Assembly: GCA_018267095.1 (NCBI GenBank)
Contig: JAFDZC010000018.1
Span: 372,001-436,000 of the forward strand
DNA length: 64,000 nucleotides
Direction of reading: 5' to 3'
Source: Bacteroidota bacterium
GTDB taxonomy: Bacteria; Bacteroidota; Bacteroidia; Flavobacteriales; Flavobacteriaceae
Below, in pieces: positions 1 through 64,000 of this stretch. The position numbers and the translations under genes were made by a program. The stretch's first letter is position 1, and each line of letters begins with the position of its first letter. Below the pieces are notes generated by a model. It was given only the letters and a program-made list of their open reading frames with translations, was not told where the DNA came from and did no database searches.

Positions 1-1
1 T

Positions 2-700
2 TACGGGCAGCGCTTTCAAGTTATTGGCGTGACCCAAAAGAAAGGCGGATCAGGCATTGATGTAGGTGGAGGTGACGATACATCCGCTTTTTTTCCGTCC
101 AATTTTTTGCGCAAACTCTATGGCGATAAAAATGATATGATGCTTCCGGTGATGGTGATTAAACCCGAAAAAGGATTTGATATTGACGAGCTCAAAGCAC
201 AAATCGGCCATAAACTCAGAGATTATCGCGGCATCAAGACCGATAGCATTGACAATTTTTTTATCAATATTCTCTCCGGACTGACTGATTTTATCGATAA
301 TATGGTTGCCCAACTCAACACCATTGGTTGGATCATCAGCGGATTTTCGTTGCTCGTGGGCGGTTTCGGAATCGCCAATATTATGTTTGTATCGGTCAAA
401 GAACGCACGCATCTCATCGGCATTCAAAAATCACTCGGAGCCAAAAACAAATTTATTTTACTGCAATTTTTATTTGAATCCGTTATTCTGTCGGTCATTG
501 GCGGTGTCGTTGGGCTGATTTTGGTATTCATCATCGCACAAGTACTCACCAATATGCTCGACTTTGAATTTGTCTTAGGCATAGGCAACGCACTGCTCGG
601 CACCGGACTCTCGGCTTTAATTGGATTAATCTCAGGCGTGTTGCCCGCTATTTCGGCTTCGCGATTAGATCCGGTGGAGGCGATCAGGACGGGGATGTGA
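2..700 (+). CDS. ABC transporter permease, MacB/FtsX-like (5' end outside window)
   Basis: C-terminal part of an ABC-type permease; the reading frame is open from base 2, so the gene begins before the window. The first residues resemble the end of a MacB-type periplasmic domain (RFQVIGV followed by KKGG). The last 130 or so residues hold three hydrophobic segments and the FtsX-domain pattern NIMFVSVKERTHLIGIQKSLGA, which is typical of MacB/LolC-type permeases, and the protein ends DPVEAIRTGM as these permeases do. The family couples an ATPase to export or to lipoprotein and envelope work across the inner membrane. The substrate cannot be read from this fragment and the ATPase partner is not in view. 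It is convergent with accD. Confidence 0.85.
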   Translation, partial: YGQRFQVIGVTQKKGGSGIDVGGGDDTSAFFPSNFLRKLYGDKNDMMLPVMVIKPEKGFDIDELKAQIGHKLRDYRGIKTDSIDNFFINILSGLTDFIDNMVAQLNTIGWIISGFSLLVGGFGIANIMFVSVKERTHLIGIQKSLGAKNKFILLQFLFESVILSVIGGVVGLILVFIIAQVLTNMLDFEFVLGIGNALLGTGLSALIGLISGVLPAISASRLDPVEAIRTGM

Positions 701-707
701 TTTTTTA

Positions 708-783
708 GAAGCTTCATCCCGCTGTACGCACTATCTTTTTTACGCAAGCTTCAAAAAGGATAGTCACTGCCATCGGGGCTAGG
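708..783 (+). repeat. Dispersed hairpin element, copy A
   Basis: Copy of the window-wide family: left arm starting GAAGC with CCCGCTGTACGC, a core that pairs as CTATC-TTTTT with AAAAA-GGATAG, and a right arm ending ATCGGGGCTAG. It lies between the convergent permease and accD genes, upstream of the accD terminator hairpin. Orientation is +. Confidence 0.75.
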
Positions 784-814
784 GGTTCTGTGTTTGCTTA
801 AAAAAATTCAATCA

Positions 815-840
815 TAAAAAAACCCGGCGTTCACCGGGTT
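815..840 (-). terminator. Rho-independent terminator of accD
   Basis: Read on the minus strand there is a perfect stem AACCCGG / CCGGGTT with a 6-base loop, followed by a run of T, just after the accD stop codon. Confidence 0.85.
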
Positions 841-844
841 CTCA

Positions 845-1699
845 TTATCTAATTTCGTTATTCTCAATCAAGTCAATGTACAAATTCACTTTGTCTTTGA
901 GTTCTTTTCGGTTGACGATAAAATCCAAAAAACCGTGTTCGAGTACAAATTCTGAAGTTTGGAAACCTTCCGGCAAATCTTTTCCGGTGGTATCACGCAC
1001 TACGCGCGGTCCGGCAAACCCAATCAAAGCGCCCGGCTCAGCAATGTTGATGTCGCCCAACATGGCGTATGAAGCAGTGGTTCCTCCGGTGGTCGGATCG
1101 GTACAAAGCGAAATATACGGAATCTTCGCATCGGCCAATTGCGCCAATTTGGCTGAGGTTTTGGCCAATTGCATGAGTGAATAAGCCGCTTCCATCATAC
1201 GCGCACCGCCTGATTTTGAAATCATCAAAAATGGAACACGATGTTTGATTGAATAGTCGATTCCGCGGGCGATTTTTTCACCTACAACGGCACCCATCGA
1301 CCCACCAATAAAACCAAAATCCATACAGCAAACCACCAAGTCTTTACCTTTCGATTTACCCACGGCAGTTCGCACGGCGTCGTTGAGTTTGGTTTTGTCC
1401 ATGACTTCTTTAAGGCGATCTGAATATTTTTTGGTGTCAAAAAAGTTCAACGGATCTTTTGAAGTCATCTTGGCGTCGAGTTCTTTAAATTCGTTGTTGT
1501 CAAACAAAATCTGAAAATACTCGGCACTGCCAATGCGCACGTGAAAGTTATCCTCGGGACTGACCCACATATTGCGCTCGAGCTCGTCAGCATCAATAAT
1601 TTTTCCGGTCGGTGTTTTATACCACAAACCTTTAGGAACATCTTTTTTATCTTCGGTAGCGGTGGTAATCCCTTTTTCTGTTCTTTTAAACCAAGCCAT
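845..1699 (-). CDS. accD: Acetyl-CoA carboxylase carboxyltransferase subunit beta, without zinc-ribbon cysteines
   Basis: Beta subunit of the carboxyltransferase that makes malonyl-CoA for fatty acid synthesis, working with AccA in the cytoplasm. The crotonase-like core is clear: SFIGGSMG-type loop ([18 protein letters not shown]), [27 protein letters not shown] and [12 protein letters not shown]. At 284 residues it has the family length. The N-terminal region that in E. coli and most bacteria carries a four-cysteine zinc ribbon is present in length and in its last motif ([12 protein letters not shown]), but contains no cysteine at all. It follows fbaA by 55 nt and probably shares its transcript. 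A gap motif GTTTAGAA repeats just upstream of the start. Confidence 0.97.
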
Positions 1700-1754
1700 A
1701 TTTATGAGTTTAGAAGTTTAGAAGTTTAAAGTTGTTGCAACTAAAAACAGCTAA

Positions 1755-2822
1755 CTATAATGTATTTACGTTGTTTAAATCGGCAAATGCTTGCTCCAAT
1801 CGCTTGCAGAAAGTTACTTCGCCTTCGCGAACCCATTTTCTCGGATCGTAGTGTTTTTTGTTCGGTGCATCCGGACCTTCCGGGTTCCCGATTTGGGTTC
1901 TCAAATAGTCAATATTGTTCACCATATAATCGCGGATGCCTTCGGTGTACGCAAATTGCAAATCGGTATCAATATTCATTTTAATCACGCCATAGCTGAT
2001 GGCTTCGCGAATTTCCTCCAAGGTTGATCCTGAACCGCCGTGAAAAACAAAATCCACCGGATTGGCTGCGGTGTTGTATTTGTTCTGAACGTATTCTTGA
2101 GAATTTTTCAAAATTTTCGGAGTCAATTTTACGTTGCCCGGTTTGTATACGCCATGTACGTTTCCAAAAGCAGCGGCAATGGTAAAACGAGGGCTCACTT
2201 TCATGAGTTCTTCGTAGGCATAAGCCACTTCTTCGGGTTGGGTATAAAGTTTTGAGCTATCGACATCTGAGTTGTCCACGCCATCTTCTTCACCGCCGGT
2301 AATACCGAGTTCGATTTCTAAAGTCATGCCCATTTTGCTCATGCGCGCCAAGTATTCTTTACAGATTTCGATGTTTTCGTGCAAAGGCTCTTCAGATAAA
2401 TCAATCATGTGCGAACTATAGAGCGGTTTTCCGGTTTGGGCAAAGTGTTTTTCGCTGGCATCGAGCAATCCGTCTAACCAAGGAAGCAATTTTTTGGCGC
2501 AGTGATCCGTATGTAAAATCACCGTTGCTCCGTAGGCTTCAGCCAAAGTGTGAATGTGTTGCGCACCGGCAATTCCACCGGCAATAGCAGCTTTTTCATT
2601 GGCGTTTGACAAACCTTTTCCCGCATTAAAAGCGGCACCTCCGTTAGAGAACTGAATAATCACCGGAGCTTTGAGTTTGGCTGCGGTTTCAAGTACTGCG
2701 TTGATGGTGCTTGATCCGGTAACGTTGACGGCCGGAAGAGCGAAATTATGTGCTTTGGCGTAGCTGAAGATTTCTTGAACTTGATCACCGGTAGCTACTC
2801 CGGGTTTGATGTTGTGCGCCAT
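1755..2822 (-). CDS. fbaA: Fructose-bisphosphate aldolase, class II
   Basis: Zinc-dependent aldolase of glycolysis and gluconeogenesis that splits or forms fructose 1,6-bisphosphate. At 355 residues with an N-terminal GVATGDQVQEIFSYAK it is of the class IIA (E. coli FbaA) type. Visible active-site motifs are LHTDHCAKK (catalytic Asp and first zinc His), LEIELGITGGEEDG, FGNVHGVYKPGN (zinc His) and FHGGSGS with MNIDTD at the phosphate site. It sits upstream of accD in the same direction and has its own TAnnTTTG promoter box, so glycolysis and fatty acid precursor genes are linked on one transcript. Confidence 0.97.
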   Translation of the reverse strand: MAHNIKPGVATGDQVQEIFSYAKAHNFALPAVNVTGSSTINAVLETAAKLKAPVIIQFSNGGAAFNAGKGLSNANEKAAIAGGIAGAQHIHTLAEAYGATVILHTDHCAKKLLPWLDGLLDASEKHFAQTGKPLYSSHMIDLSEEPLHENIEICKEYLARMSKMGMTLEIELGITGGEEDGVDNSDVDSSKLYTQPEEVAYAYEELMKVSPRFTIAAAFGNVHGVYKPGNVKLTPKILKNSQEYVQNKYNTAANPVDFVFHGGSGSTLEEIREAISYGVIKMNIDTDLQFAYTEGIRDYMVNNIDYLRTQIGNPEGPDAPNKKHYDPRKWVREGEVTFCKRLEQAFADLNNVNTL

Positions 2823-2848
2823 GATGTTTATTTTAAGTTATAGGGTGA

Positions 2849-2856
2849 CAAAAATA
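2849..2856 (-). promoter_or_regulatory. -7 promoter box for fbaA
   Basis: Minus-strand TATTTTTG matches the Bacteroidota -7 consensus TAnnTTTG. It ends 26 nt before the fbaA ATG. Confidence 0.55.
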
Positions 2857-2869
2857 ATGATTTCTGTTT

Positions 2870-5419
2870 TTAGAACGGATAATTTATCCCAATATTTAAA
2901 ACTGAATTGGCAAAGTTGTAATCTCTGAACCACTTTTTGTTGGCGGTTTCAGCCGGATTGTAGGTTTTGAATCCAAAGTCAATTCTAAAGACAAAAAACG
3001 TCGCGTCATAACGCAGACCAAAGCCCGAACCTACGGCCAAATCTTGCAATGATTTAAATCCTTCAAAGACCGATTTTTCATCTTCAACATTGTCGAGTAC
3101 ATTCCATATATTACCCGAATCTACAAACAAAGCACCGTTGAATCGTTCAAAGAAATTAAATCGAAACTCACTGCTGATGGCAATTTTTAAATTCGCTTCA
3201 TTAAAGTCATTGAGCGATGAGCGACTGCCCGGGCCGAGTGAATACGCTTGCCAGGCTCGGTTATCGTTGGTTCCTCCGGCAAAATAACTTCGCGAGAACG
3301 GAATACTCTTAGAATTTCCGTACGGCACGGCCATGCCCACAAAGCTTCTAAAAGCCAAAACCTTTTTGTTTTTCATATCCCAATGTTTGATATATTCAAG
3401 CTCACCTTTGAGATATTGTGAATATGCCACTTCAAAAATAGTTTTGCTCGCGTCTTGACCACCGGTTTGTTTTGAGAGGTTGGCCAAAAGCGACAAGAAA
3501 TTTCCGGCTGATTCAAATTTGGTTCTGAATACATGAAATGTTTCGTCGTAAATATCCGATTTAGTGGTTTTTGACAGCGTAATGTTCGAAGCAAAAATCA
3601 AGTTATTTTCAGTAAGGCGGTTCGCTCGCTCAATGATGTTGTTGATGGTTTTTTGATCGGCGGTAGTTGCCGTAATGGTTCCGTTGTTGATGTCGGTCAC
3701 AAAACTGTTGATGCCCGAGGGAACATACAACTCATTATCACTGTTAAAATAAGCCGGATTGGCATTGTATTTAACAGCCAAATCATTCAAAGCAACATAC
3801 GAAGATTGGTAAACATTGAAGTAATTTCCGGGATTGACGTTCTTGACATACTGAATATTGAACAAGTCAAAGCGCATGGTTGTGGTTCGTCGCGGTGTCC
3901 ATGTATAAGTCATGGCGCCGGTAAAGTTTTCTTTGTCCAGCCCAATGTTCTTTTGTTTTGAAAAACCCATCGTGACCGAGGTGGACGGAATCATGCTTTT
4001 CGGGATGATTTTCTCGGTATTGAAAAACATAAAAATCCGTGGAAAATTAAGTTTCATATCAATTCCGTAATCAGAAACGTTGAAGAATCGATTGTCGGGA
4101 TTGGCCAAATCCTTTGACGAACCAATATTGCCGCGGGTCGCAATTTCAAAGGTTTCAGCACCGTTAAAAACGTTTTTAATTCCAAATGACAGCGTTCCCG
4201 AGATACCAAAATCCTGAATGTTTGAATGCGTAAAGTCAATTCCGTATCCAAAACTGAATTTTTCTCTCTGCGTGAGATAGATATCAGCAATCAGCGATTG
4301 ACCCAATGAGTCCGCAGGATTCTGACGATATCGAATGGACGGATAATTGAATACTTTCAAGTTCGACAAATAACGCGTAGTTAAGTTGCTGCGCAAATCC
4401 GAATAATAACTTCCCGGTGCAACAAAAACCGCATCAGTAATAGCTTTCGGACGATATTTGAGTTTGCCTTTACTGAATAAATTGAAGTTTTGAAAAGTGG
4501 TTTTTTTCTCGGCAACTTCAACGGTGTCTTTGGCGTTAAAATCGGTGTGAATATTTACTTCGCTGATTTTGTAAAGATTGAACGGTCGCGTTTTAATTGA
4601 ATCGCCGTCGTTGTATGAATAATTGTCAATTTTTAAATTGATGTTGGCTTTGTGATTTCCGTTGAGTGTGTCAATATCAAAACTCACGTTGGTGGGTTGA
4701 AAATTATAACCACCATTGTTTCTGAAATGAGTGGTGATGCGACTTTTCTCATCCTCAAGGTCAGAAGTTTTATATGGTTTTCCGGTTTTAATCAGAGAGT
4801 TGGCCGCGTTTTTTTTGTACAGCGAATCAAGCGCCGGAGTCAAAATTGTGGTTTTAATCGTGTCAATGATATATGGTTTTCCGGTTTGAATTAGATATTT
4901 TATTTTGGCCTTTTGTGTGTTTGAGGAATCAATTTCGTACGAAGCTTTTACATCAAAAAAACCGCGATTAAAATAATGCGACTTGAGTCGTTGAAGTGAT
5001 TTTTCGGTACTTTTTTTATCTAAAATGACCGGAGCTTCACCAGTTTTTCTCAGAAATTCATGAATGCCTTCATACCAAAAAGAATGGCCCAATCGATTGA
5101 CTTGTTTGGCCGAAAGCAACTTAGACATGCGTTTATATTTTTCCGGATTCTTGACAAACTTGGCTTTATAAATTGAGTCGTGTTTGAGGTTGGCCCAGTT
5201 GTAGAGATGCAACCGCAAATGAAAACCCAAAATAGAAGTGTTGGGTTTTTGATACACCAAGGCCGAAACTTCTTCAGTGTTGACTTTCTTGTTATTGACC
5301 AAAATTTCTGACTTGGTCAACAGCCTTTTGTTTTTCGGAACCCTTTTGAGTGTATTACAGGCAGCGAATATCATCCCGATTAGGATAAATAATGATATTT
5401 TTGTCGTAATGTTTCTCAA
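2870..5419 (-). CDS. tamL: TamL-like outer-membrane assembly protein (BamA/TamA superfamily lipoprotein)
   Basis: Large outer-membrane protein of 849 residues. The N-terminus is a lipoprotein signal (lipobox IFAAC, Cys about residue 21), which is the hallmark of TamL, the Bacteroidota counterpart of TamA, rather than of BamA. Residues from about 120 to 330 look like POTRA segments (for example SHYFNRGFFDVKASY and THFRNNGGYNF), and the C-terminal half is a 16-strand-type barrel domain (bacterial surface antigen family) ending in an aromatic Phe as beta signals do. It would work with TamB in inserting outer-membrane proteins. It is transcribed divergently from the SpoU methyltransferase gene only 38 bp away. 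TamL rather than another paralogue is inferred from the lipobox. Confidence 0.85.
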   Translation of the reverse strand: MRNITTKISLFILIGMIFAACNTLKRVPKNKRLLTKSEILVNNKKVNTEEVSALVYQKPNTSILGFHLRLHLYNWANLKHDSIYKAKFVKNPEKYKRMSKLLSAKQVNRLGHSFWYEGIHEFLRKTGEAPVILDKKSTEKSLQRLKSHYFNRGFFDVKASYEIDSSNTQKAKIKYLIQTGKPYIIDTIKTTILTPALDSLYKKNAANSLIKTGKPYKTSDLEDEKSRITTHFRNNGGYNFQPTNVSFDIDTLNGNHKANINLKIDNYSYNDGDSIKTRPFNLYKISEVNIHTDFNAKDTVEVAEKKTTFQNFNLFSKGKLKYRPKAITDAVFVAPGSYYSDLRSNLTTRYLSNLKVFNYPSIRYRQNPADSLGQSLIADIYLTQREKFSFGYGIDFTHSNIQDFGISGTLSFGIKNVFNGAETFEIATRGNIGSSKDLANPDNRFFNVSDYGIDMKLNFPRIFMFFNTEKIIPKSMIPSTSVTMGFSKQKNIGLDKENFTGAMTYTWTPRRTTTMRFDLFNIQYVKNVNPGNYFNVYQSSYVALNDLAVKYNANPAYFNSDNELYVPSGINSFVTDINNGTITATTADQKTINNIIERANRLTENNLIFASNITLSKTTKSDIYDETFHVFRTKFESAGNFLSLLANLSKQTGGQDASKTIFEVAYSQYLKGELEYIKHWDMKNKKVLAFRSFVGMAVPYGNSKSIPFSRSYFAGGTNDNRAWQAYSLGPGSRSSLNDFNEANLKIAISSEFRFNFFERFNGALFVDSGNIWNVLDNVEDEKSVFEGFKSLQDLAVGSGFGLRYDATFFVFRIDFGFKTYNPAETANKKWFRDYNFANSVLNIGINYPF

Positions 5420-5438
5420 GGGTTCGGGATATTTGATT

Positions 5439-5446
5439 CAAAAATA
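5439..5446 (-). promoter_or_regulatory. -7 promoter box for tamL
   Basis: Minus-strand TATTTTTG in the 38-bp divergent gap, matching TAnnTTTG, 19 nt upstream of the tamL ATG. Confidence 0.5.
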
Positions 5447-5457
5447 CATTTTTTTCT

Positions 5458-6186
5458 ATGGTTAGTAAAAACCAACTCAAGTTAATCGCGCGTTTGCAAC
5501 AAAAAAAATATCGCACAAATCATCAGCTTTTTACCGCCGAAGGTGTTAAGGTGATCGGTGAATTACTTGCGGCTCAATTTAAGTTACATCATTTGTATTA
5601 CACTGAACCTGTTTTTGAATCGGTTCCAGACCCAATGAAAAGCTTGGTTTCTGCTGCTGAATTGTCCAAAATGAGCGCGCTCTCAACGGCGAATAATTGT
5701 TTGGCGGTTTTTGAAATGCCTTTATCAAAACCAATAGTTAATCGAGGATTAATCGTTGCTTTAGACGATATCCGAGACCCGGGCAATTTGGGAACTATTT
5801 TGCGTATGTGTGATTGGTTTGGTATTGAACAACTCATTTGCTCGCATCAAACGGTTGATTTGTACAATCCGAAAGTGGTTCAAGCCACTATGGGTTCTTT
5901 GGCTAGAGTGCAGGTTCATTATGTTGATTTGCCTGAATTTCTGCTTTCAAGCTCGCTTCCGATTTTTGGAACTTTTATGAACGGAGAAAACATCTATCAG
6001 CAGGATTTGCCTAAAGAAGGCATCATCGTTTTGGGCAACGAAGCCAACGGAATCAGCGCAGCGGTAGAAAATTGTATTGCCCAAAGAATATCCATTCCAA
6101 GGTTTGGGAGATTTCAACAAACCGAAAGCCTTAATGTGGCTTCAGCAGCGGCTATTGTTCTGAGTGAGTTTTGCCGCTCGCTTTAA
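5458..6186 (+). CDS. TrmH/SpoU-family RNA 2'-O-methyltransferase
   Basis: SPOUT-class RNA ribose methyltransferase of 242 residues. An N-terminal substrate-binding part (KKYRTNHQLFTAEGVKVIGELL) is followed by the three SpoU motifs: DDIRDPGNLGTILRMCDWFG (motif 1 with the conserved Arg), IIVLGNEANGIS (motif 2) and IPRFGRFQQTESLNVASAAA (motif 3, knot that binds S-adenosylmethionine). The target is probably a 2'-O position in rRNA or tRNA. RlmB-like and TrmH-like members cannot be told apart from sequence alone, so no symbol is given. Its stop is 3 nt from the convergent porT gene. Confidence 0.9.
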   Translation: MVSKNQLKLIARLQQKKYRTNHQLFTAEGVKVIGELLAAQFKLHHLYYTEPVFESVPDPMKSLVSAAELSKMSALSTANNCLAVFEMPLSKPIVNRGLIVALDDIRDPGNLGTILRMCDWFGIEQLICSHQTVDLYNPKVVQATMGSLARVQVHYVDLPEFLLSSSLPIFGTFMNGENIYQQDLPKEGIIVLGNEANGISAAVENCIAQRISIPRFGRFQQTESLNVASAAAIVLSEFCRSL

Positions 6187-6188
6187 TT

Positions 6189-6893
6189 CTAATGGAAAGT
6201 AAAGTTAATCAGAACCGCTCTGGTTTTCATCGAGTTAATGTTACTTGTCCACGGACTATTCGGGTCAACATCGCGCACCAATTCATCTTTTAAACCAAAA
6301 ACACCTCTGATCGAAGGCGAAAACTTGAAGTATTCAAAATACAAATCAACTCCAAAGCCCACTTCATAATTCTGTGTCCATTGTTTCATACGGAACTTCT
6401 GTTGTGTATTGTCGTCTTTTGAGTTTTGATTGCTCGCTAAATTCATCGTCGTAGAGATTCCGCCTACCAAATAAGGACGGATATTTCCGGTTCTGGCCGA
6501 CGAAAATTTAAGCAATAAAGGCAAATGAATATAAGTCGAATTGACTTCGCGATCGCGATCAATCGGTTTGGTTAACGATGGGTAAGTAAGGTTTCTTTTG
6601 GTGTAATACAAACCGGGCTCAAAACGCAAATTCAAGAAATCCAACAAGCGCAAATCACCTACCAAACCTACGTTAAAACCGGTTGTTCTGTTAACTTCAA
6701 TATCGGGAGCATTGACTTTGTAGTCAAATTTAAAGTCATAAGAGTTGAATCCGAGAAAATAACCCCAATAAACGCGTTGTTTGTCAAAATTTTCCAGATT
6801 AATCAACGGGTCCTTGCCAAACATTTTTTTGGCCTTCTGGGCATGAGCCGAGAGCATCACGAGGAGAAATAGCCAAATAATTTTGTTTTTCAT
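6189..6893 (-). CDS. porT: PorT/SprT-like outer-membrane beta-barrel protein of the type IX secretion system
   Basis: A 234-residue protein with a signal peptide (cleavage likely after AHA) and alternating beta-strand pattern of a small 8-strand barrel, including FEPGLYYTKRNL and HLPLLLKFSSAR, ending in aromatic-rich NFTFH. It matches the PorT/SprT family, which is needed for type IX secretion and gliding. The neighbourhood supports this: it lies directly downstream of the ubiE/menG gene with 8 nt between them, an arrangement that I recall for sprT in flavobacteria. A generic porin-family barrel is the alternative. Confidence 0.8.
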   Translation of the reverse strand: MKNKIIWLFLLVMLSAHAQKAKKMFGKDPLINLENFDKQRVYWGYFLGFNSYDFKFDYKVNAPDIEVNRTTGFNVGLVGDLRLLDFLNLRFEPGLYYTKRNLTYPSLTKPIDRDREVNSTYIHLPLLLKFSSARTGNIRPYLVGGISTTMNLASNQNSKDDNTQQKFRMKQWTQNYEVGFGVDLYFEYFKFSPSIRGVFGLKDELVRDVDPNSPWTSNINSMKTRAVLINFTFH

Positions 6894-6901
6894 AAAGGCA
6901 A

Positions 6902-7639
6902 TTATTTTTTGGATGCCGAATAAATGGTAGCTGCACCAAACATTTGCGGTCTGTTGACGACTTCTATAAACCCAATTTTGCGCAAAATATTGTTGAGCTG
7001 TTCGCCAAACGGAAATGCCGCTGCTGATTCAGAAAGATAACCATAAGCCGATTGGTCTTTTGAAAATATTTTTCCGATGAGCGGAAGGATGAATCGCGTG
7101 TAAAACTGATAACCTTGTTTGAATGGAAATTTAGTTGGATTTGACGTTTCTAAAATCACGAAAATACCGCCGGGTTTCAGCACGCGCAAAATTTCTGAAA
7201 GTCCTTTTTCAAGGTGTTCAAAATTGCGAATTCCGAATGATACCGTAATCGCGTCAAAATAATTATCTTCAAACGGAATGTCTTCAGAATCGGCCAAAAT
7301 CAATTCGATTTTATCGTTGAGGTTTTGATTAGTTACTTTCTGACGTCCTATGTCAAGCATACCGGCCGAAATATCCAAACCAACAATGCGCTCGGCCGAA
7401 GTTTGGGTCAGCATGATGGCCAAATCGGCGGTTCCGGTGGCAATGTCTAGCGCCGTCTTCGGATTTTTTTCGGCGACCAAAGCAATCACTTTTTTACGCC
7501 AATTCATGTCTGTTCCCATCGAGATGATGCGATTGAGGCCATCGTAATTTCCGGAGATATTGTCAAACATCTGGGCAACCTGCTCTTTTTTGCTCAGCTC
7601 AGATGATTTATAAGGCGTGATTTTTTCGGTACTATTCAT
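6902..7639 (-). CDS. ubiE: Demethylmenaquinone methyltransferase (UbiE/MenG)
   Basis: Class I S-adenosylmethionine methyltransferase of 245 residues that adds the ring methyl group in the last step of menaquinone synthesis. Signature motifs are [13 protein letters not shown] (SAM-binding motif I), [20 protein letters not shown] and [16 protein letters not shown], all characteristic of UbiE/MenG. Flavobacteria use menaquinone, so the menaquinone role is inferred. It is the first gene of a pair with porT. Confidence 0.95.
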
Positions 7640-7647
7640 AAGTGGGG

Positions 7648-7655
7648 CAAATATA
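7648..7655 (-). promoter_or_regulatory. -7 promoter box for ubiE-porT
   Basis: Minus-strand TATATTTG, an exact TAnnTTTG match, 8 nt before the ubiE ATG. The mRNA leader would be only a few nucleotides long. Confidence 0.55.
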
Positions 7656-7693
7656 CTACAAAGCCGTTTACCAAAAAACGTTTGTGGTGCATT

Positions 7694-8179
7694 TTAAGCC
7701 TTGCGGATGTAGGTTTCAAAAGTAAAGTCAAAAGCGTGTTTTTCGTCTTTCGGGTGGTATTCTTCAGCGGTGAGTTGCCAGTTTTTTGAATTCATCTCCG
7801 GAAAGAAAGTATCGGCTTCAGCTTCGGTGTGAACACGGGTTAGTTCAACGACATCTGCTATGGACAAAGCCTGAGTGTATATCTGTCCGCCACCGATGAT
7901 AAAGACGTCTTGATCTTGAGGAACTTGTCTTAGTGCTTCTTCCAAACTATTCACGGTCAAGCAATCATCTACTTGATAGCCCATTTGCCTTGATACAATA
8001 ATATGTGTGCGGTTGGGCAATTTTCCGGGTAAACTTTCAAAAGTTTTTCGACCCATAATAATGTAATGCCCCGAGGTGAGTTGTTTGAAACGTTTAAAGT
8101 CATCCGGCAAATGCCACAAAAGTTGATTGTCTTTGCCCAAGGCTCTGTTTTCGGCCATGGCTGCTACGAGAATTACCAT
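7694..8179 (-). CDS. folA: Dihydrofolate reductase
   Basis: NADPH-dependent enzyme of 161 residues that regenerates tetrahydrofolate for thymidylate, purine and methionine synthesis. Typical elements are VAAMAENRALGKDNQLLWHLPDD (near residues 4-27, containing the catalytic acid in HLPDD), MGRKTFESLP, NRTHIIVSR and FIIGGGQIYTQAL. It starts MVILVAAM. It is a single gene between ubiE and a divergent barrel gene. Confidence 0.97.
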   Translation of the reverse strand: MVILVAAMAENRALGKDNQLLWHLPDDFKRFKQLTSGHYIIMGRKTFESLPGKLPNRTHIIVSRQMGYQVDDCLTVNSLEEALRQVPQDQDVFIIGGGQIYTQALSIADVVELTRVHTEAEADTFFPEMNSKNWQLTAEEYHPKDEKHAFDFTFETYIRKA

Positions 8180-8297
8180 CCATCTATTTTTGAAAATTCA
8201 GATAAACTAATAAAATGTGTATCTTAGTCTGTAAGACCTGAATCCGTTAGTTCTGGACAAAATTACATTTAAATTCAAAATATAAATTCGGTTTGTG

Positions 8298-8305
8298 TAC
8301 CTTTA
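8298..8305 (+). promoter_or_regulatory. Weak -7 box for the barrel gene at 8315
   Basis: TACCTTTA, one base off TAnnTTTG, 9 nt before the ATG in an otherwise AT-rich 135-bp divergent gap. Confidence 0.35.
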
Positions 8306-8314
8306 AGCCACAAA

Positions 8315-9025
8315 ATGAAACCCATGCGCAAATTTGTTTTTCTGTTGTTGTTTACCACCCGATTTTGGGCTCAAGATATTCAACCAGAAGTGCTTCCATC
8401 GCCAATGATTGCGGTTGATTCGCTTTATCGCGAAGATCAATTTTATTTGGGTTTTACTTATAACATTTTGCTCAATATGCCCGGAGACGTCAATCAGAAT
8501 AAATTTTCTCCCGGATTCAAAGGCGGTTTTCTGCGCGATTTTCCGATTAATAAACGTCGGAATGTGGCCATTGCACCCGGACTTGGAGTGACTTATTCTA
8601 ATTATTTCCAAAGCTTGTTCATCACGCGCGTCAACGGAGAACCTTATTACAGCACTAAAACCGTTGGTTCGGCTTATCAGAAAAATAAGTTTGAAGAATT
8701 GTTTATCGATGTGCCTATTGAGTTTCGTTGGCGCACTTCACAACCGGTCGGGCATAAGTTCTGGCGGGTATATTCGGGTGTGCAATTCAGTTATTTAGTC
8801 TACAACAAATCAGTCTATATTGATGATGCAGTTGCGGTGCGCATCCACAACAATCCTGATTTCAGAAAATGGCAAGTAGGTTTATATATAGCTGCCGGAA
8901 ACAACAGTTGGAATTTATATGCTTATTATGGATTGTTGCCAATTTTTCGCGATGGAATTCAGGTCGAAGGCGAAACCATTAATTTGCATACACTCAACCT
9001 AGGGCTGATGTTCTATATTTTATAG
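8315..9025 (+). CDS. Porin-family outer-membrane beta-barrel protein, function unknown
   Basis: A 236-residue exported protein. A signal peptide ends near FWAQD, and the mature part has amphipathic strand pairs with aromatic girdles, for example FEELFIDVPIEFRWR and GFLRDFPINKRRNVAIAPGLGV, like the outer-membrane beta-barrel (PorT-like) domain. A second possible start (MRKFVF) lies three codons in. It is divergent from folA and its stop overlaps the convergent downstream gene by 6 nt. Its exact role is unknown. Confidence 0.75.
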   Translation: MKPMRKFVFLLLFTTRFWAQDIQPEVLPSPMIAVDSLYREDQFYLGFTYNILLNMPGDVNQNKFSPGFKGGFLRDFPINKRRNVAIAPGLGVTYSNYFQSLFITRVNGEPYYSTKTVGSAYQKNKFEELFIDVPIEFRWRTSQPVGHKFWRVYSGVQFSYLVYNKSVYIDDAVAVRIHNNPDFRKWQVGLYIAAGNNSWNLYAYYGLLPIFRDGIQVEGETINLHTLNLGLMFYIL

Positions 9026-9625
9026 CCAAAAACGCCAAAGAATCAGCTGCGGGAGCAAACCTGTTAAAAAACCTAGCGTTAGTTCAGTATAGTTGTGCGC
9101 TTTCATTAGCAAACGCGACGAAGCAACTGCTCCGCAAGCTACAAACAGCAAAGCAATCAGATAGCTTATATTTTCGCCGGTTTCAAGGCTGATGCCCATC
9201 ACGAATGATGTTAAGGCGCCCATGCCAATCATGTGTAAGCTTACTTTTTTTTGCAAAAATAAAAATCCCAAAGCAATCAATGTAGCGGTCATTCCGCCTA
9301 AAAAAAACAAATACAAACCCGGCATACTTTGATAAAGTTCTACACTAAGCAAGAGCAAAGTCATGAGCATGACCTGAAAAGCCAAAGGCATTTTTCGCTG
9401 CTCGACTTTTTGAATCATCATCGAGTCAATTTTGCCAATCACTTTCAGGAAATACAAAAACACCAGTGGAATAAGCAAAGTTAAAATGGCAATGCGAACC
9501 AACATAATTTCAATATCTCTGGTTTCAAAAAAATCTCGGTAGATATACAAATACAACGAAGTGCCCATCAGCGGAATAAAAACCGGATGAAACACATACG
9601 ATAAAAGCAGAAGTATTTTTTTCAA
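9020..9625 (-). CDS. Polytopic membrane protein, PAP2-like
   Basis: A 201-residue protein with about six hydrophobic segments. The C-terminal pattern (VSLHMIGMGALTSFV followed later by SSRLLMKAHNYTELTLGFLTG) resembles the second and third motifs of PAP2 lipid phosphatases, but the first motif is not evident, so a phosphatase activity is doubtful. It ends 6 nt inside the convergent barrel gene and lies 2 nt downstream of rpoN, and so is probably cotranscribed with it. Confidence 0.6.
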   Translation of the reverse strand: MKKILLLLSYVFHPVFIPLMGTSLYLYIYRDFFETRDIEIMLVRIAILTLLIPLVFLYFLKVIGKIDSMMIQKVEQRKMPLAFQVMLMTLLLLSVELYQSMPGLYLFFLGGMTATLIALGFLFLQKKVSLHMIGMGALTSFVMGISLETGENISYLIALLFVACGAVASSRLLMKAHNYTELTLGFLTGLLPQLILWRFWL

Positions 9626-9627
9626 GA

Positions 9628-11094
9628 TTACATTTTTTTGCGCAAGCGCGCTACGGGAATATCCAGTTGCTCGCGGTATTTGGCGATTGTTCTGCGCGCA
9701 ATCGGATAGCCGCGTTCCTTGAGCATATCAGCCAATTGGTCGTCGGGCAGCGGTTTGTGTTTGTCTTCTTCTTCAATAATATTTTGCAGAATCTTCTTGA
9801 TTTCTAAAGTCGATACATCTTCGCCTTGGTCGTTTTTCATCGCCTCTGAGAAAAACTCCTTGATGAGTTTGGTGCCATAAGGCGTTTCGACATATTTGCT
9901 GTTGGCCACGCGCGAAATGGTTGAAATATCCAATCCAACGCGATCTGCAATATCCTTAAGAATCATCGGACGCAGTTTGGTTTCGTCGCCTTCTAAAAAG
10001 TAATTGCGCTGATATTCCATAATGGCGGTCATGGTCACAAAAAGCGTTTCTTGGCGTTGTTTGATGGCATCGATAAACCATTTGGCCGAATCAAGTTTTT
10101 GTTTGATGAATTGCACCGCATCTTTTTGGGCCGCGCTTTTTTCTTTCGACATTTTATAGGTCTGCAACATTTCTTGATACTCGCGTGAAACGTGCAAAGT
10201 TGGTGCATTTCTGCCATTGAGCGTCAGCTCGAGTTCGCCGTCGTTGATGCGAATGGCAAAATCAGGAATCACATTTTCGGTAATCTTACTGTTGCTGGCA
10301 AAAGAGCCGCCGGGTTTCGGATTGAGTTTTTCAATCTCATGGATGGCCTTTCTGAGTTGCTCGTTGCTGATGCCCAACTTTTGTTGTAGTTTTTCGTAGT
10401 GTTTTCGAGTAAACGCTTCAAAGTGTTCCTCGATGATTTCGGTGGCATGCGCTACGGATTCGGTAGGCGTTTTGTGTTTGAGTTGCAAAAACAAACATTC
10501 CTGCAAATCGCGCGCGCCCACACCCGAAGGCTCTAGTTCGTGAATGATGTGCAAAATCCGCTCAACGGTTTTTTCGTCGGTATAAATGCCTTGTGTAAAC
10601 GCCATGTCATCCACAATATCCATCAAACTGCGTCTGATGTAGCCCGCATCGTCCATACTGCCTACCAAAAACTCAGCAATTTCGCGGTCTTCATCGCTCA
10701 GAATAAATGTATTGAGTTGGTTGATCAAATCTTGGTGAAAACTCACGCCCGAGGCCAACGGTGATTCGCGTCGTTCGTCGTCATCGCTGTAGTTGTTGGT
10801 TTGGGTTTTGTAATCGGGCGTTTCATCGTTGCTCAGGTATTCGTCAATATTGATGTCTTCGGTTTCAATGGTTTCATTGTCGTCAAAATCATCGTATTCG
10901 TCTTGGTTGTCAAACTCGTCTTTTTCATACGATTCGTCTTCTTCTTTACCGGCTTCGAGCGCCGGATTTTCGTTCAACTCTTCTTTGATGCGCTGTTCAA
11001 AAGCCTGAGTGGGCAACTGAATGAGCTTCATAAGCTGAATTTGCTGCGGCGAGAGTTTCTGTAAAAGTTTAAGATTTAGACCTTGTTTGAGCAT
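9628..11094 (-). CDS. rpoN: RNA polymerase sigma-54 factor
   Basis: Sigma-54 factor of 488 residues. Region I (LKLLQKLSPQQIQLMKLIQLP, glutamine-rich, binds activator) is at the N-terminus, then a very acidic region II linker (residues about 50-105), the core-binding domain, the helix-turn-helix with IADRVGLDISTISRV, and the RpoN box ARRTIAKYREQL near the end. I start it at MLKQGLN: the frame stays open 30 codons further upstream, but that extension is not family-like and stops just short of repeat copy B. Sigma-54 needs AAA+ activators; none is encoded in the window. Confidence 0.95.
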   Translation of the reverse strand: MLKQGLNLKLLQKLSPQQIQLMKLIQLPTQAFEQRIKEELNENPALEAGKEEDESYEKDEFDNQDEYDDFDDNETIETEDINIDEYLSNDETPDYKTQTNNYSDDDERRESPLASGVSFHQDLINQLNTFILSDEDREIAEFLVGSMDDAGYIRRSLMDIVDDMAFTQGIYTDEKTVERILHIIHELEPSGVGARDLQECLFLQLKHKTPTESVAHATEIIEEHFEAFTRKHYEKLQQKLGISNEQLRKAIHEIEKLNPKPGGSFASNSKITENVIPDFAIRINDGELELTLNGRNAPTLHVSREYQEMLQTYKMSKEKSAAQKDAVQFIKQKLDSAKWFIDAIKQRQETLFVTMTAIMEYQRNYFLEGDETKLRPMILKDIADRVGLDISTISRVANSKYVETPYGTKLIKEFFSEAMKNDQGEDVSTLEIKKILQNIIEEEDKHKPLPDDQLADMLKERGYPIARRTIAKYREQLDIPVARLRKKM

Positions 11095-11120
11095 AAAAAA
11101 ATCAAATTTCTTGGGTGTTC

Positions 11121-11128
11121 CAAAATTA
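11121..11128 (-). promoter_or_regulatory. -7 promoter box for rpoN
   Basis: Minus-strand TAATTTTG (TAnnTTTG) 26 nt upstream of the chosen rpoN start, supporting the shorter start. Confidence 0.4.
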
Positions 11129-11158
11129 AAAAATTGCGCTGTATTTTTAATTTTATTT

Positions 11159-11235
11159 GAAGCTGTTCCGGCTGTTTGCTGCAATCTTTGGCTGCGCTGC
11201 GCTGCGCCAAAGGATTTTTGCGTCCATCCGGGCTA
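11159..11235 (+). repeat. Dispersed hairpin element, copy B
   Basis: Left arm GAAGCTGTTCCGGCTGTTTG, core stem TTTGGC-(t)-GCGC pairing with GCGC-CAAA sequences, right arm ending ATCCGGGCTAG. It lies between the asnS terminator and the rpoN promoter, both on the minus strand, while the element is in + orientation. Confidence 0.75.
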
Positions 11236-11250
11236 GTTTTGAATCGTGTA

Positions 11251-11277
11251 TAAAAAAGTCCGGCAGCAAACCGGACT
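11251..11277 (-). terminator. Rho-independent terminator of asnS
   Basis: Minus strand: perfect 7-bp stem AGTCCGG / CCGGACT with a 7-base loop, followed by TTTTTTAT, 13 nt after the asnS stop. Confidence 0.85.
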
Positions 11278-11290
11278 CATGATTTTTATC

Positions 11291-12724
11291 TTAAAACTCT
11301 GCGTTTTGCGGTGTTCTCGGAAAAGGAATCACATCGCGAATGTTGCCCATGCCTGTCACGAACAAAACCAAACGCTCAAATCCGAGCCCGAAGCCCGAGT
11401 GAACCGCGCTTCCAAAGCGGCGTGTATCCAAATACCACCACAATTCTTCTTCGTCAATGCCCAAAACGCGCATTTTTTCTATCAATACATCATAGCGCTC
11501 TTCCCGTTGTGAGCCGCCCACGATTTCACCGATGCCCGGGAACAAAATATCCATGGCGCGCACGGTTTTTCCGTCTTCGTTCAAGCGCATGTAAAACGCT
11601 TTGATGTTGGCCGGATAATCAAACAAAATCACCGGACATTTAAAGTGTTTTTCAACCAAGAAACGCTCGTGCTCGCTTTGTAAATCAGCGCCCCATTCTT
11701 CGATGAGGTATTGGAATTTTTTCTTTTTGTTCGGCGTAGAATCTTTTAAAATGTCAATCGCTTCGGTGTAGGAAACGCGTTTGAAATCATTTTTGAGCAC
11801 AAAGTTGAGTTTCTCTAAAAGACTCATCTCGCTGCGTTCTGCCTGTGGTTTTGATTTCTCTTCGTCCAAAAGACGGCTTTCTAAAAATTTCAAATCTTCA
11901 GCACAATGTTCAACGGCATAACCCACGACATATTTGATGAAGTCTTCGGCCAAGTCCATATTGTCATCCAAATCGTTGAAGGCCACTTCGGGTTCAATCA
12001 TCCAGAATTCAGCTAAGTGACGCGAAGTATTTGAGTTCTCGGCGCGGAAAGTTGGACCAAAAGTATACACTTGACCCAATGCCATCGCATAGGTTTCGGC
12101 TTCCAATTGCCCTGAAACCGTCAAGTTGGTGTGTTTGCCAAAGAAATCTTCTTTGTAGTTGATGCTTCCGTCTTCAGATCTTGGCGGTTGATTCAAATCC
12201 AACGAAGTTACCTGAAACATTTCACCGGCACCTTCGGCATCTGCTCCGGTGATAATCGGTGTGTTGACATACACAAATCCTTTTTCTTGAAAATATCTGT
12301 GCACCGCATAAGACAACACCGAACGCACACGCATAATCGCTCCAAAAGCATTGGTGCGCACCCGTAAATGCGCGTTTTCACGCAAGAATTCAAGCGAGTG
12401 TTTTTTGGGTTGCATCGGGAATTTCTCGGCATCTGAATCGCCTAAAATTTCTACCGAAGTGGCTTGAATTTCATATTTCTGCCCGGCTCCTTGGCTTTCA
12501 CTCAAAGAACCTGTTACCGATAAAGCGGCTCCGGTGGTGATTCTTTTTAAGATGCTTTCGGGCGTATTTTCAAAGTCTACCACACATTGAATATTGCTCA
12601 AAGTTGAGCCGTCATTAAGCGCAATAAACTGATTGTTTCTAAATGTTCGTACCCAACCTTTGACATTGACCGAGGCAATAGTTGTGTTGCTCTGCAATAA
12701 GTCTTTTATTTTGGTGTGCTTCAT
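11291..12724 (-). CDS. asnS: Asparagine--tRNA ligase
   Basis: Class II aminoacyl-tRNA synthetase of 477 residues. An N-terminal OB-fold anticodon domain ([20 protein letters not shown]) leads to the catalytic core with [20 protein letters not shown] (motif 2, of the AsnRS type) and the C-terminal [20 protein letters not shown] (motif 3). It charges tRNA-Asn with asparagine in the cytoplasm. It has its own promoter and terminator and is probably a single transcription unit. Confidence 0.97.
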
Positions 12725-12743
12725 CGTTAATAAATTTGAAGTG

Positions 12744-12771
12744 CAAATATAATAATGTGATTGTGAATCAA
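12744..12771 (-). promoter_or_regulatory. Promoter of asnS
   Basis: Minus-strand TATATTTG at 12744-12751 with a TTG about 17 nt further upstream (12769-12771), close to the flavobacterial -33/-7 layout. Confidence 0.5.
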
Positions 12772-12776
12772 GGTGT

Positions 12777-15128
12777 TTATTCGTCTTCTTTCACTGCTCG
12801 TTTTTTCTCAAAAGTGAGTACAAGCGCCGGCAAAACCAGTAAGTTGGCAAACATCGCAAAGAGCAAAGTACACGAAATGAGTCCGCCCAAAGCAATGGTT
12901 CCTACAAAACTCGACAGGGTAAATACCGCAAATCCGACAATCAAAACCACCGAGGTATAAAAGGTACTAATGCCGGTTTCCCGCAGCGCGCTTACCACTG
13001 ACTTCTTGATTTTTCCGTTGCTTTGAATCAAATCATGACGGTACTTAGCCATAAACTGAATGGCGTTGTCCACCGAGATTCCAAAGGCAATACTGAAGAC
13101 CAAAATGGTGGATGGTTTGAGCGGAATGCCCAAATAACCCATAATGCCTGAGGTAATACACAGCGGTAAAATATTGGTAATGACTGACGCCAAAACCATT
13201 TTGACTGAGCGGAACAAATAAGCCATGAGTCCGGCGATGGTTAAAATCGCAAAAATGAGCGACTCGATTAAATTATCCACCAAATACGAAGTTCCTTTCT
13301 GAAAAACCAACGCTTTTCCGGTTAAGGTAACTGTGTATTTTTCTTTCGGGAAAATCGCATCAATTTTGGTTTGCAATTGCTTTTCTACACGCGCCATTTC
13401 ATCGGTGCCAATGTCGCGCATAAAAGTAGTGATGCGGGTGTAACGTCCGTCGGCATCCACATAGCTTTTCATCAAATTGTCTTGGGCATTTTTGTTGGCA
13501 TTCTTGGCGTATGACAATATAAAAGCTTGCTCTTGTGAGGTTGGCAAATCGTAATATTCCGGATTGCCGTTGTAGTAGGCTTGTTTGGAATATTTGACCA
13601 AATTCACCAGCGAAACCGGTTTTGAAAGCTCCGGCATTTGCTCAATGGTTTGCTGAAGTTCGTCCATGCGGCGCAGGGTTGAAAGCTTCATCACGCCTTT
13701 TTTGCGGTGCGTATCAATCATGATTTCAAGCGGCATCACACCATTGAATTCTTTTTCGTAGAACAAAATATCTTTAAAAAATGCTGCGCTCTTCGGAAGT
13801 TCACCAATCAAACTGCCTGAAACTTTCATCTGCATTACGCCAACCAAACTAAAAAGCAACATCAAAACATATACAGCATAAATACGTGAACGCTTGGTTT
13901 TGACCATGTCTTCAACCCAATCCAGCAGCGATGAAATATAATTTTTGCTCAGATGATATAAGTGTTTTTCTTTCGGAAGCGGCATAAAACTGTACACAAT
14001 CGGCACAATGCACAGCGTGAGTAAATACACCGTAATGACGTTGATTGATGTGACCAATCCGAATTCATACAACAAATCATTTCCGGTGATCATAAAGGTT
14101 GCAAAACCTGCAGCAGTGGTCAGGTTGGTCATCAAAGTCGATACACCGATTTTTGAAATCACGCGCTGCAAAGCCTTTGCCTGATTGTTGTGTTGCTTTA
14201 TTTCTTGCTGGTATTTATTGATCAAAAAGATACAATTGGTAATGCCAATCACAATAATCAGCGGCGGAACAATGGCCGTTAAAATGGTAATTCGATATTC
14301 AAAAAAGCCCAAGGTTCCGAACGACCAAATCACACCCAAAAGCAAAATGCAAATCGAGATGAACGTAGCCCGAAACGACCTGAAAAACAGAAAGAAAATA
14401 AACGAAGTGATAAATAAAGCAGCGCCGATGAACAAGCCGATTTCGCCCTTCATATCTTCAGCGTTGATGGTTCTGATATAGGGCATACCTGAAACGCGCA
14501 AATCGATTCCGCTTTGTTTTTCAAATTTGTCTACCGCCGGAACGAGCGTCTGGATGATGAAGGTTTTTCGTTGCGCAGTATTGACGATTTCTTTTTTGAG
14601 ATAAACCGCTGCACGAATGCTGCCGCTGCTTTTGTTGAATAACAAACCTTCATAAAAAGGCAATTTGTGAAACAATTCGTTTTTGATGCCTTGTAAATAT
14701 TGCTCGTCTGAAGTTTTTGTGGGATCAATCAGCGATACCATTTCAAACTTTTGAGCGATGGTGTCTTTTTGAAGTTTTTTTAAATCGCTTAATGAAACAA
14801 CGAGCTCAACTTCGGGCGCTTTTTTTAGACCTTTCATCAGGTCGCTCCATGCTGCAAAATTTTGGGGTGTAAACAGTTTTGGATCTTTAAAACCCAACAC
14901 GATTAAGTTGCCTTCTTCGCCAAATTTGATCAAAAAGTCACGATACTGACGATTGGCCAAATGTTGCTCGGGTAAAAGATTAGCCTCGGTATAGGTCATG
15001 CGCAAATTGCGCCACTGAAACCCTAAAAATAGGCTCAGAGCAGCAATAACAACAATAATGGCTATTCTGTTTTTGAGAATTACACGCGCCAAACGCTCCC
15101 AAAAACCAACTTTTATAGTGTTTTTCAT
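12777..15128 (-). CDS. RND-superfamily (MMPL-type) transporter
   Basis: Membrane exporter of 783 residues with two sets of transmembrane helices flanking large periplasmic loops: first helix [14 protein letters not shown], helix groups near residues 210-390 and 610-770, each with the RND pattern ([16 protein letters not shown] and [19 protein letters not shown], the latter with the acidic residue used for proton relay). It resembles the MMPL/HAE3 group that moves lipids or hydrophobic compounds out of the inner membrane. I start at [13 protein letters not shown]; 12 codons upstream remain open but give no better start. Substrate unknown. Confidence 0.88.
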
Positions 15129-15147
15129 ACAGGCATAAAAAGTTCGG

Positions 15148-15155
15148 CAAAGGTA
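15148..15155 (-). promoter_or_regulatory. -7 promoter box for the RND transporter
   Basis: Minus-strand TACCTTTG (TAnnTTTG) 19 nt before the chosen ATG at 15128, supporting that start. Confidence 0.5.
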
Positions 15156-15316
15156 AACAAACAATAGAAAAAAATCTTAAAAAAAGCTTGTAATTTCTGG
15201 GCTTTTGGCGCTACATTAAATTTTTATTATTATTTTTCGAAAGTGCACCGCAATTGCATTTGAATTTGCAATTTTGAGGACCGCATTTGATTTTTCGGCT
15301 TCTAAACAAACCGCCT

Positions 15317-17590
15317 ATGAACAAGCTTAAGAATACCGTATTTTATTTTTTGGTTACCGGAGGTTTTTCGGTATTGATTTACTGGATTTTAACCCAAGGA
15401 AAATTACTCGAAGCCGGTCGTTCAATTGTTCATGTCAATTCTAAAAATACGCTTTGGGCCGATTTTGTCAAGTCGTTTTTAAACAACTTGCATCATCCTT
15501 TGGCCATTTTATTGGCGCAAATCATTACCATTATTATTGTCGCTCGTTTGTTTGGTTGGGTATTTCGCAAAATCGGTCAACCGAGTGTGATAGGCGAAAT
15601 CATTGCCGGAATCGTGCTTGGGCCGTCTTTACTCGGAATGTATTTGCCTGAGTTTTCGCATGTTTTATTCCCGGCTGAATCATTGGGGAACTTGCAGTTT
15701 TTGAGTCAAATCGGATTGATTCTTTTTATGTTCGTAATTGGTATGGAACTCGATTTGAAAGTATTAAAAAACAAAGCCAACGATGCATTGGTGATCAGTC
15801 ATGCCAGCATCGTGATTCCTTTTGCATTGGGTATTGGACTCGCGTATTACATTTATCATCGATTTGCTCCGGTAGGCGTTGAGTTTTTGGCTTTTAGTTT
15901 ATTTATGGGCATCGCGATGAGTATTACCGCTTTTCCGGTTTTGGCCAGAATTGTTCAAGAGCGCGGCATGCATAAAACGCGTTTGGGAACCATTGTTATT
16001 ACGTGTGCTGCTACTGATGATATTACTGCTTGGTGTTTATTGGCTGCGGTTATTGCGATTGTAAAAGCCGGAACTTTCTTGAGTTCATTGTATACGATTG
16101 GATTGGCGCTGATTTATGTTTTGATGATGATTTTTGTGGTCAAACCATTTTTGAAACGCATCGGAGATTTATACGGAACCAAAAGCAAACTCAATAAACC
16201 GGTAGTCGCTATCTTTTTTCTGACGCTGATTATGTCGGCCTATGCCACCGAAGTCATTGGGATTCACGCTTTGTTCGGTGCGTTTATGACTGGAGCCATT
16301 ATGCCGGATATTGCCAAGTTTCGCGCATTGTTTATTGATAAAGTCGAAGATGTCTCGGTGATTTTACTCTTACCGCTGTTTTTTGTTTTCACCGGATTGC
16401 GCACGCAGATTGGACTCATCAACGATCCATATTTGATTGAAGTTACTTGCTATATTATATCGGTCGCTGTTGCAGGAAAGTTTTTGGGCAGCGCCATTGC
16501 AGCGAAATTTGTTGGGCAGAACTGGCGCGAAAGCCTCACCATTGGTGCGCTGATGAATACCCGCGGTCTGATGGAACTCGTCGTGCTCAACATCGGTTAT
16601 GATTTGGGTGTATTGACTTCGGAGGTTTTTACGATGATGGTGATCATGGCTTTGGTCACAACTTTTATGACCGGACCGGCGCTGGATATCATCAATTTTG
16701 CTTTTAAAACCAAAGAAACTTATTTGCCTGAAGTGCGCGAACAGCTCAGTCGTCAATATAAAATTCTGATTTCATTTGGCAACAACGAAAAAGGTAAATC
16801 GCTGCTGAGACTGGCCAACAGTTTGGTCAAAAAACAAAAAGACGCTTCTGCGGTTACGGCCATGCATTTAACACTCAGCGATGAAATGCACGCGTATAAT
16901 TTAGAAGAATTAGAGCAGGTTCGTTTTGAGCCCATCATTGAAGAATCAAAAGTGCTCAAACAAGAAATCAGCACGCTTTTTAAAGCTACTGTGGATATTG
17001 AAAATGATATTGCCGAAGTGGCCAACCAAGGCGAATATGATTTGTTGTTGGTTGGTTTAGGGAAGTCAATTTTTGAAGGAACGCTGCTCGGAAAAGTACT
17101 CGGATTTACCTCGAGCATCATCAACCCTGACCGCTTACTCGACAAGTTTACCGGTAAAGAAGGCTTGTTTGAAAATTCGCCTTTTGACGAACGCACGCGC
17201 CAGATTATCTCTAAATGTAAAATGCCTTTGGGCGTGCTTATCGATAAGGATTTGAAGCAAGTCAAACGCGTTTTCATGCCTCTATTTTCTGCCGAGGACA
17301 TTTTCTTGACTGATTACGGACAACGACTTATTTACAACAGCGACGCTTCGATTTCGGTATTAGACATCAACAATTTGGTTAAAAGTAACTTTGTTATGGA
17401 AAGTGCTTTGCATTCGCTCGAAGAAAAATATCCGGATCATTTGGTTTTGCTTGAAGAACGCATTATGAAAAAAGAATTTCTCGCGCAACAAGATTTGATG
17501 ATCATCAGTTTAGAAAGCTGGAAAAGGCTCGTCGATTCTCAAAGTGTTTGGCTCAGCAATGTGCCTTCGGTATTGATTATCAAACCATAA
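15317..17590 (+). CDS. Cation:proton antiporter, CPA2/Kef type
   Basis: A 757-residue protein. The N-terminal about 440 residues form the sodium/proton exchanger domain with some 12 helices; visible are GQPSVIGEIIAGIVLGPSLLG, ITAFPVLARIVQERG, TCAATDDITAWCLLAAVIAI (the paired acidic residues of the ion site) and MNTRGLMELVVLN. The C-terminal 300 residues are cytosolic and look like a regulatory, universal-stress-like region. It probably exchanges Na+ or K+ for H+. I chose the ATG at 15317; an earlier TTG at 15287 would add ten unlikely residues. A strong terminator follows. Confidence 0.9.
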   Translation: MNKLKNTVFYFLVTGGFSVLIYWILTQGKLLEAGRSIVHVNSKNTLWADFVKSFLNNLHHPLAILLAQIITIIIVARLFGWVFRKIGQPSVIGEIIAGIVLGPSLLGMYLPEFSHVLFPAESLGNLQFLSQIGLILFMFVIGMELDLKVLKNKANDALVISHASIVIPFALGIGLAYYIYHRFAPVGVEFLAFSLFMGIAMSITAFPVLARIVQERGMHKTRLGTIVITCAATDDITAWCLLAAVIAIVKAGTFLSSLYTIGLALIYVLMMIFVVKPFLKRIGDLYGTKSKLNKPVVAIFFLTLIMSAYATEVIGIHALFGAFMTGAIMPDIAKFRALFIDKVEDVSVILLLPLFFVFTGLRTQIGLINDPYLIEVTCYIISVAVAGKFLGSAIAAKFVGQNWRESLTIGALMNTRGLMELVVLNIGYDLGVLTSEVFTMMVIMALVTTFMTGPALDIINFAFKTKETYLPEVREQLSRQYKILISFGNNEKGKSLLRLANSLVKKQKDASAVTAMHLTLSDEMHAYNLEELEQVRFEPIIEESKVLKQEISTLFKATVDIENDIAEVANQGEYDLLLVGLGKSIFEGTLLGKVLGFTSSIINPDRLLDKFTGKEGLFENSPFDERTRQIISKCKMPLGVLIDKDLKQVKRVFMPLFSAEDIFLTDYGQRLIYNSDASISVLDINNLVKSNFVMESALHSLEEKYPDHLVLLEERIMKKEFLAQQDLMIISLESWKRLVDSQSVWLSNVPSVLIIKP

Positions 17591-17599
17591 AGCACGAAA

Positions 17600-17627
17600 A
17601 ATCCGCTCAAAAGGCGGATTTTTTTAT
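17600..17627. terminator. Bidirectional terminator between antiporter gene and frr
   Basis: Perfect 7-bp stem AATCCGC / GCGGATT with a 7-base loop. A run of seven T follows on the + strand and a shorter T-run on the minus strand, so it can serve both convergent genes. Confidence 0.85.
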
Positions 17628-17645
17628 CAGAAATTTTTCCGATTA

Positions 17646-18209
17646 TTATACTTTCATGATTTCGGCTTCTTTGTGTACCAATAAATCGTCAATTTTTTTG
17701 ATGAATGAATTGGTTAAATCTTGAACATCTTCTTCAGCTGATTTGCAAATGTCTTCTGAGGTGCCTTCTTTTTCGAGTTTTTTGATGTCGGTGTTGGCAT
17801 CTTTGCGCGCATTTCGAATCCCGATTTTAGCATCTTCGGCTTCAGCTTTGGCTTGTTTGGTCAAATCGCGACGTCTTTCTTCAGTGAGCGGAGGTACTGA
17901 AATGATGATTACCTCGCCGTTGTTCATCGGATTGAATCCTAAATTGGCCACCATAATCGCTTTTTCAATTGGGCTGAGCATGCTTTTTTCATAGGGTTGA
18001 ATCGTAATCGTGCGTGCATCCGGCGTATTGACGTTTGAAACTTGCGACAAAGGTGTTTGCGAACCGTAGTAATCAACAAATACACTGCCCAACATAGCCG
18101 GTGAAGCTTTTCCGGCGCGAATGTTCAAAAAGCTTTTCTCTAAATGCGCAATGGTGTTTTGCATTGATTCCTTTGCGCTGTCTATGATAAATTCAATTTC
18201 TTCAGTCAT
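17646..18209 (-). CDS. frr: Ribosome recycling factor
   Basis: A 187-residue factor that splits the post-termination ribosome together with EF-G. Family motifs are SFLNIRAGKASPAMLG near residue 27, QTPLSQVSNVNTPDART, and IISVPPLTEERRRDLTKQAK. Length and motifs are standard. It is cotranscribed with pyrH, 25 nt upstream, the usual pairing in bacteria. Confidence 0.97.
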   Translation of the reverse strand: MTEEIEFIIDSAKESMQNTIAHLEKSFLNIRAGKASPAMLGSVFVDYYGSQTPLSQVSNVNTPDARTITIQPYEKSMLSPIEKAIMVANLGFNPMNNGEVIIISVPPLTEERRRDLTKQAKAEAEDAKIGIRNARKDANTDIKKLEKEGTSEDICKSAEEDVQDLTNSFIKKIDDLLVHKEAEIMKV

Positions 18210-18234
18210 TATTAATAATTTTTTGAGTGAAGTT

Positions 18235-18942
18235 TTAAACGTTCACTACCGTTCCAATATTTTCTCCGTTGCAGATTTTAAGCAAATTCCCGCGTTTGTT
18301 CATATCAAAAACCAAAATAGGCAATTCGTTTTCCTGACTCAAAGTAAAGGCGGTCGTGTCCATAACATTCAAGCCTTTTCTAAGCACATCTTCAAAACTG
18401 ATATAGTCAAACTTGGTGGCGCTGGCGTCTTTTTCAGGATCCGAAGTGTAAATGCCGTCTACACGCGTTCCTTTTAAAATCACATCCGCATGAATTTCAA
18501 CACCGCGCAACACCGCAGCGGTATCGGTCGTGAAATAAGGATTTCCGGTTCCGGCGCCAAAAATCACGATGCGCCCTTTTTCGAGATGACGAACCGCGCG
18601 TCTTTTGATATAAGGCTCGGCGATGGCTTCAATTTTTAAAGCGGTTTGCAAACGCGTGAGCATTCCTTTGTCTTCCAAGGCGCCTTGCAAAGCCATTCCG
18701 TTAATCACGGTGGCGAGCATGCCCATATAATCTCCTTGAACGCGATCCATGCCATTGCTGGCACCGGCCACGCCTCTGAAAATATTTCCACCGCCAATGA
18801 CAATAGCGATTTCAACACCCAGGTCATGGACTTGTTTGATTTCTTCTGCATATTCAGCCAAACGAGCCGGATCGATACCGTATTGACGGTCTCCCATGAG
18901 GGCTTCACCGCTTAATTTCAGAAGAATTCTCTTGTATTTCAT
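18235..18942 (-). CDS. pyrH: UMP kinase
   Basis: Cytosolic amino-acid-kinase-fold enzyme of 235 residues that phosphorylates UMP to UDP in pyrimidine synthesis. It shows [11 protein letters not shown] at the N-terminus, [11 protein letters not shown], the phosphate/nucleotide-binding [16 protein letters not shown] and an end with [14 protein letters not shown]. First gene of the pyrH-frr pair with its own promoter. Confidence 0.97.
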
Positions 18943-18963
18943 GTGTGATTTTTATCAGTTGTG

Positions 18964-18992
18964 CAAATATAGTTATATTCTTTATCCGCAAA
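18964..18992 (-). promoter_or_regulatory. Promoter of pyrH-frr
   Basis: Minus-strand TATATTTG at 18964-18971, with TTTG about 17 nt upstream (18989-18992). Confidence 0.55.
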
Positions 18993-19041
18993 AGCGAGTT
19001 CAAAAAAAATCTATAATGCTTTTTTTGTGTGACTAAAGTCA

Positions 19042-19073
19042 TTGAGAACGATGGTTTAAAAGTGATACATTTG
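19042..19073 (+). promoter_or_regulatory. Promoter of the thioredoxin-like gene
   Basis: TTG (19042-19044), 21 nt spacer, TACATTTG (19066-19073): a textbook flavobacterial -33/-7 pair, 22 nt before the start codon. Confidence 0.65.
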
Positions 19074-19094
19074 CGCTGTTAAAATCAATTTCCC

Positions 19095-19718
19095 ATGAAA
19101 GCAGCCATTGAACGCGCAATACAAAACAGCTACAGTTATACCGCTTATCGCAACCTAGTTACCCAGTTGTTGGGTGAAGGAAAAGTCACCGGACATGAGC
19201 AATCTGCCGATTTATTGCATTATGCCGAGCTCAATGAAGTACGTATGAATCGATTGGATAAAACCATGCATGTAACTGATTCGGTACAAGAAAAATTGCA
19301 AAAACTACAGCAAAAATATATTTGGCTTGTATTGTCAGAAGGTTGGTGTGGCGATGCGGCGCAACTGGTTCCGATTATGGATAAAATGGCACAAGCTTCT
19401 CATCAAATTGAATTGCACATTGCTCTGCGCGATGACCACGATGATTTGATGCAACATTTTTTGACCAATGGCAGTAAATCAATCCCTAAACTCATCGTGC
19501 TCAAAGCCGATAACCTTGAAGTTTTGGGCAGTTGGGGACCGCGACCACAAGCCGCAGCTGAGCTTATCAAAGATTACAAAGAAAAACACGGGGTGGTGGA
19601 TCAAACCGCCAAAACCGAATTGCAATTGTGGTATTTACATGACAAAGGCGTCAGTACACAAGAGGAAATTACTGATTTGATGTTGCATTGTGAACAACTG
19701 AGTCTTCAAACTTGCTGA
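19095..19718 (+). CDS. Thioredoxin-family protein with a single active-site cysteine
   Basis: A 207-residue cytosolic protein without signal peptide. The thioredoxin-like part is centred on VLSEGWCGDAAQLVPIMDKM (about residues 80-99) with the cis-proline loop KSIPKLIV further on. It resembles the Thioredoxin_9 group. The usual CxxC is WCGDA here, so only one cysteine remains at the site, arguing against ordinary disulphide exchange. Its last 50 nt overlap the 3' end of truB on the other strand. Function unknown. Confidence 0.75.
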   Translation: MKAAIERAIQNSYSYTAYRNLVTQLLGEGKVTGHEQSADLLHYAELNEVRMNRLDKTMHVTDSVQEKLQKLQQKYIWLVLSEGWCGDAAQLVPIMDKMAQASHQIELHIALRDDHDDLMQHFLTNGSKSIPKLIVLKADNLEVLGSWGPRPQAAAELIKDYKEKHGVVDQTAKTELQLWYLHDKGVSTQEEITDLMLHCEQLSLQTC

Positions 19719-20379
19719 TTTCAAACGCATTTACCACTGAATAATCGCCGATTTTGGTGCGGCGCAACGCGGTTAAATGCGCCCCTGAATTCAGCGCTAA
19801 GCCAAAATCATAAGCAAGTGAACGAATGTAGGTTCCTTTGCTGCATACTACCCTGAAATCAACTTCAGGCATGGCAATACGCGTGATTTTAAATTCGTGA
19901 ATCACAGTTTTACGCGCGGAAATTTCAACAGTTTCACCGGCGCGAGCGTGTTCGTATAAACGCTTACCGTCTTTTTTGATGGCCGAAAAAATAGGCGGTT
20001 TCTGATCGATTTCGCCCGTGAATTGTTCGGTGGTTTTTAAAATGAGTTCGTCCGAGATATGATCCGTGTCAAAACGCGCATCAATTTCGGTTTCTAAGTC
20101 ATACGATGGCGTAGTGGCGCCGATGTAAAAAGTGCCGGTATATTCTTTGACTTGTCCTTGAATTTCGGGGATTTTTTTGGTGAATTTACCTGTACAAACA
20201 ATCAGCAACCCAGTGGCCAAAGGATCTAAAGTGCCTGCGTGGCCAATTTTGATTTTCTTGAGGCCCAACTTGCTTTTGAGCACCCATTTCATTTTATTGA
20301 CTGCCTGAAACGAGCTCCAATGCAAAGGTTTGTCGATTAAAAGCACTTGACCGTTTGTGAAATCTTCGGCTGAAATCAT
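19669..20379 (-). CDS. truB: tRNA pseudouridine-55 synthase
   Basis: A 236-residue enzyme that makes pseudouridine 55 in the T loop of tRNAs. Motifs: [39 protein letters not shown] (with the catalytic Asp of GTLDP) and [17 protein letters not shown]. Its start overlaps the uppP stop by 4 nt (ATGA), showing coupling in the ftsX-DUF3098-uppP-truB operon. It lacks a C-terminal PUA-like extension, as short TruBs do. Confidence 0.96.
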
Positions 20380-21161
20380 AACACAGAAAGCGGATGAACA
20401 AAAAAGTGAATCAACAGTAAAATAAGTCCGACTACAATTCGGTAATAACCAAAAACTTTAAATCCATGTTTGCTCAGATAACCAATAAAGGTTTTAATGG
20501 CCAACATCGCTACAATAAAAGCCACGACATTGCCAATGATGAGCAATTGGGTTTGTTCTCCGGTCAAAACCAGGCCGTCTTTGTAGTAATCATAACATTT
20601 TTTTACCGTCGCGCCCAACATGGTCGGAACCGCCAAAAAGAATGAAAACTCAGCAGCGGCTGTGCGCGATAATTTCTGACTCATACCGCCCACAATGCTG
20701 GCTCCGCTGCGCGAAACACCCGGAATCATGGCCAAACACTGAAAAAGTCCAATTTTAAAACCTTTGATATAAGTGATTTCGGTTTCTTGTGCTTGTCCGA
20801 ACCAATCGTCTACTTTTAAAAGTAAAACGCCACCCGCCAAAAGCGATATAGCCACAGTAACCGGATTCTCGAGCAAAGCGTCGATTTTTTTATTGAAAAT
20901 CAATCCCAAAACCACCGCCGGAATAAAAGCAACCAAAAGTTTAAAGTAAAAATCCAGCGTCTGTAAAAAGCGTTTGAAGTACAAAACCAATACTGATAAA
21001 ATGGCACCGAGTTGAATCACGATGGTAAAAAGTTTCGTAAACTCTTCGTGTTCAATGCCAAAAAACGAGCTGGCAATAATCATGTGGCCGGTAGAAGACA
21101 CGGGTAAAAATTCGGTAATGCCTTCAATAATCGCCAATACCAACGCTTGTAATGTATTCAT
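20376..21161 (-). CDS. uppP: Undecaprenyl-diphosphatase (BacA family)
   Basis: Integral membrane enzyme of 261 residues that dephosphorylates undecaprenyl pyrophosphate, recycling the carrier lipid for peptidoglycan. Signature motifs: [19 protein letters not shown] at the N-terminus (catalytic Glu-rich motif) and [16 protein letters not shown] in the middle; about eight helices. Overproduction is known to give bacitracin resistance in other bacteria. Third gene of the ftsX operon. Confidence 0.97.
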
Positions 21162-21185
21162 GGAGTTGAATTTTAAACCTAAAGA

Positions 21186-21434
21186 TTATTCGGCTTTTTT
21201 AGGATTTTTCAAAATCGAATAAATGGTGATGCCAAAACCAATCAAAACGGTGGTGGGCGCCAAGCGGATTCTTCTGAAATCAAAAACCGAATCGTTGAAC
21301 ACCTTCGGATCATCGCTACCACCGCCCGACATCAAAATAAAACCAACGGCAATCACCGCCAAACCAATAAGCAAAATTTTGTAATTGACTTTTTCAAAAA
21401 GAAATTCTTGTTTTTGTGGTTGATCTTCCTTCAT
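21186..21434 (-). CDS. DUF3098 small membrane protein
   Basis: An 82-residue protein with two hydrophobic segments separated by a short loop containing SGGGSDDPKVFNDSVFDFRR, the pattern of the Bacteroidota DUF3098 family. It lies between ftsX and uppP, 6 nt from ftsX, a conserved location in this phylum, which suggests a role in division or cell-wall export; the function has not been shown. Confidence 0.85.
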   Translation of the reverse strand: MKEDQPQKQEFLFEKVNYKILLIGLAVIAVGFILMSGGGSDDPKVFNDSVFDFRRIRLAPTTVLIGFGITIYSILKNPKKAE

Positions 21435-21440
21435 AACAAA

Positions 21441-22328
21441 TTAGTATAAATCGTCGGTTCTTAAATTCAAATAACGCTGAGTCGCAAAAAATGTACTGAT
21501 CCACGAAAGCAAAATCCCGACCGCCAGCACACCGCCCAAAACAGCGGCAATCATGGCCGGGTTGCCCAGAATATCTAAGCTAGGGAAGTTGTTATCTACA
21601 TACATGAGTGTGCCAACCAAAGCCAAAACAGCCAACACCGCGGCAATAAAGCCCAAACGAATGCTGCGCCAAATAAACGGTTTGCGGATGAACGATTTGG
21701 TCGCGCCCACCATTTGCATGGTTTTGATGATAAATCGGTTTGAGTAAATAGACAAACGCATCGAACTGTTGATGAGCAAAATGGCAATAAGCGCCAAAAT
21801 TCCACTCACAATGAGCATCCACATACTGACTTTGTTGATGTTGTCGTTTACCAAACTCACCAATTGTTTGTCATACACCACATCGGCCACCATTTCATTG
21901 GCTCTGAAACGGCTTTCAATTTTTCGAATATTCGGCAAATCAATATAATCGGCTTTGAGGTGAATATCAAAAGAATTTTGCAACGGATTTGCACCCAAAA
22001 AAGTCATGAAATCTTCACCAATAATCTCCGTATGTTGTTTCGCGGCTTGCTCTTTGGTCACAAACTCGCTGCTTTTAACAAATTTGGCTATTTTAAGTTC
22101 TTGCGCAAAAGCGCTCGTCACACTGTCAGTCGCCTCGTTTTTAAAAAACACCGTCATGACAATGTTTTCTTTAAAATCGTCCGATAATTTTTTTGAATTG
22201 ATGATGAACAATCCCAAAATTCCCAACAGGAACAGTACCAAAAACATACTCAAGACCACCGAAAAATAAGAAGATATCAGTCGTCGCTTTTGAAATTTTT
22301 CAAATGAAGAACTCATAGATGCATACAA
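21441..22328 (-). CDS. ftsX: Cell division protein FtsX, permease-like
   Basis: A 295-residue membrane protein of the FtsE-FtsX complex, which controls peptidoglycan hydrolases at the septum. Topology: one helix near residue 25 (VVLSMFLVLFLLGILGLFII), a roughly 130-residue periplasmic domain, then three helices with the FtsX-like motif RFIIKTMQMVGATKSFIRKPF. FtsE is not adjacent. First gene of the four-gene operon with DUF3098, uppP and truB. Confidence 0.94.
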   Translation of the reverse strand: MYASMSSSFEKFQKRRLISSYFSVVLSMFLVLFLLGILGLFIINSKKLSDDFKENIVMTVFFKNEATDSVTSAFAQELKIAKFVKSSEFVTKEQAAKQHTEIIGEDFMTFLGANPLQNSFDIHLKADYIDLPNIRKIESRFRANEMVADVVYDKQLVSLVNDNINKVSMWMLIVSGILALIAILLINSSMRLSIYSNRFIIKTMQMVGATKSFIRKPFIWRSIRLGFIAAVLAVLALVGTLMYVDNNFPSLDILGNPAMIAAVLGGVLAVGILLSWISTFFATQRYLNLRTDDLY

Positions 22329-22384
22329 TTATGGCGTAAAAGTAAGAAACAATTTGATTCCGCACAGATTCTCCGGTTAAAGTT

Positions 22385-22413
22385 TTGACTTTCGTCTAAT
22401 AAGCGTAAATTTG
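22385..22413 (+). promoter_or_regulatory. Promoter of leuS
   Basis: TTG (22385-22387) within TTTTGAC, 18 nt spacer, TAAATTTG (22406-22413). If used, leuS has a leader of about 200 nt that contains repeat copy C. Confidence 0.5.
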
Positions 22414-22452
22414 CCCTCGGTTTTTAGTAGCCAAAGCCTTGAACTACGCGCT

Positions 22453-22528
22453 TTAAGGCCGCCCGCTATTCACTGCAATCTGCCTCGCCAACATGGCTCG
22501 GCAGGATTTCCGTTGCTATCGGGGCTAA
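22453..22528 (+). repeat. Dispersed hairpin element, copy C
   Basis: Left arm CGCCCGCTATTCACTGCAATC, core TGCC-tc-GCC pairing with GGC-tc-GGCA around a 5-base loop, right arm GGATTTCCGTTGCTATCGGG then GCTAA. It lies in the 290-bp gap between divergent ftsX and leuS, probably within the leuS leader. The left end GAAGC is not preserved. Nothing else is recognisable in this gap. Confidence 0.7.
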
Positions 22529-22618
22529 AAATCAAAAACGCATATTCGCCGGAAGCTTTAATCCCGTGCGCCAAACATAAATCAACCATAATTCAACTGT
22601 CTTTGCGACAGCCATCAC

Positions 22619-25453
22619 ATGAAATATCATCCGAACGAAATCGAAACCAAATGGCAAAAATATTGGGCACAGCACCAAACCTTTGCCGCTACTAACAACG
22701 CCGAAAAACCAAAATATTATGTCTTAGATATGTTTCCGTATCCATCGGGCGCCGGATTACACGTCGGGCATCCGCTGGGCTACATTGCTTCAGATATTTA
22801 TGCACGCTTCAAGCGTCATCAAGGTTTTAATGTGTTGCATCCGATGGGTTATGATTCATTTGGTTTGCCGGCCGAGCAATACGCTATTCAAACAGGACAG
22901 CATCCCGAAAAAACCACGCGCGAGAACATTGCTCGTTACCGCGAACAACTCGATAAAATTGGTTTTTCGTTTGATTGGAGCCGCGAAGTACGTACTTCCA
23001 ACCCCGATTATTACCAACATACCCAATGGATTTTCATCCAATTATTTGAGTCGTATTACTGTTACGATACGCAAAAAGCATTGCCTATTTCTGAGTTGGT
23101 GGCCGCTTTTGAGAAAAACGGAAACGCCCAAATCAATGCGGCGTGCGACGATGATGTGCCAGTTTTCACCGCTCAAGAATGGAACGCATTTTCGGCTGAA
23201 GAACAACAAAAAATATTGCTGCAATACCGTTTGACTTATTTGGCCGAAACCGAAGTCAATTGGTGTCCGGCGCTCGGAACCGTTTTGGCCAACGACGAAA
23301 TTGTCAACGGCGTATCCGAACGCGGCGGTCATCCGGTCATCCGCAAAAAAATGACCCAATGGTCGATGCGTATTTCGGCCTATGCCGAGCGTTTGTTGCA
23401 AGGTTTGGACGAAATTGATTGGACCGAATCGCTCAAAGAAGCCCAACGCAATTGGATCGGAAAATCGGTCGGTGCCAGTGTTCGTTTTCAACTTCAAGAC
23501 AACAATCAATTCATCGAAGTTTTTACCACACGCCCTGATACAATTTTTGGAGTAACCTTTATGACTTTGGCGCCCGAGCACGAACTTGTGGCTCAAATCA
23601 CCACGCCCGAGCAAAAAGCTGTGGTTGAAGCCTACATCGAAGCAACCGCTAAGCGTTCAGAGCGCGAGCGTATGGCCGATGTCAAAACCATTTCTGGGGT
23701 GTTTACCGGTGCTTATGCCGTGCATCCGTTTACCCAAGAACGCATTCCGGTTTGGATTGGCGATTACGTTTTGGCCGGTTACGGAACCGGAGCCGTCATG
23801 GCTGTTCCGGCGGGCGATGAGCGCGATTATGCCTTTGCGAATTTCTTTAAAGGAAGCTTGGGCATGCCCGAGATTAAAAACATTTTCAACCAAGATATTT
23901 CGCAGGCTGCTTATGCTGACAAAGTTGGTTTTGAACTCATTAACTCTGACTTTTTAAATGGCTTAGATTACAAAGCAGCCACCAAAAAAATCATTGAAGC
24001 ACTCGAGCAAATCGGTGCCGGAAAAGCCAAAATCAACTATCGTTTGCGCGATGCGGTTTTTTCGCGTCAGCGCTATTGGGGCGAGCCGTTTCCGGTATAT
24101 TACGTCAACGGATTGCCGCAGATGATTGCCGCAGAACACCTGCCGATTGTGCTTCCGGAAGTAGAAAAATATTTGCCTACCGAAGACGGACAACCGCCAC
24201 TGGGTAACTCAGCGCAGTGGGCTTGGTCAACCGTTGAAAACAAGGTTGTCGCCAATGATTTGATTGACCACCAAACCGTATTTCCGTTAGAGCTCAACAC
24301 CATGCCGGGTTGGGCGGGCAGTTCATGGTATTGGATGCGTTATATGGATGCGCACAACGCTGGGGAGTTTGCTTCGGCCGAGGCCTTAAACTATTGGCAA
24401 AATGTCGATTTGTACATCGGTGGTAGCGAACACGCCACCGGGCATTTGTTGTATGCGCGTTTTTGGAATAAATTCCTTAAAGACCGCGGTTTTGCCCCCA
24501 CCGAAGAACCGTTTAAAAAGCTCATCAACCAAGGAATGATTTTGGGGATGAGTGCGTTTGTGTATCGCAGTGAAGATTCTAAAAAACTATATTCTAAAGG
24601 ATTAATTGCTGGTCAAAATGTACATCCAATTCACGTTGACCTTTCAGTCATCAACGACATTACCAATGAATTGGATATTGAAGCGTTCAAGAATCATCCG
24701 TTGTATTCAGATTATAAAGATGCCGAATTCATGCTTGAAGACGGCAAATACATCGTCGGTCGCGAAGTCGAAAAAATGTCCAAATCCAAATACAACGTCG
24801 TCAATCCGGATGACATTTGTACCGAATACGGCGCCGACACTTTGCGTTTGTACGAAATGTTTCTCGGGCCGCTCGAACAAGCCAAACCATGGAACACCGC
24901 CGGCATCACCGGAGTTTTTGGCTTCTTAAAAAAACTGTGGCGTTTGTATTTTGACGATAACGGATTGGTCGTGACCGATGAGGAACCAACGGCTGAGATG
25001 TATAAATCGCTGCACAAAACCATCAAAAAAGTCACCGAAGACATCGACAACTTTTCGTTCAACACTTCGGTGTCACAGTTTATGATTTGCGTCAATGAAC
25101 TCAGCCAACAAAAGTGCCACCACCACGCTATTTTAGAGCCGCTGGCTGTTTTGGTTTCGCCTTATGCGCCGCATATTGCCGAAGAATTATGGAGCCAATT
25201 GGGTCATGAAGGTTCGGTATCGCAGGTGGCCTTCCCGAAATATGAAGAAAAATATTTGGTCGAAAGCGAGAAAGAATATCCGGTTTCGTTCAACGGAAAA
25301 ATGCGTTTTACGCTCAAACTGCCGCTTGATTTAACGCCGGCGCAAATTGAAGCCATCGTCATGGCTGATGAACGCACCCAACAGCAATTGCAAGGACGCA
25401 CGCCGAATAAGGTGATTATTGTTCCGGGTAAAATCATCAACTTGGTGGGTTAA
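22619..25453 (+). CDS. leuS: Leucine--tRNA ligase
   Basis: Class Ia synthetase of 944 residues. HIGH motif is HVGH within PYPSGAGLHVGHPLGY (near residue 50) and KMSKS is at about residue 719. The CP1 editing domain shows FTTRPDTIFGVTFMTLAPEH and GTGAVMAVPAGDERDYAFA. An extra stretch of some 55 residues (about 145-200) precedes the zinc-binding knuckle; there NWCP is kept but the partner cysteines of the usual knuckle are not (ALGTVLANDE...SERGGHP). It charges tRNA-Leu. Confidence 0.97.
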   Translation: MKYHPNEIETKWQKYWAQHQTFAATNNAEKPKYYVLDMFPYPSGAGLHVGHPLGYIASDIYARFKRHQGFNVLHPMGYDSFGLPAEQYAIQTGQHPEKTTRENIARYREQLDKIGFSFDWSREVRTSNPDYYQHTQWIFIQLFESYYCYDTQKALPISELVAAFEKNGNAQINAACDDDVPVFTAQEWNAFSAEEQQKILLQYRLTYLAETEVNWCPALGTVLANDEIVNGVSERGGHPVIRKKMTQWSMRISAYAERLLQGLDEIDWTESLKEAQRNWIGKSVGASVRFQLQDNNQFIEVFTTRPDTIFGVTFMTLAPEHELVAQITTPEQKAVVEAYIEATAKRSERERMADVKTISGVFTGAYAVHPFTQERIPVWIGDYVLAGYGTGAVMAVPAGDERDYAFANFFKGSLGMPEIKNIFNQDISQAAYADKVGFELINSDFLNGLDYKAATKKIIEALEQIGAGKAKINYRLRDAVFSRQRYWGEPFPVYYVNGLPQMIAAEHLPIVLPEVEKYLPTEDGQPPLGNSAQWAWSTVENKVVANDLIDHQTVFPLELNTMPGWAGSSWYWMRYMDAHNAGEFASAEALNYWQNVDLYIGGSEHATGHLLYARFWNKFLKDRGFAPTEEPFKKLINQGMILGMSAFVYRSEDSKKLYSKGLIAGQNVHPIHVDLSVINDITNELDIEAFKNHPLYSDYKDAEFMLEDGKYIVGREVEKMSKSKYNVVNPDDICTEYGADTLRLYEMFLGPLEQAKPWNTAGITGVFGFLKKLWRLYFDDNGLVVTDEEPTAEMYKSLHKTIKKVTEDIDNFSFNTSVSQFMICVNELSQQKCHHHAILEPLAVLVSPYAPHIAEELWSQLGHEGSVSQVAFPKYEEKYLVESEKEYPVSFNGKMRFTLKLPLDLTPAQIEAIVMADERTQQQLQGRTPNKVIIVPGKIINLVG

Positions 25454-25546
25454 AACCTGACAAAATTGCATGAAATGTTAAGCCTAAGTCAAATGGCTTG
25501 TAATTTGACAACCAATGCGTACTTTTAAAAACTAAAAAATATAATT

Positions 25547-26215
25547 ATGTTACTATTAGGAGGTCTTATTATGTTGGTGAGCTGGCTTGTAAGCTACCGA
25601 CTCAAAAGCAAATTTGAACAATATTCTGAATTGCATTTGCAAAATGGCATGTCCGGAAAAGAAATCGCCGAGAAAATGCTTGCCGACCACGGAATCTATG
25701 ACGTTCAAGTGATTTCAGTCGAAGGACAACTTACCGATCACTACAACCCAACCGACAAAACGGTCAACCTGAGTGAGGCAGTATATAACCAACGCAACGC
25801 TGCGGCAGCTGCGGTCGCTGCGCATGAATGTGGTCATGCCGTGCAACACGCCCAAGCCTATAGCTGGCTCGAGATGCGTTCTAAATTGGTGCCGGTGGTA
25901 TCGGTTGCTTCTAACTGGGTTCAATGGATTTTGATTGCAGGTATCTTGATGATTCGCACTTTTCCATCTTTGTTATTGGTCGGAATTGTGCTTTTTGCCG
26001 CGACTACTTTGTTTTCGATCATCACTTTGCCTGTCGAGTATGACGCGAGTAACCGCGCCTTGGCTTGGCTTGAAAACAAACACATGCTTACCCAACAAGA
26101 GCAAGCCGGCGCTCAAGATGCCCTTAAATGGGCCGCGCGTACTTATGTGGTAGCAGCTATTGGTTCGATAGCGACCTTGCTTTATTATATAATGGTATAC
26201 ACCAACCGTCGATAA
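25547..26215 (+). CDS. Zinc metallopeptidase, YugP family
   Basis: A 222-residue membrane-bound protease with catalytic motif HECGHAVQH near residue 90, preceded by LTDHYNPTDKTVNLSE as in the neutral zinc metallopeptidase family 2 (YugP). Hydrophobic segments at the N-terminus and at about residues 125-160 and 200-215. Substrates are unknown. The next gene starts 4 nt after its stop. Confidence 0.92.
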   Translation: MLLLGGLIMLVSWLVSYRLKSKFEQYSELHLQNGMSGKEIAEKMLADHGIYDVQVISVEGQLTDHYNPTDKTVNLSEAVYNQRNAAAAAVAAHECGHAVQHAQAYSWLEMRSKLVPVVSVASNWVQWILIAGILMIRTFPSLLLVGIVLFAATTLFSIITLPVEYDASNRALAWLENKHMLTQQEQAGAQDALKWAARTYVVAAIGSIATLLYYIMVYTNRR

Positions 26216-26219
26216 ATAA

Positions 26220-27734
26220 ATGAACATGAAAAAACTCGTTGGCTGCTTTATACTTTTGTCTGGTCTGTTGAGCGTTCAGGCGCAATCACCAACAGTGGTC
26301 TGGCAAAAACTATACGGCGGATCAGGTGAAGAGATTGCCAACAAAGTAAAACAAACGGTCGATGGCGGCTACATTGTGGCGGGCTACACTACTTCTTCAA
26401 ATGGAGATGTTACCAGTAACCATGGCAATTATGATTATTGGGTGCTCAAGCTAGATGCAACTGGAGCTATCGAGTGGCAAAAAACTTATGGAGGAACCTT
26501 TGATGATAGAGCTAATGATGTAGAACAAACTTCAGACGGAGGTTATATAGTGGTTGGGGTTTCAGAATCAACCAACGGTGATATTACCAATTACAGAGGC
26601 GATAAAGATTTCTGGGTTTTAAAACTGTCAGCCGACGGAACCATTGAATGGCAAAAAAAATACGGTGGTGACGATAAAGAAACTGCCTATAGTGTTAAAC
26701 AAACCACCGATGGCGGATATATTGTGGCCGGGAATTGTTATTCATACGACAATACTATTTTGCCGGTCAATGGAGATGTAATAGGTTTTCACGGTTTCAC
26801 CGATGGTTGGGTTATCAAGCTCAGCAATGCAGGTGTCATTGAATGGCAAAAGTGTCTGGGGGGCACAAGTATTGACGACTTTTTTAAAGTTCAACTAACT
26901 TCTGATGGCGGTTACATCCTAACAGGCGATCACAGCGTATATAACTATTGGCTCGTAAAATTGGCAAACAATGGCGATTTGCAATGGGAAAAAATTTATG
27001 CAGATACCGACGATGCTCAAGATGTCATACCAACCTCAGACGGCGGTTATATTATGGTGGGTGATGTAGTTAGCCAGATTGGCAATGCAACCGGACACAA
27101 CTATGGCGTAATCAAAGTCAATAGTGTTGGAGATTATGAATGGAGAAAAGATTTCGGAGGCGACGGTTTTTTTGATATTGCCAAATCCATAAAACAGACT
27201 CCTGAAGGCGGATACATCATTGCCGGAGTTTCTGACTCTTCGTATAGCGGCAATGTCACCGGACCCAACAACGGTCAACAAGATGCTTGGTTGGTCAAAA
27301 TCACCAGTACCGGCGTTATTCAATGGCAAAAATGCTACGGAGGAACTTCTTATGATGGGGTCAGTACTATTCAATACACTTCAGATGGCGGTTACATCAT
27401 GGCTGGATTTGCTCAATCCAATACCGGAAATTTTGTGACCAATCACGGAGGTGCTGACATGTGGATTGTGAAGCTTGCGCCCGATAGTTTAGGTCTCGAA
27501 TCTTCAGAATTAGATGATTCTTCAGCGCTTTTTGCACCCAATCCGGCCGAGGAGAAAATTACCTTTTTACAAGAAGTTGATTCGGTTTCCCTGTATAGTA
27601 TCACCGGTGAGCTTTTGCTGGAAACCCGTCAAAAAACCAGAGAAATCAACCTGACCAACTTAGCCAAAGGGCATTATCTGCTCAATGTTCAAACCCCAAA
27701 AGGTTCGTACAAAACCAAGTTAATCAAAAAGTAA
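26220..27734 (+). CDS. Secreted seven-repeat protein with type IX sorting domain
   Basis: A 504-residue exported protein. A signal peptide (ending VQAQ, about residue 22) precedes seven repeats of 45-65 residues, each built as W-x-K-x-x-GG, then DGGYIVAG-like strand, then W-x-V-K-L; seven such units fit a seven-bladed beta propeller. Residues from about 435 form the type IX C-terminal sorting domain: FAPNPAEEKI, VSLYSITGELLLE and INLTNLAKGHYLLNV, ending in KLIKK. Such proteins cross the outer membrane through the Gld/Spr/Por system. Ligand unknown. A second ATG two codons downstream is possible. Confidence 0.9.
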   Translation: MNMKKLVGCFILLSGLLSVQAQSPTVVWQKLYGGSGEEIANKVKQTVDGGYIVAGYTTSSNGDVTSNHGNYDYWVLKLDATGAIEWQKTYGGTFDDRANDVEQTSDGGYIVVGVSESTNGDITNYRGDKDFWVLKLSADGTIEWQKKYGGDDKETAYSVKQTTDGGYIVAGNCYSYDNTILPVNGDVIGFHGFTDGWVIKLSNAGVIEWQKCLGGTSIDDFFKVQLTSDGGYILTGDHSVYNYWLVKLANNGDLQWEKIYADTDDAQDVIPTSDGGYIMVGDVVSQIGNATGHNYGVIKVNSVGDYEWRKDFGGDGFFDIAKSIKQTPEGGYIIAGVSDSSYSGNVTGPNNGQQDAWLVKITSTGVIQWQKCYGGTSYDGVSTIQYTSDGGYIMAGFAQSNTGNFVTNHGGADMWIVKLAPDSLGLESSELDDSSALFAPNPAEEKITFLQEVDSVSLYSITGELLLETRQKTREINLTNLAKGHYLLNVQTPKGSYKTKLIKK

Positions 27735-27752
27735 ATACAGAATAAAATAATC

Positions 27753-27784
27753 AATCCGCTTCATTTGAGGCGGATTTTTTTTTG
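27753..27784 (+). terminator. Terminator of the type IX cargo gene
   Basis: Stem AATCCGC / GCGGATT with a run of about ten T, 18 nt after the stop codon. Confidence 0.85.
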
Positions 27785-27891
27785 GCGTTGCGCGACCTTC
27801 GTTCCTCAGGTCCGCGCCGGGCTGTACGCCCTCGCAGCGCCTCATCCTTCGGCGCGAGCTCAAACAAGGCTGCCATCCCTAACGCAAGGAA
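27785..27891 (+). repeat. Dispersed hairpin element, divergent copy D
   Basis: GC-rich stretch between convergent genes. GGGCTGTACGCC matches the left-arm CTGCTGTACGC of copies A and I, and GGCTGCCATCCCTAAC resembles the right arm; AGCGCC and GGCGC can pair between them. It is too changed to be sure it is the same family. The rest of the gap to 27919 shows nothing. Confidence 0.4.
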
Positions 27892-27919
27892 TGCTTTGTG
27901 GTATCAATTACCTCGATGC

Positions 27920-28273
27920 TTAAATTACCTGATGTTTTAAGCCCCATTGCGCCAATGAATCAAGTGCAGGCAACAATTCTCTTCCGGCTTCAGTCAAGGT
28001 GTAAGTCACATGCGGAGGCATCACTTCAACCACTTGGCGCACCACCAACTGATCGGTTTCGAGTTGTTTGAGGTGTTGAATAAGCATTTTTTCGGTGATG
28101 GGTACAATGGCCTTTTTGAGTTCGCTGTAGCGTTTTTGACCATCGCGTAGATTCCATAAAATAAGTGGTTTCCAACGGCCGCCCAGTTTTTCTAAGGTAA
28201 AACTCACCGGACAAGCAATGGTAATTTGTTGCCGATTCTCGTGGTTGGTTGAGGTTTCTTTGATAGAATGCAT
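27920..28273 (-). CDS. HxlR-family transcriptional regulator
   Basis: A 117-residue winged-helix DNA-binding protein. Family pattern: ACPVSFTLEKLGGRWKPLIL with a conserved N-terminal Cys (about residue 21) that in some HxlR relatives senses reactive electrophiles or oxidants, then RYSELKKAIVPITEKMLIQH (recognition helix region) and VTYTLTEAGREL (wing). It is divergent from the NmrA-like gene, the usual arrangement of a local repressor and its target, and a perfect inverted repeat lies between them. Confidence 0.92.
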   Translation of the reverse strand: MHSIKETSTNHENRQQITIACPVSFTLEKLGGRWKPLILWNLRDGQKRYSELKKAIVPITEKMLIQHLKQLETDQLVVRQVVEVMPPHVTYTLTEAGRELLPALDSLAQWGLKHQVI

Positions 28274-28279
28274 TTCACA

Positions 28280-28309
28280 TACTTTTAGGTAGGTACTTGT
28301 ACAAAAGTA
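28280..28309. promoter_or_regulatory. Candidate HxlR operator
   Basis: Perfect inverted repeat TACTTTT - 16 nt - AAAAGTA, with an inner palindrome GTAC-TT-GTAC. It begins 7 nt from the hxlR start codon and covers the -33 region of the promoter for the divergent gene, so a bound dimer would block both. Confidence 0.6.
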
Positions 28310-28327
28310 AGTATAAAAATAACTTTG
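28297..28327 (+). promoter_or_regulatory. Promoter of the NmrA-like gene
   Basis: TTG (28297-28299), 20 nt spacer, TAACTTTG (28320-28327). The -33 part lies inside the inverted repeat at 28280-28309. Confidence 0.6.
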
Positions 28328-28350
28328 CCCAACATTTAAATCTTAAAATT

Positions 28351-29235
28351 ATGAAATACGTTATTACCGGCTCAACCGGAAACATCAGTTTGCCTTTGGC
28401 GCAAAAACTCATCGCCGCCGGGCACGATATCACCATCATCAGCAGTGATGAAAACAAACGCGCAACCATTGAACAATTGGGCGCTAAACCTGCCATTGGG
28501 AATTTGTTTGACACCGAATTTCTCACCCATACTTTTACCGGTGCCGATGCGGCTTACATCATGATTCCACCCACATTTACTGCCGAGGATTGGCCTGCTT
28601 TTATGAAGCTAGCTGCGGATAGTTATGTTCAGGCCATAGCTAAAAGCGGTTTGAAAAAAGTGGTGCAACTCAGCAGTATTGGCGCCCATTTAGGACACAG
28701 TTGCGGACCGATAGATGGTTTGGGTTATTTAGAACAAGCGCTCAGCAAGTTAACCAACGTAGATGTGATTAGTTTGCGTGCGGCTTATTTTTATACTAAT
28801 TTATTTTCGATGATTCCGCTCATTCAACAAGCGGGCATTATGGGGTCGAATTTTGGAGCTGCCGATGAAAAAATGGCTTTGGTACATCCGGCGGATATTG
28901 CCGAAGTCGTAGCCCAGAAGTTGCAACAACTCGATTTTACCGGACATACACAGGTATATGTTTCGAGTGATGTGCGCACTTTTTCAGAAATCGCTCAGGT
29001 GGTCGGTCAAGCAATGGGCAAACCAGAATTGCCGTGGGTGGTTTTTTCAGATGAAGATGCTTACCAAGGCATGTTGCAAGCCGGATTGCCCGAGACCAAT
29101 GCCCAAGGTTATTTGCAAATGGGTAAAGCTTTTAGAAGCGGCATCGCCCAAGAACATTATTTCGCGACCCACGCACAGCCTCAAGGTTCGTTTAAATTAG
29201 AAGCTTTTGCTCAGCTTTTGGCGCAAATCATTTAA
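28351..29235 (+). CDS. NmrA/SDR-like NAD(P)-binding oxidoreductase
   Basis: A 294-residue protein with an N-terminal Rossmann motif (MKYVITGSTGNISLPLAQKL), the SSI segment VVQLSSIGAHLG and a C-terminal substrate part, as in atypical short-chain dehydrogenases such as NmrA or quinone oxidoreductase 2. It is likely an NAD(P)H-dependent reductase or sensor of reactive compounds. I start at the ATG at 28351, not the upstream in-frame one at 28297, because the latter lies in the promoter. Control by the divergent HxlR regulator is inferred. Confidence 0.85.
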   Translation: MKYVITGSTGNISLPLAQKLIAAGHDITIISSDENKRATIEQLGAKPAIGNLFDTEFLTHTFTGADAAYIMIPPTFTAEDWPAFMKLAADSYVQAIAKSGLKKVVQLSSIGAHLGHSCGPIDGLGYLEQALSKLTNVDVISLRAAYFYTNLFSMIPLIQQAGIMGSNFGAADEKMALVHPADIAEVVAQKLQQLDFTGHTQVYVSSDVRTFSEIAQVVGQAMGKPELPWVVFSDEDAYQGMLQAGLPETNAQGYLQMGKAFRSGIAQEHYFATHAQPQGSFKLEAFAQLLAQII

Positions 29236-29300
29236 TAGAAGTCATACTCCGTCGGGTTTTCAGATAGATGAAGGCCCGATGGTTACTTTGAACTATCCGG

Positions 29301-29370
29301 GACACGCTGCGTGAGCGATTGCAGCTAAGTGCCGTGCACTGCGCAAAGCGCGACCCGCAGGGGCACGCCC
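29301..29370. repeat. GC-rich structured intergenic sequence
   Basis: In the gap between the convergent NmrA-like and lrp genes. GTGCC (29330) can pair with GGCAC (29361 region), enclosing CTGCG/CGCAG and a tight GCGC-AAA-GCGC hairpin. Much richer in G+C than its surroundings and not coding. It does not match the hairpin family seen elsewhere in this window; it may be a separate repeat or an RNA structure. Confidence 0.4.
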
Positions 29371-29384
29371 AAATGAACATCAAA

Positions 29385-29855
29385 TTACAGTTGAATTTGT
29401 CGATTGATTTGTTGGTCGAGCGAAATAAAGGTTTCGGTTCTGGAGACGCCTTCAATCGCCTGGATTTTGGTGTTGAGCAAATGCATTAGATGCTCGTTGT
29501 CGCGGCAAATAATCTTGATGAGAATCGACCAGTTTCCGGTGGTGTAGTGGCATTCGAGCACTTCAGGGATTTTTTTGAGCTCGCGAACGGCTTCAGAATT
29601 GCGCGCAGCTTTGTCGAGGTAGATGCCCACAAAAGCCATGGTGCTGTAGCCCAAAACTTTGGTGTTGACAATGAATTTTGAACCCGAAATTACGCCGGCT
29701 TGTTCGAGTTTGCGCAATCGCTGGTGAATGGCCGCGCCCGAAATGCCGATTTTGTGCGCGATTTGCAAAATGGGTTTGCGCGCGTCTTCCATGAGGTCAC
29801 GCAGGATTTCTTTGTCTATTCCGTCTATTTCAATCTGAAGTTGGTTGATTTTCAT
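29385..29855 (-). CDS. Lrp/AsnC-family transcriptional regulator
   Basis: A 156-residue regulator: N-terminal helix-turn-helix (ARKPILQIAHKIGISGAAIHQ, residues about 27-46) and a C-terminal RAM ligand-binding domain that usually senses an amino acid. It lies 78 nt downstream of, and in the same direction as, a saccharopine dehydrogenase-like gene, so it may respond to lysine or a related metabolite. That link is inference from position only. Confidence 0.93.
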   Translation of the reverse strand: MKINQLQIEIDGIDKEILRDLMEDARKPILQIAHKIGISGAAIHQRLRKLEQAGVISGSKFIVNTKVLGYSTMAFVGIYLDKAARNSEAVRELKKIPEVLECHYTTGNWSILIKIICRDNEHLMHLLNTKIQAIEGVSRTETFISLDQQINRQIQL

Positions 29856-29872
29856 GGCTTAAAAATTTCAAC

Positions 29873-29880
29873 CAAAAATA
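29873..29880 (-). promoter_or_regulatory. -7 promoter box for lrp
   Basis: Minus-strand TATTTTTG 18 nt before the start codon; a TTG lies about 22 nt further upstream (29903-29905). Confidence 0.5.
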
Positions 29881-29933
29881 GTGATTTGCTTTTGATTTGA
29901 AACAATTTAAGATATTCTGCTTCGGGATAAATA

Positions 29934-31280
29934 TTACCCGAGGTAAGGTTTTTCGGTTTCGGTAAAATGAATTCCAAACTCTTCAAGCTCTGCCAAAAGT
30001 GGTGTATAAACCTCAGAGCGAATCGGCAATTGAACGCCCGGCTCGGTGATTTGTTTGTTGAGAATGCGCAAAGCGGCCATCGCTACCGGAAGACCGACGG
30101 TTTTGGCCATCGCGGTGTAGGTTTGGTCTTGCCCGATGCACACCATTTGCGAATCGATTTGTTTTTTCTCACCGTTTAGTTCATATCCAAACTTGTGATA
30201 CATGACGATCATGTCTTTGTCGCCGGGTTCAAGTGTCCAGTTTTCGGCCAAGATTTTCTCGAGGATTTGCGCCGGAGTTGCGTTTTTAAGCGCTACTTTT
30301 TTGTCATCGCTAAACAAATCCAGCTCGGTAAATTTGCGCCACATAACATCGTTTTGCGTAATGCCGATTTGTGCGCAGAATTGGTTTTCTGTGTTTACGG
30401 GCGCGGTATACGGTAAAAACAACCGCACATAATCGCGGTAGCTCAAATGTTCTGAGTTGTCAATGGTATAAGTATCATCGGTCATGCCCAATTGCACAAA
30501 GGCATCCCATGCTTGGCAATATCCGGCCCGACGAATGGTTCCGCGCAAAAGCGTTTGTATGTTTTCAAGGCCATACACCGAGCGATATTTGAGCGAGTCG
30601 CGGTTGGCGTAGGTTTCAAAACTTCCGTAACCAGCCACTTCAAGAGCATCGGTTCGGGTGAATAATTTTTGATACGGAATATATTTATAACTGCCTTCAT
30701 GGATGAATTTGGCCGCGCCGCCTTGACCCGCCAAAACGACATTGCGCGGTGCCCAAGTAAATTTATAGTTCCAGGCGTTGTTGTCAGATTCCGGAGCAAT
30801 GAGCCCGCCGCAATAAGATTCAAATGAAAAGATATTTCCGCCTTGGGCTCGAATTTCATCAATGATTTTCATGGCGCTCATGTGGTCAATGCCCGGATCG
30901 AGTCCGACTTCGTTCATAAAGACCAAACCGTTGGCTTTGACTTGTTCGTCGAGATTTTGCATGGCTTCGCTGATGTATGAAGCCGTGACCATATGTTTTT
31001 TATAGGCAACGCAATCTTGCGCCACTTCAATGTGCATGTGTGCCGGCAGCATCGAGATGACCAAATCGGCTTTTTGAATTTGCGCTTGACGTTCTTCAGT
31101 ATTGTTGATGTCGAGCGCAATAGCTGTGGCATTCGGATGATTGTTGGTTTTTTTGCGGGCCAACTCTACCGACAAATCGGCAAGGGTCAGATGCAATTGT
31201 TCGCTATCGGATTTTTGCAGTAAATATTGAATCAACGATGAAGCCGAACGCCCGGCACCAATAATCAGTATGTTTCTCAT
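29934..31280 (-). CDS. Saccharopine dehydrogenase-like oxidoreductase
   Basis: A 448-residue protein with an N-terminal NAD(P)-binding GAGRSASSLIQYLL motif and the family features DLVISMLPAHMH, NEVGLDPGIDHMSAM and a long C-terminal catalytic part. It resembles the glutamate-forming saccharopine dehydrogenase (LYS9-like), which interconverts saccharopine with glutamate and aminoadipate semialdehyde in lysine metabolism. No lysine-ketoglutarate reductase is nearby, so the exact reaction is not proven. It has its own promoter. Confidence 0.88.
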   Translation of the reverse strand: MRNILIIGAGRSASSLIQYLLQKSDSEQLHLTLADLSVELARKKTNNHPNATAIALDINNTEERQAQIQKADLVISMLPAHMHIEVAQDCVAYKKHMVTASYISEAMQNLDEQVKANGLVFMNEVGLDPGIDHMSAMKIIDEIRAQGGNIFSFESYCGGLIAPESDNNAWNYKFTWAPRNVVLAGQGGAAKFIHEGSYKYIPYQKLFTRTDALEVAGYGSFETYANRDSLKYRSVYGLENIQTLLRGTIRRAGYCQAWDAFVQLGMTDDTYTIDNSEHLSYRDYVRLFLPYTAPVNTENQFCAQIGITQNDVMWRKFTELDLFSDDKKVALKNATPAQILEKILAENWTLEPGDKDMIVMYHKFGYELNGEKKQIDSQMVCIGQDQTYTAMAKTVGLPVAMAALRILNKQITEPGVQLPIRSEVYTPLLAELEEFGIHFTETEKPYLG

Positions 31281-31299
31281 GCTCGAAAAAAATTGTTGC

Positions 31300-31307
31300 C
31301 AAAGGTA
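31300..31307 (-). promoter_or_regulatory. -7 promoter box for the saccharopine dehydrogenase-like gene
   Basis: Minus-strand TACCTTTG, 19 nt before the start codon. Confidence 0.55.
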
Positions 31308-31325
31308 TAAAATTCACCCCAAAAT

Positions 31326-31350
31326 AAAAGCCCGCTCGAGGCAGGCTTTT
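31326..31350 (-). terminator. Terminator of the DUF3108-membrane protein operon
   Basis: Minus-strand stem AAAAGCC-t-GC / GC-(c)-GGCTTTT with a 5-base loop and TTTTATTTT after it, 20 nt beyond the stop of the gene at 31370. Confidence 0.7.
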
Positions 31351-31369
31351 GTATGATTTGCAGCAAAAA

Positions 31370-31687
31370 TTATTCAGCTTCTAATTCTTCGAGATCTTTG
31401 AGGTCTTCCTTTTTCGATTCGATTTTGTGTTGCTCTAAATCGCTGTCTTTGGCTACTTCGTCGGGCATCATTACGCGAACAATAACGGCCACAAGCAAAA
31501 CGCCTCCGGCCATGAGTAAATACTTCGGAACCGAACGATCATTGGCGTCAGATTTACTGTAGGCCAATGCGCCAAAAAGCAGCGATAAACCGACCGGCAA
31601 AAAGCCCAAGGTACCCATAGGTAAAATCACAAAAACAACGCCTAACAAGGCAAAAATAAACGATAGTACAATAAAGGTTTTTCTCAT
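31370..31687 (-). CDS. Small membrane protein of unknown function
   Basis: A 105-residue protein with three closely packed hydrophobic segments (FIVLSFIFALLGVVFVILP, FLPVGLSLLFGALAY, YLLMAGGVLLVAVIVRVM) and a charged cytoplasmic tail rich in Glu, Asp and Lys. I start at MRKTFIV, 1 nt after the stop of the DUF3108 gene, so the two are translationally close and form an operon. An upstream in-frame ATG would lie inside the preceding gene. No known family is recognised. Confidence 0.75.
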   Translation of the reverse strand: MRKTFIVLSFIFALLGVVFVILPMGTLGFLPVGLSLLFGALAYSKSDANDRSVPKYLLMAGGVLLVAVIVRVMMPDEVAKDSDLEQHKIESKKEDLKDLEELEAE

Positions 31688-31688
31688 A

Positions 31689-32444
31689 TTAAATTCCTTT
31701 TGCGTTAGTGAGCGATAATTGTCCGGTGCCAACTGGGATGCTGAACTTAATCAAAACCGGTACTTTTTTGTTGTCGGCTGTGAGCCAAATCAGGTTTTTA
31801 TCAGTGCCGCGCAACTTGTCGGTATTGGCCCCAATTGAAACTTTGTAACAACTTTTTGAACCCAATGGTCCGGCATCAATGGTTTCTTTGCCCATGTATT
31901 TGACGGTCGCGCTCATTTCTTTTTCGTCAAAAACCACAATAAACGATTTGGTCTGACCTGGTTTCATTTTACTGAAATCAATGTTTCTGACTTGATAAAG
32001 TGTGGTTACCACATCTTGCGTGCCGGGACGAATACGAAAAGCACTTCTGCGCTCAGGGGTGTTCTTTTTATTGACAGTACATTCAAGCGTTCCGTTTTTG
32101 AAGATGTATTTCTCTTTTTTGGTGTAGGTTCCTTCAAGAATTTCTCTTTTGTACAAACTCGGTTTCAAAGTGCTCGGATTCACATACGACTCATAGCTGT
32201 CGCGGATTTTAAAAAACGAATCCCATTTGCTAAAGGTGTTGGCTTCACAAATCAAATGCAATAAGGTGCTTTTGGAAGTTGATACTGATTCGGTTTCCAT
32301 GGTTACTTGCGCCAGAGGTGTCATCAGTCCGCTCATGTTGTACGAAGCCGAATATGTGAGTTTTTCGCCGGCTTTTACCGCTTGGGCAAATCCGCCGCTG
32401 GCAAAGAGCAAAAATGCTGTAGCGACAAAGAGAAGTTTTTTCAT
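31689..32444 (-). CDS. DUF3108 domain exported protein
   Basis: A 251-residue protein with a signal peptide (MKKLLFVATAFLLFASGGFA, cleavage near residue 20) and a beta-rich mature domain. Patterns such as KAGEKLTYSASYNMSG, WDSFFKIRDSYESYVNP, GTYTKKEKYIFKNGT and KVPVLIKFSIPVGTGQLSL match DUF3108, periplasmic proteins of unknown function. First gene of the pair with the small membrane protein. Confidence 0.85.
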   Translation of the reverse strand: MKKLLFVATAFLLFASGGFAQAVKAGEKLTYSASYNMSGLMTPLAQVTMETESVSTSKSTLLHLICEANTFSKWDSFFKIRDSYESYVNPSTLKPSLYKREILEGTYTKKEKYIFKNGTLECTVNKKNTPERRSAFRIRPGTQDVVTTLYQVRNIDFSKMKPGQTKSFIVVFDEKEMSATVKYMGKETIDAGPLGSKSCYKVSIGANTDKLRGTDKNLIWLTADNKKVPVLIKFSIPVGTGQLSLTNAKGI

Positions 32445-32464
32445 GCTTGAAATTTTTTGATGAA

Positions 32465-32472
32465 CAAATGTA
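32465..32472 (-). promoter_or_regulatory. -7 promoter box for the DUF3108 gene
   Basis: Minus-strand TACATTTG, 20 nt before the start codon. Confidence 0.55.
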
Positions 32473-32486
32473 ATATTTTTTTGTGA

Positions 32487-32563
32487 GAAGCTTTATCCCG
32501 TTTTTCGTTCTATCTTTGGCTTGTAAAGAACCAAGCCAAAGGATGCCACTGCAACCGGGGCTA
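32487..32563 (+). repeat. Dispersed hairpin element, copy F
   Basis: Left arm GAAGCTTTATCCCGTTTTTC then TATC, perfect 9-bp core stem TTTGGCTTG / CAAGCCAAA with an 8-base loop, right arm GGATGCCACTGCAACCGGGG then CTAT. It lies between the divergent DUF3108 and DUF423 genes. Its left arm contains TATCTTTG, which equals the flavobacterial -7 consensus. Confidence 0.8.
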
Positions 32564-32626
32564 TAAAATCCGAATATTAACAAACAAAATTATAATCGAA
32601 TATTTTTCATTTTTAGTATCAATCTC

Positions 32627-33013
32627 ATGAACAGAAAAATTATCGCAACCGCTACTTTTATGGGCGCATTGGCCATTGTTTTGGGAGCCTTCGGTGCTCA
32701 CGGACTCAAAAAAGTACTCACGCCCGAACAACTCATCACTTTTGAAACAGGTGTCAAATACCAAATATACCATGCTTTATTTTTGTGTTTTTTAGCGCTT
32801 TTGCCGGGTTTGTCAGATAAGGTTCGCACTACCGTTTTTCACTGTGTTTGGATAGGAGTTTTGTTTTTTTCGGGTTCGATTTATTTGTTGGCAACCGGCA
32901 GTGTCACCGGAATTAACTTCAAGCCATTCGGATTTATTACACCTATTGGCGGGCTGTTGATGATCATCGGTTGGATGTTGGTTTTTATCGATTTTTTCAA
33001 GAAAAAGCCATAA
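32627..33013 (+). CDS. DUF423 membrane protein
   Basis: A 128-residue integral membrane protein with four helices, and the family signature LGAFGAHGLKKVL near the N-terminus plus GVKYQIYHALFLCF. DUF423 (YgdD-like) proteins are widespread and uncharacterised. It precedes pckA, which has its own promoter. Confidence 0.9.
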   Translation: MNRKIIATATFMGALAIVLGAFGAHGLKKVLTPEQLITFETGVKYQIYHALFLCFLALLPGLSDKVRTTVFHCVWIGVLFFSGSIYLLATGSVTGINFKPFGFITPIGGLLMIIGWMLVFIDFFKKKP

Positions 33014-33051
33014 TATTTTCAGTTTAAACAAACCGACTAAAATATTCTTTT

Positions 33052-33059
33052 TACTTTTG
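33052..33059 (+). promoter_or_regulatory. -7 promoter box for pckA
   Basis: TACTTTTG, 37 nt before the pckA ATG; the -33 element is weak. Confidence 0.5.
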
Positions 33060-33095
33060 CGCTAAATTTAAACACAACACAAAATACTTTTTTAT

Positions 33096-34721
33096 ATGGA
33101 TACCTACGCTCAAATTACGAAATCGATTTCGCTGGAAAAATACGGAATTACCGGTGCCACTGAAATTGTCTACAATCCTTCGTTTGATTTACTCTATAAT
33201 GAAGAACTCAATCCCGCTTTAGAAGGATACGAAAGAGGGCAACTTTCTGAGCTTGGAGCCGTCAATGTAATGACCGGAGAATTTACCGGGCGTTCGCCAA
33301 AAGACAAATACATCGTAAAAGACAGCGTTACCGAAAATACCATTTGGTGGAATTCAGAAAAAGCTGCCAACGATAACAAGCCTATTGCTCAAAACACTTG
33401 GGAAGCGCTTAAGCAAAATACCGTTCAACAACTCTCAGGCAAAAGACTTTTTGTAGTTGATGCTTTTTGCGGCGCCAATGCCAATACGCGACTTAAAGTT
33501 CGCTTTATTATGGAAGTGGCTTGGCAAGCGCATTTCGTCAAAAATATGTTCATTCGCCCGACGGAGCAAGAACTTGAAAACTTCGGCGAACCAGATTTCA
33601 TCGTCATGAACGGTTCAAAATCCGGGTTTAAAGATTATGCCGCTCACGGATTAAATTCTGAAGTTTATATCGCTTTCAACTTAACCGAGAAAATGCAATT
33701 GATTGGCGGAACTTGGTACGGTGGCGAAATGAAAAAAGGGATGTTCTCAATGATGAATTACTATTTACCACTCAAAGGAATGGCTTCTATGCACTGTTCT
33801 GCCAACAAAGGAAAAGACGGTGATGTAGCGGTTTTCTTTGGCTTATCAGGAACCGGTAAAACAACGTTGTCAACCGACCCTAAAAGAGAACTCATCGGTG
33901 ACGACGAGCACGGTTGGGATGACGAAGGCGTGTTTAATTTTGAAGGCGGATGCTATGCCAAAACCATTGATTTGAGCAAAGAAAACGAGCCGGACATTTA
34001 CAATGCCATCCGCAGAAATGCACTTTTAGAAAATGTTACGCTCGATGCGAATGGGAAAATTGACTTTACCGATGGTTCAGTAACACAGAACACGCGCGTT
34101 TCTTATCCGATTGACCACATTCAAAATATTGTTCGTCCGGTTTCAAAAGCGGGACACGCCACCAAAGTGATTTTCTTAACGGCCGATGCTTTTGGGGTGA
34201 TGCCGCCGGTTTCAAAATTAACTCCGGAACAAACCAAATACTATTTCTTATCGGGCTTTACGGCTAAATTGGCCGGAACAGAGCGCGGTGTTACCGAACC
34301 ACAACCGACTTTTTCAGCTTGTTTTGGCAAAGCATTTTTATCGTTGCATCCAACGCAGTACGGTCAGGAATTGGTCAAAAAAATGGAGCAACACCACGCC
34401 AAAGCTTATATGGTTAACACCGGCTGGAACGGCACCGGAAAAAGAATTTCCATCAAAGACACCCGTGCGATTATCGATGCGATATTGGATGGTTCGATTG
34501 AACAAGTAGGTAGCACAACGGTTCCGGTATTCAATTTTGAAGTGCCCACTTCATTGCCAAATGTCAACACAGAAATCCTCGATCCGCGCAACACTTATGC
34601 TTCTGCCGAGCAGTGGAATGAAAAAGCAGTTGATTTGGCGGGTAGATTTATCAAAAACTTCCAACAATATACCGACAACGAAGAAGGTAAAAATTTAATA
34701 GCAGCTGGTCCGCAATTGTAG
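33096..34721 (+). CDS. pckA: Phosphoenolpyruvate carboxykinase (ATP)
   Basis: A 541-residue cytosolic enzyme that converts oxaloacetate and ATP to phosphoenolpyruvate, the entry step of gluconeogenesis. Motifs: [12 protein letters not shown] near the N-terminus, [15 protein letters not shown] (P-loop, near residue 250), [23 protein letters not shown] (metal-binding, cut here for length) and [15 protein letters not shown]. It is of the ATP type by its length and [11 protein letters not shown]. It is followed by a long terminator hairpin. Confidence 0.98.
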
Positions 34722-34746
34722 GTAGTTGCTGCTCAAAGGCTTAAAC

Positions 34747-34806
34747 GCGTCGATTTTTGAGTGATTTTTTAAAATTTCACTTTAAAATCGGCGCTTTTGT
34801 TTTTTA
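34747..34806 (+). terminator. Terminator of pckA
   Basis: An 18-bp stem with three mismatches (34747-34764 with 34777-34794; core CGATTTT / AAAATCG) around a 12-base loop, followed by a T-rich tract. Confidence 0.65.
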
Positions 34807-34983
34807 AAAATCCGCAGAGTGAAAACGTTTTCTTATTTCAGATTCTAAATCAAGCGCGGTTAAAATTGCCAAGCTTTGGTTTTTTTGAGATGGTTTTTGT
34901 CATATCCTCAAATCGTTTGTTGCGCGTTTTTTGTGTCTATTAAATTATTTACTTTGTTGCATAATTCTAAAAATGAACAAGTT

Positions 34984-35280
34984 ATGTCAGTTAAGAAACA
35001 ATTTATAAAAACAAAACCGGTTTGTAAAGTAACTTTTACTCTTGAGGCCAAAGAAGCGCAAACGGCTGCTGTAATCGGAGATTTTAACAATTGGAATGTT
35101 GAAGAAGGTGCCTTAGGCAAACTCAAAAATGGAACTTTCAAAGGTGTTTTTGATGTAGCTAAAGATGCATCTTATGAATATCGTTACCTTGTTGACGGTG
35201 TTTTTATCAATGAACCAGAAGCCGATTCATATCGTTGGAACGCATACGCCGGTGCTGAGAATTCAGTATTGGAAGTATAA
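34984..35280 (+). CDS. Stand-alone CBM48 / AMPK-like glycogen-binding domain protein
   Basis: A 98-residue protein made of a single early-set domain: CKVTFTLEAKEAQTAAVIGDF, NNWN (the W of the glucan-binding site), FKGVFDVAKDASYEYRYLVDG and INEPEADSYRWNAYAGAENSVLEV. This is the isoamylase N-terminal/AMPK-beta fold, normally fused to glycogen enzymes, but here it is alone. It could bind glycogen or a partner enzyme. I start at MSVKK at 34984; the longer open frame upstream has no family support. The 262-bp gap before it holds the pckA terminator and AT-rich sequence. Confidence 0.85.
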   Translation: MSVKKQFIKTKPVCKVTFTLEAKEAQTAAVIGDFNNWNVEEGALGKLKNGTFKGVFDVAKDASYEYRYLVDGVFINEPEADSYRWNAYAGAENSVLEV

Positions 35281-35298
35281 TTTTCGAGTTTGAAAATG

Positions 35299-35334
35299 AA
35301 AAGCCGCTCTTATCAAAAGAGCGGCTTTTTTTAT
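35299..35334. terminator. Bidirectional terminator between CBM48 gene and pepE
   Basis: Perfect 11-bp stem AAGCCGCTCTT / AAGAGCGGCTT with a 5-base loop, flanked by A-runs and T-runs on both sides, midway between convergent genes. Confidence 0.9.
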
Positions 35335-35337
35335 GTT

Positions 35338-36054
35338 TTAACCCAAACGAGTCAGAAAACTCAAATCTGATTCCGGCGCTAATTCTTCAGGGATTTGCCC
35401 GGCTCTAAATAGGCGAGCGCTGAGGTTTCCTTTGAGTGTAATGGCATCGCCTAAAACTTCAAGCCAACTTCCTTCGCGCAAACCCAAAACCGGCACGGAA
35501 TTAAAACTGTGAAATTCCTTGATGCGCGTCTCGCGGGTTTCGCCCATGTGTTTAGATTGCAAATCCGGATCGAGATAATGCGGATTTAAATTAAACGGAA
35601 TCATACCCAATGTCTGAAAACTCGGTGGATACACAATCGGCATATCGTTGGTGGTTTGCATGGTTAGGCCGGTAATGTTGCTTCCGGCGCTGGTGCCTAA
35701 ATACGGTGTTCCGGCTTTGATTTGATTGGCCAAAACAGACATGACATCAAACTTATACAATTGCGAAACCAGTAAAAAAGTGTTTCCGCCACCGGTAAAA
35801 ATTCCTTGCGCTGCTTGAATGGCTTGCTTTGGATGTTCAAATTCATGCAAACCGCGAACTTCTTTGCCAATTGAAGCAAAAGCTGACCGAACTTTATCGG
35901 TGTATTCATCATGGGTTATGCCGCCCGGGCGCGCATACGGAATGAACAAAACGGTAGAACAATCTTGAAAGAAATGCGCTAAAGTAGGCAGTAAATAATC
36001 CAGATAACTTCCGCCATGAATGGTCGAAGTACTAGCAATGATGAGTTTTTTCAT
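35338..36054 (-). CDS. pepE: Dipeptidase E (aspartyl dipeptidase)
   Basis: A 238-residue cytosolic serine peptidase of family S51, which releases N-terminal aspartate from dipeptides. Visible: IPYARPGG, IFTGGGNTFLLV, the nucleophile motif GTSAGSNITG (Ser near residue 121) and FNLNPHYLDP (catalytic His). Length fits E. coli PepE (229 residues). Single gene facing the CBM48 gene. Confidence 0.93.
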   Translation of the reverse strand: MKKLIIASTSTIHGGSYLDYLLPTLAHFFQDCSTVLFIPYARPGGITHDEYTDKVRSAFASIGKEVRGLHEFEHPKQAIQAAQGIFTGGGNTFLLVSQLYKFDVMSVLANQIKAGTPYLGTSAGSNITGLTMQTTNDMPIVYPPSFQTLGMIPFNLNPHYLDPDLQSKHMGETRETRIKEFHSFNSVPVLGLREGSWLEVLGDAITLKGNLSARLFRAGQIPEELAPESDLSFLTRLG

Positions 36055-36252
36055 GAAAGTAATTTTTCGGTTTAAAGATAAAAAGCTTTGTCCAACTTTT
36101 GAGCGCGATTTTAAATTAACAAAGCCTTATCATTTCTCAGACAAAAGTTTGTGTTATTTTACAGCTGATTTTTCACAGAGCATTGTGACTTATGTCAGCC
36201 ATCAAACGGTGAAAAATGATTAACTTTAAAGGAAATAATAAATTATTCAACT

Positions 36253-37002
36253 ATGAAAACCCGGCTGATTCTATTTAGTTTCCTTTTTATTTCATTGATG
36301 GTTCAGGCTCAGCAGCCCAGAAAATTTCTGCACGGACAAGTAATCAACGATTCGCTCAAGGTTGAGAATGTGGTTATTTTTAATATCAATGCGCGCACCG
36401 GCACCACCACTTTGCCCAAAGGTTATTTCAATATTTTGGCGCGTGAAAACGACACTTTGGTTTTTTCGGGTTTATTGTTCAAGTCCAAAAAAGTGGTGAT
36501 TACAAAAAACGATCTCGATTTGGATTTGTTCAAAGTAAAGCTGCAAATTTTCACCAACGAGCTGGCTGAAGTTGTGGTAACCGGTAAAAACCAAGATCCA
36601 AGCCTGAAAAACAAACAAGCCATAGTCGATAAAAAATACGCCGACGATGCACAAAGTTCGCCCAAAAACATTGCCATGCCCAATTACAACGTGACCGAAA
36701 ACGGAGTTAACTTTGTGCGATTATATAAAGATGTTTTGAAGGTTTTACGCAAAAACAATCCGAAGAAAAACAACTTTACCGACGAAATGGCTTTTACCGA
36801 ACTTGTTGTCAAACGCATTAATTATTCTTTTTTTAGTGAAACGCTCAAAATCGATGACGATCATCTCAAATTGTTTTTGGTGTATTGCAACAACGATGCT
36901 CAGTCAAAAACATATACCGAGAAAAATTCCGACTTTGAATTGATGGATTTTTTGGTGCGAAAAAACAACGAATTCAAAAAATTAGTTACTTCAAATCCGT
37001 AA
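36253..37002 (+). CDS. Exported carboxypeptidase-regulatory-like domain protein
   Basis: A 249-residue protein with signal peptide (cleaved near VQAQ) and an N-terminal carboxypeptidase D regulatory-like beta sandwich (FLHGQVINDSLKVENVVIFN, GYFNILARENDTLVFSGLLF). This domain commonly begins TonB-dependent receptors, but here the barrel is missing. The C-terminal part is alpha-helical and charged. It opens a four-gene run of envelope genes and is 4 nt from the next gene, a paralogue in layout. Confidence 0.8.
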   Translation: MKTRLILFSFLFISLMVQAQQPRKFLHGQVINDSLKVENVVIFNINARTGTTTLPKGYFNILARENDTLVFSGLLFKSKKVVITKNDLDLDLFKVKLQIFTNELAEVVVTGKNQDPSLKNKQAIVDKKYADDAQSSPKNIAMPNYNVTENGVNFVRLYKDVLKVLRKNNPKKNNFTDEMAFTELVVKRINYSFFSETLKIDDDHLKLFLVYCNNDAQSKTYTEKNSDFELMDFLVRKNNEFKKLVTSNP

Positions 37003-37006
37003 ACTT

Positions 37007-37747
37007 TTGACCCGAAAAATCAGCTTTTTATTTTTTCTTTTTCTGAACTTTTATGGGCTTTGGGCTCAAGTTTTACCGCGTCAAGAAATTACCGGTTTGG
37101 TGGTTTTGCGCGATGTTCCGACAGAAAAAGTCAATGTACACAACGACGATTCGGGTTTTACTACATCAACTGCTTCGGACGGTACTTTTAAAATCATGGT
37201 TAGATTAGATGAAGCTTTGGTCTTTACAGCGGTAAATCTTGAAACGCGTCGGATAAAGATTACCCAAGAAATCCTAAAGAATGGTTTTGTCAAAGCAACT
37301 ATGTCTGAAACAACCGTGCCTTTGCCTGAAGTTACGGTCAATGACAATCATGGAATAACAGCTGAAAACTTAGGAATCATTCCGCGCGGTCAACGAAAAT
37401 ACACCCAAGCGCAACGCAGACTTCATGAAGCAACTTCGGGTGGCGGAATTGTTCCGCTCAATCCGATTCTCAATGCAATGTCCGGGAGAACCAGAATGCT
37501 CAAAAAAGAAATTCAAGTCGAGCAAAAAGAAAAGTTGCTTTTGCAATTAGACGGATGGTTTGATTATGATTATTACACGCAAACCCTCAAAATACCGGAA
37601 GATTACGTTGACGGATTTGATTATTATATGATTAATGATGCAGATTTTGTTCGGGCGCTCAAGGCTAAAAACAAAACGCTGACTAAGTTTCTGGCGCTCG
37701 GTTTGGCTCGGAATTATCTTCGTGACCTCGAAGCTGAACAGAAATAG
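37007..37747 (+). CDS. Second exported carboxypeptidase-regulatory-like protein (TTG start)
   Basis: A 246-residue protein of the same build as the gene before it: signal peptide, a beta-sandwich (EITGLVVLRDVPTEKVNVHN, DGTFKIMVRLDEALVFTAVN) and a charged C-terminal region ending FLALGLARNYLRDLEAEQK. The start must be TTG at 37007: an in-frame stop at 36983-36985 and the absence of ATG before the signal peptide leave no other choice. It is probably cotranscribed with its neighbours. Function unknown. Confidence 0.78.
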   Translation: MTRKISFLFFLFLNFYGLWAQVLPRQEITGLVVLRDVPTEKVNVHNDDSGFTTSTASDGTFKIMVRLDEALVFTAVNLETRRIKITQEILKNGFVKATMSETTVPLPEVTVNDNHGITAENLGIIPRGQRKYTQAQRRLHEATSGGGIVPLNPILNAMSGRTRMLKKEIQVEQKEKLLLQLDGWFDYDYYTQTLKIPEDYVDGFDYYMINDADFVRALKAKNKTLTKFLALGLARNYLRDLEAEQK

Positions 37748-37762
37748 TTATTTTTTAGTCGG

Positions 37763-38251
37763 ATGAAAAAGATACTCACTTTGTTTTTGTTTTTGACTTT
37801 ATGTTCGTTGAGCGCGCATAAATTTTATGTGTCGATTTTTAAAATTGAGCATTCCCCAAAAAAACAACGACTTGAAATCACAACGCGCATTTTTATCGAC
37901 GACCTGAATGCAGCGCTCAAAAAAAACTATGCTGCGGTTACTCATTTAGGTGAACCCGCTGAAAGCATTCAGGATACGCAACTCATGAATCGTTATTTGA
38001 CAGAGCATTTCTGGGTTTATGTCAATGGTAAGAAAATGCCTTATCAATACGTTTCGCATGAGTACGAAGACAATGTTTTGATTGGCTATTACAAAATCAA
38101 TGGCGTGGCCAAAGTAAGTTCGCTCAAAGTTCAAAATTCTGTGCTCTTAGAGATTTCTGACCAACAGCAAAACGTGATTCAGAGTCAATTCAACAGAAAA
38201 AAACAAAGCTTGTTACTCACTTCTGAAAGCATTTCAGGTGTGTTAAAGTAA
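37763..38251 (+). CDS. DUF6702-family exported protein
   Basis: A 162-residue protein with signal peptide (LTLCSLSAHKFYVS at the cleavage area). Features such as KFYVSIFKIEHSPKKQRLEI and TRIFIDDLNAALKKNY fit the DUF6702 family of Bacteroidota. It lies between two carboxypeptidase-regulatory-like genes and an M1 peptidase gene, an arrangement that I recall in related genomes. Function unknown. Confidence 0.82.
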   Translation: MKKILTLFLFLTLCSLSAHKFYVSIFKIEHSPKKQRLEITTRIFIDDLNAALKKNYAAVTHLGEPAESIQDTQLMNRYLTEHFWVYVNGKKMPYQYVSHEYEDNVLIGYYKINGVAKVSSLKVQNSVLLEISDQQQNVIQSQFNRKKQSLLLTSESISGVLK

Positions 38252-38326
38252 ATGTGATGCGTAACAAATTTTAAAAAACTACTACTTTTATCATCTACTA
38301 AAGACTTTACTCTAAAGACCATTTTT

Positions 38327-40570
38327 ATGAAAAAACATCTATTGGTTGCCCTTTTGTTATCGATGATGACCGCTCCATTTCTAGCACAAGAAGCTCCAAA
38401 AGTCAAAGAAAAAGGACATGTTGACGAGAATAAATTCCGTCAGATGTATGACTTGCTCGCTACACCCAACAGTTATCGAACGGCTTCAGGGGCGCCGGGA
38501 CCGGAGTATTATCAACAACAAGCCGATTACAAAATAGATGTGGAACTCGATGATAAAAACGCGCGTTTGTTCGGTACTGAAACCATTACCTATACCAACA
38601 ATGCTAAGGAATCTTTAGATTATTTGTGGTTGCAATTAGATCAGAATATTGCTGCGCGCAACTCACAAACGCCTTTGGTAGAGAATTCTAAAATGGATCC
38701 TTCGATTAGCGTTGCAGGTTTTTCAAGAAAATATCTCGAAGAAAAGTTCGACGGAGGTTTTAGAATCGACTATGTTAAAGACGCCAAAGGCAACCCGATG
38801 TCTTATACCATCAACCACACCATGATGCGCATCAACTTGGACAAACCATTGGCCCATGGCGAGAAAATTGTTTTGAACATCAAATGGAACTACAACATCA
38901 ACAATTATATGATCGATGGCGGGCGCTCGGGTTATGAGCATTTTGCCGATGGAAATAATTTATATGTATTGGCGCAGTTTTATCCGCGCATGGCGGTATA
39001 TAACGATGTTGAAGGTTGGCAAAATCAGCAGTTCTGGGGCAGCGGTGAATTTGCCTTGACGTTCGGGAATTACGAAGTGAATATTACCGTTCCGGCCGAT
39101 CATATTATGGAAGCCACCGGTGTTTTGCAAAATCGTGCCGAGGTTTATACGCCTGAACAACTCAAACGATATGCTCAGGCTGAAAATTCGTATGATAAAC
39201 CCGTAGTTGTGGTCACACAAGCCGAGGCCATGGCTGCCGAAAAAGGTTTCTCAACCCAAAAGAAAACCTGGAAATTCAAAGCCGAAAATGTGCGTGACTT
39301 TGGCATTTCAACCTCGAGAAAATTCATTTTAGATGCGATGGCTGTTCAAATTGGCAGCAAGAAAATCATGGCGGTTTCGGTCTATCCTAAAGAGGGAAAT
39401 CCGCTGTGGGAAACCTATTCAACGCGCGCCGTAGCGCATACTTTAAAAAGCTATTCAAAATACACTTTTGATTTTCCGTATCCGAAAGCCGTCTCTGTAA
39501 ATGCGCAAGATCAAGGTATGGAATATCCGATGATTTGCTGGAATTTTGGGCGCCCGCAAGCTGATGGAACTTATTCAGACCGTGTCAAATACGGTATGTT
39601 GGGTGTGATTATTCACGAAGTAGGGCATAACTTTTTTCCGATGATTGTCAATTCAGACGAGCGCCAATGGACTTGGATGGATGAAGGTTTGAACACCTTT
39701 ATGGAGTATTTGGCTGAGATTTCTTTTGATCCGAACTTTCCGGCTGATCGCGGTCCGGCCAAGAAAATTGTTCCGTATATGAGTGGTGATCAATCCAAAT
39801 TAGAGCCCATCATGACCAACTCAGAATGCATCAAACAATTCGGAAATAACGCCTACGGAAAACCGGCCGCAGGACTCAATATTTTGCGCGAAACCATCAT
39901 GGGACACGATTTGTTCGATTATGCTTTTAGAACCTATTCATCGCGCTGGAAGTTCAAACATCCCACCCCGGATGATTTCTTCAGAACCATGGAAGACGCT
40001 TCTGGCGTTGACTTGGATTGGTTTTTTAGAGGATGGTTTTTCACCACGGATTATACCGACATCGGCATCAAAGAAGTCAAACAATATTTTGTAAGCAACG
40101 ATCCGCCCAAAGATTTCAAAGCGCCCGAAGTAACCCGTCGCAACCGACTCAAAGCTAGTGGACCGCTGGTGTATATGATAGCTGATGCAAGTCCGGATTT
40201 TAAACCAGAAATGAAAAAACCACTCGATATTGCCAGTGTGACAGCCTTGGATGAGTTTGTCAAAACTAAATTTACGGCCGAAGAACAAGCCAAATTAGAA
40301 GCTCCGAAATATTTCTATCAAGTGACCTTTGATAAACCCGGAGGTTTGGTCATGCCGATTATTGTTCAGTTGACTTATGAAGATGGAACGACCGAAGATT
40401 ATAAATTTCCGTCGCAAATTTGGCGCATGAACGATGCTGAGGTGACTCGCGTGTTTGCTACCCAAAAAGTGATTTCAAAAATAGCGGTGGATCCAAAAGA
40501 AGAGACCGCTGATATTGACACCAGCAATAATGTTTGGCCGAAACAAGAAGTTAAATCAAAATTTGATTAA
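38327..40570 (+). CDS. M1-family metallopeptidase
   Basis: A 747-residue exported zinc peptidase. Signal peptide ends near LAQEA. The catalytic centre is IIHEVGHNFFPMIVNSDERQ followed by WMDEGLNTF: zinc ligands His430, His434 and Glu453 with catalytic Glu431 (HExxH-18-E, as in aminopeptidase N). The N-terminal saddle domain and the C-terminal part are long, but the exopeptidase GxMEN motif is altered (QGMEYPM), as is common in Bacteroidota M1 proteins. Periplasmic or cell-surface peptide breakdown is likely. Confidence 0.92.
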   Translation: MKKHLLVALLLSMMTAPFLAQEAPKVKEKGHVDENKFRQMYDLLATPNSYRTASGAPGPEYYQQQADYKIDVELDDKNARLFGTETITYTNNAKESLDYLWLQLDQNIAARNSQTPLVENSKMDPSISVAGFSRKYLEEKFDGGFRIDYVKDAKGNPMSYTINHTMMRINLDKPLAHGEKIVLNIKWNYNINNYMIDGGRSGYEHFADGNNLYVLAQFYPRMAVYNDVEGWQNQQFWGSGEFALTFGNYEVNITVPADHIMEATGVLQNRAEVYTPEQLKRYAQAENSYDKPVVVVTQAEAMAAEKGFSTQKKTWKFKAENVRDFGISTSRKFILDAMAVQIGSKKIMAVSVYPKEGNPLWETYSTRAVAHTLKSYSKYTFDFPYPKAVSVNAQDQGMEYPMICWNFGRPQADGTYSDRVKYGMLGVIIHEVGHNFFPMIVNSDERQWTWMDEGLNTFMEYLAEISFDPNFPADRGPAKKIVPYMSGDQSKLEPIMTNSECIKQFGNNAYGKPAAGLNILRETIMGHDLFDYAFRTYSSRWKFKHPTPDDFFRTMEDASGVDLDWFFRGWFFTTDYTDIGIKEVKQYFVSNDPPKDFKAPEVTRRNRLKASGPLVYMIADASPDFKPEMKKPLDIASVTALDEFVKTKFTAEEQAKLEAPKYFYQVTFDKPGGLVMPIIVQLTYEDGTTEDYKFPSQIWRMNDAEVTRVFATQKVISKIAVDPKEETADIDTSNNVWPKQEVKSKFD

Positions 40571-40614
40571 CATTTATTTAGTTGCCTATGCGGTCGGGCA
40601 ATGACTTTAGTTTG

Positions 40615-40622
40615 TACATTTG
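40615..40622 (+). promoter_or_regulatory. -7 promoter box for tatA
   Basis: TACATTTG, 18 nt before the tatA start codon. Confidence 0.5.
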
Positions 40623-40639
40623 CAGCAAAATAATCGATT

Positions 40640-40987
40640 ATGTTTGGTATTGGAGGCGGTGAATTAATTTTCATTTTGTTTGTAGCTCTGATGTTGTTCG
40701 GAACGGATAAAATTCCAGAAATCGCCCGTAACTTGGGTAAGATTATGGCACAGCTGAAAAATGCCACCAACGATATCAAAAGCGAAATTCAGAAAGGCGC
40801 TCAAGCCAACGGACTGGACAAGACTTTTGAAGAACTGCACGGCAACTTTACCGGACTTACCCAAGATATTGAAACCGAAGTCAACAAAGCTAAAACTCAG
40901 ATGTTGACTGAAACTGCATCAACGCAAGCTGAAGTTGCTCAAAGTCTCGAAGATATTCAAGAAGGTCCGATCAAACGCCAAAAATAA
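40640..40987 (+). CDS. tatA: Sec-independent translocase protein TatA/B
   Basis: A 115-residue protein with one N-terminal membrane helix (GGGELIFILFVALMLFGTDK), the conserved FG-x-x-KIPE hinge and an amphipathic helix (IARNLGKIMAQLKNATNDIK). The long charged tail is typical of TatA/B, which forms the pore or receptor for folded proteins with twin-arginine signals. TatA and TatB cannot be separated on sequence alone. Its stop codon overlaps the next start (TAATG). Confidence 0.9.
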   Translation: MFGIGGGELIFILFVALMLFGTDKIPEIARNLGKIMAQLKNATNDIKSEIQKGAQANGLDKTFEELHGNFTGLTQDIETEVNKAKTQMLTETASTQAEVAQSLEDIQEGPIKRQK

Positions 40988-41544
40988 TGGTCGAGAAAAT
41001 CATTGCGCTCGATAAAAAAGCTTTTGTTTTTCTCAACTCTTTGGGTTCTGAAACCTATGACGGTTTTTGGCTCATCCTTACCAAGCAATGGACTTGGATT
41101 CCGTTTTTTTTGTTGCTGTTTTATTTGTTGCAGCAAAAAATCGGTTGGCGTAATTTGGGAATCGCGCTCGTGTATATTGGTCTTTTGATGTTTTTGTGCG
41201 ATCAATCTGCAAATTTGTTTAAAGTAACTTTTGAGCGACTTCGCCCATGTAACGATCCTGAAATCAAAGATTTAATTCGGATTGTAAAGCCCAGTGTAAC
41301 TTATAGTTTTTTCTCGGCACATGCCGCCAACTCTATGGCTGCTATGGTCTTTGCCTATAGTTTGCTCAAGCGATATTACAAATTTGGGCTTTGGATTTTT
41401 GTGTTTCCGTTGGTTTTTGCCTACAGCCGAATTTACCTCGGGGTACACTTTCCGGGAGATATTTTATTCGGATATTTATTTGGCGGATTTTTCGGTTGGC
41501 TATTTTTCAAGCATTATTCTAAAAAATATTTTCAAGCCATTTAA
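40987..41544 (+). CDS. PAP2-family phosphatase
   Basis: A 185-residue membrane protein with phosphatidic acid phosphatase motifs: KVTFERLRP (motif 1), SFFSAHAANS (motif 2, SAHA in place of SGH) and SRIYLGVHFPGDILFG (motif 3, with the catalytic His). About five helices. It probably dephosphorylates a lipid pyrophosphate such as undecaprenyl pyrophosphate. It overlaps tatA by one base and its stop shares TTAA with the convergent gene. Confidence 0.9.
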   Translation: MVEKIIALDKKAFVFLNSLGSETYDGFWLILTKQWTWIPFFLLLFYLLQQKIGWRNLGIALVYIGLLMFLCDQSANLFKVTFERLRPCNDPEIKDLIRIVKPSVTYSFFSAHAANSMAAMVFAYSLLKRYYKFGLWIFVFPLVFAYSRIYLGVHFPGDILFGYLFGGFFGWLFFKHYSKKYFQAI

Positions 41545-42182
41545 AGCACACGGCTTACGGTTAAACCATCCCGAATTGGAAGTAAAACCGTTTCTACTCG
41601 CGGGTCATTTTTAAGATATTCGTTGTAAGTCATGAGTGCTTTGGTACTTCGGTCGTTGTCTTTGACCGGTTCCAAAACTTTTCCGCTCCAAAGTACATTG
41701 TCGGATAAAATCACACCACCGCGATTCATTTTCGGTAAGATTAATTCGTAGTAATTTTGGTAATTTTCTTTGTCGGCATCAATAAAAACCAAGTCAAAAG
41801 TATCAACGAGCTTTGGGATTATTTCAGTGGCCAGACCCAAATGCTGCACAATTTGTTTTCCCCAAGGCGATTGATCGAAATATTTACGCTGAAAACCCAC
41901 CAGTTCATCTTTGATGTCAATGGTATGCAAGACACCATCGGCAGCCATTCCTTCGCACAAACACAAAGCCGAATAACCGGTATAGGTCCCGATTTCCAGT
42001 ATGTTTTTTGGCCGAATGAGTTTGGAGAGCATACTCAAAACGCGTCCTTGAAAATGGCCACTGAGCATGCGCGGACTTAAAATTTTAAGGTGCGTTTCGC
42101 GGTTGAGTGCCGCGAGTAATTCGGGTTCGTTTTCGGAATGTTTTTCGACGTAATCTTCGAGTTCTTCAGAGAGGAAGTGCAT
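41541..42182 (-). CDS. O-methyltransferase, class I SAM-dependent
   Basis: A 213-residue enzyme of the bacterial caffeoyl-CoA/catechol O-methyltransferase family: ILEIGTYTGYSALCLCEGM (SAM-binding), GVLHTIDIKDEL, LVFIDADKENYQNYYELI (metal-binding Asp) and GGVILSDNVLWSG. The product is unknown; a small phenolic or quinone-like substrate is usual. I start at MHFLSEEL rather than 9 codons earlier, as the family begins there. Confidence 0.9.
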   Translation of the reverse strand: MHFLSEELEDYVEKHSENEPELLAALNRETHLKILSPRMLSGHFQGRVLSMLSKLIRPKNILEIGTYTGYSALCLCEGMAADGVLHTIDIKDELVGFQRKYFDQSPWGKQIVQHLGLATEIIPKLVDTFDLVFIDADKENYQNYYELILPKMNRGGVILSDNVLWSGKVLEPVKDNDRSTKALMTYNEYLKNDPRVETVLLPIRDGLTVSRVL

Positions 42183-42241
42183 GGCTGAATATTTTCTCAA
42201 AGTTATCAAATTATCTTAGCGCCCAATCGGTGAGTTTGAAT

Positions 42242-42249
42242 TAAATTTG
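42242..42249 (+). promoter_or_regulatory. -7 promoter box directly before rlmN
   Basis: TAAATTTG ends only 4 nt before the rlmN ATG, so transcription would begin at or beside the start codon. Confidence 0.5.
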
Positions 42250-42253
42250 CCAC

Positions 42254-43297
42254 ATGCAAAATGACAAAAAAGATATTCGAGCGTTGTCTAAAGAGCAATT
42301 ACGAGACTTTTTTAAAGCGCAGGGCGATCAGGCTTTTCGCGGAAATCAAGTTTATGAATGGCTTTGGGGCAAAGGCGCACATCAGTTTGATGACATGACC
42401 AATTTGTCTAAAAACACGCGTCAGATGCTTGAAGAGAATTTTGTCATCAATCATATTCATGTCGATCAAATGCAACGAAGCGAAGATGGAACGGTCAAAA
42501 ATGCTTTGCGACTTCACGACGGTTTGATTGTTGAGTCTGTTCTGATTCCGACCGATACCCGAACCACGGCTTGTGTTTCTAGCCAAGTGGGTTGCAGTTT
42601 GGATTGTAATTTTTGTGCGACGGCTCGACTAAAACGCATGCGCAATTTGAATCCGGATGAAATCTACGATCAAGTCGTTTCGATTGATAAAGAAAGTAGA
42701 TTATACCACGGACGGCCCTTGTCAAACATTGTTTTTATGGGTATGGGCGAGCCGCTGATGAACTACAACAATGTTTTGAGTGCGATTGAAATGATTACCT
42801 CGGAGGAAGGCTTGGGTATGTCGCCCAAACGCATTACGGTTTCGACTTCGGGCATTTCTAAGATGATTAAAAAAATGGCCGACGATGGTGTGAAATTCAA
42901 ATTGGCGGTGTCATTGCATTCGGCCGTTGAAGAAATCAGAAACCAAATCATGCCTTTTACCAAGAACTTTCCACTGACTGATTTACGCCAAGCTTTGGAA
43001 TATTGGTACCAGAAAACCAAAAGCAAAGTTACCTATGAATACGTGGTTTGGAAAGGCATTAATGATGATCAGAAATCCATCGATGCTCTAGTCAAGTTTT
43101 GCAAATATGTTCCGTGTAAAGTCAATTTAATTGAATACAATCCTATTGACGACGGCATGTTTCAACAAGCTGACGAATCAGCCATCAATGCCTATATTCG
43201 CGCACTCGAAAAGCACGATATTGTAGCCAAAGTGCGCCGAAGTAGAGGTAAAGACATCGATGCTGCTTGCGGGCAACTTGCCAACAAAGAAGCATAA
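42254..43297 (+). CDS. rlmN: 23S rRNA (adenine-C2)-methyltransferase RlmN
   Basis: Radical SAM enzyme of 347 residues that methylates C2 of A2503 in 23S rRNA and A37 in some tRNAs. It carries the CxxxCxxC cluster motif (VGCSLDCNFCATARLKRMRN, near residue 113), GMGEPLMNY, and the C-terminal catalytic cysteine in ACGQLA. Family length and motifs are standard. A terminator follows. Confidence 0.97.
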   Translation: MQNDKKDIRALSKEQLRDFFKAQGDQAFRGNQVYEWLWGKGAHQFDDMTNLSKNTRQMLEENFVINHIHVDQMQRSEDGTVKNALRLHDGLIVESVLIPTDTRTTACVSSQVGCSLDCNFCATARLKRMRNLNPDEIYDQVVSIDKESRLYHGRPLSNIVFMGMGEPLMNYNNVLSAIEMITSEEGLGMSPKRITVSTSGISKMIKKMADDGVKFKLAVSLHSAVEEIRNQIMPFTKNFPLTDLRQALEYWYQKTKSKVTYEYVVWKGINDDQKSIDALVKFCKYVPCKVNLIEYNPIDDGMFQQADESAINAYIRALEKHDIVAKVRRSRGKDIDAACGQLANKEA

Positions 43298-43327
43298 AAA
43301 ACGCTCCCGAATTTGAGAGCGTTTTTT
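43296..43327 (+). terminator. Terminator of rlmN
   Basis: Stem AAAAACGCTC / GAGCGTTTTT with an 8-10-base loop and a T-run, overlapping the stop codon region. It can also act for the convergent lipoprotein gene. Confidence 0.8.
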
Positions 43328-43340
43328 GTTTATAATTAGA

Positions 43341-44216
43341 TTAGTTTCCGATGATAATCGTATAAGTATTTCCGTTGACGGTATAAGTTGCTGTGTTGTC
43401 ACAAGTTCCGTCACCATAATCTAAAGTGGCTGTTCGGTTGTTTCTTTGAAAGGTTATCACACCTTGAACAATGAGCGGTTTGTTTTGTTGGATACAACTC
43501 ATTTTTATTTTAAGGGGTGTAGTAATCGTACTTGTTTTATCGCTAGCACTTGGGAATGATGTGGTCCAATTTCCGGTTACTTGATACTCATTATCTGCCA
43601 AAATGTTTGGAGTGTCATACCCCGCAGTAATTTCTCTGGTTCGGGTTCCAACTCTGTGAATAACACGGCCATCAGGAAAAGTAGCATTCATATCCATGTT
43701 CATTACCACTACCGGATGACCACTAGTCATGGTTCTGGTGAAGGTTTTGTTGCCGGTAAATTTTACATTGTTGTGATAGAAGTTATCAAATTGGTAGTTG
43801 ATGGTATGCGAAGTAGCGCCCGGTTGGTAGGTAAAAGTGATGATGATTTTTCCTTTAAGCACATTTCCGTTGTTCATTGGGCAACCGGTGGTTCCGAAAT
43901 CGATGGTTTTAATTACCTCTTGTCCGGGTTCTAGTTGTGTTCCAAAATCAGGAACTCTAGTTACTGTTGCACATGATGGAAGATTTGAAGTTGATGAAGA
44001 ACTTTCTGCACTGCGATTAGCAGCACTGTTTTGGGTTGCGTCGAATTGTTCTTCGACTAGATCAGATACATCATCGTTGGCAATATCCATTTTTGAATTC
44101 ATTTTGGCCTCGTCTGCGCTAAAGTCTGAAGCAGAACTGCTTTTAGAGTCATCCTTACTACAAGCTGTAACCATCAATGCTAGCACAGCGCTCATCATTA
44201 AAAATTTAGTTTTCAT
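43341..44216 (-). CDS. Surface lipoprotein of unknown function
   Basis: A 291-residue lipoprotein: signal MKTKFLMMSAVLALMVTAC, where the Cys (residue 19) is followed by SKDD. A K-(D/E)2 sequence next to the lipidated cysteine is the known Bacteroidota lipoprotein export signal, so surface display is likely. A Ser- and Asp-rich linker comes next, then a beta-rich domain with two possible disulphides (CATV...GCPMNN and MSCIQQ...GTCDN). No enzyme motif is seen. The function is unknown. Confidence 0.7.
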   Translation of the reverse strand: MKTKFLMMSAVLALMVTACSKDDSKSSSASDFSADEAKMNSKMDIANDDVSDLVEEQFDATQNSAANRSAESSSSTSNLPSCATVTRVPDFGTQLEPGQEVIKTIDFGTTGCPMNNGNVLKGKIIITFTYQPGATSHTINYQFDNFYHNNVKFTGNKTFTRTMTSGHPVVVMNMDMNATFPDGRVIHRVGTRTREITAGYDTPNILADNEYQVTGNWTTSFPSASDKTSTITTPLKIKMSCIQQNKPLIVQGVITFQRNNRTATLDYGDGTCDNTATYTVNGNTYTIIIGN

Positions 44217-44300
44217 AATCTCGTCGTTTTTAAGTTTGCCTTATGACTGAACTCTTTTGAAAGAGTTTAATTCAAATGTAAAAAAATATAAAATATTGCC

Positions 44301-44332
44301 TTGTTGCACAATTACTTTTATAAGTATCTTTG
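44301..44332 (+). promoter_or_regulatory. Promoter of the polyprenyl synthase gene
   Basis: TTG (44301-44303), 21 nt spacer, TATCTTTG (44325-44332), ending 9 nt before the ATG, so the leader is only a few bases. Confidence 0.6.
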
Positions 44333-44341
44333 GGCTTCTGT

Positions 44342-45319
44342 ATGAATATTACCGCACAAATAAAGCAGCCCATTCAGTCCGAAATGGAACTTTTTGAAAA
44401 GAAGTTCTATGAATCGATGAGTTCTCAGGTGGCCTTGCTCAATCGCATTACGTATTATATTGTTAACCGAAAAGGCAAACAAATGCGTCCGATGTTTGTG
44501 TTTCTCACCGCCAAAATGCTTAGCGGCGGAACGGTTAACGAACGTACTTATCGCGGAGCTTCGGTTATTGAGCTGATTCACACAGCAACTTTAGTGCATG
44601 ACGATGTAGTGGATGATAGTAATCGCCGTCGCGGATTTTTCTCAATCAATGCGCTTTGGAAAAATAAAATTGCGGTTTTAGTCGGAGATTATCTGCTTTC
44701 AAAAGGCTTGTTACTTTCTATCGATAACGGAGATTTTGATTTGCTTCGGATCATTTCGGTAGCAGTGCGCGAGATGAGCGAAGGAGAACTGCTTCAGATT
44801 GAAAAAGCCCGTCGATTAGACATTGTCGAATCGGTTTACTATGACATTATTCGAAAAAAAACAGCTACTTTGATTGCTTCGTGTTGTGCTTTGGGCGCTC
44901 GTTCGGTAGTTGATGATCAAGCGGAGGTTGAAAACATGCGTCATTTTGGCGAGCTCATCGGAATGGCTTTTCAAATCAAAGACGATTTGTTTGATTATAC
45001 TGACGATGCCATCGGCAAACCCACCGGAATTGATATCAAAGAACAGAAAATGACTTTGCCATTAATCTATGTGCTCAATCACTGTTCTAAAGACGAAAAA
45101 TCGTGGCTCATCAACTCCATCAAGAACCACAACAAAGACAAAAAGCGCATCAAAGAAGTAATTGCTTTTGTCAAAAACAAAAATGGATTGGCCTACGCCG
45201 AACAAAAAATGCTCGAATTTCAGCAACAAGCGCTCGCTTTGTTAGAAAAATATCCTGATTCTGCCTATAAAAATGCCTTGATTCTTATGGTCAACTACGT
45301 GATTGAAAGAAAAATTTAA
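44342..45319 (+). CDS. Polyprenyl diphosphate synthase
   Basis: A 325-residue trans-prenyl transferase. First aspartate-rich motif LVHDDVVDDSNRRRG (near residue 87) and second motif QIKDDLFDYTDD (about residue 220), with GKPTGIDIKEQKMTLPLIY in between the last helices. It extends an allylic diphosphate, most likely to make the isoprenoid tail of menaquinone (IspB-like). ATG at 44342 chosen; an upstream TTG lies inside the promoter. Confidence 0.9.
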   Translation: MNITAQIKQPIQSEMELFEKKFYESMSSQVALLNRITYYIVNRKGKQMRPMFVFLTAKMLSGGTVNERTYRGASVIELIHTATLVHDDVVDDSNRRRGFFSINALWKNKIAVLVGDYLLSKGLLLSIDNGDFDLLRIISVAVREMSEGELLQIEKARRLDIVESVYYDIIRKKTATLIASCCALGARSVVDDQAEVENMRHFGELIGMAFQIKDDLFDYTDDAIGKPTGIDIKEQKMTLPLIYVLNHCSKDEKSWLINSIKNHNKDKKRIKEVIAFVKNKNGLAYAEQKMLEFQQQALALLEKYPDSAYKNALILMVNYVIERKI

Positions 45320-45402
45320 AAAATATTTTATTTTTCAAATTGCTAATAAACAGGTAGTTGTAAATTAAATTGCAATTTTTTTCATTTTTTTTGTCGTGTC
45401 AT

Positions 45403-45430
45403 ACAACCCTTTTTCACGAATCTGCGTCTA
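45403..45430 (+). promoter_or_regulatory. ECF-type promoter before the sigma gene
   Basis: ACAACC (45403-45408), 16 nt spacer, CGTCTA (45425-45430). This is the AACC / CGTC layout of ECF promoters and not a TAnnTTTG promoter, so the sigma factor probably drives its own gene. The rest of the 142-bp gap is AT-rich. Confidence 0.5.
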
Positions 45431-45461
45431 TGCTCATAGAAACGCAAGCTAAAATCAGGTT

Positions 45462-46022
45462 TTGAAAGTAATCGATTTACATCAGCAAGAAAAGCAAACC
45501 ATTGCGCTGGCACTTGACCATAATCGTCAAGCACAGCACTTGATTTACTCACAGTACGCGCCTAAAATGTTGGGTGTTTGCCGTCAGTATATCAAAGATG
45601 TGCACACCGCTGAAGACGTTATGATTACTGCCTTTATGAAAGTTTTTACCCATCTTAAAAATTTTGAACACAAGGGAAGTTTTGAAGGTTGGATTCGCCG
45701 CATCGTCGTCAATGAGTGTATTTCGTATATCAGAGCTCATAAAAAAGTCAGTTTTATGGAGGATGAGAAATTCACACCTGAAAGTGTCAATGAAATTGAC
45801 AGCCAATTCACCGTTGAAGAAATTCAGTTTTTGATTGATGCTTTGCCCGACGGTTATAAAATGATATTCAACTTATACGCCATTGAAGGATACAAACACC
45901 ACGAGATTGCCCAAATGCTCAACATCAGCGAAGGGACTTCAAAATCACAATTGTCTCATGCCCGAAGAATACTTCAGGAAAACATCCACCAATTAAAATC
46001 CAGCCAAAATGGAACCAAATAA
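45462..46022 (+). CDS. ECF-type RNA polymerase sigma factor (TTG start)
   Basis: A 186-residue sigma-70-family factor with regions 2 (HLIYSQYAPKMLGVCRQYIK, EGWIRRIVVNECISYIR) and 4 (LPDGYKMIFNLYAIEGYKHH and EIAQMLNISEGTSKSQLSHAR). An in-frame stop at 45450-45452 and the lack of an early ATG force the TTG start. It overlaps the downstream anti-sigma-like gene by 14 nt. The ECF-type promoter upstream suggests autoregulation. Confidence 0.93.
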   Translation: MKVIDLHQQEKQTIALALDHNRQAQHLIYSQYAPKMLGVCRQYIKDVHTAEDVMITAFMKVFTHLKNFEHKGSFEGWIRRIVVNECISYIRAHKKVSFMEDEKFTPESVNEIDSQFTVEEIQFLIDALPDGYKMIFNLYAIEGYKHHEIAQMLNISEGTSKSQLSHARRILQENIHQLKSSQNGTK

Positions 46023-46728
46023 AAAATTAGAAAAGCAAATCAAAACGCAATTGCAATCGCGCGAGATTCAACCGACACCGGCCGCCTGGGATCGTTTAGA
46101 TGCTATGCTCACAGTAGCTGAAGAGAAAAAAACCGGTTTTAACTATCAATGGTTGTACATCGCGGCCGCTTTGATTGGGTTTGTCGCTATTGCTTATGTT
46201 TTTCTCAGCAATCCAAACTCGGTCGTGGATGCTGCCAGAAATGAAGTGGTTCAACAGAATCAGCCGGCGATTCAAAAAAATCAAGATTCAATTGAAAAAG
46301 TAAATCAGTTGCAAGATAAAGTTGAAGTAGTTCCGCAAACTTTTCATAACAAACAACAAACGGTAGCCGAAAATCAACCGAAACCAAGAAAATCAACATC
46401 CATTCATGAAAAATCAATTCCACAACCAGTAACAACATCAGAAAAATTAATCGCTCAGGAGTCATCAATCAATCATCAAAAAACGGAACAAATCAATCCG
46501 ACATCGCCCGTAAAATCTACCGTAAACCCTGAAACCGCCTTGGCCCAAACCGAAATCAAACTCGGAACTTCAGCCATCAAAGTCAATGCGTCTAATTTGC
46601 TTTCTAAAGTCGATGGCGAACTCAATCTTACCTTTCGCGAGAAAGTCATCAAAAGCATCAACCAAAATTATCAAAACGTCAAAGTGGCCTTGGCCAACCG
46701 AAATCAAGAAACAAACATCAATCAATAA
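46009..46728 (+). CDS. Putative anti-sigma factor, single-pass membrane protein
   Basis: A 239-residue protein. An N-terminal cytosolic part (MEPNKKLEKQIKTQLQSREI, then TPAAWDRLDAML) precedes one membrane helix (LYIAAALIGFVAIAYVFL, about residues 46-63); the rest is a periplasmic, Gln/Asn/Lys-rich, low-complexity tail. Position (overlap with the sigma gene) and topology fit a membrane anti-sigma factor; there is no recognisable zinc or ASD motif, so the role is inferred from context. Confidence 0.65.
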   Translation: MEPNKKLEKQIKTQLQSREIQPTPAAWDRLDAMLTVAEEKKTGFNYQWLYIAAALIGFVAIAYVFLSNPNSVVDAARNEVVQQNQPAIQKNQDSIEKVNQLQDKVEVVPQTFHNKQQTVAENQPKPRKSTSIHEKSIPQPVTTSEKLIAQESSINHQKTEQINPTSPVKSTVNPETALAQTEIKLGTSAIKVNASNLLSKVDGELNLTFREKVIKSINQNYQNVKVALANRNQETNINQ

Positions 46729-46744
46729 TTAAAAATCAATCATC

Positions 46745-47776
46745 ATGAGAAGTTTTACTTTTTACCTCACCGGAATTTTGCTCTTGTGCATCAACCTTAT
46801 TTTTGCTCAAGAAACCTTTGAATCACGTGCCAAAGTAATTGCCAACAAAATCTCAGTCATTACCAAAGAAGAAAAAGAGGCACTCAAAGTTGAAGTAGAA
46901 GCCGTCAACGAAGAACTCGCCAAAGGTCAAATTACCCAAGAACAAGCTGACCAAAAGAAAATTCAATTGGCCGATACACGCGCCAAAAACATCGAAACCC
47001 GCGTAGCACAAGCGCAAAATGAACTCCGCGATTTGGTTCAAGAAAAAGTCGATGGCAAATTGCAAGAAAGCGATTCAACCCGCACGTTTATCATCCGATT
47101 AAAATCAAGAAACTACAAAAAACAAGATTATAACGAGCGCAGAACCACCTCGCAATTCGTGTTTGCTTTCGGACTCAACAACTTGGTCACCAACGGAGCC
47201 GTAGCCAATTCAGACTTTAGATATTGGGGTTCACATTTTTACGAGTGGGGCATCACCTACAACACGCGCATCCTCAAAAACAACAATTTGTTGCACGCCA
47301 AATACGGCTTATCCCTCATGTACAACAACTTACGCCCTACCGAAAACCGTTATTTTGTTGAATCAGGCAATCAAACCAATCTGGTCACTAGCGCGCAACA
47401 TTTGGATGATTCACGTTTTAGAAATGTATATTTAGTGGCACCTTTTCATTTAGAATTCGATTTTTCTGGTTCAAAAACCAAAGACGGAAAAACCACTTTT
47501 CAAACCCACAAAAGCATGCGCATCGGTTTGGGCGGTTATGTGGGCGGCAACATCAAATCCAAACAAATTTTGTGTTATGAAGATGACAACGGCAACGATG
47601 TGCGCAGCAGAACCCGCGGCGATTTCAACGTGAATGATTTTATTTATGGTGTGAGTGCATACATTGGTTACAAAGAAGTCAGTTTGTATGCCAAATACGA
47701 TCTCAATCCGCTCTTTCGCAACAACGCCATCGATCAGCGCAACGTTTCACTCGGTTTGCGATTTGACTTGAATTAA
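46745..47776 (+). CDS. Outer-membrane barrel protein with coiled-coil N-terminus
   Basis: A 343-residue exported protein. A signal peptide (ending IFAQE) is followed by about 75 residues of charged heptad-like sequence (KEEKEALKVEVEAVNEELAK), then a beta-rich part with strands such as RTTSQFVFAFGLNNLV and GVSAYIGYKEVSLYAKYDLN, ending GLRFDLN as an outer-membrane barrel would. Third gene of the sigma/anti-sigma operon and so a likely target of that sigma factor. Function unknown. Confidence 0.7.
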   Translation: MRSFTFYLTGILLLCINLIFAQETFESRAKVIANKISVITKEEKEALKVEVEAVNEELAKGQITQEQADQKKIQLADTRAKNIETRVAQAQNELRDLVQEKVDGKLQESDSTRTFIIRLKSRNYKKQDYNERRTTSQFVFAFGLNNLVTNGAVANSDFRYWGSHFYEWGITYNTRILKNNNLLHAKYGLSLMYNNLRPTENRYFVESGNQTNLVTSAQHLDDSRFRNVYLVAPFHLEFDFSGSKTKDGKTTFQTHKSMRIGLGGYVGGNIKSKQILCYEDDNGNDVRSRTRGDFNVNDFIYGVSAYIGYKEVSLYAKYDLNPLFRNNAIDQRNVSLGLRFDLN

Positions 47777-47806
47777 GCATGTTTCAGTTAGATTATATTT
47801 AGGTTG

Positions 47807-47844
47807 AAAAGCGTTTCTTTTTAGAGGCGCTTTTTTATTTTTTT
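47807..47844 (+). terminator. Terminator of the sigma/anti-sigma/barrel operon
   Basis: A 12-bp stem (47807-47818 with 47823-47834) containing two G-T wobble pairs and a 4-base loop, then T-rich sequence. Confidence 0.85.
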
Positions 47845-47943
47845 GAAGCTATTTCCTGCCATTCGCTGTATCTTTTTCAAAGCAAAACCTATGCTGCGCG
47901 TCGGTTTGGCTTTAAAAAAGGATGCCGCTGCTGTCAGGGCTAA
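47845..47943 (+). repeat. Dispersed hairpin element, copy G
   Basis: Left arm GAAGCTATTTCCTGCCATTC, core TTTTTCAAAGC-AAAACC pairing with GGTTT-GGCTTTAAAAAA, right arm GATGCCGCTGCTGTCAGGGC then TAA. It sits between the preceding operon's terminator and the dnaG promoter. The longest copy (99 bp). Confidence 0.8.
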
Positions 47944-47971
47944 AGGATGCCGAAACATTCGCGAAACTTTG

Positions 47972-47979
47972 TACCTTTG
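47972..47979 (+). promoter_or_regulatory. -7 promoter box for dnaG
   Basis: TACCTTTG, 23 nt before the TTG start codon of dnaG and just after repeat copy G. Confidence 0.5.
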
Positions 47980-48001
47980 GCAACACTGAAATTTTTGTGC
48001 T

Positions 48002-49978
48002 TTGATTTCAAAATCATCCATCGATACCGTATTTGAAACCGTCCGAGTTGAGGAGGTCATCGGCGATTTTGTACAACTCAAGCGCGCCGGTAGCAACTAC
48101 AAAGGTTTGAGTCCGTTTTCAAACGAACGCTCGCCTTCCTTTATGGTTTCGCCGGCCAAACAAATCTGGAAAGATTTCAGCTCAGGCAAAGGCGGCAATG
48201 CCGTGGCTTTTTTGATGGAACACGAACATTTTACCTATCCTGAAGCCATTCGCTATTTAGCCAAAAAATACAACATAGAGCTCGAAGAAACCGAACAAAC
48301 CCAAGAAGACAAAGCCCAAGCCGATACGCGCGAGAGTATGTTTTTGGTTTCTGAGTTTGCACGCGATTATTTTCACCACACTTTATTACAAACCGAAGAA
48401 GGCAAAGCCATTGGTTTGAGCTATTTCAGAGAACGCGGTTTTACCGATGAATCAATCAAAAAATTCTCTTTGGGTTATTCGCCTGAACAGCGAGATGCTT
48501 TTTCAAAGGAAGCACTCAGTAAAGCCTATCAACAGACCTTTTTAGAAGGCGTCGGACTTTCGATTGTGCGCGAAGACGGCAGTTTGCTCGATCGCTTTCG
48601 CGGACGCGTGATGTTCCCGATCCAAAGTATGTCCGGTCGCGTGTTGGGTTTTGGCGGACGTATTTTGGGCAATGACAAAAAAGTCGCTAAATACCTCAAT
48701 TCGCCTGAGAGTGACATTTACCACAAAAGCAAGGTTTTATACGGAATTTTTCAAGCCAAACAAGCCATCGCCAAACAAGATAATTGCTATTTGGTCGAAG
48801 GTTATACTGATGTGATTCAGTTTCACCAAAGTGGAATTGAAAACGTTGTGGCCTCCTCGGGAACCGCATTAACGCCCGACCAAATCAGACTCGTCAACCG
48901 ACTCACCAAAAACATTACAGTACTTTATGATGGCGATGCGGCCGGTTTGCGTGCTTCTATTCGCGGAATTGATTTGATTCTTGAAGAGGGGTTGAACGTG
49001 CGCGTGTGTACTTTTCCGGAAGGCGAAGATCCCGATAGTTTTGCACGCAAAAACTCCTACGATGATTTGGTCGCTTATCTCGAGCAAAACGCCAAAGATT
49101 TTATACAGTTCAAAGCTTCTTTACTCATGAAAGAAGCCAACAATGACCCAATTAAAAAAGCCGATTTGATTCGCGATATGGTGGCCAGTATAGGCAAAAT
49201 CCCCGATCGCATTAAACGTGAAATTTATATTCAAGAATGCGCGCGCATTATGGATATTTCTGAGCAGGTGCTCGTGAGTACGCTGGCGCAATTGGTGCAA
49301 AAAGATTTGTCCGAAGCCGGTAAAAAAATCCGTCAAGAGCAAAAGGCTTTTGAAGTGGTCAAGAATGAAACGCCTGAGCAAGTGGCTGCGGTGGATGTGT
49401 TGTATGAACTAGAGCGCAAAATCATCGAAATTTTACTTCTCTACGGAAACCATGAAGAAGAATTCGAAGATTTAGTACTCAAAACCAACGAAGACGGCGA
49501 AATCGAGACGGCTCTTGAAAAGCGAACACTCAAAGTTTTTCAGTATGTTTATTTGAGCCTTCAAGAAGATGAAATCGAGTTGGGGAATCCGTTGTTCGGC
49601 AATATTTTCAAACACCTCACCGATTATTATCACCAAGCCGAAGAGTTCCAAATGGATCAATATTTAACCCATTTAGAACCAGAAATGGCTGCAGTGATTA
49701 CCGATATTCTAATGCTTGAAGAGCAATTCTCATTGCACAATTGGGAGTCCAAGCAAATCATTGTCAAACTCAAAGACCAAACCATTGCGCAATATGTTTC
49801 TGAAACGATTCTAACCTTGCGTTGGTATTTGGTCAATAGAATTATAGACGAATTAAAAGGAAATATAAGCCAAGAGCCTGAAGCTGACAACTCAGAAACG
49901 CTAGCTATGGCCACAGATTACTACAAGTTAATTCACTCGTTTTCTAAAAGACTCGGCAGGGTACTTTCGCGCTATTAA
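48002..49978 (+). CDS. dnaG: DNA primase, without zinc ligands (TTG start)
   Basis: Primase of 658 residues that makes RNA primers for replication. The N-terminal domain has the family spacing, but the zinc ligands of the usual CHC2 motif are missing: GLSPFSNERSPSFMVSP and KDFSSGKGG stand where CPFH and CFGCG normally are. The TOPRIM domain is intact: LVEGYTD (Glu266) and YDGDAAG (Asp310, Asp312). The C-terminal helicase-binding part is present. TTG is forced: an in-frame stop lies at 47987-47989 and the next Met is near residue 48. Confidence 0.95.
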   Translation: MISKSSIDTVFETVRVEEVIGDFVQLKRAGSNYKGLSPFSNERSPSFMVSPAKQIWKDFSSGKGGNAVAFLMEHEHFTYPEAIRYLAKKYNIELEETEQTQEDKAQADTRESMFLVSEFARDYFHHTLLQTEEGKAIGLSYFRERGFTDESIKKFSLGYSPEQRDAFSKEALSKAYQQTFLEGVGLSIVREDGSLLDRFRGRVMFPIQSMSGRVLGFGGRILGNDKKVAKYLNSPESDIYHKSKVLYGIFQAKQAIAKQDNCYLVEGYTDVIQFHQSGIENVVASSGTALTPDQIRLVNRLTKNITVLYDGDAAGLRASIRGIDLILEEGLNVRVCTFPEGEDPDSFARKNSYDDLVAYLEQNAKDFIQFKASLLMKEANNDPIKKADLIRDMVASIGKIPDRIKREIYIQECARIMDISEQVLVSTLAQLVQKDLSEAGKKIRQEQKAFEVVKNETPEQVAAVDVLYELERKIIEILLLYGNHEEEFEDLVLKTNEDGEIETALEKRTLKVFQYVYLSLQEDEIELGNPLFGNIFKHLTDYYHQAEEFQMDQYLTHLEPEMAAVITDILMLEEQFSLHNWESKQIIVKLKDQTIAQYVSETILTLRWYLVNRIIDELKGNISQEPEADNSETLAMATDYYKLIHSFSKRLGRVLSRY

Positions 49979-50604
49979 ACAATCTCCAACGTTCTGGCCT
50001 TGTTGACCAAATCGACCAAATTGGTTACGTTGAGTTTGGTTAGCAAACGCAGTTTATAAGTACTGATGGTTTTTTCGTTAAGTCCGAGAATCGAAGAAAT
50101 CTCATTGTTTTTCTTGCCGTTGCTCAAATAACGTAAAACCTCAATTTCGCGGTTTGAAAGTTTTCGATACAAACGCTCGCTTTTGTTTTGTTTGGCAATC
50201 AGTGCTAAGTTGCGTTTAATCGAGTCGTTTAAAATGGTTTGTCCTTGATACACCTTCATAATGGCGATGCCCAAGGTTTCAATTTTGGCAGTCTTGTGTA
50301 CATAACCCGCCACTCCGGCTTTAATTGCGTTCGGAGCGTAAATTTGCTCAGAATAGCTGCTAAAAACGATAATCTTCGTCTTTGGATAATGCTTGATGAT
50401 TGCTTTTAATTCATACAAACTTGACAAACCGTCAAGGTCGAGATCTAGTATGAGGACGTCAATTTCTTTGGTGTATAAGACGTCTTTGACCATAGAGAAA
50501 TTACCAACATTTGCTACAATGCCGATATCAGAGTGGTCTTTGAAATAGGATTTGATTCCAAAGTGAACCGCAGGATAATTATCGGCTAAACAAACTTTAA
50601 TCAT
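49975..50604 (-). CDS. LuxR/NarL-type response regulator, orphan
   Basis: A 209-residue two-component regulator. The receiver domain has the phosphorylation site VLILDLDLDG (Asp near residue 53), and the C-terminal LuxR-type helix-turn-helix shows LSNREIEVLRYLSNGKKNNE and TISTYKLRLLTKL. No histidine kinase lies nearby, so its partner is unknown. Its stop shares TTAA with the dnaG stop on the other strand. Confidence 0.93.
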   Translation of the reverse strand: MIKVCLADNYPAVHFGIKSYFKDHSDIGIVANVGNFSMVKDVLYTKEIDVLILDLDLDGLSSLYELKAIIKHYPKTKIIVFSSYSEQIYAPNAIKAGVAGYVHKTAKIETLGIAIMKVYQGQTILNDSIKRNLALIAKQNKSERLYRKLSNREIEVLRYLSNGKKNNEISSILGLNEKTISTYKLRLLTKLNVTNLVDLVNKARTLEIV

Positions 50605-50694
50605 AATAGTGGTGTTTAGAGGGATTGCTTAATTTGCCCTAAACTTAATTAAAAAAAACTGAACTCCTTACTTTTTTTGATGAATGGATAAAAA

Positions 50695-51492
50695 CTATCG
50701 ACGAACTAAACAAACCGGTATCGGATTCATTTTGTGAAGATTATTCCTATGCAGTTTGCTGTAAATGTCAAAAACCTCTTTTTCTCGGCCTGCAAAATTT
50801 TCACTCTTCTGGCCGGCTTCAGCAGCCAACATCGCCCATTCGAGTTCATCATAACTGGCGCCTAATTGGTCTTCATCGGTTCGATCATCGCCAAACAAAC
50901 CGTCGGTGGGAGCTGCTTTTAAAATCGATTCCGGAACGCCTAAATAAGCGCCCAATGCATACACGTCTGACTTCATCAAATCGGCAATCGGGCTCAAATC
51001 AACGCCGCCATCACCGTATTTGGTGTAAAAGCCCACGCCAAAATCTTCGACTTTATTTCCGGTTCCGGCCACGAGTAATCCGTGAATTCCGGCAATATAA
51101 TACAGCGTTGTCATTCTCAAACGCGCACGCGAATTGGCCAGCGATAAATTGAGCTTTGTCAGGTCTTGACTTTGGGGGATTTGTTGTTTGAAATTTTCAA
51201 AAACCGGCGTCAAATCAACTTCGGTGCGTTCTACATTCGCAAAGCGCTTTTGCAGTTGTTCGATGTGTTCTCTACCGCGTGAAACCTGATTAGCGGCTTG
51301 ATGAATCGGCATTTCAACGCAAATTACTTTCAAACCGGTTTGAGCACATAAACTTGATGTAACGGCCGAGTCAATTCCGCCAGAAATGCCTACAACAAAA
51401 CCCTGAACGCGGGCGTTTTCGGCATAGGTTTTTAGCCAGTTGACAATATGTTCGTTGGTTTTCGGAATATCAAGAGTAGATTTTTTATGCAT
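50695..51492 (-). CDS. nadE: NAD+ synthetase, ammonia-dependent type
   Basis: A 265-residue enzyme that converts nicotinic acid adenine dinucleotide to NAD+, the last step of NAD synthesis. Motifs: VVGISGGIDSAVTSSLC (PP-loop) and VEDFGVGFYTKYGDGGVDLS, DGLFGDDRTDEDQLG. The short length without a glutaminase domain indicates use of ammonia. I start at MHKKSTLD (51492); the frame is open more than 100 codons upstream, but that part runs through the promoter and repeat copy H. Confidence 0.95.
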   Translation of the reverse strand: MHKKSTLDIPKTNEHIVNWLKTYAENARVQGFVVGISGGIDSAVTSSLCAQTGLKVICVEMPIHQAANQVSRGREHIEQLQKRFANVERTEVDLTPVFENFKQQIPQSQDLTKLNLSLANSRARLRMTTLYYIAGIHGLLVAGTGNKVEDFGVGFYTKYGDGGVDLSPIADLMKSDVYALGAYLGVPESILKAAPTDGLFGDDRTDEDQLGASYDELEWAMLAAEAGQKSENFAGREKEVFDIYSKLHRNNLHKMNPIPVCLVRR

Positions 51493-51521
51493 TTTTTCAG
51501 AAAATTTATTCAAGTGCCATG

Positions 51522-51537
51522 TATCTTTGCAAAAGTA
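51522..51537. promoter_or_regulatory. Back-to-back promoter boxes for nadE and gldB
   Basis: TATCTTTG on the + strand (51522-51529) is directly followed by the minus-strand TACTTTTG (51530-51537). One would start gldB, the other nadE. Confidence 0.5.
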
Positions 51538-51547
51538 AAAATTATTT

Positions 51548-51626
51548 GAAGCTATTTCCTGCTGTCCGCTGTATCTTTTGCCTGTTAAAGAAACAGGCAA
51601 AAGGATGCCGCTGTCATCAGGGCTAA
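51548..51626 (+). repeat. Dispersed hairpin element, copy H (best-formed)
   Basis: Left arm GAAGCTATTTCCTGCTGTCC then GCTGTATC, perfect 11-bp core stem TTTTGCCTGTT / AACAGGCAAAA with a 5-base loop, right arm GGATGCCGCTGTCATCAGGG then CTAA. It lies between divergent nadE and gldB and would be in the gldB leader. Confidence 0.85.
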
Positions 51627-51640
51627 TTTGATTCGCATTT

Positions 51641-52606
51641 ATGAAAAAACACTTGTGTTTACTGATGGTTTTGAGTTTGACAATCATGGGTTGCGACAAA
51701 AAATCCAAGATTGAAAAAGCAGTCGAGGCTATTCCTGTGCAGCTCAAAGTGCATCGTTTTGAAAAAGCATTTTTCGGAGCAACACCGCAAACACTCGGGC
51801 AAGTCAAACAAGAATATCCTTTCTTTTTTCCGTCAGAGAACGACGATCAAGTTTGGCTTGATAAAATCCAAAATCCGCAGTGGCGCGAACTTTATACTGA
51901 GGTCGAAAAACGTTATGGCGATTTTAGCACACAAACCCAAGAAACCGAAGAGCTGTTCAAACACATCAAATATTATTTTCCCAAAACGCAGCTCCCGCAA
52001 GTATATACCATCATCGCCGAGATGGATTACCAAACCAAAATCGTTTACACCCGAGACAAATTGATTATTCCGCTTGAATTATATTTAGGACGCGATCATC
52101 GTTTTTACGAATTTCCGAAATATTTAAAAGAAGGTTTTGAGCCGCGCCAAATGATGCCGGACATTGTTACGGCTTATGCGCGCACCCAAGTTCCGCCGCC
52201 GCACAGCGCTGATTTTTTGAGTCAGATGATTTATCACGGAAAAATGCTGTACCTAAAAGACATTTTATTACCTGATTACACCGATGCCGAACGAATCGGA
52301 TATTCTGTTCAACAACAAAAGTGGAGTCAAGATAACGAAGCTTATGTTTGGCGTTATTTTATTGAGCGCAAAATGCTGTATGATACCGACCAAAAATTGT
52401 CGTCTCGTTTTATCAATATGGCGCCTTTTTCAAAATTCTATCTCGAAATTGACAATGAATCTCCGGGCAGAATCGGCACTTGGATAGGTTGGCAAATCGT
52501 TCGTTCGTATATGAAAAACAACGATGTTTCACTGCAAACCATGCTCATGACCGATGCCAAACAAATTTTTGAACAATCCCATTACAAACCCAAAAAAAAT
52601 GAGTAA
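51641..52606 (+). CDS. gldB: Gliding motility lipoprotein GldB
   Basis: A 321-residue lipoprotein (lipobox IMGC, Cys about residue 18) of the gliding machinery and type IX secretion of flavobacteria. The GldB family is recognisable from LKVHRFEKAFFGATPQTLGQ, FPSENDDQVWLDKIQNPQWR and SPGRIGTWIGWQIVRSYM. It overlaps gldC by 8 nt, as the pair occurs in Flavobacterium johnsoniae, where gldB is needed for gliding. Its exact biochemical role is not known. Confidence 0.95.
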   Translation: MKKHLCLLMVLSLTIMGCDKKSKIEKAVEAIPVQLKVHRFEKAFFGATPQTLGQVKQEYPFFFPSENDDQVWLDKIQNPQWRELYTEVEKRYGDFSTQTQETEELFKHIKYYFPKTQLPQVYTIIAEMDYQTKIVYTRDKLIIPLELYLGRDHRFYEFPKYLKEGFEPRQMMPDIVTAYARTQVPPPHSADFLSQMIYHGKMLYLKDILLPDYTDAERIGYSVQQQKWSQDNEAYVWRYFIERKMLYDTDQKLSSRFINMAPFSKFYLEIDNESPGRIGTWIGWQIVRSYMKNNDVSLQTMLMTDAKQIFEQSHYKPKKNE

Positions 52607-52934
52607 TTCCATAACATCTGAAATCAAAGTAAATGTAACTTTAGACGAGAACCGTATTCCTGAAAAACTGAGCTGGACCGCTCGCGACGGCGGTGTTGAT
52701 GCCGAAGAAACCAAGGCGGTTTTACTCTCTATTTGGGATTCTAAAGCTAAGGAAACTTTGCGTATTGACCTTTGGACCAAAGACATGCCGGTGGATGAAA
52801 TGAAACAGTTTTTTCACCAGACTTTGGTGGCCATGACCGATACTTTTCAGCGCGCAACCGGCGATGAGAAAATGGCCGGAACTATGAAGGATTTCTGTGA
52901 TTATTTTGCCGAGAAACTCGAACTTATTAAATAG
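52599..52934 (+). CDS. gldC: Gliding motility protein GldC
   Basis: A 111-residue cytosolic or peripheral protein that accompanies GldB; mutants in it glide poorly in F. johnsoniae. The family pattern is ITSEIKVNVTLDENRIPEKL, then SWTARDGGVDAEETKAVLLS. The start at 52599 follows the usual MSNSI form and overlaps the gldB stop; a longer in-frame start at 52554 lies inside gldB. It is 4 nt from the convergent engB. Confidence 0.95.
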   Translation: MSNSITSEIKVNVTLDENRIPEKLSWTARDGGVDAEETKAVLLSIWDSKAKETLRIDLWTKDMPVDEMKQFFHQTLVAMTDTFQRATGDEKMAGTMKDFCDYFAEKLELIK

Positions 52935-52938
52935 ATTT

Positions 52939-53556
52939 TTAGAATTTCTGACTTTTGAAAAAGTCTTGGTTGATTTGATCGATAAACTCTAAAATCGATT
53001 CTTTTCCGGTATTTTCAAGTGATGAAGTCACAAAGTGTTGCGGCATTTCTTCCCAATTATTGGCCAACATTTGTTTTTTGTAAGCAGCGATGTTCGAATC
53101 AATTTTTGAACGTCCGATTTTGTCGGCTTTGGTAAAAATAATCAGAAACGGAATTTCGTATTCGGCCAAATATTCCATGAATTCCAAATCAATTTTTTGG
53201 GCCTCGTGTCGGATGTCAATCAGCACAAAAGCGCAAACCAATTGTTGTCTTTTTTCAAAATAATCCGTGATGAATTTCTGAAAAGTGGCTTTGGTTTTCT
53301 TTGAAACCTTCGCGTAACCATAACCCGGTAAATCTACCAAAAACCAATTTTGATTGATTTTGAAATGGTTAATCAGTTGTGTTTTTCCGGGTTTAGCCGA
53401 GGTTTTTGCCAAATTTTTATGGTTGGTCAGCATGTTGATCAGCGACGATTTGCCCACATTCGAACGACCAATAAAAGCGTATTCCGGAAGCGGCTCGTTC
53501 GGGCATTTCTCAGGTTGAGCGTTGCTGATGATAAATTCGGCTGAGGTAATTTTCAT
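52939..53556 (-). CDS. engB: Ribosome biogenesis GTPase YihA/YsxC (EngB)
   Basis: A 205-residue essential GTPase of large ribosomal subunit assembly. G motifs: GRSNVGKSSLIN (G1), DLPGYGYAKVSKK (G3) and IIFTKADKIG (G4). It begins MKITSAEFIISNAQPEKCPN. It is second in an operon with the alpha/beta hydrolase gene upstream (minus strand), although a terminator lies between them. Confidence 0.96.
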   Translation of the reverse strand: MKITSAEFIISNAQPEKCPNEPLPEYAFIGRSNVGKSSLINMLTNHKNLAKTSAKPGKTQLINHFKINQNWFLVDLPGYGYAKVSKKTKATFQKFITDYFEKRQQLVCAFVLIDIRHEAQKIDLEFMEYLAEYEIPFLIIFTKADKIGRSKIDSNIAAYKKQMLANNWEEMPQHFVTSSLENTGKESILEFIDQINQDFFKSQKF

Positions 53557-53568
53557 GTTTTCAATCCA

Positions 53569-53600
53569 TAAAAAAGCCCTCGATTAAAAGGACTTTGGGC
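53569..53600 (-). terminator. Terminator between the alpha/beta hydrolase and engB
   Basis: Minus strand: GCCC pairs with GGGC around a 17-base loop that can pair further, followed by TTTTTT. It is in the 47-nt gap, so engB expression may depend on read-through. Confidence 0.5.
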
Positions 53601-53603
53601 GTT

Positions 53604-54368
53604 TTATAAATGTACTTCTTTGAGCCATTCGTGTAACAAGCGGTTAAATTCATCCGGATGTTCCATCATCGCAGCATGTCCGCATTTGTCTATCCAATAC
53701 AAGGATGAATTAGGCATCAGTTTGTGAAATTCTTCGGCTACATCCGGCGGAGTAACTTGGTCGTTTTTGCCCCAAATAATACAGGTTTTTACATGCATTT
53801 TGGGTAAATCCTTAGCCATGTTGTGACGAATCGCGCTTTTGGCAATGGTTAAGGTTTTGAGTACTTTGATTCGGTCATTGACCACGGTAAAAACTTCGTC
53901 TACAATTTCTTTGGTTGCGATTTTCGGATCGTAAAAAACAGCTTCGGCTTTTTTCTTGATGTATTCATAGTCGCCGCGTTTCGGGTAACTGTCGCCCATC
54001 GCACTTTCATACAAACCTGAGCTTCCGGTAATGACCAATCCGGCTACTTTTTCGGGATACATTTTACAATGGTACAAAGCGATGTGTCCGCCCAGTGAAT
54101 TTCCCAGCAGAATTACCCTTTCAAATCCTTTAAAAGTAATGAAGTCTTTGACGTATTTGGCAAATGCTTTTACATTGGTTTTGAGGATGTTTTGGGTATA
54201 AATCGGCAATTCCGGGATGACCACTTTATAGCCCAATTTCGGAAAGTAATTGGTAACGCCGTCAAAATTGCTCAAACCACCCATTAAACCATGCAGAATA
54301 ACAATAGGCGTGCCTTCTCCGGCCTCATAATAAGTGTATCTACCTTCTTTTTTTACCTCTAAATTCAT
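53604..54368 (-). CDS. Alpha/beta-fold hydrolase
   Basis: A 254-residue serine hydrolase: the nucleophile elbow GNSLGGH (Ser near residue 95), the acid in NDQVTPP and the His in KCGHAAMMEHP form the expected triad, with the oxyanion motif HGLMGG near the N-terminus. Substrate unknown. I start at MNLEVKKEG at 54368, not at the upstream ATG, because the promoter box lies 26 nt before it. Confidence 0.9.
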   Translation of the reverse strand: MNLEVKKEGRYTYYEAGEGTPIVILHGLMGGLSNFDGVTNYFPKLGYKVVIPELPIYTQNILKTNVKAFAKYVKDFITFKGFERVILLGNSLGGHIALYHCKMYPEKVAGLVITGSSGLYESAMGDSYPKRGDYEYIKKKAEAVFYDPKIATKEIVDEVFTVVNDRIKVLKTLTIAKSAIRHNMAKDLPKMHVKTCIIWGKNDQVTPPDVAEEFHKLMPNSSLYWIDKCGHAAMMEHPDEFNRLLHEWLKEVHL

Positions 54369-54629
54369 GAATCTGCTTTGGCATTTGTTTGCGGCAAATA
54401 TAAAAAGAATATCCAAGCGTATCCGAATAAAAATCAAAATCCAAAGCCTTGTGATTTGCTTAAATTTCTGTTTCAGTAGTTCTTTAAGTTTTTAAAAGTT
54501 TATTCGGTCTTTTTGTTAATCTTTTTCAGAATATGCCGCATTTGATTTTAAATAGAAACTTTTCTTAACAATTTGACAAAGAATTAATTGAAAGCTTCCG
54601 GTTTGTTTTTTTGCCAAAATAGAACTAGA
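54369..54629. other. Non-coding gap before mraZ
   Basis: About 350 nt separate the hydrolase gene from mraZ. Apart from the hydrolase promoter box and the mraZ control region at its right end, it is AT-rich and I see no gene, RNA or repeat in it. Confidence 0.5.
54395..54402 (-). promoter_or_regulatory. -7 promoter box for the alpha/beta hydrolase
   Basis: Minus-strand TATATTTG, an exact match, 26 nt before the start codon. Confidence 0.5.
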
Positions 54630-54675
54630 GTGGTAAAACTTATCAACAAAGTGGTATTTTGTGGTAAAATGTGGT
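54630..54675 (+). promoter_or_regulatory. MraZ operator: GTGGT repeats
   Basis: GTGGT occurs at 54630, 54651, 54661 and 54671. The last three are exactly 10 bp apart and the first 21 bp (two turns) away. This matches the three direct repeats of about 5 bp at 10-bp spacing bound by MraZ in E. coli, though the core differs. It overlaps the upstream part of the mraZ promoter. Confidence 0.7.
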
Positions 54676-54686
54676 ATTTTATTTTA

Positions 54687-54694
54687 TATTTTTG
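54687..54694 (+). promoter_or_regulatory. -7 promoter box of the dcw operon
   Basis: TATTTTTG just downstream of the GTGGT repeats, 26 nt before the mraZ start. Confidence 0.55.
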
Positions 54695-54720
54695 CCTCTA
54701 AACATTTTAAAACCATTTTC

Positions 54721-55194
54721 TTGAACTCATTCATCGGATCATACGAGTGTAAAGTTGACGCCAAGGGTAGGCTTCTTTTGCCTTTGCCGCTCAAGAAGCA
54801 ACTCTCTGCTGTTTTGCAAGATGGTTTTGTGTTGAAGCGTTCGGTTTTTCAGCCTTGTTTGGAGTTGTATCCGATGCAAGAATGGAATACTATGATGCAA
54901 AAAGTCAACAAACTCAATCGATTTGTCAAGAAGAACAATGACTTTATTCGCCGTTTTACCGCGGGTGTGAAAGTGGTTGAAATGGACAATTTGGGACGTT
55001 TGCTCATTCCGAAAGATTTGGTTTCGTTTTCTCAGATTTCTAAAGATGTGGTGTTGTCGTCAGCGGTGAACATCATCGAGATTTGGGACAAAGATTTATA
55101 TGAAAAAGCCATCGACGATTCAGTAGTTGATTTTGCTGATTTGGCCGAGGAAGTAATGGGACAGGTAAATGACGACGATCATGGAATATCATAA
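54721..55194 (+). CDS. mraZ: Transcriptional regulator MraZ (TTG start)
   Basis: A 157-residue DNA-binding regulator that opens the cell-division and wall operon and represses it in other bacteria. It has two AbrB-like MraZ half-repeats: GSYECKVDAKGRLLLP and VVEMDNLGRLLIPKDLV. The start is TTG at 54721 (translated as Met, then NSFIGSYE); no ATG lies in frame in front of the first motif, and the frame-opening GTG at 54661 lies in the operator. Next gene overlaps by about 26 nt. Confidence 0.95.
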   Translation: MNSFIGSYECKVDAKGRLLLPLPLKKQLSAVLQDGFVLKRSVFQPCLELYPMQEWNTMMQKVNKLNRFVKKNNDFIRRFTAGVKVVEMDNLGRLLIPKDLVSFSQISKDVVLSSAVNIIEIWDKDLYEKAIDDSVVDFADLAEEVMGQVNDDDHGIS

Positions 55195-56077
55195 TCCCGT
55201 ATTGCTGCATCCTACGGTAGATGGGCTCAATATCAATCCTGACGGAATTTATGTCGACGTTACTTTTGGTGGTGGCGGACATTCGCGCGAAATCCTCAAA
55301 AGACTCGGGCCCAACGGAAAATTATTTGCTTTTGATCAAGACGAAGATGCTTTGGCCAATGCGATTGAAGACGAAAGATTTGAACTCATTCATGAGAATT
55401 TCAGATACATTAAAAGGTTCTTGCGATTTCACGGTATAAAACAAGTCGATGGTATTTTGGCTGATTTAGGAGTTTCCTCGCATCAGTTTGACGTAGCAGA
55501 GCGCGGTTTTTCAACCCGATTTGAAGCCAAACTCGATATGCGCATGAGCCGTAAAAATGAACTCAGTGCTTATCAAGTGGTCAATACTTATGATGCTGCC
55601 GGACTTACTCGGATTTTACTCGAATACGGCGAACTCAAAAGCGCACCGGCCATGGCCAGAACCATCATTGAGGCGCGCGAGCACCAACCGATACAAAATA
55701 CCGAACAGCTCAAAACGGTCTTGAGTCGTTTTTTGCCGGCGCACAAAAGCAACAAAATTCTGGCTCAGATTTATCAAGCCATTCGCATTGAAGTCAACCA
55801 GGAAATGGAAGTTTTAAAAGAGTTCTTAGAGCAATCGCTAGAGATTCTAAAACCTGGCGGAAGATTGAGTGTAATCTCTTATCATTCGCTCGAAGACCGA
55901 TTGGTCAAGCGTTTTATGCGCAACGGGATGTTCGAAGGTGAGCCGGAACGCGACTTTTTTGGTCGTTTTACCGTGCCGTTTAAAACCATAGAAAAACTGA
56001 TTGTCCCAAGTCAGCAAGAAATCGAAATCAACAACCGAGCGCGCAGCGCCAAACTCAGAGTAGCCGAAAAGTTGTAA
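55169..56077 (+). CDS. rsmH: 16S rRNA (cytosine-1402-N4)-methyltransferase RsmH
   Basis: A 302-residue SAM-dependent enzyme that methylates N4 of C1402 in 16S rRNA. Motifs: VDVTFGGGGHSREILKRL, DQDEDALANAI, DGILADLGVSSHQFDVAERG and SYHSLEDRLVKRFM. Two starts are possible, 55169 and 55181 (MEYHNPV); both overlap mraZ. Second gene of the dcw operon. Confidence 0.96.
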   Translation: MTTIMEYHNPVLLHPTVDGLNINPDGIYVDVTFGGGGHSREILKRLGPNGKLFAFDQDEDALANAIEDERFELIHENFRYIKRFLRFHGIKQVDGILADLGVSSHQFDVAERGFSTRFEAKLDMRMSRKNELSAYQVVNTYDAAGLTRILLEYGELKSAPAMARTIIEAREHQPIQNTEQLKTVLSRFLPAHKSNKILAQIYQAIRIEVNQEMEVLKEFLEQSLEILKPGGRLSVISYHSLEDRLVKRFMRNGMFEGEPERDFFGRFTVPFKTIEKLIVPSQQEIEINNRARSAKLRVAEKL

Positions 56078-56089
56078 GCAATTTATACC

Positions 56090-56443
56090 ATGAAAAACGG
56101 AGTTTACAGCATTTTAAAAGCGAGGTTTCTGATCAATGAAGAAGCCAATGCCGCCAAGAACTGGCGATTCATTGTGTTCTTAATTATTCTGGCGATTCTC
56201 ATGATTGCCAACACCCAAAGCTACGAGCAGAAAGTGTTCAAAATTGTGGCCTTAACCGGCGAAGTCAAAGAATTACGCTCAGAATTTGTTGACAGACGTT
56301 CAGAGCTGATGCAACTCAAAATGGAATCCACCGTGTCTTCTGAAATGGAAGCGCGCAAAATATACCCGGCCTCAGTTCCACCGGTCAAGATTAAAGTTAA
56401 AAAAGCAGAAGAAAAAGGTTTCTTTCAAAGATTATGGCAGTAG
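56090..56443 (+). CDS. ftsL: FtsL-like cell division protein
   Basis: A 117-residue protein with one membrane helix (FIVFLIILAILMIANTQ, about residues 27-43) and a periplasmic helical part (VKELRSEFVDRRSELMQLKM) that could form a coiled coil, as in FtsL, which bridges FtsB/FtsQ and FtsI/FtsW. Sequence similarity to FtsL is weak; position between rsmH and ftsI supports the call. It overlaps ftsI by 10 nt. Confidence 0.85.
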   Translation: MKNGVYSILKARFLINEEANAAKNWRFIVFLIILAILMIANTQSYEQKVFKIVALTGEVKELRSEFVDRRSELMQLKMESTVSSEMEARKIYPASVPPVKIKVKKAEEKGFFQRLWQ

Positions 56444-58458
56444 AAGAAAAATACATATCGTACCGCATGTATCTGGTGGCGTTTGCTATTTTTTTGATGG
56501 CTGTTGCAGTTACGTTTAAGTTGACCAAAATTCAGTGGAGCGAAGGTGATTACTATCGAAAACTGGCCAAAGAGCGCACGGTTAAAAACTTTGTGATTCC
56601 GGCTAACAAAGGCAATATTTATTCAGCTGATGGAAGCTTGTTGGCGACGTCAATTCCAAAATACACCGTTCGATTTGATGCCGTGGCGCCCAAAGCAGAA
56701 GCCTTTGATAAAAATGTACGTGCCTTGGCTGATTCATTGGGCGTGTTGCTTAAAAAATCCTCCGGTGAAATCTACAACAACCTCAGAAAAGCGCGTGCCA
56801 ACAAAAGCCGCTACTTTTTGGTTGCCCGTGATTTGAGCTATACCGATTACATGAAAATGAAAAGTTTTCCGCTGTTCAACCTCGGAGCATATAAAGGCGG
56901 AATGATTACCGAACAAAAAACGGTTCGCGAACATCCGATCGGAAAAATTGCCGAAAGAACCATTGGCTACGAGCGCAAAACACCTACCGGGACTCTCGAC
57001 GGAAAAGGAATCGAATGGGCCTTTCGTCAATATCTCAACGGAAAAGACGGCAAAGTCCTCAAACAAAAAATTGCCAAAGGTCAGTGGAAACCGATCCGCG
57101 ATGTCAATGAAGTAGAACCGCAAGATGGTTACGATGTCATTTCGACCATTGATGTGTATATTCAAGACATTGCGCATCATGCTTTGCTCAAACAATTGCG
57201 CCAGTACAATGCTGATCACGGTTGTGTGGTCGTGATGGAAACCAAAACCGGAAAAGTAAAAGCCATCTCGAATTTGGGGAAAAATCCGGCCAATGCGAAC
57301 AAAACGGCGGATAGCACTTATTTTGAAACGACTAATTACGCTATAGCTGAAGCCCACGAACCGGGTTCAACCTATAAGTTGGCCGATTTAATGGCTTTGC
57401 TTGAAGACAAAAAACTCGATACCAGTGCGGTGTTTGACAGTTATGGCGGTATCATTACTTATTCAGGAAAAAAAGTCCGCGATTCACACGAAGGCGGTTA
57501 CGGAAGAATTTCACTCGCGCGTGGTTTTGAAGTTTCCTCGAATACGGTTTTGGTGCAAGCGGTGTATAATAGCTACAAAAACGAACCGGAAAAATTTGTC
57601 CATCACCTCAATAATTTCGGACTCAACAAGCCACTCGGATTGCCGATCAAAGGCGAAGGCATTCCTTATATTCCGCAACCCGACAGCCCGCGTTGGAGCG
57701 CAATTTCACTTCCGTGGATGGCTTTCGGCTATGGCGTTTCCATTACACCTTTACAAACACTGACCTTTTACAATGCGGTGGCCAACAACGGAGAAATGGT
57801 CAAACCGCAATTTGTTTCAGAAATCAAAGAATGGAACAAAACCATCAAAAAATTCAACAAAGAAGTTATCAACCCGCGCGTTTGTTCGCAAGAAACCATT
57901 GCCAAACTCAAAGCGGTGATGCAAAATGTGGTCAAAAAAGGAACGGGTTCTAAGTTGTATTCCAAAGATTTTTCGATGGCCGGAAAAACCGGAACCGCTC
58001 AAGCCAATTATGCCAAAAACGGCGGAACCGAAAAACACTATATCTCATCATTTGTTGGGTATTTCCCGGCTGATGATCCGAAGTATTCTTGTATCGTCGT
58101 GGTGCACGAACCCAATACTTCCAACAACAATTACTACGGAGCTGATGTGGCCGGTCCGGTATTTAAACGTATAGCGCAAAAGATTTTTACCGACGCGCCG
58201 TCCATGAACGAAATCAAAAATCTGAACCGCAAAAACAAAGCGCAAGAAACTAGTTACGCGAACTATTACACCAAAGTTCAGAATACCAAAAATATCATTC
58301 CGAATGTAAAGGGAATGCCTGGGATGGATGCGATTGCATTACTTGGAAATTTAGGGTTAAATATTAGAGTTAAAGGGACTGGAAAAGTCAAATCGCAATC
58401 CATCCAACCTGGGCAAATTTTTAGCAAAAAAACCACCATTTTACTCGAATTATCGTGA
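56434..58458 (+). CDS. ftsI: Penicillin-binding protein (division transpeptidase) with PASTA domain
   Basis: A class B penicillin-binding protein of 674 residues that cross-links septal peptidoglycan. N-terminal membrane helix (YLVAFAIFLMAVAVTFKL), dimerisation domain, then the transpeptidase: SxxK as STYK (Ser near residue 312), SSN in EVSSNTVLV, and KTGT in MAGKTGTAQ (about residue 518). A single PASTA domain follows at the C-terminus (NIIPNVKGMPGMDAIALLGN), unlike E. coli FtsI. Its stop overlaps murE by 4 nt (GTGA). Confidence 0.95.
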   Translation: MAVEEKYISYRMYLVAFAIFLMAVAVTFKLTKIQWSEGDYYRKLAKERTVKNFVIPANKGNIYSADGSLLATSIPKYTVRFDAVAPKAEAFDKNVRALADSLGVLLKKSSGEIYNNLRKARANKSRYFLVARDLSYTDYMKMKSFPLFNLGAYKGGMITEQKTVREHPIGKIAERTIGYERKTPTGTLDGKGIEWAFRQYLNGKDGKVLKQKIAKGQWKPIRDVNEVEPQDGYDVISTIDVYIQDIAHHALLKQLRQYNADHGCVVVMETKTGKVKAISNLGKNPANANKTADSTYFETTNYAIAEAHEPGSTYKLADLMALLEDKKLDTSAVFDSYGGIITYSGKKVRDSHEGGYGRISLARGFEVSSNTVLVQAVYNSYKNEPEKFVHHLNNFGLNKPLGLPIKGEGIPYIPQPDSPRWSAISLPWMAFGYGVSITPLQTLTFYNAVANNGEMVKPQFVSEIKEWNKTIKKFNKEVINPRVCSQETIAKLKAVMQNVVKKGTGSKLYSKDFSMAGKTGTAQANYAKNGGTEKHYISSFVGYFPADDPKYSCIVVVHEPNTSNNNYYGADVAGPVFKRIAQKIFTDAPSMNEIKNLNRKNKAQETSYANYYTKVQNTKNIIPNVKGMPGMDAIALLGNLGLNIRVKGTGKVKSQSIQPGQIFSKKTTILLELS

Positions 58459-59918
58459 GCGTTTTAAAAGACATATTATACAAAGTATCCATTGAGGCAG
58501 TCAAAGGAAGCACTGAAATTGAGGTCAACCAAATTGATTTTGATTCCAGAAAAATAGCTGCAGGGGATGTTTTTGTAGCCATCCGCGGAAGCCTTTCAGA
58601 CGGTCACAACTTTATTGAAAAAGCAATAGATAACGGAGCTGTTGCGGTGATTTGCGATGCGTTTCCGAATGAAATCAAATCAGGCGTTACCTATGTTCAA
58701 GTCAAAGATACCAATTTGGCTTTGGCTTATATGGCCGCTAATTTTTACGGGCATCCATCCAAAGAATTAAAATTGGTTGGTATTACCGGAACCAACGGAA
58801 AAACCACGATTGCATCTTTGCTCTATCAAATGTTTGGCAAAGCAGGATATGCTTGCGGATTGCTTTCGACTGTAAAAATCATGGTCGATCAAACCGAATA
58901 CAAAGCCACACATACCACACCGGATTCGCTCACCATCAACAAATATTTGCGTCTGATGGCCGATGCCGGAGTGACCTATTGTTTTATGGAGGTCAGCTCG
59001 CACGGTGTTCACCAAAAACGCACCGATGCACTTCATTTTGCGGGTGGCGTGTTTACGAATCTCTCACACGATCATTTAGATTATCATCCAACGTTTGCTG
59101 AATATCGCGACGTCAAAAAATCATTCTTTGATCATCTGCCAAACACCGCTTTTGCCCTGACCAATATCGATGACAAAAACGGCAGCTTGATGTTGCAAAA
59201 CACGGTGGCACACAAACGCACTTATGCGCTCAAAACCTATGCGGATTATCGCGCGCAAATACTTGAGAGTCAAATGTCGGGTTTGCTTTTAAAAGTGAAT
59301 GATCAAGAAGTTTGGGTGCGACTCATCGGAACTTTTAACGCCTATAATTTGCTTGCCATTTACGGAACCGCGGTTGAGTTGGGCATGGAACCGCTCGAAG
59401 CTTTGCGTTTGCTTTCTGAACTTGAAAGTGTTTCAGGTCGTTTTCAGTACATCGTTTCTGAGCAAAAAATTACCGCGATTGTTGATTATGCCCACACGCC
59501 GGATGCTTTAGAAAATGTACTCAAAACCATCAACGATATCCGAACCAACAACGAACAACTCATTACGATTGTAGGTTGCGGGGGCGATCGGGATAAAACC
59601 AAACGCCCGATTATGGCGCACATTGCCTCATCGATGAGCGATAAAGCCATTATTACTTCTGACAATCCGCGCACCGAAGATCCACAAGCGATTATTGCCG
59701 ATATGGAAAAAGGTGTTGAGGCGCAAAATTTTAAGAAAACCATGTCCATTACTGATCGCAAACAAGCCATTCTAGCGGCTTGTCAACTCGCGCAACCGGG
59801 AGACATCATTTTGATTGCGGGTAAAGGACACGAAACTTATCAGGAAATTCAAGGAGTTCGCTATGATTTTGATGACATGAAAATCGTTACCGAACTATTA
59901 ACTCAATTGCAAAAATAA
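58455..59918 (+). CDS. murE: UDP-N-acetylmuramoyl-tripeptide synthase MurE
   Basis: A 487-residue ligase that adds the third residue of the peptidoglycan stem peptide. GTG start at 58455 overlapping the ftsI stop. ATP-binding GITGTNGKTTIASLL (about residue 111) and the DNPRTEDP motif (near residue 403), which marks meso-diaminopimelate specificity, so a DAP-type wall is expected. It is immediately followed by mraY (6 nt); murF, which commonly sits between them, is absent. Confidence 0.96.
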   Translation: MSVLKDILYKVSIEAVKGSTEIEVNQIDFDSRKIAAGDVFVAIRGSLSDGHNFIEKAIDNGAVAVICDAFPNEIKSGVTYVQVKDTNLALAYMAANFYGHPSKELKLVGITGTNGKTTIASLLYQMFGKAGYACGLLSTVKIMVDQTEYKATHTTPDSLTINKYLRLMADAGVTYCFMEVSSHGVHQKRTDALHFAGGVFTNLSHDHLDYHPTFAEYRDVKKSFFDHLPNTAFALTNIDDKNGSLMLQNTVAHKRTYALKTYADYRAQILESQMSGLLLKVNDQEVWVRLIGTFNAYNLLAIYGTAVELGMEPLEALRLLSELESVSGRFQYIVSEQKITAIVDYAHTPDALENVLKTINDIRTNNEQLITIVGCGGDRDKTKRPIMAHIASSMSDKAIITSDNPRTEDPQAIIADMEKGVEAQNFKKTMSITDRKQAILAACQLAQPGDIILIAGKGHETYQEIQGVRYDFDDMKIVTELLTQLQK

Positions 59919-59924
59919 CAAGCC

Positions 59925-61151
59925 ATGCTGTACTATTTATTTGAATATCTCGACAAAACCCTGAACATTCCGGGCACCGGAGTTTTTCAGTACATCACGT
60001 TTCGTTCGGCTGTGGCTGTGTTGCTTTCGTTGACACTTTCAACCATATACGGAAAACGCATCATTGGCTTTTTGCGCAATCAGCAAGTAGGAGAGACGGT
60101 TCGTGAACTCGGTTTGGCCGGACAAAATGAAAAGGCCGGAACCCCGACCATGGGTGGGCTCATCATCATCATGGCGACTTTGATTCCGGTGTTTTTGCTC
60201 ACTAAGCTCAACAATATTTACATTATTTTACTGATTGTCACCACGCTTTGGATGGGCACCATTGGTTTCATTGACGATTATATCAAGATTTTCAAAAAAG
60301 ACAAACAAGGTCTCAAAGGCATTTTTAAAGTCATCGGACAAGTAGGCTTAGGGCTCATTGTAGGCTCGGTTTTGTATTTGCATCCGGGCGTAACGGTGCG
60401 CAAAGAAGGTCCGAGCAGCATCACACTCAAGCAGACCGAAAATGTGATTTCGCCTTTGCCGGTAGACGAAAAATCAACCGCCACAACGATTCCATTTTTC
60501 AAAAACAACGAATTTGACTATGCCGAATTGCTCTCGTGGATGGGCGATGACTACGAAAACTACGCTTGGCTCATCTTTATACCGATTGTGATTTTCATCA
60601 TCACAGCGGTATCCAACGGAGCCAATCTCACCGACGGAATTGACGGACTCGCCGCCGGAACCTCTGCCATATCGGTGCTCGCGCTGGGCATCTTTACCTT
60701 CGTTTCGGGGAACGTGATTTTTTCAAGTTATCTCAATATTATGTACATCCCGAATTCGGGCGAAATGACCGTGTTCATCGCTTCCTTCGTTGGAGCTTTG
60801 GTCGGTTTTCTTTGGTACAATTCCTACCCGGCCTCGGTATTCATGGGCGATACCGGAAGCTTAACCATTGGCGGTGTGATTGCGGTTTTGGCCATTTCGG
60901 TGCGCAAAGAATTGCTTATTCCGCTGCTGTGCGGGATTTTCCTGGTCGAGAATTTTTCGGTGGTTTTGCAAGTCAGTTATTTCAAATACACCAAAAAACG
61001 ATTCGGCGAAGGCAGACGCATCTTTTTGATGTCACCACTGCATCATCATTACCAGAAAAAAGGTTACCACGAAAGTAAAATTGTCACCCGATTCTGGATT
61101 GTCGGAATTCTACTGGCCATTTTATCCATCGTGACTTTAAAACTCAGATAA
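59925..61151 (+). CDS. mraY: Phospho-N-acetylmuramoyl-pentapeptide transferase
   Basis: A 408-residue membrane enzyme that transfers the muramyl pentapeptide to undecaprenyl phosphate, giving lipid I. Motifs: [46 protein letters not shown] and [13 protein letters not shown]. It is about 45 residues longer than E. coli MraY because of a loop (about residues 155-205) with many charged residues, seen in Bacteroidota. Its stop overlaps the murD start (TAATG). Confidence 0.96.
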
Positions 61152-62485
61152 TGCAAAGGCTGGTGGTATTAGGCGGAGGAGAAAGCGGCGTGGGAACCGC
61201 CATCCTCGGAAAGCAAAAAGGATACGATGTTTTTGTGTCCGACTTTGGAAAGATCAAAGATCATTACAAAGAAGTTCTTACCCTTAACGGAATCAAGTGG
61301 GAAGAAGAAACCCACACCGAAAAAAAGATTTTGAATGCCGATGTGGTCATGAAAAGCCCCGGAATTCCCGATAAATCACCCATGGTCAAAAAGCTGCATG
61401 AGCACAAGATTCCAGTGATTTCAGAAATTGAGTTCGCGGCGCCATTCACCCAAGCGGTCACCATCGGAATCACCGGCAGCAATGGCAAAACCACCACGAC
61501 CATGCTTACGTATCACTTGCTCAAATCAGCAGGACTCAATGTAGGTTTGGGCGGAAACATCGGAAAGAGTTTTGCTTGGCAAGTAGCCGAGAATCAATAC
61601 GATTATTATGTGTTGGAGCTCAGCAGTTTTCAGCTCGACGGCATCATTCATTATCGACCCGATGTAGCCATTATTACCAACATCAGTCCCGATCACTTAG
61701 ATCGCTATGAATACAAGTATGAAAACTACATCGCATCCAAATTTAGAATAACCATGAACCAAACCGCCGAGGATTATCTCATTTACGATGCAGACGATGA
61801 AGCCTCAGCCAACTGGTTAAAACAAAACAAAACGAATGCTCAATTAATTCCTTTTTCACTCACGCAAAAGTTTGACAAAGGAGCTTATCTAAACCAAAAC
61901 AAAATGGAAGTAAACATCAACGAAGAAGAATTCATCATGGAGACCGAGTCAATTGCGCTCGAAGGAAAGCACAATGTCAAAAACGCCATGGCCGCCACCT
62001 CGGTTGCCAAACTGATGAAAATCCGCAAGGAAACCATTCGCGAGAGTCTATCCAATTTTCAAGGCGTTGAACACCGTTTAGAAAAAGTACTCAAAATTCA
62101 AAACGTTCAGTACATCAACGATTCAAAAGCCACCAACGTCAACGCCACCTTTTTTGCTTTGGATAGCATGACCGCTCCAACGGTGTGGATTGTGGGTGGT
62201 GTCGACAAAGGAAACGACTATTCAGAATTGATGTCGCTCGTGCACGAAAAAGTTAAAGCCATCATTTGTCTGGGTGTCGACAACAAAAAAATCATCGATG
62301 CTTTTGGCAATGTGGTCGATGTCATGGTCGAAGTTGATTCGATGAGCGCTGCCGTGAAAATGGCGCAACGCTTGGCCGAAAAAGGCGACAACGTATTGCT
62401 CTCACCGGCTTGTGCGAGTTTTGATTTATTCGAAAATTACGAAGACCGCGGACGTCAGTTCAAGCAAGCGGTTCAGAATTTATAA
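61151..62485 (+). CDS. murD: UDP-N-acetylmuramoylalanine--D-glutamate ligase
   Basis: A 444-residue cytosolic ligase adding D-glutamate to UDP-MurNAc-L-alanine. ATP-binding ITGSNGKTTTTMLTYHLL (about residue 106), NISPDHLDRYEYKYENYIAS and DSKATNVNATFFALDS are family motifs. It is followed by repeat copy I and then ftsW, 122 nt away. Confidence 0.96.
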   Translation: MQRLVVLGGGESGVGTAILGKQKGYDVFVSDFGKIKDHYKEVLTLNGIKWEEETHTEKKILNADVVMKSPGIPDKSPMVKKLHEHKIPVISEIEFAAPFTQAVTIGITGSNGKTTTTMLTYHLLKSAGLNVGLGGNIGKSFAWQVAENQYDYYVLELSSFQLDGIIHYRPDVAIITNISPDHLDRYEYKYENYIASKFRITMNQTAEDYLIYDADDEASANWLKQNKTNAQLIPFSLTQKFDKGAYLNQNKMEVNINEEEFIMETESIALEGKHNVKNAMAATSVAKLMKIRKETIRESLSNFQGVEHRLEKVLKIQNVQYINDSKATNVNATFFALDSMTAPTVWIVGGVDKGNDYSELMSLVHEKVKAIICLGVDNKKIIDAFGNVVDVMVEVDSMSAAVKMAQRLAEKGDNVLLSPACASFDLFENYEDRGRQFKQAVQNL

Positions 62486-62493
62486 ATTTTTTA

Positions 62494-62572
62494 GAAGCTA
62501 AATCCTGCTGTACGCTTTTATCTTTCGCGGCGAACCCCGCCGCCAAAGGATAGCCGCTACCATCAGGGCTAG
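62494..62572 (+). repeat. Dispersed hairpin element, copy I (inside dcw operon)
   Basis: Left arm GAAGCTAAATCCTGCTGTAC then GC, core CTTTCGCGGCG pairing with CGCCGCCAAAGG, right arm ATAGCCGCTACCATCAGGGC then TAGG. It lies between murD and ftsW within an operon whose other genes almost touch. Confidence 0.85.
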
Positions 62573-62607
62573 GCAACCCACTAACCGACAACTCAGAAAC
62601 GTCAATC

Positions 62608-63936
62608 ATGTTAGAACTCATTAAAAACCTCAAAGGAGACAAAGTCATCTGGACCTTCGTGGCCCTTTTGGCGCTGTTCTCGTTTATGCCGGTTTTTAGT
62701 GCGAGTAGCAACTTGGCCTATATGGGTCACGGCACCGGAAACACCTTAGCCTATTTGGTCAAACACTTTGCGCACATTTGCATTGGGTTTATGATTATTT
62801 ACTGGATCCACAAAGTGCCGTATCACTATTTCAGAGCCATTTCAATAGTGGCGATGCCGGTGGTTTGGGTGCTTTTGGCCTACACACTCATCAAAGGAAC
62901 CGTCATTGCCGGAGCCAACGCCAGTCGCTGGATACAAATTCCCTTTATTGGCATTACCTTTCAAACCTCGACTTTGGCCTTTATTGTGCTCATGGTTTTT
63001 GTGGCGCGTTATTTATCCAAAAAACGCGAAGAACCTATTACGTTCAAAAATTCACTTTGGGAACTCTGGGCGCCGGTATTTGTTACCTTAGGACTCATTC
63101 TTCCGGCCAACTTTTCAACAGCAGCGCTCATGTTTTCGATGGTGCTCATGCTCACTTTTGTGGGTCAATATCCGCTCAAATACATTGGTCTGATTGTAGG
63201 CGCGGGCGTATTGGCTTTAGCCTTTTTTGTTTTGGTCAGCAAAGCTTTTCCCGATGCCAAATTCTTTAACCGTGTCAAAACTTGGGAAAGCCGTTTAGAA
63301 AACTTCACCACAGATAAACCCGACGAAGACGATTATCAAATCGAGAAAGCCAAAATTGCCATTGCATCAGGTGGAATTCAAGGTTTAGGACCGGGCAAAA
63401 GCGTTCAGAAAAACTTTTTGCCGCAATCTTCTTCCGACTTTATTTTTGCCATCATCGTTGAAGAATACGGACTCATCGGCGGACTCACCGTCATGTCGTT
63501 GTATTTGTTGCTTTTCTTCAGATTCATCGTTGCGGCGCACAAAGCCAATACTTTATTCGGAAAACTCGTCGTCGTAGGCCTCGGATTTCCGATAGTCTTT
63601 CAGGCGCTCATCAACATGGCTGTGGCCGTTGAATTGCTGCCGGTTACAGGACAGACTTTACCGCTGATCAGTAGCGGAGGGAGCTCAATTTGGATGACCT
63701 GTATTTCTATAGGCATCATCATCGGGGTCACCAAAAAAGAAGAAGAGATTGCCCAAGAACTTGACGAAAAACAACGCCGCGAAGAAACGCTCAAACGCAT
63801 GATTGATGCACAAATTGAACGCGAAGAAATCGCCGAACGCGCCTTGCGTGAAATCGAACTTTCCCAAACACAAGGACATTCTATTACAGATGAAGCACAT
63901 CCGTTGGATCCCATTTTAAATAAAAACAAATCATAA
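62608..63936 (+). CDS. ftsW: Cell division glycosyltransferase FtsW
   Basis: A 442-residue SEDS protein with about ten membrane helices that polymerises septal peptidoglycan with its partner penicillin-binding protein. Motifs: NASRWIQIPFIGITFQTS, KAKIAIASGGIQGLGPGKSV and SSSDFIFAIIVEEYGLIGG, and a PLISSGGSS sequence near the end. A highly charged C-terminal tail of about 60 residues (EEEIAQELDEKQRREETLKR) is longer than usual. It could equally be RodA by family, but position in the dcw operon favours FtsW. Confidence 0.93.
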   Translation: MLELIKNLKGDKVIWTFVALLALFSFMPVFSASSNLAYMGHGTGNTLAYLVKHFAHICIGFMIIYWIHKVPYHYFRAISIVAMPVVWVLLAYTLIKGTVIAGANASRWIQIPFIGITFQTSTLAFIVLMVFVARYLSKKREEPITFKNSLWELWAPVFVTLGLILPANFSTAALMFSMVLMLTFVGQYPLKYIGLIVGAGVLALAFFVLVSKAFPDAKFFNRVKTWESRLENFTTDKPDEDDYQIEKAKIAIASGGIQGLGPGKSVQKNFLPQSSSDFIFAIIVEEYGLIGGLTVMSLYLLLFFRFIVAAHKANTLFGKLVVVGLGFPIVFQALINMAVAVELLPVTGQTLPLISSGGSSIWMTCISIGIIIGVTKKEEEIAQELDEKQRREETLKRMIDAQIEREEIAERALREIELSQTQGHSITDEAHPLDPILNKNKS

Positions 63937-63937
63937 T

Positions 63938-64000
63938 ATGGCCGGCTTAAAATTCATACTCAGCGGAGGCGGTACCGGAGGCCATATTTATCCGGCTATT
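63938..64000 (+). CDS. murG: UDP-N-acetylglucosamine transferase MurG (5' end only)
   Basis: The first 21 codons, starting ATG at 63938, 1 nt after the ftsW stop, read MAGLKFILSGGGTGGHIYPA and continue past the window. GGGTGGHIYPA is the N-terminal signature of MurG, which adds GlcNAc to lipid I to make lipid II. The gene is cut by the window end. Confidence 0.9.
   Translation, partial: MAGLKFILSGGGTGGHIYPAI

Follow-up and report, generated by a model that had tools for sequence, protein, structure and literature searches.

The stretch of 64,000 nucleotides analyzed here, referred to as the window, comes from a member of the Flavobacteriaceae, probably a Flavobacterium, and carries seven short intergenic hairpins, named A, B, C, F, G, H, and I, all matched on the minus strand by the Flavo-1 model (RF01705; cmscan, Rfam 15). 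Scores range from 49.5 to 72.8 bits for a cut-off of 42 and E-values from 1.1e-7 to 4.2e-14, and the hairpins are certainly members of Flavo-1. The initial annotation of this DNA had described seven clear copies and a divergent one, D, and had named Flavo-1 as a candidate identity. The seven copies are real and the identity is borne out, as testified by seven matches of seven above the gathering score; D, unmatched by the Flavo-1 model at E-values up to 1, is not confirmed. Compared with the Flavo-1 arms, those given in that annotation are in reverse complement. Copy H is flanked by nadE and gldB (neighbors assigned by Pfam), and its conserved GCTTC end and A-rich stretch lie immediately below position 51551 in plus-strand numbering. 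By GldB (87–88%), the nearest named relatives are Flavobacterium sp. CYK-55 (G183) and a pond MAG, Flavobacterium sp. (G184), which serve below as a reference for each site.

Table 1. Flavo-1 copies of the window and the state of their equivalent sites in two relatives
Feature	Position	Strand	Rfam match	Equivalent sites
Flavo-1 copy A	711..784	-	RF01705, 49.5 bits	G183 carries an element
Flavo-1 copy B	11161..11238	-	RF01705, 56.2 bits	Occupied in G183 and G184
Flavo-1 copy C	22455..22530	-	RF01705, 60.9 bits	Different core and altered arms in G183 and G184
Flavo-1 copy F	32490..32566	-	RF01705, 63.1 bits	Occupied in G183 and G184
Flavo-1 copy G, long core	47848..47945	-	RF01705, 65.8 bits	Occupied in G183 and G184
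Flavo-1 copy H	51551..51628	-	RF01705, 72.8 bits	Occupied in G183 and G184
Flavo-1 copy I	62497..62574	-	RF01705, 66.9 bits	Flavo-1 with a different core in G184

Hairpin architecture and covariation

Flavo-1 is a dispersed intergenic repeat of ~80–90 nt, running from CCCTAGCCCNGAT to AGCNGG and continued by GCTTC and an A-rich stretch. The consensus drawn by eye reads, for the 5' part, CCCTAGCCC-N1-GAT-N2-G-n-AGCGG-n(1-2)-ATCC-TTTT before the core and, for the 3' part, AAAAGAT..AGCG..A-N2'-AGC-N1'-GG after it, followed by a few nucleotides, GCTTC, and the A-rich stretch. The last two elements lie at or past the end of the Rfam model, and a rough pattern count places about 20 of the copies of this genome near a second subfamily with a GCGTGAGGGAT 5' end and a CCCGACCC-type 3' end; in these three features the present description goes beyond the ends of RF01705.

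The arms of the bulged hairpin into which Flavo-1 can fold are conserved and covary, and its core pairs and can be exchanged. In an alignment of 45 copies from this genome, 94.1% of the cells of 22 pairs are paired and 189 cells are altered on both sides, against 50.8 in shuffled alignments; sliding the partner by one to three columns lowers pairing to 37–49%. Four of five covariation measures exceed all 500 shuffles, while the fifth, the number of pair types, is unexceptional and is reached by 64 of the 500. The arms covary as well as the core: the pair N1/N1' is C-G, G-C, or U-A in 45 of 45 copies, and N2/N2' takes all four Watson-Crick states in 43 of 45. Strong covariation extends to two other species (G129 and G155), whose 59 copies, in an alignment that had been fitted to the structure, are 97.3% paired and show 298 both-side changes against 76.9, with 40–50% pairing after sliding. 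When window copies were folded singly, copy C gave no excess stability (z of -0.87 as DNA).

Cores that differ between copies and still pair, as described in the initial annotation, are a genuine property of the copies; a wholly free core is not, because loop types and likenesses to copy H recur. Two recurrent loop types, near GGGGTT and TTCTTT, were recognized by eye, and full-length look-alikes of copy H are found in congeneric species, with up to 88% identity (weaker ones are listed down to 77%), where the flanking genes are mostly 64–73% identical.

Abundance of Flavo-1 in the genome and in related bacteria

With 150 out of 626 candidates scored, the whole genome has at least 118 Flavo-1 matches with E <= 0.001, one of them counted twice, and 101 of the 118 reach 42 bits or more. 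The double count stems from one element repeated with its flanks at two contig ends (G000 C16 6-77 and C18 178777-178848), probably a single place split by the assembly. Matches were found in 39 of the 41 genomes of the genus, G137 and G139 being those without, with 0 to at least 87 per genome (to at least 86 outside this genome), and in 77 of 120 genomes of the family, with counts taken up to 36 per genome; G183 has 112 and G184 has 114. None of 14 control genomes has a match. The total for this genome is near one hundred, in line with the many genome-wide copies that the initial annotation had named as support.

Carriage by viruses or plasmids was considered and rejected: one exact Flavo-1 pattern had no match in viral contigs, and blastn with copy H had none in plasmids and phages. 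Genes between close pairs of copies were likewise set aside: of 29 ORFs, 10 were compared with Pfam, and all of these are ordinary.

Conservation of sites and exchange of cores

Closely related species mostly share their Flavo-1 sites. G183 carries an element at the equivalent site for 17 of the 18 copies compared, the exception being copy I, and all 11 sites covered in G184 hold an element, with a composite at A and a differing element at I. At the copy I site of G183 (L058 near 20880-20930), Flavo-1 is replaced by a short near-tandem repeat of AGCGCAGCG with T-runs; both motifs are also present in some Flavo-1 cores. At the copy A site of G184, Flavo-1 arms surround a different hairpin element that replaces the core.

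Over 17 of these 18 sites (copy I left out), the two arms are 91.7 and 91.5% identical between this genome and G183, the core is 84.6% identical with 16% gapped, and the near 5' and 3' flanks are 79.7 and 88.9% identical, which sets the arms apart from the 5' flank and hardly from the 3' flank, the latter being partly coding. Among 16 sites (159724 and 186211 and the composite A of G184 left out), 5 have an unrelated core that still pairs in a relative, as recognized by eye: C, I, 126095, 193040, and 218174. At site 193040, the arms are identical at 30 of 30 and 28 of 30 positions and the core is replaced; at site 135180, several pairs are altered together; and in copy F, relative to G183 and G184, one core pair is altered on both sides and one is broken. 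Copy H is perfect here and has a G.G mismatch in G183 and G184, which indicates that pairing is not absolute.

Pairing could also be maintained by a mutation mechanism instead of selection, if template switching in a quasi-palindrome rewrites one arm after the sequence of the other, so that both sides change together. The changes observed are in line with such copying: nearly all of them replace one Watson-Crick pair with another, G.U intermediates are few, and entire cores are swapped and still pair. Correction of this kind should, however, erase the unpaired positions and the bulged C that persist in most copies, and conservation of the arms exceeds that of the 5' flank, if only slightly that of the 3' flank. 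Together with the strand asymmetry of the mismatches described below, which would be unexpected without strand-specific selection, these observations make template switching quite improbable as the source of the pairing.

No clean pair of filled and empty sites and no target duplication, the marks of a MITE-like mobile element, were found among the sites compared in this genome, G183, and G184. The flanks of one G184 element (G184:C29:54699) match DNA of this genome ~1 kb apart, and those of a G183 element (G183:C1:76696) matched none of the DNA compared. Since neither an enzyme nor a clean empty site was found, mobility is something that we infer. Among 55 loci searched, a same-strand element lies just upstream of gldB in L058, L059, L063, L076 and, weakly, L067, with GldB identities of 62% for L063, 55% for L076, and 58% for L067; an element at about the distance of copy G, as judged by distance alone, occurs in L074 and L076. 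The sites upstream of gldB are either old or repeatedly hit.

Orientation of Flavo-1 relative to genes and replication

Flavo-1 is not neutral towards genes. Where both neighbors run in the same direction, the Rfam strand is antisense to them in 67 of 98 cases, as counted with transcription direction inferred from simple longest-ORF gene calls over the copies of this genome of 45 bits or more (41 antisense to 20 sense), G155 (14 to 5, p = 0.064 alone), and G129 (12 to 6, p = 0.24 alone). With all copies of this genome, the ratio is 47 to 26, and 73 to 37 when pooled. Of 160 copies, 105 have the 5' end, CCCTAGCCC, turned towards the start of a gene (p = 9.5e-5), with no clear preference at the 3' end (90 to 70, p = 0.13). 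Median distances to the flanking ORFs are 48 and 43 nt.

These features bear on the possibility that Flavo-1 is an RNA element, either a small RNA made from every copy or a hairpin in an mRNA leader or between cistrons with an effect on stability, processing, or expression. Rfam files RF01705 as an sRNA gene, a cis-acting role could explain the preference of the 5' end for gene starts, and several Flavo-1 matches of F. psychrophilum are placed in transcribed 5' regions in PMC9723704. Against this, the structured strand is mostly not the strand taken as transcribed from ORF direction, as a cis-acting mRNA element would call for, being antisense more than twice as often as sense (67 against 31), the short distances to the ORFs leave little room for promoters of its own, and the copy number runs from 0 to over 100 inside one genus. 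An independent RNA from each copy also fits badly with the RNA-seq statement in PMC9723704, where matches are described as sense or antisense alike and many as lying outside transcribed regions.

A role in replication polarity was rejected, as strand is random with respect to replichore halves in G129 (59 copies) and G155 (81), with the origin taken from dnaA and the far half assumed. A spacing role was rejected as well: the spacing of copies is random, with a CV of gaps of 1.08–1.11. Along the genome, 59 of 104 neighboring copies lie on the same strand against 54.5 expected (p = 0.21), so that runs occur at chance and the seven of seven copies on one strand are a local feature of the window.

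Mismatch asymmetry on the Rfam strand

A hairpin formed by a single strand tolerates G.T and does not tolerate C.A, whereas in a double-stranded cruciform the two mismatches are one event viewed from either strand. Read on the Rfam strand, the cores of this genome contain 37 G.T against 8 C.A (115 of 118 copies, 3 with cores <10 nt left out, by a scoring that treats both alike), and those of G155 and G129 contain 16 against 1 (53 of 59 copies, 6 weak or partial matches left out). A further 25 orthologous cores, picked by place and not by score and not independent of each other, contain 10 G.T and no C.A. The excess persists when copies are split by gene orientation (168 of 171 items covered), with 23 G.T against 6 C.A in 72 copies antisense to both neighbors and 10 against 0 in 37 sense copies.

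Copies scoring under 60 bits show the bias less strongly (16:5, compared with 21:3 for the rest), and part of it may be due to ascertainment, as covariance models favor G.U over C.A. At odds with a single folding strand, the arms alone show no G.T excess, with 2 G.T and 8 C.A in this genome and 15 G.T and 11 C.A in G129 and G155, 8 of these 11 falling at a single pair beside the bulge. Over the full hairpin of the copies of this genome, with conserved internal-loop positions counted in, C.A (110) exceeds G.T (65). Among standard pairs, G.U makes up 0.4–4.2% in Flavo-1 and 8.9% in the 18 tRNAs of the compared loci; such scarcity is as expected of DNA, with tRNAs being an imperfect yardstick.

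The core excess of G.T over C.A on the Rfam strand, antisense copies included, is new here. An RNA hairpin would be expected to show such an excess on that strand too. The excess is, however, neither reversed nor lost in antisense copies (23:6), so that the strand that folds seems to be the Rfam one whatever the inferred direction of transcription; with the scarcity of G.U added to the orientation data, we consider an RNA element unlikely. The initial annotation had offered an RNA or a DNA cruciform as the structure under selection. A symmetric cruciform is disfavored by the strand asymmetry, and an mRNA element by the fact that antisense copies retain this asymmetry; the claim is refined here to a single DNA strand: the G.T excess fits one strand of ssDNA folding better than it fits either alternative. 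We tentatively regard Flavo-1 as a strand-specific DNA hairpin repeat in which the Rfam strand works as ssDNA, a reading that falls a little short of probable. Counting against it are the mismatches of the arms and of the full hairpin, the possible ascertainment, the preference of the 5' end for gene starts, the failure to find an enzyme, a target duplication, or a clean empty site, and the unexceptional fold of copy C.

Search for a mobilizing enzyme

As an alternative, the initial annotation had suggested a REP/REPIN-like element mobilized by a transposase, with a RAYT (Y1) as the enzyme to look for; such an enzyme would have to have been lost in this clade. Size, intergenic location, copy number, and the bulged hairpin all resemble REPs. 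The Y1_Tnp model has no match in this genome, compared with 27 of 41 genomes in the genus, and the RAYT model NF047646 has none here or in the copy-rich G123 and G149; its cut-off is exceeded in G183, G155, and G132, with a fragment in G184. The counts of Y1 and Flavo-1 are uncorrelated over the 41 genomes (rho 0.014, p = 0.93), and genomes with a RAYT-type Y1, as sorted by the length and score of the matches, tend to have more copies (Mann-Whitney p = 0.098).

The RAYT genes of G155 (L124 2989-3720), G132 (L127 4921-5627), and G183 (L297 9974-10651) are flanked on both sides by other inverted repeats. These are 31–41 nt long, with GATAGCGCGGATTTGCAATCCGTGC in two and CCCCGCTACCGCGCGAATCC in the third, and are the probable REPs of these RAYTs. 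No Flavo-1 (E <= 0.1) occurs in a 20-kb stretch around the G183 gene, and one lies ~1 kb from the G155 gene. Four were found over 19 stretches (144 kb; 19 of 20 searched) around Y1 genes and one in 10 others, which is about background. At the 5' foot, an exact GTAG is found in 0 of 118 copies, a loose G[TC][AG]G in 10, and CTAG in 65. Membership among REP/REPINs is not supported, as Flavo-1 has no GT[AG]G foot and other inverted repeats flank the three RAYT genes compared; given the lack of correlation and the other repeats at the RAYT genes, movement by a RAYT since lost is very improbable. At a separate locus, L120, two sub-threshold Acido-Lenti-1 matches in opposite orientation (1330-1375, minus, and 1939-1984, plus) bracket a match to a Y1 transposase.

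A recombination site of an integron integrase, similar to attC, would also have conserved bulged arms, a variable terminal part, and one-strand folding, as described in PMC8946536.

The R boxes of attC read RYYYAAC / GTTRRRY. None of the 118 copies has them at both feet, and none of 10 genomes has an integron integrase over the TIGR02249 cut-off; weaker matches are general tyrosine recombinases and occur likewise in control genomes. Copies are single and randomly spaced and form no arrays, and the attC reading, rejected on these grounds, is scarcely credible.

A second dispersed hairpin

A second dispersed hairpin, X, is defined by the pattern TTAARAGGAGGNNNNCCAGTGGNNNNCAGGTA (e.g. in L164, L171, L181, L186, and L192). 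It has 20 matches in this genome, 21 in G183, 12 in G184, 5 in G129, 1 in G155, and 0 in five others; the reversed pattern has none, and X itself gave no Rfam match in the 14 loci scanned. Its stem varies in sequence and keeps its pairing. A large number of copies are bracketed by direct repeats of 9 to 38 bp; their 5' edge is sharp, and the tail differs in length between copies. In L181, L188, and L186, the direct repeat seems to include a gene start (E2-like and mgsA-like, by eye), which would leave that gene start present twice. X was found inside or beside the Flavo-1 5' arm, preceded by a partial copy of the arm, in L156 near 5149, L157 near 12569, and L162 near 6602, and in L152 near 1761, the copy A site of G184, it takes the place of the core, with a Flavo-1 arm on either side.

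Discussion

ERIC and similar intergenic palindromes have, to our knowledge, no known transposase. Like Flavo-1, they are dispersed, keep old sites, and take up nested insertions; their sequences are not known to be related to it.

Flavo-1 has been catalogued and filed as RNA since 2010 and has stayed unexplained. The elements described here belong to the same family as the motif of Weinberg et al. 2010 (PMC2864571), as judged from the seven window copies above the gathering score. They differ from the sRNA entry RF01705 in that the structured strand is mostly antisense to its neighbors and behaves like a DNA hairpin repeat. PMC9029176 ranks Flavo-1 among the most abundant bacterial sRNA families without a function, and none is stated in the passages on Flavo-1 of PMC2864571, PMC9723704, and PMC9029176. 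Passages of open-access work on Flavobacterium repeats and REPs (PMC12306157, PMC3733652, and PMC5859164) draw no link to Flavo-1, and a reading as an ssDNA hairpin was not found in print in the open-access literature searched.

Flavo-1 shares with the REP/REPINs of RAYTs, as presented in PMC6006769, the form of a short, intergenic, bulged hairpin at high copy number that is likely read on one strand; it differs in lacking the GT[AG]G foot and the link to a RAYT, the RAYTs of the genus carrying other repeats. The likeness to attC, on the basis of PMC8946536, extends to bulged conserved arms, a variable terminal part, and strand-selective folding, whereas R boxes, an integron integrase over the cut-off, and cassette arrays are absent.

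Taken together, Flavo-1 may be a strand-specific ssDNA hairpin with bulged arms read by a protein and a self-complementary core that acts as an exchangeable cassette, spread by neither a RAYT nor an integron integrase; this joint reading is plausible, if still on the doubtful side. The working form would be the Rfam strand folded as ssDNA, for example while the DNA replicates or exchanges strands. The bulged arms would be read by a protein that binds or cuts DNA, and the core would be needed merely to close the hairpin. Copies would have spread in the past by a single-strand route via some enzyme, and those of the present clade would be mostly immobile and vertically inherited, with an occasional exchange of the core. 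An RNA product would not be required.

Counting G.T against C.A mismatches, split by gene orientation, is a cheap way to discriminate RNA from ssDNA that could be applied to other orphan motifs. If Flavo-1 is indeed a DNA element, surveys of sRNAs in Bacteroidota count a DNA repeat among them, and the search for its function would shift to a DNA-binding or DNA-cutting protein.
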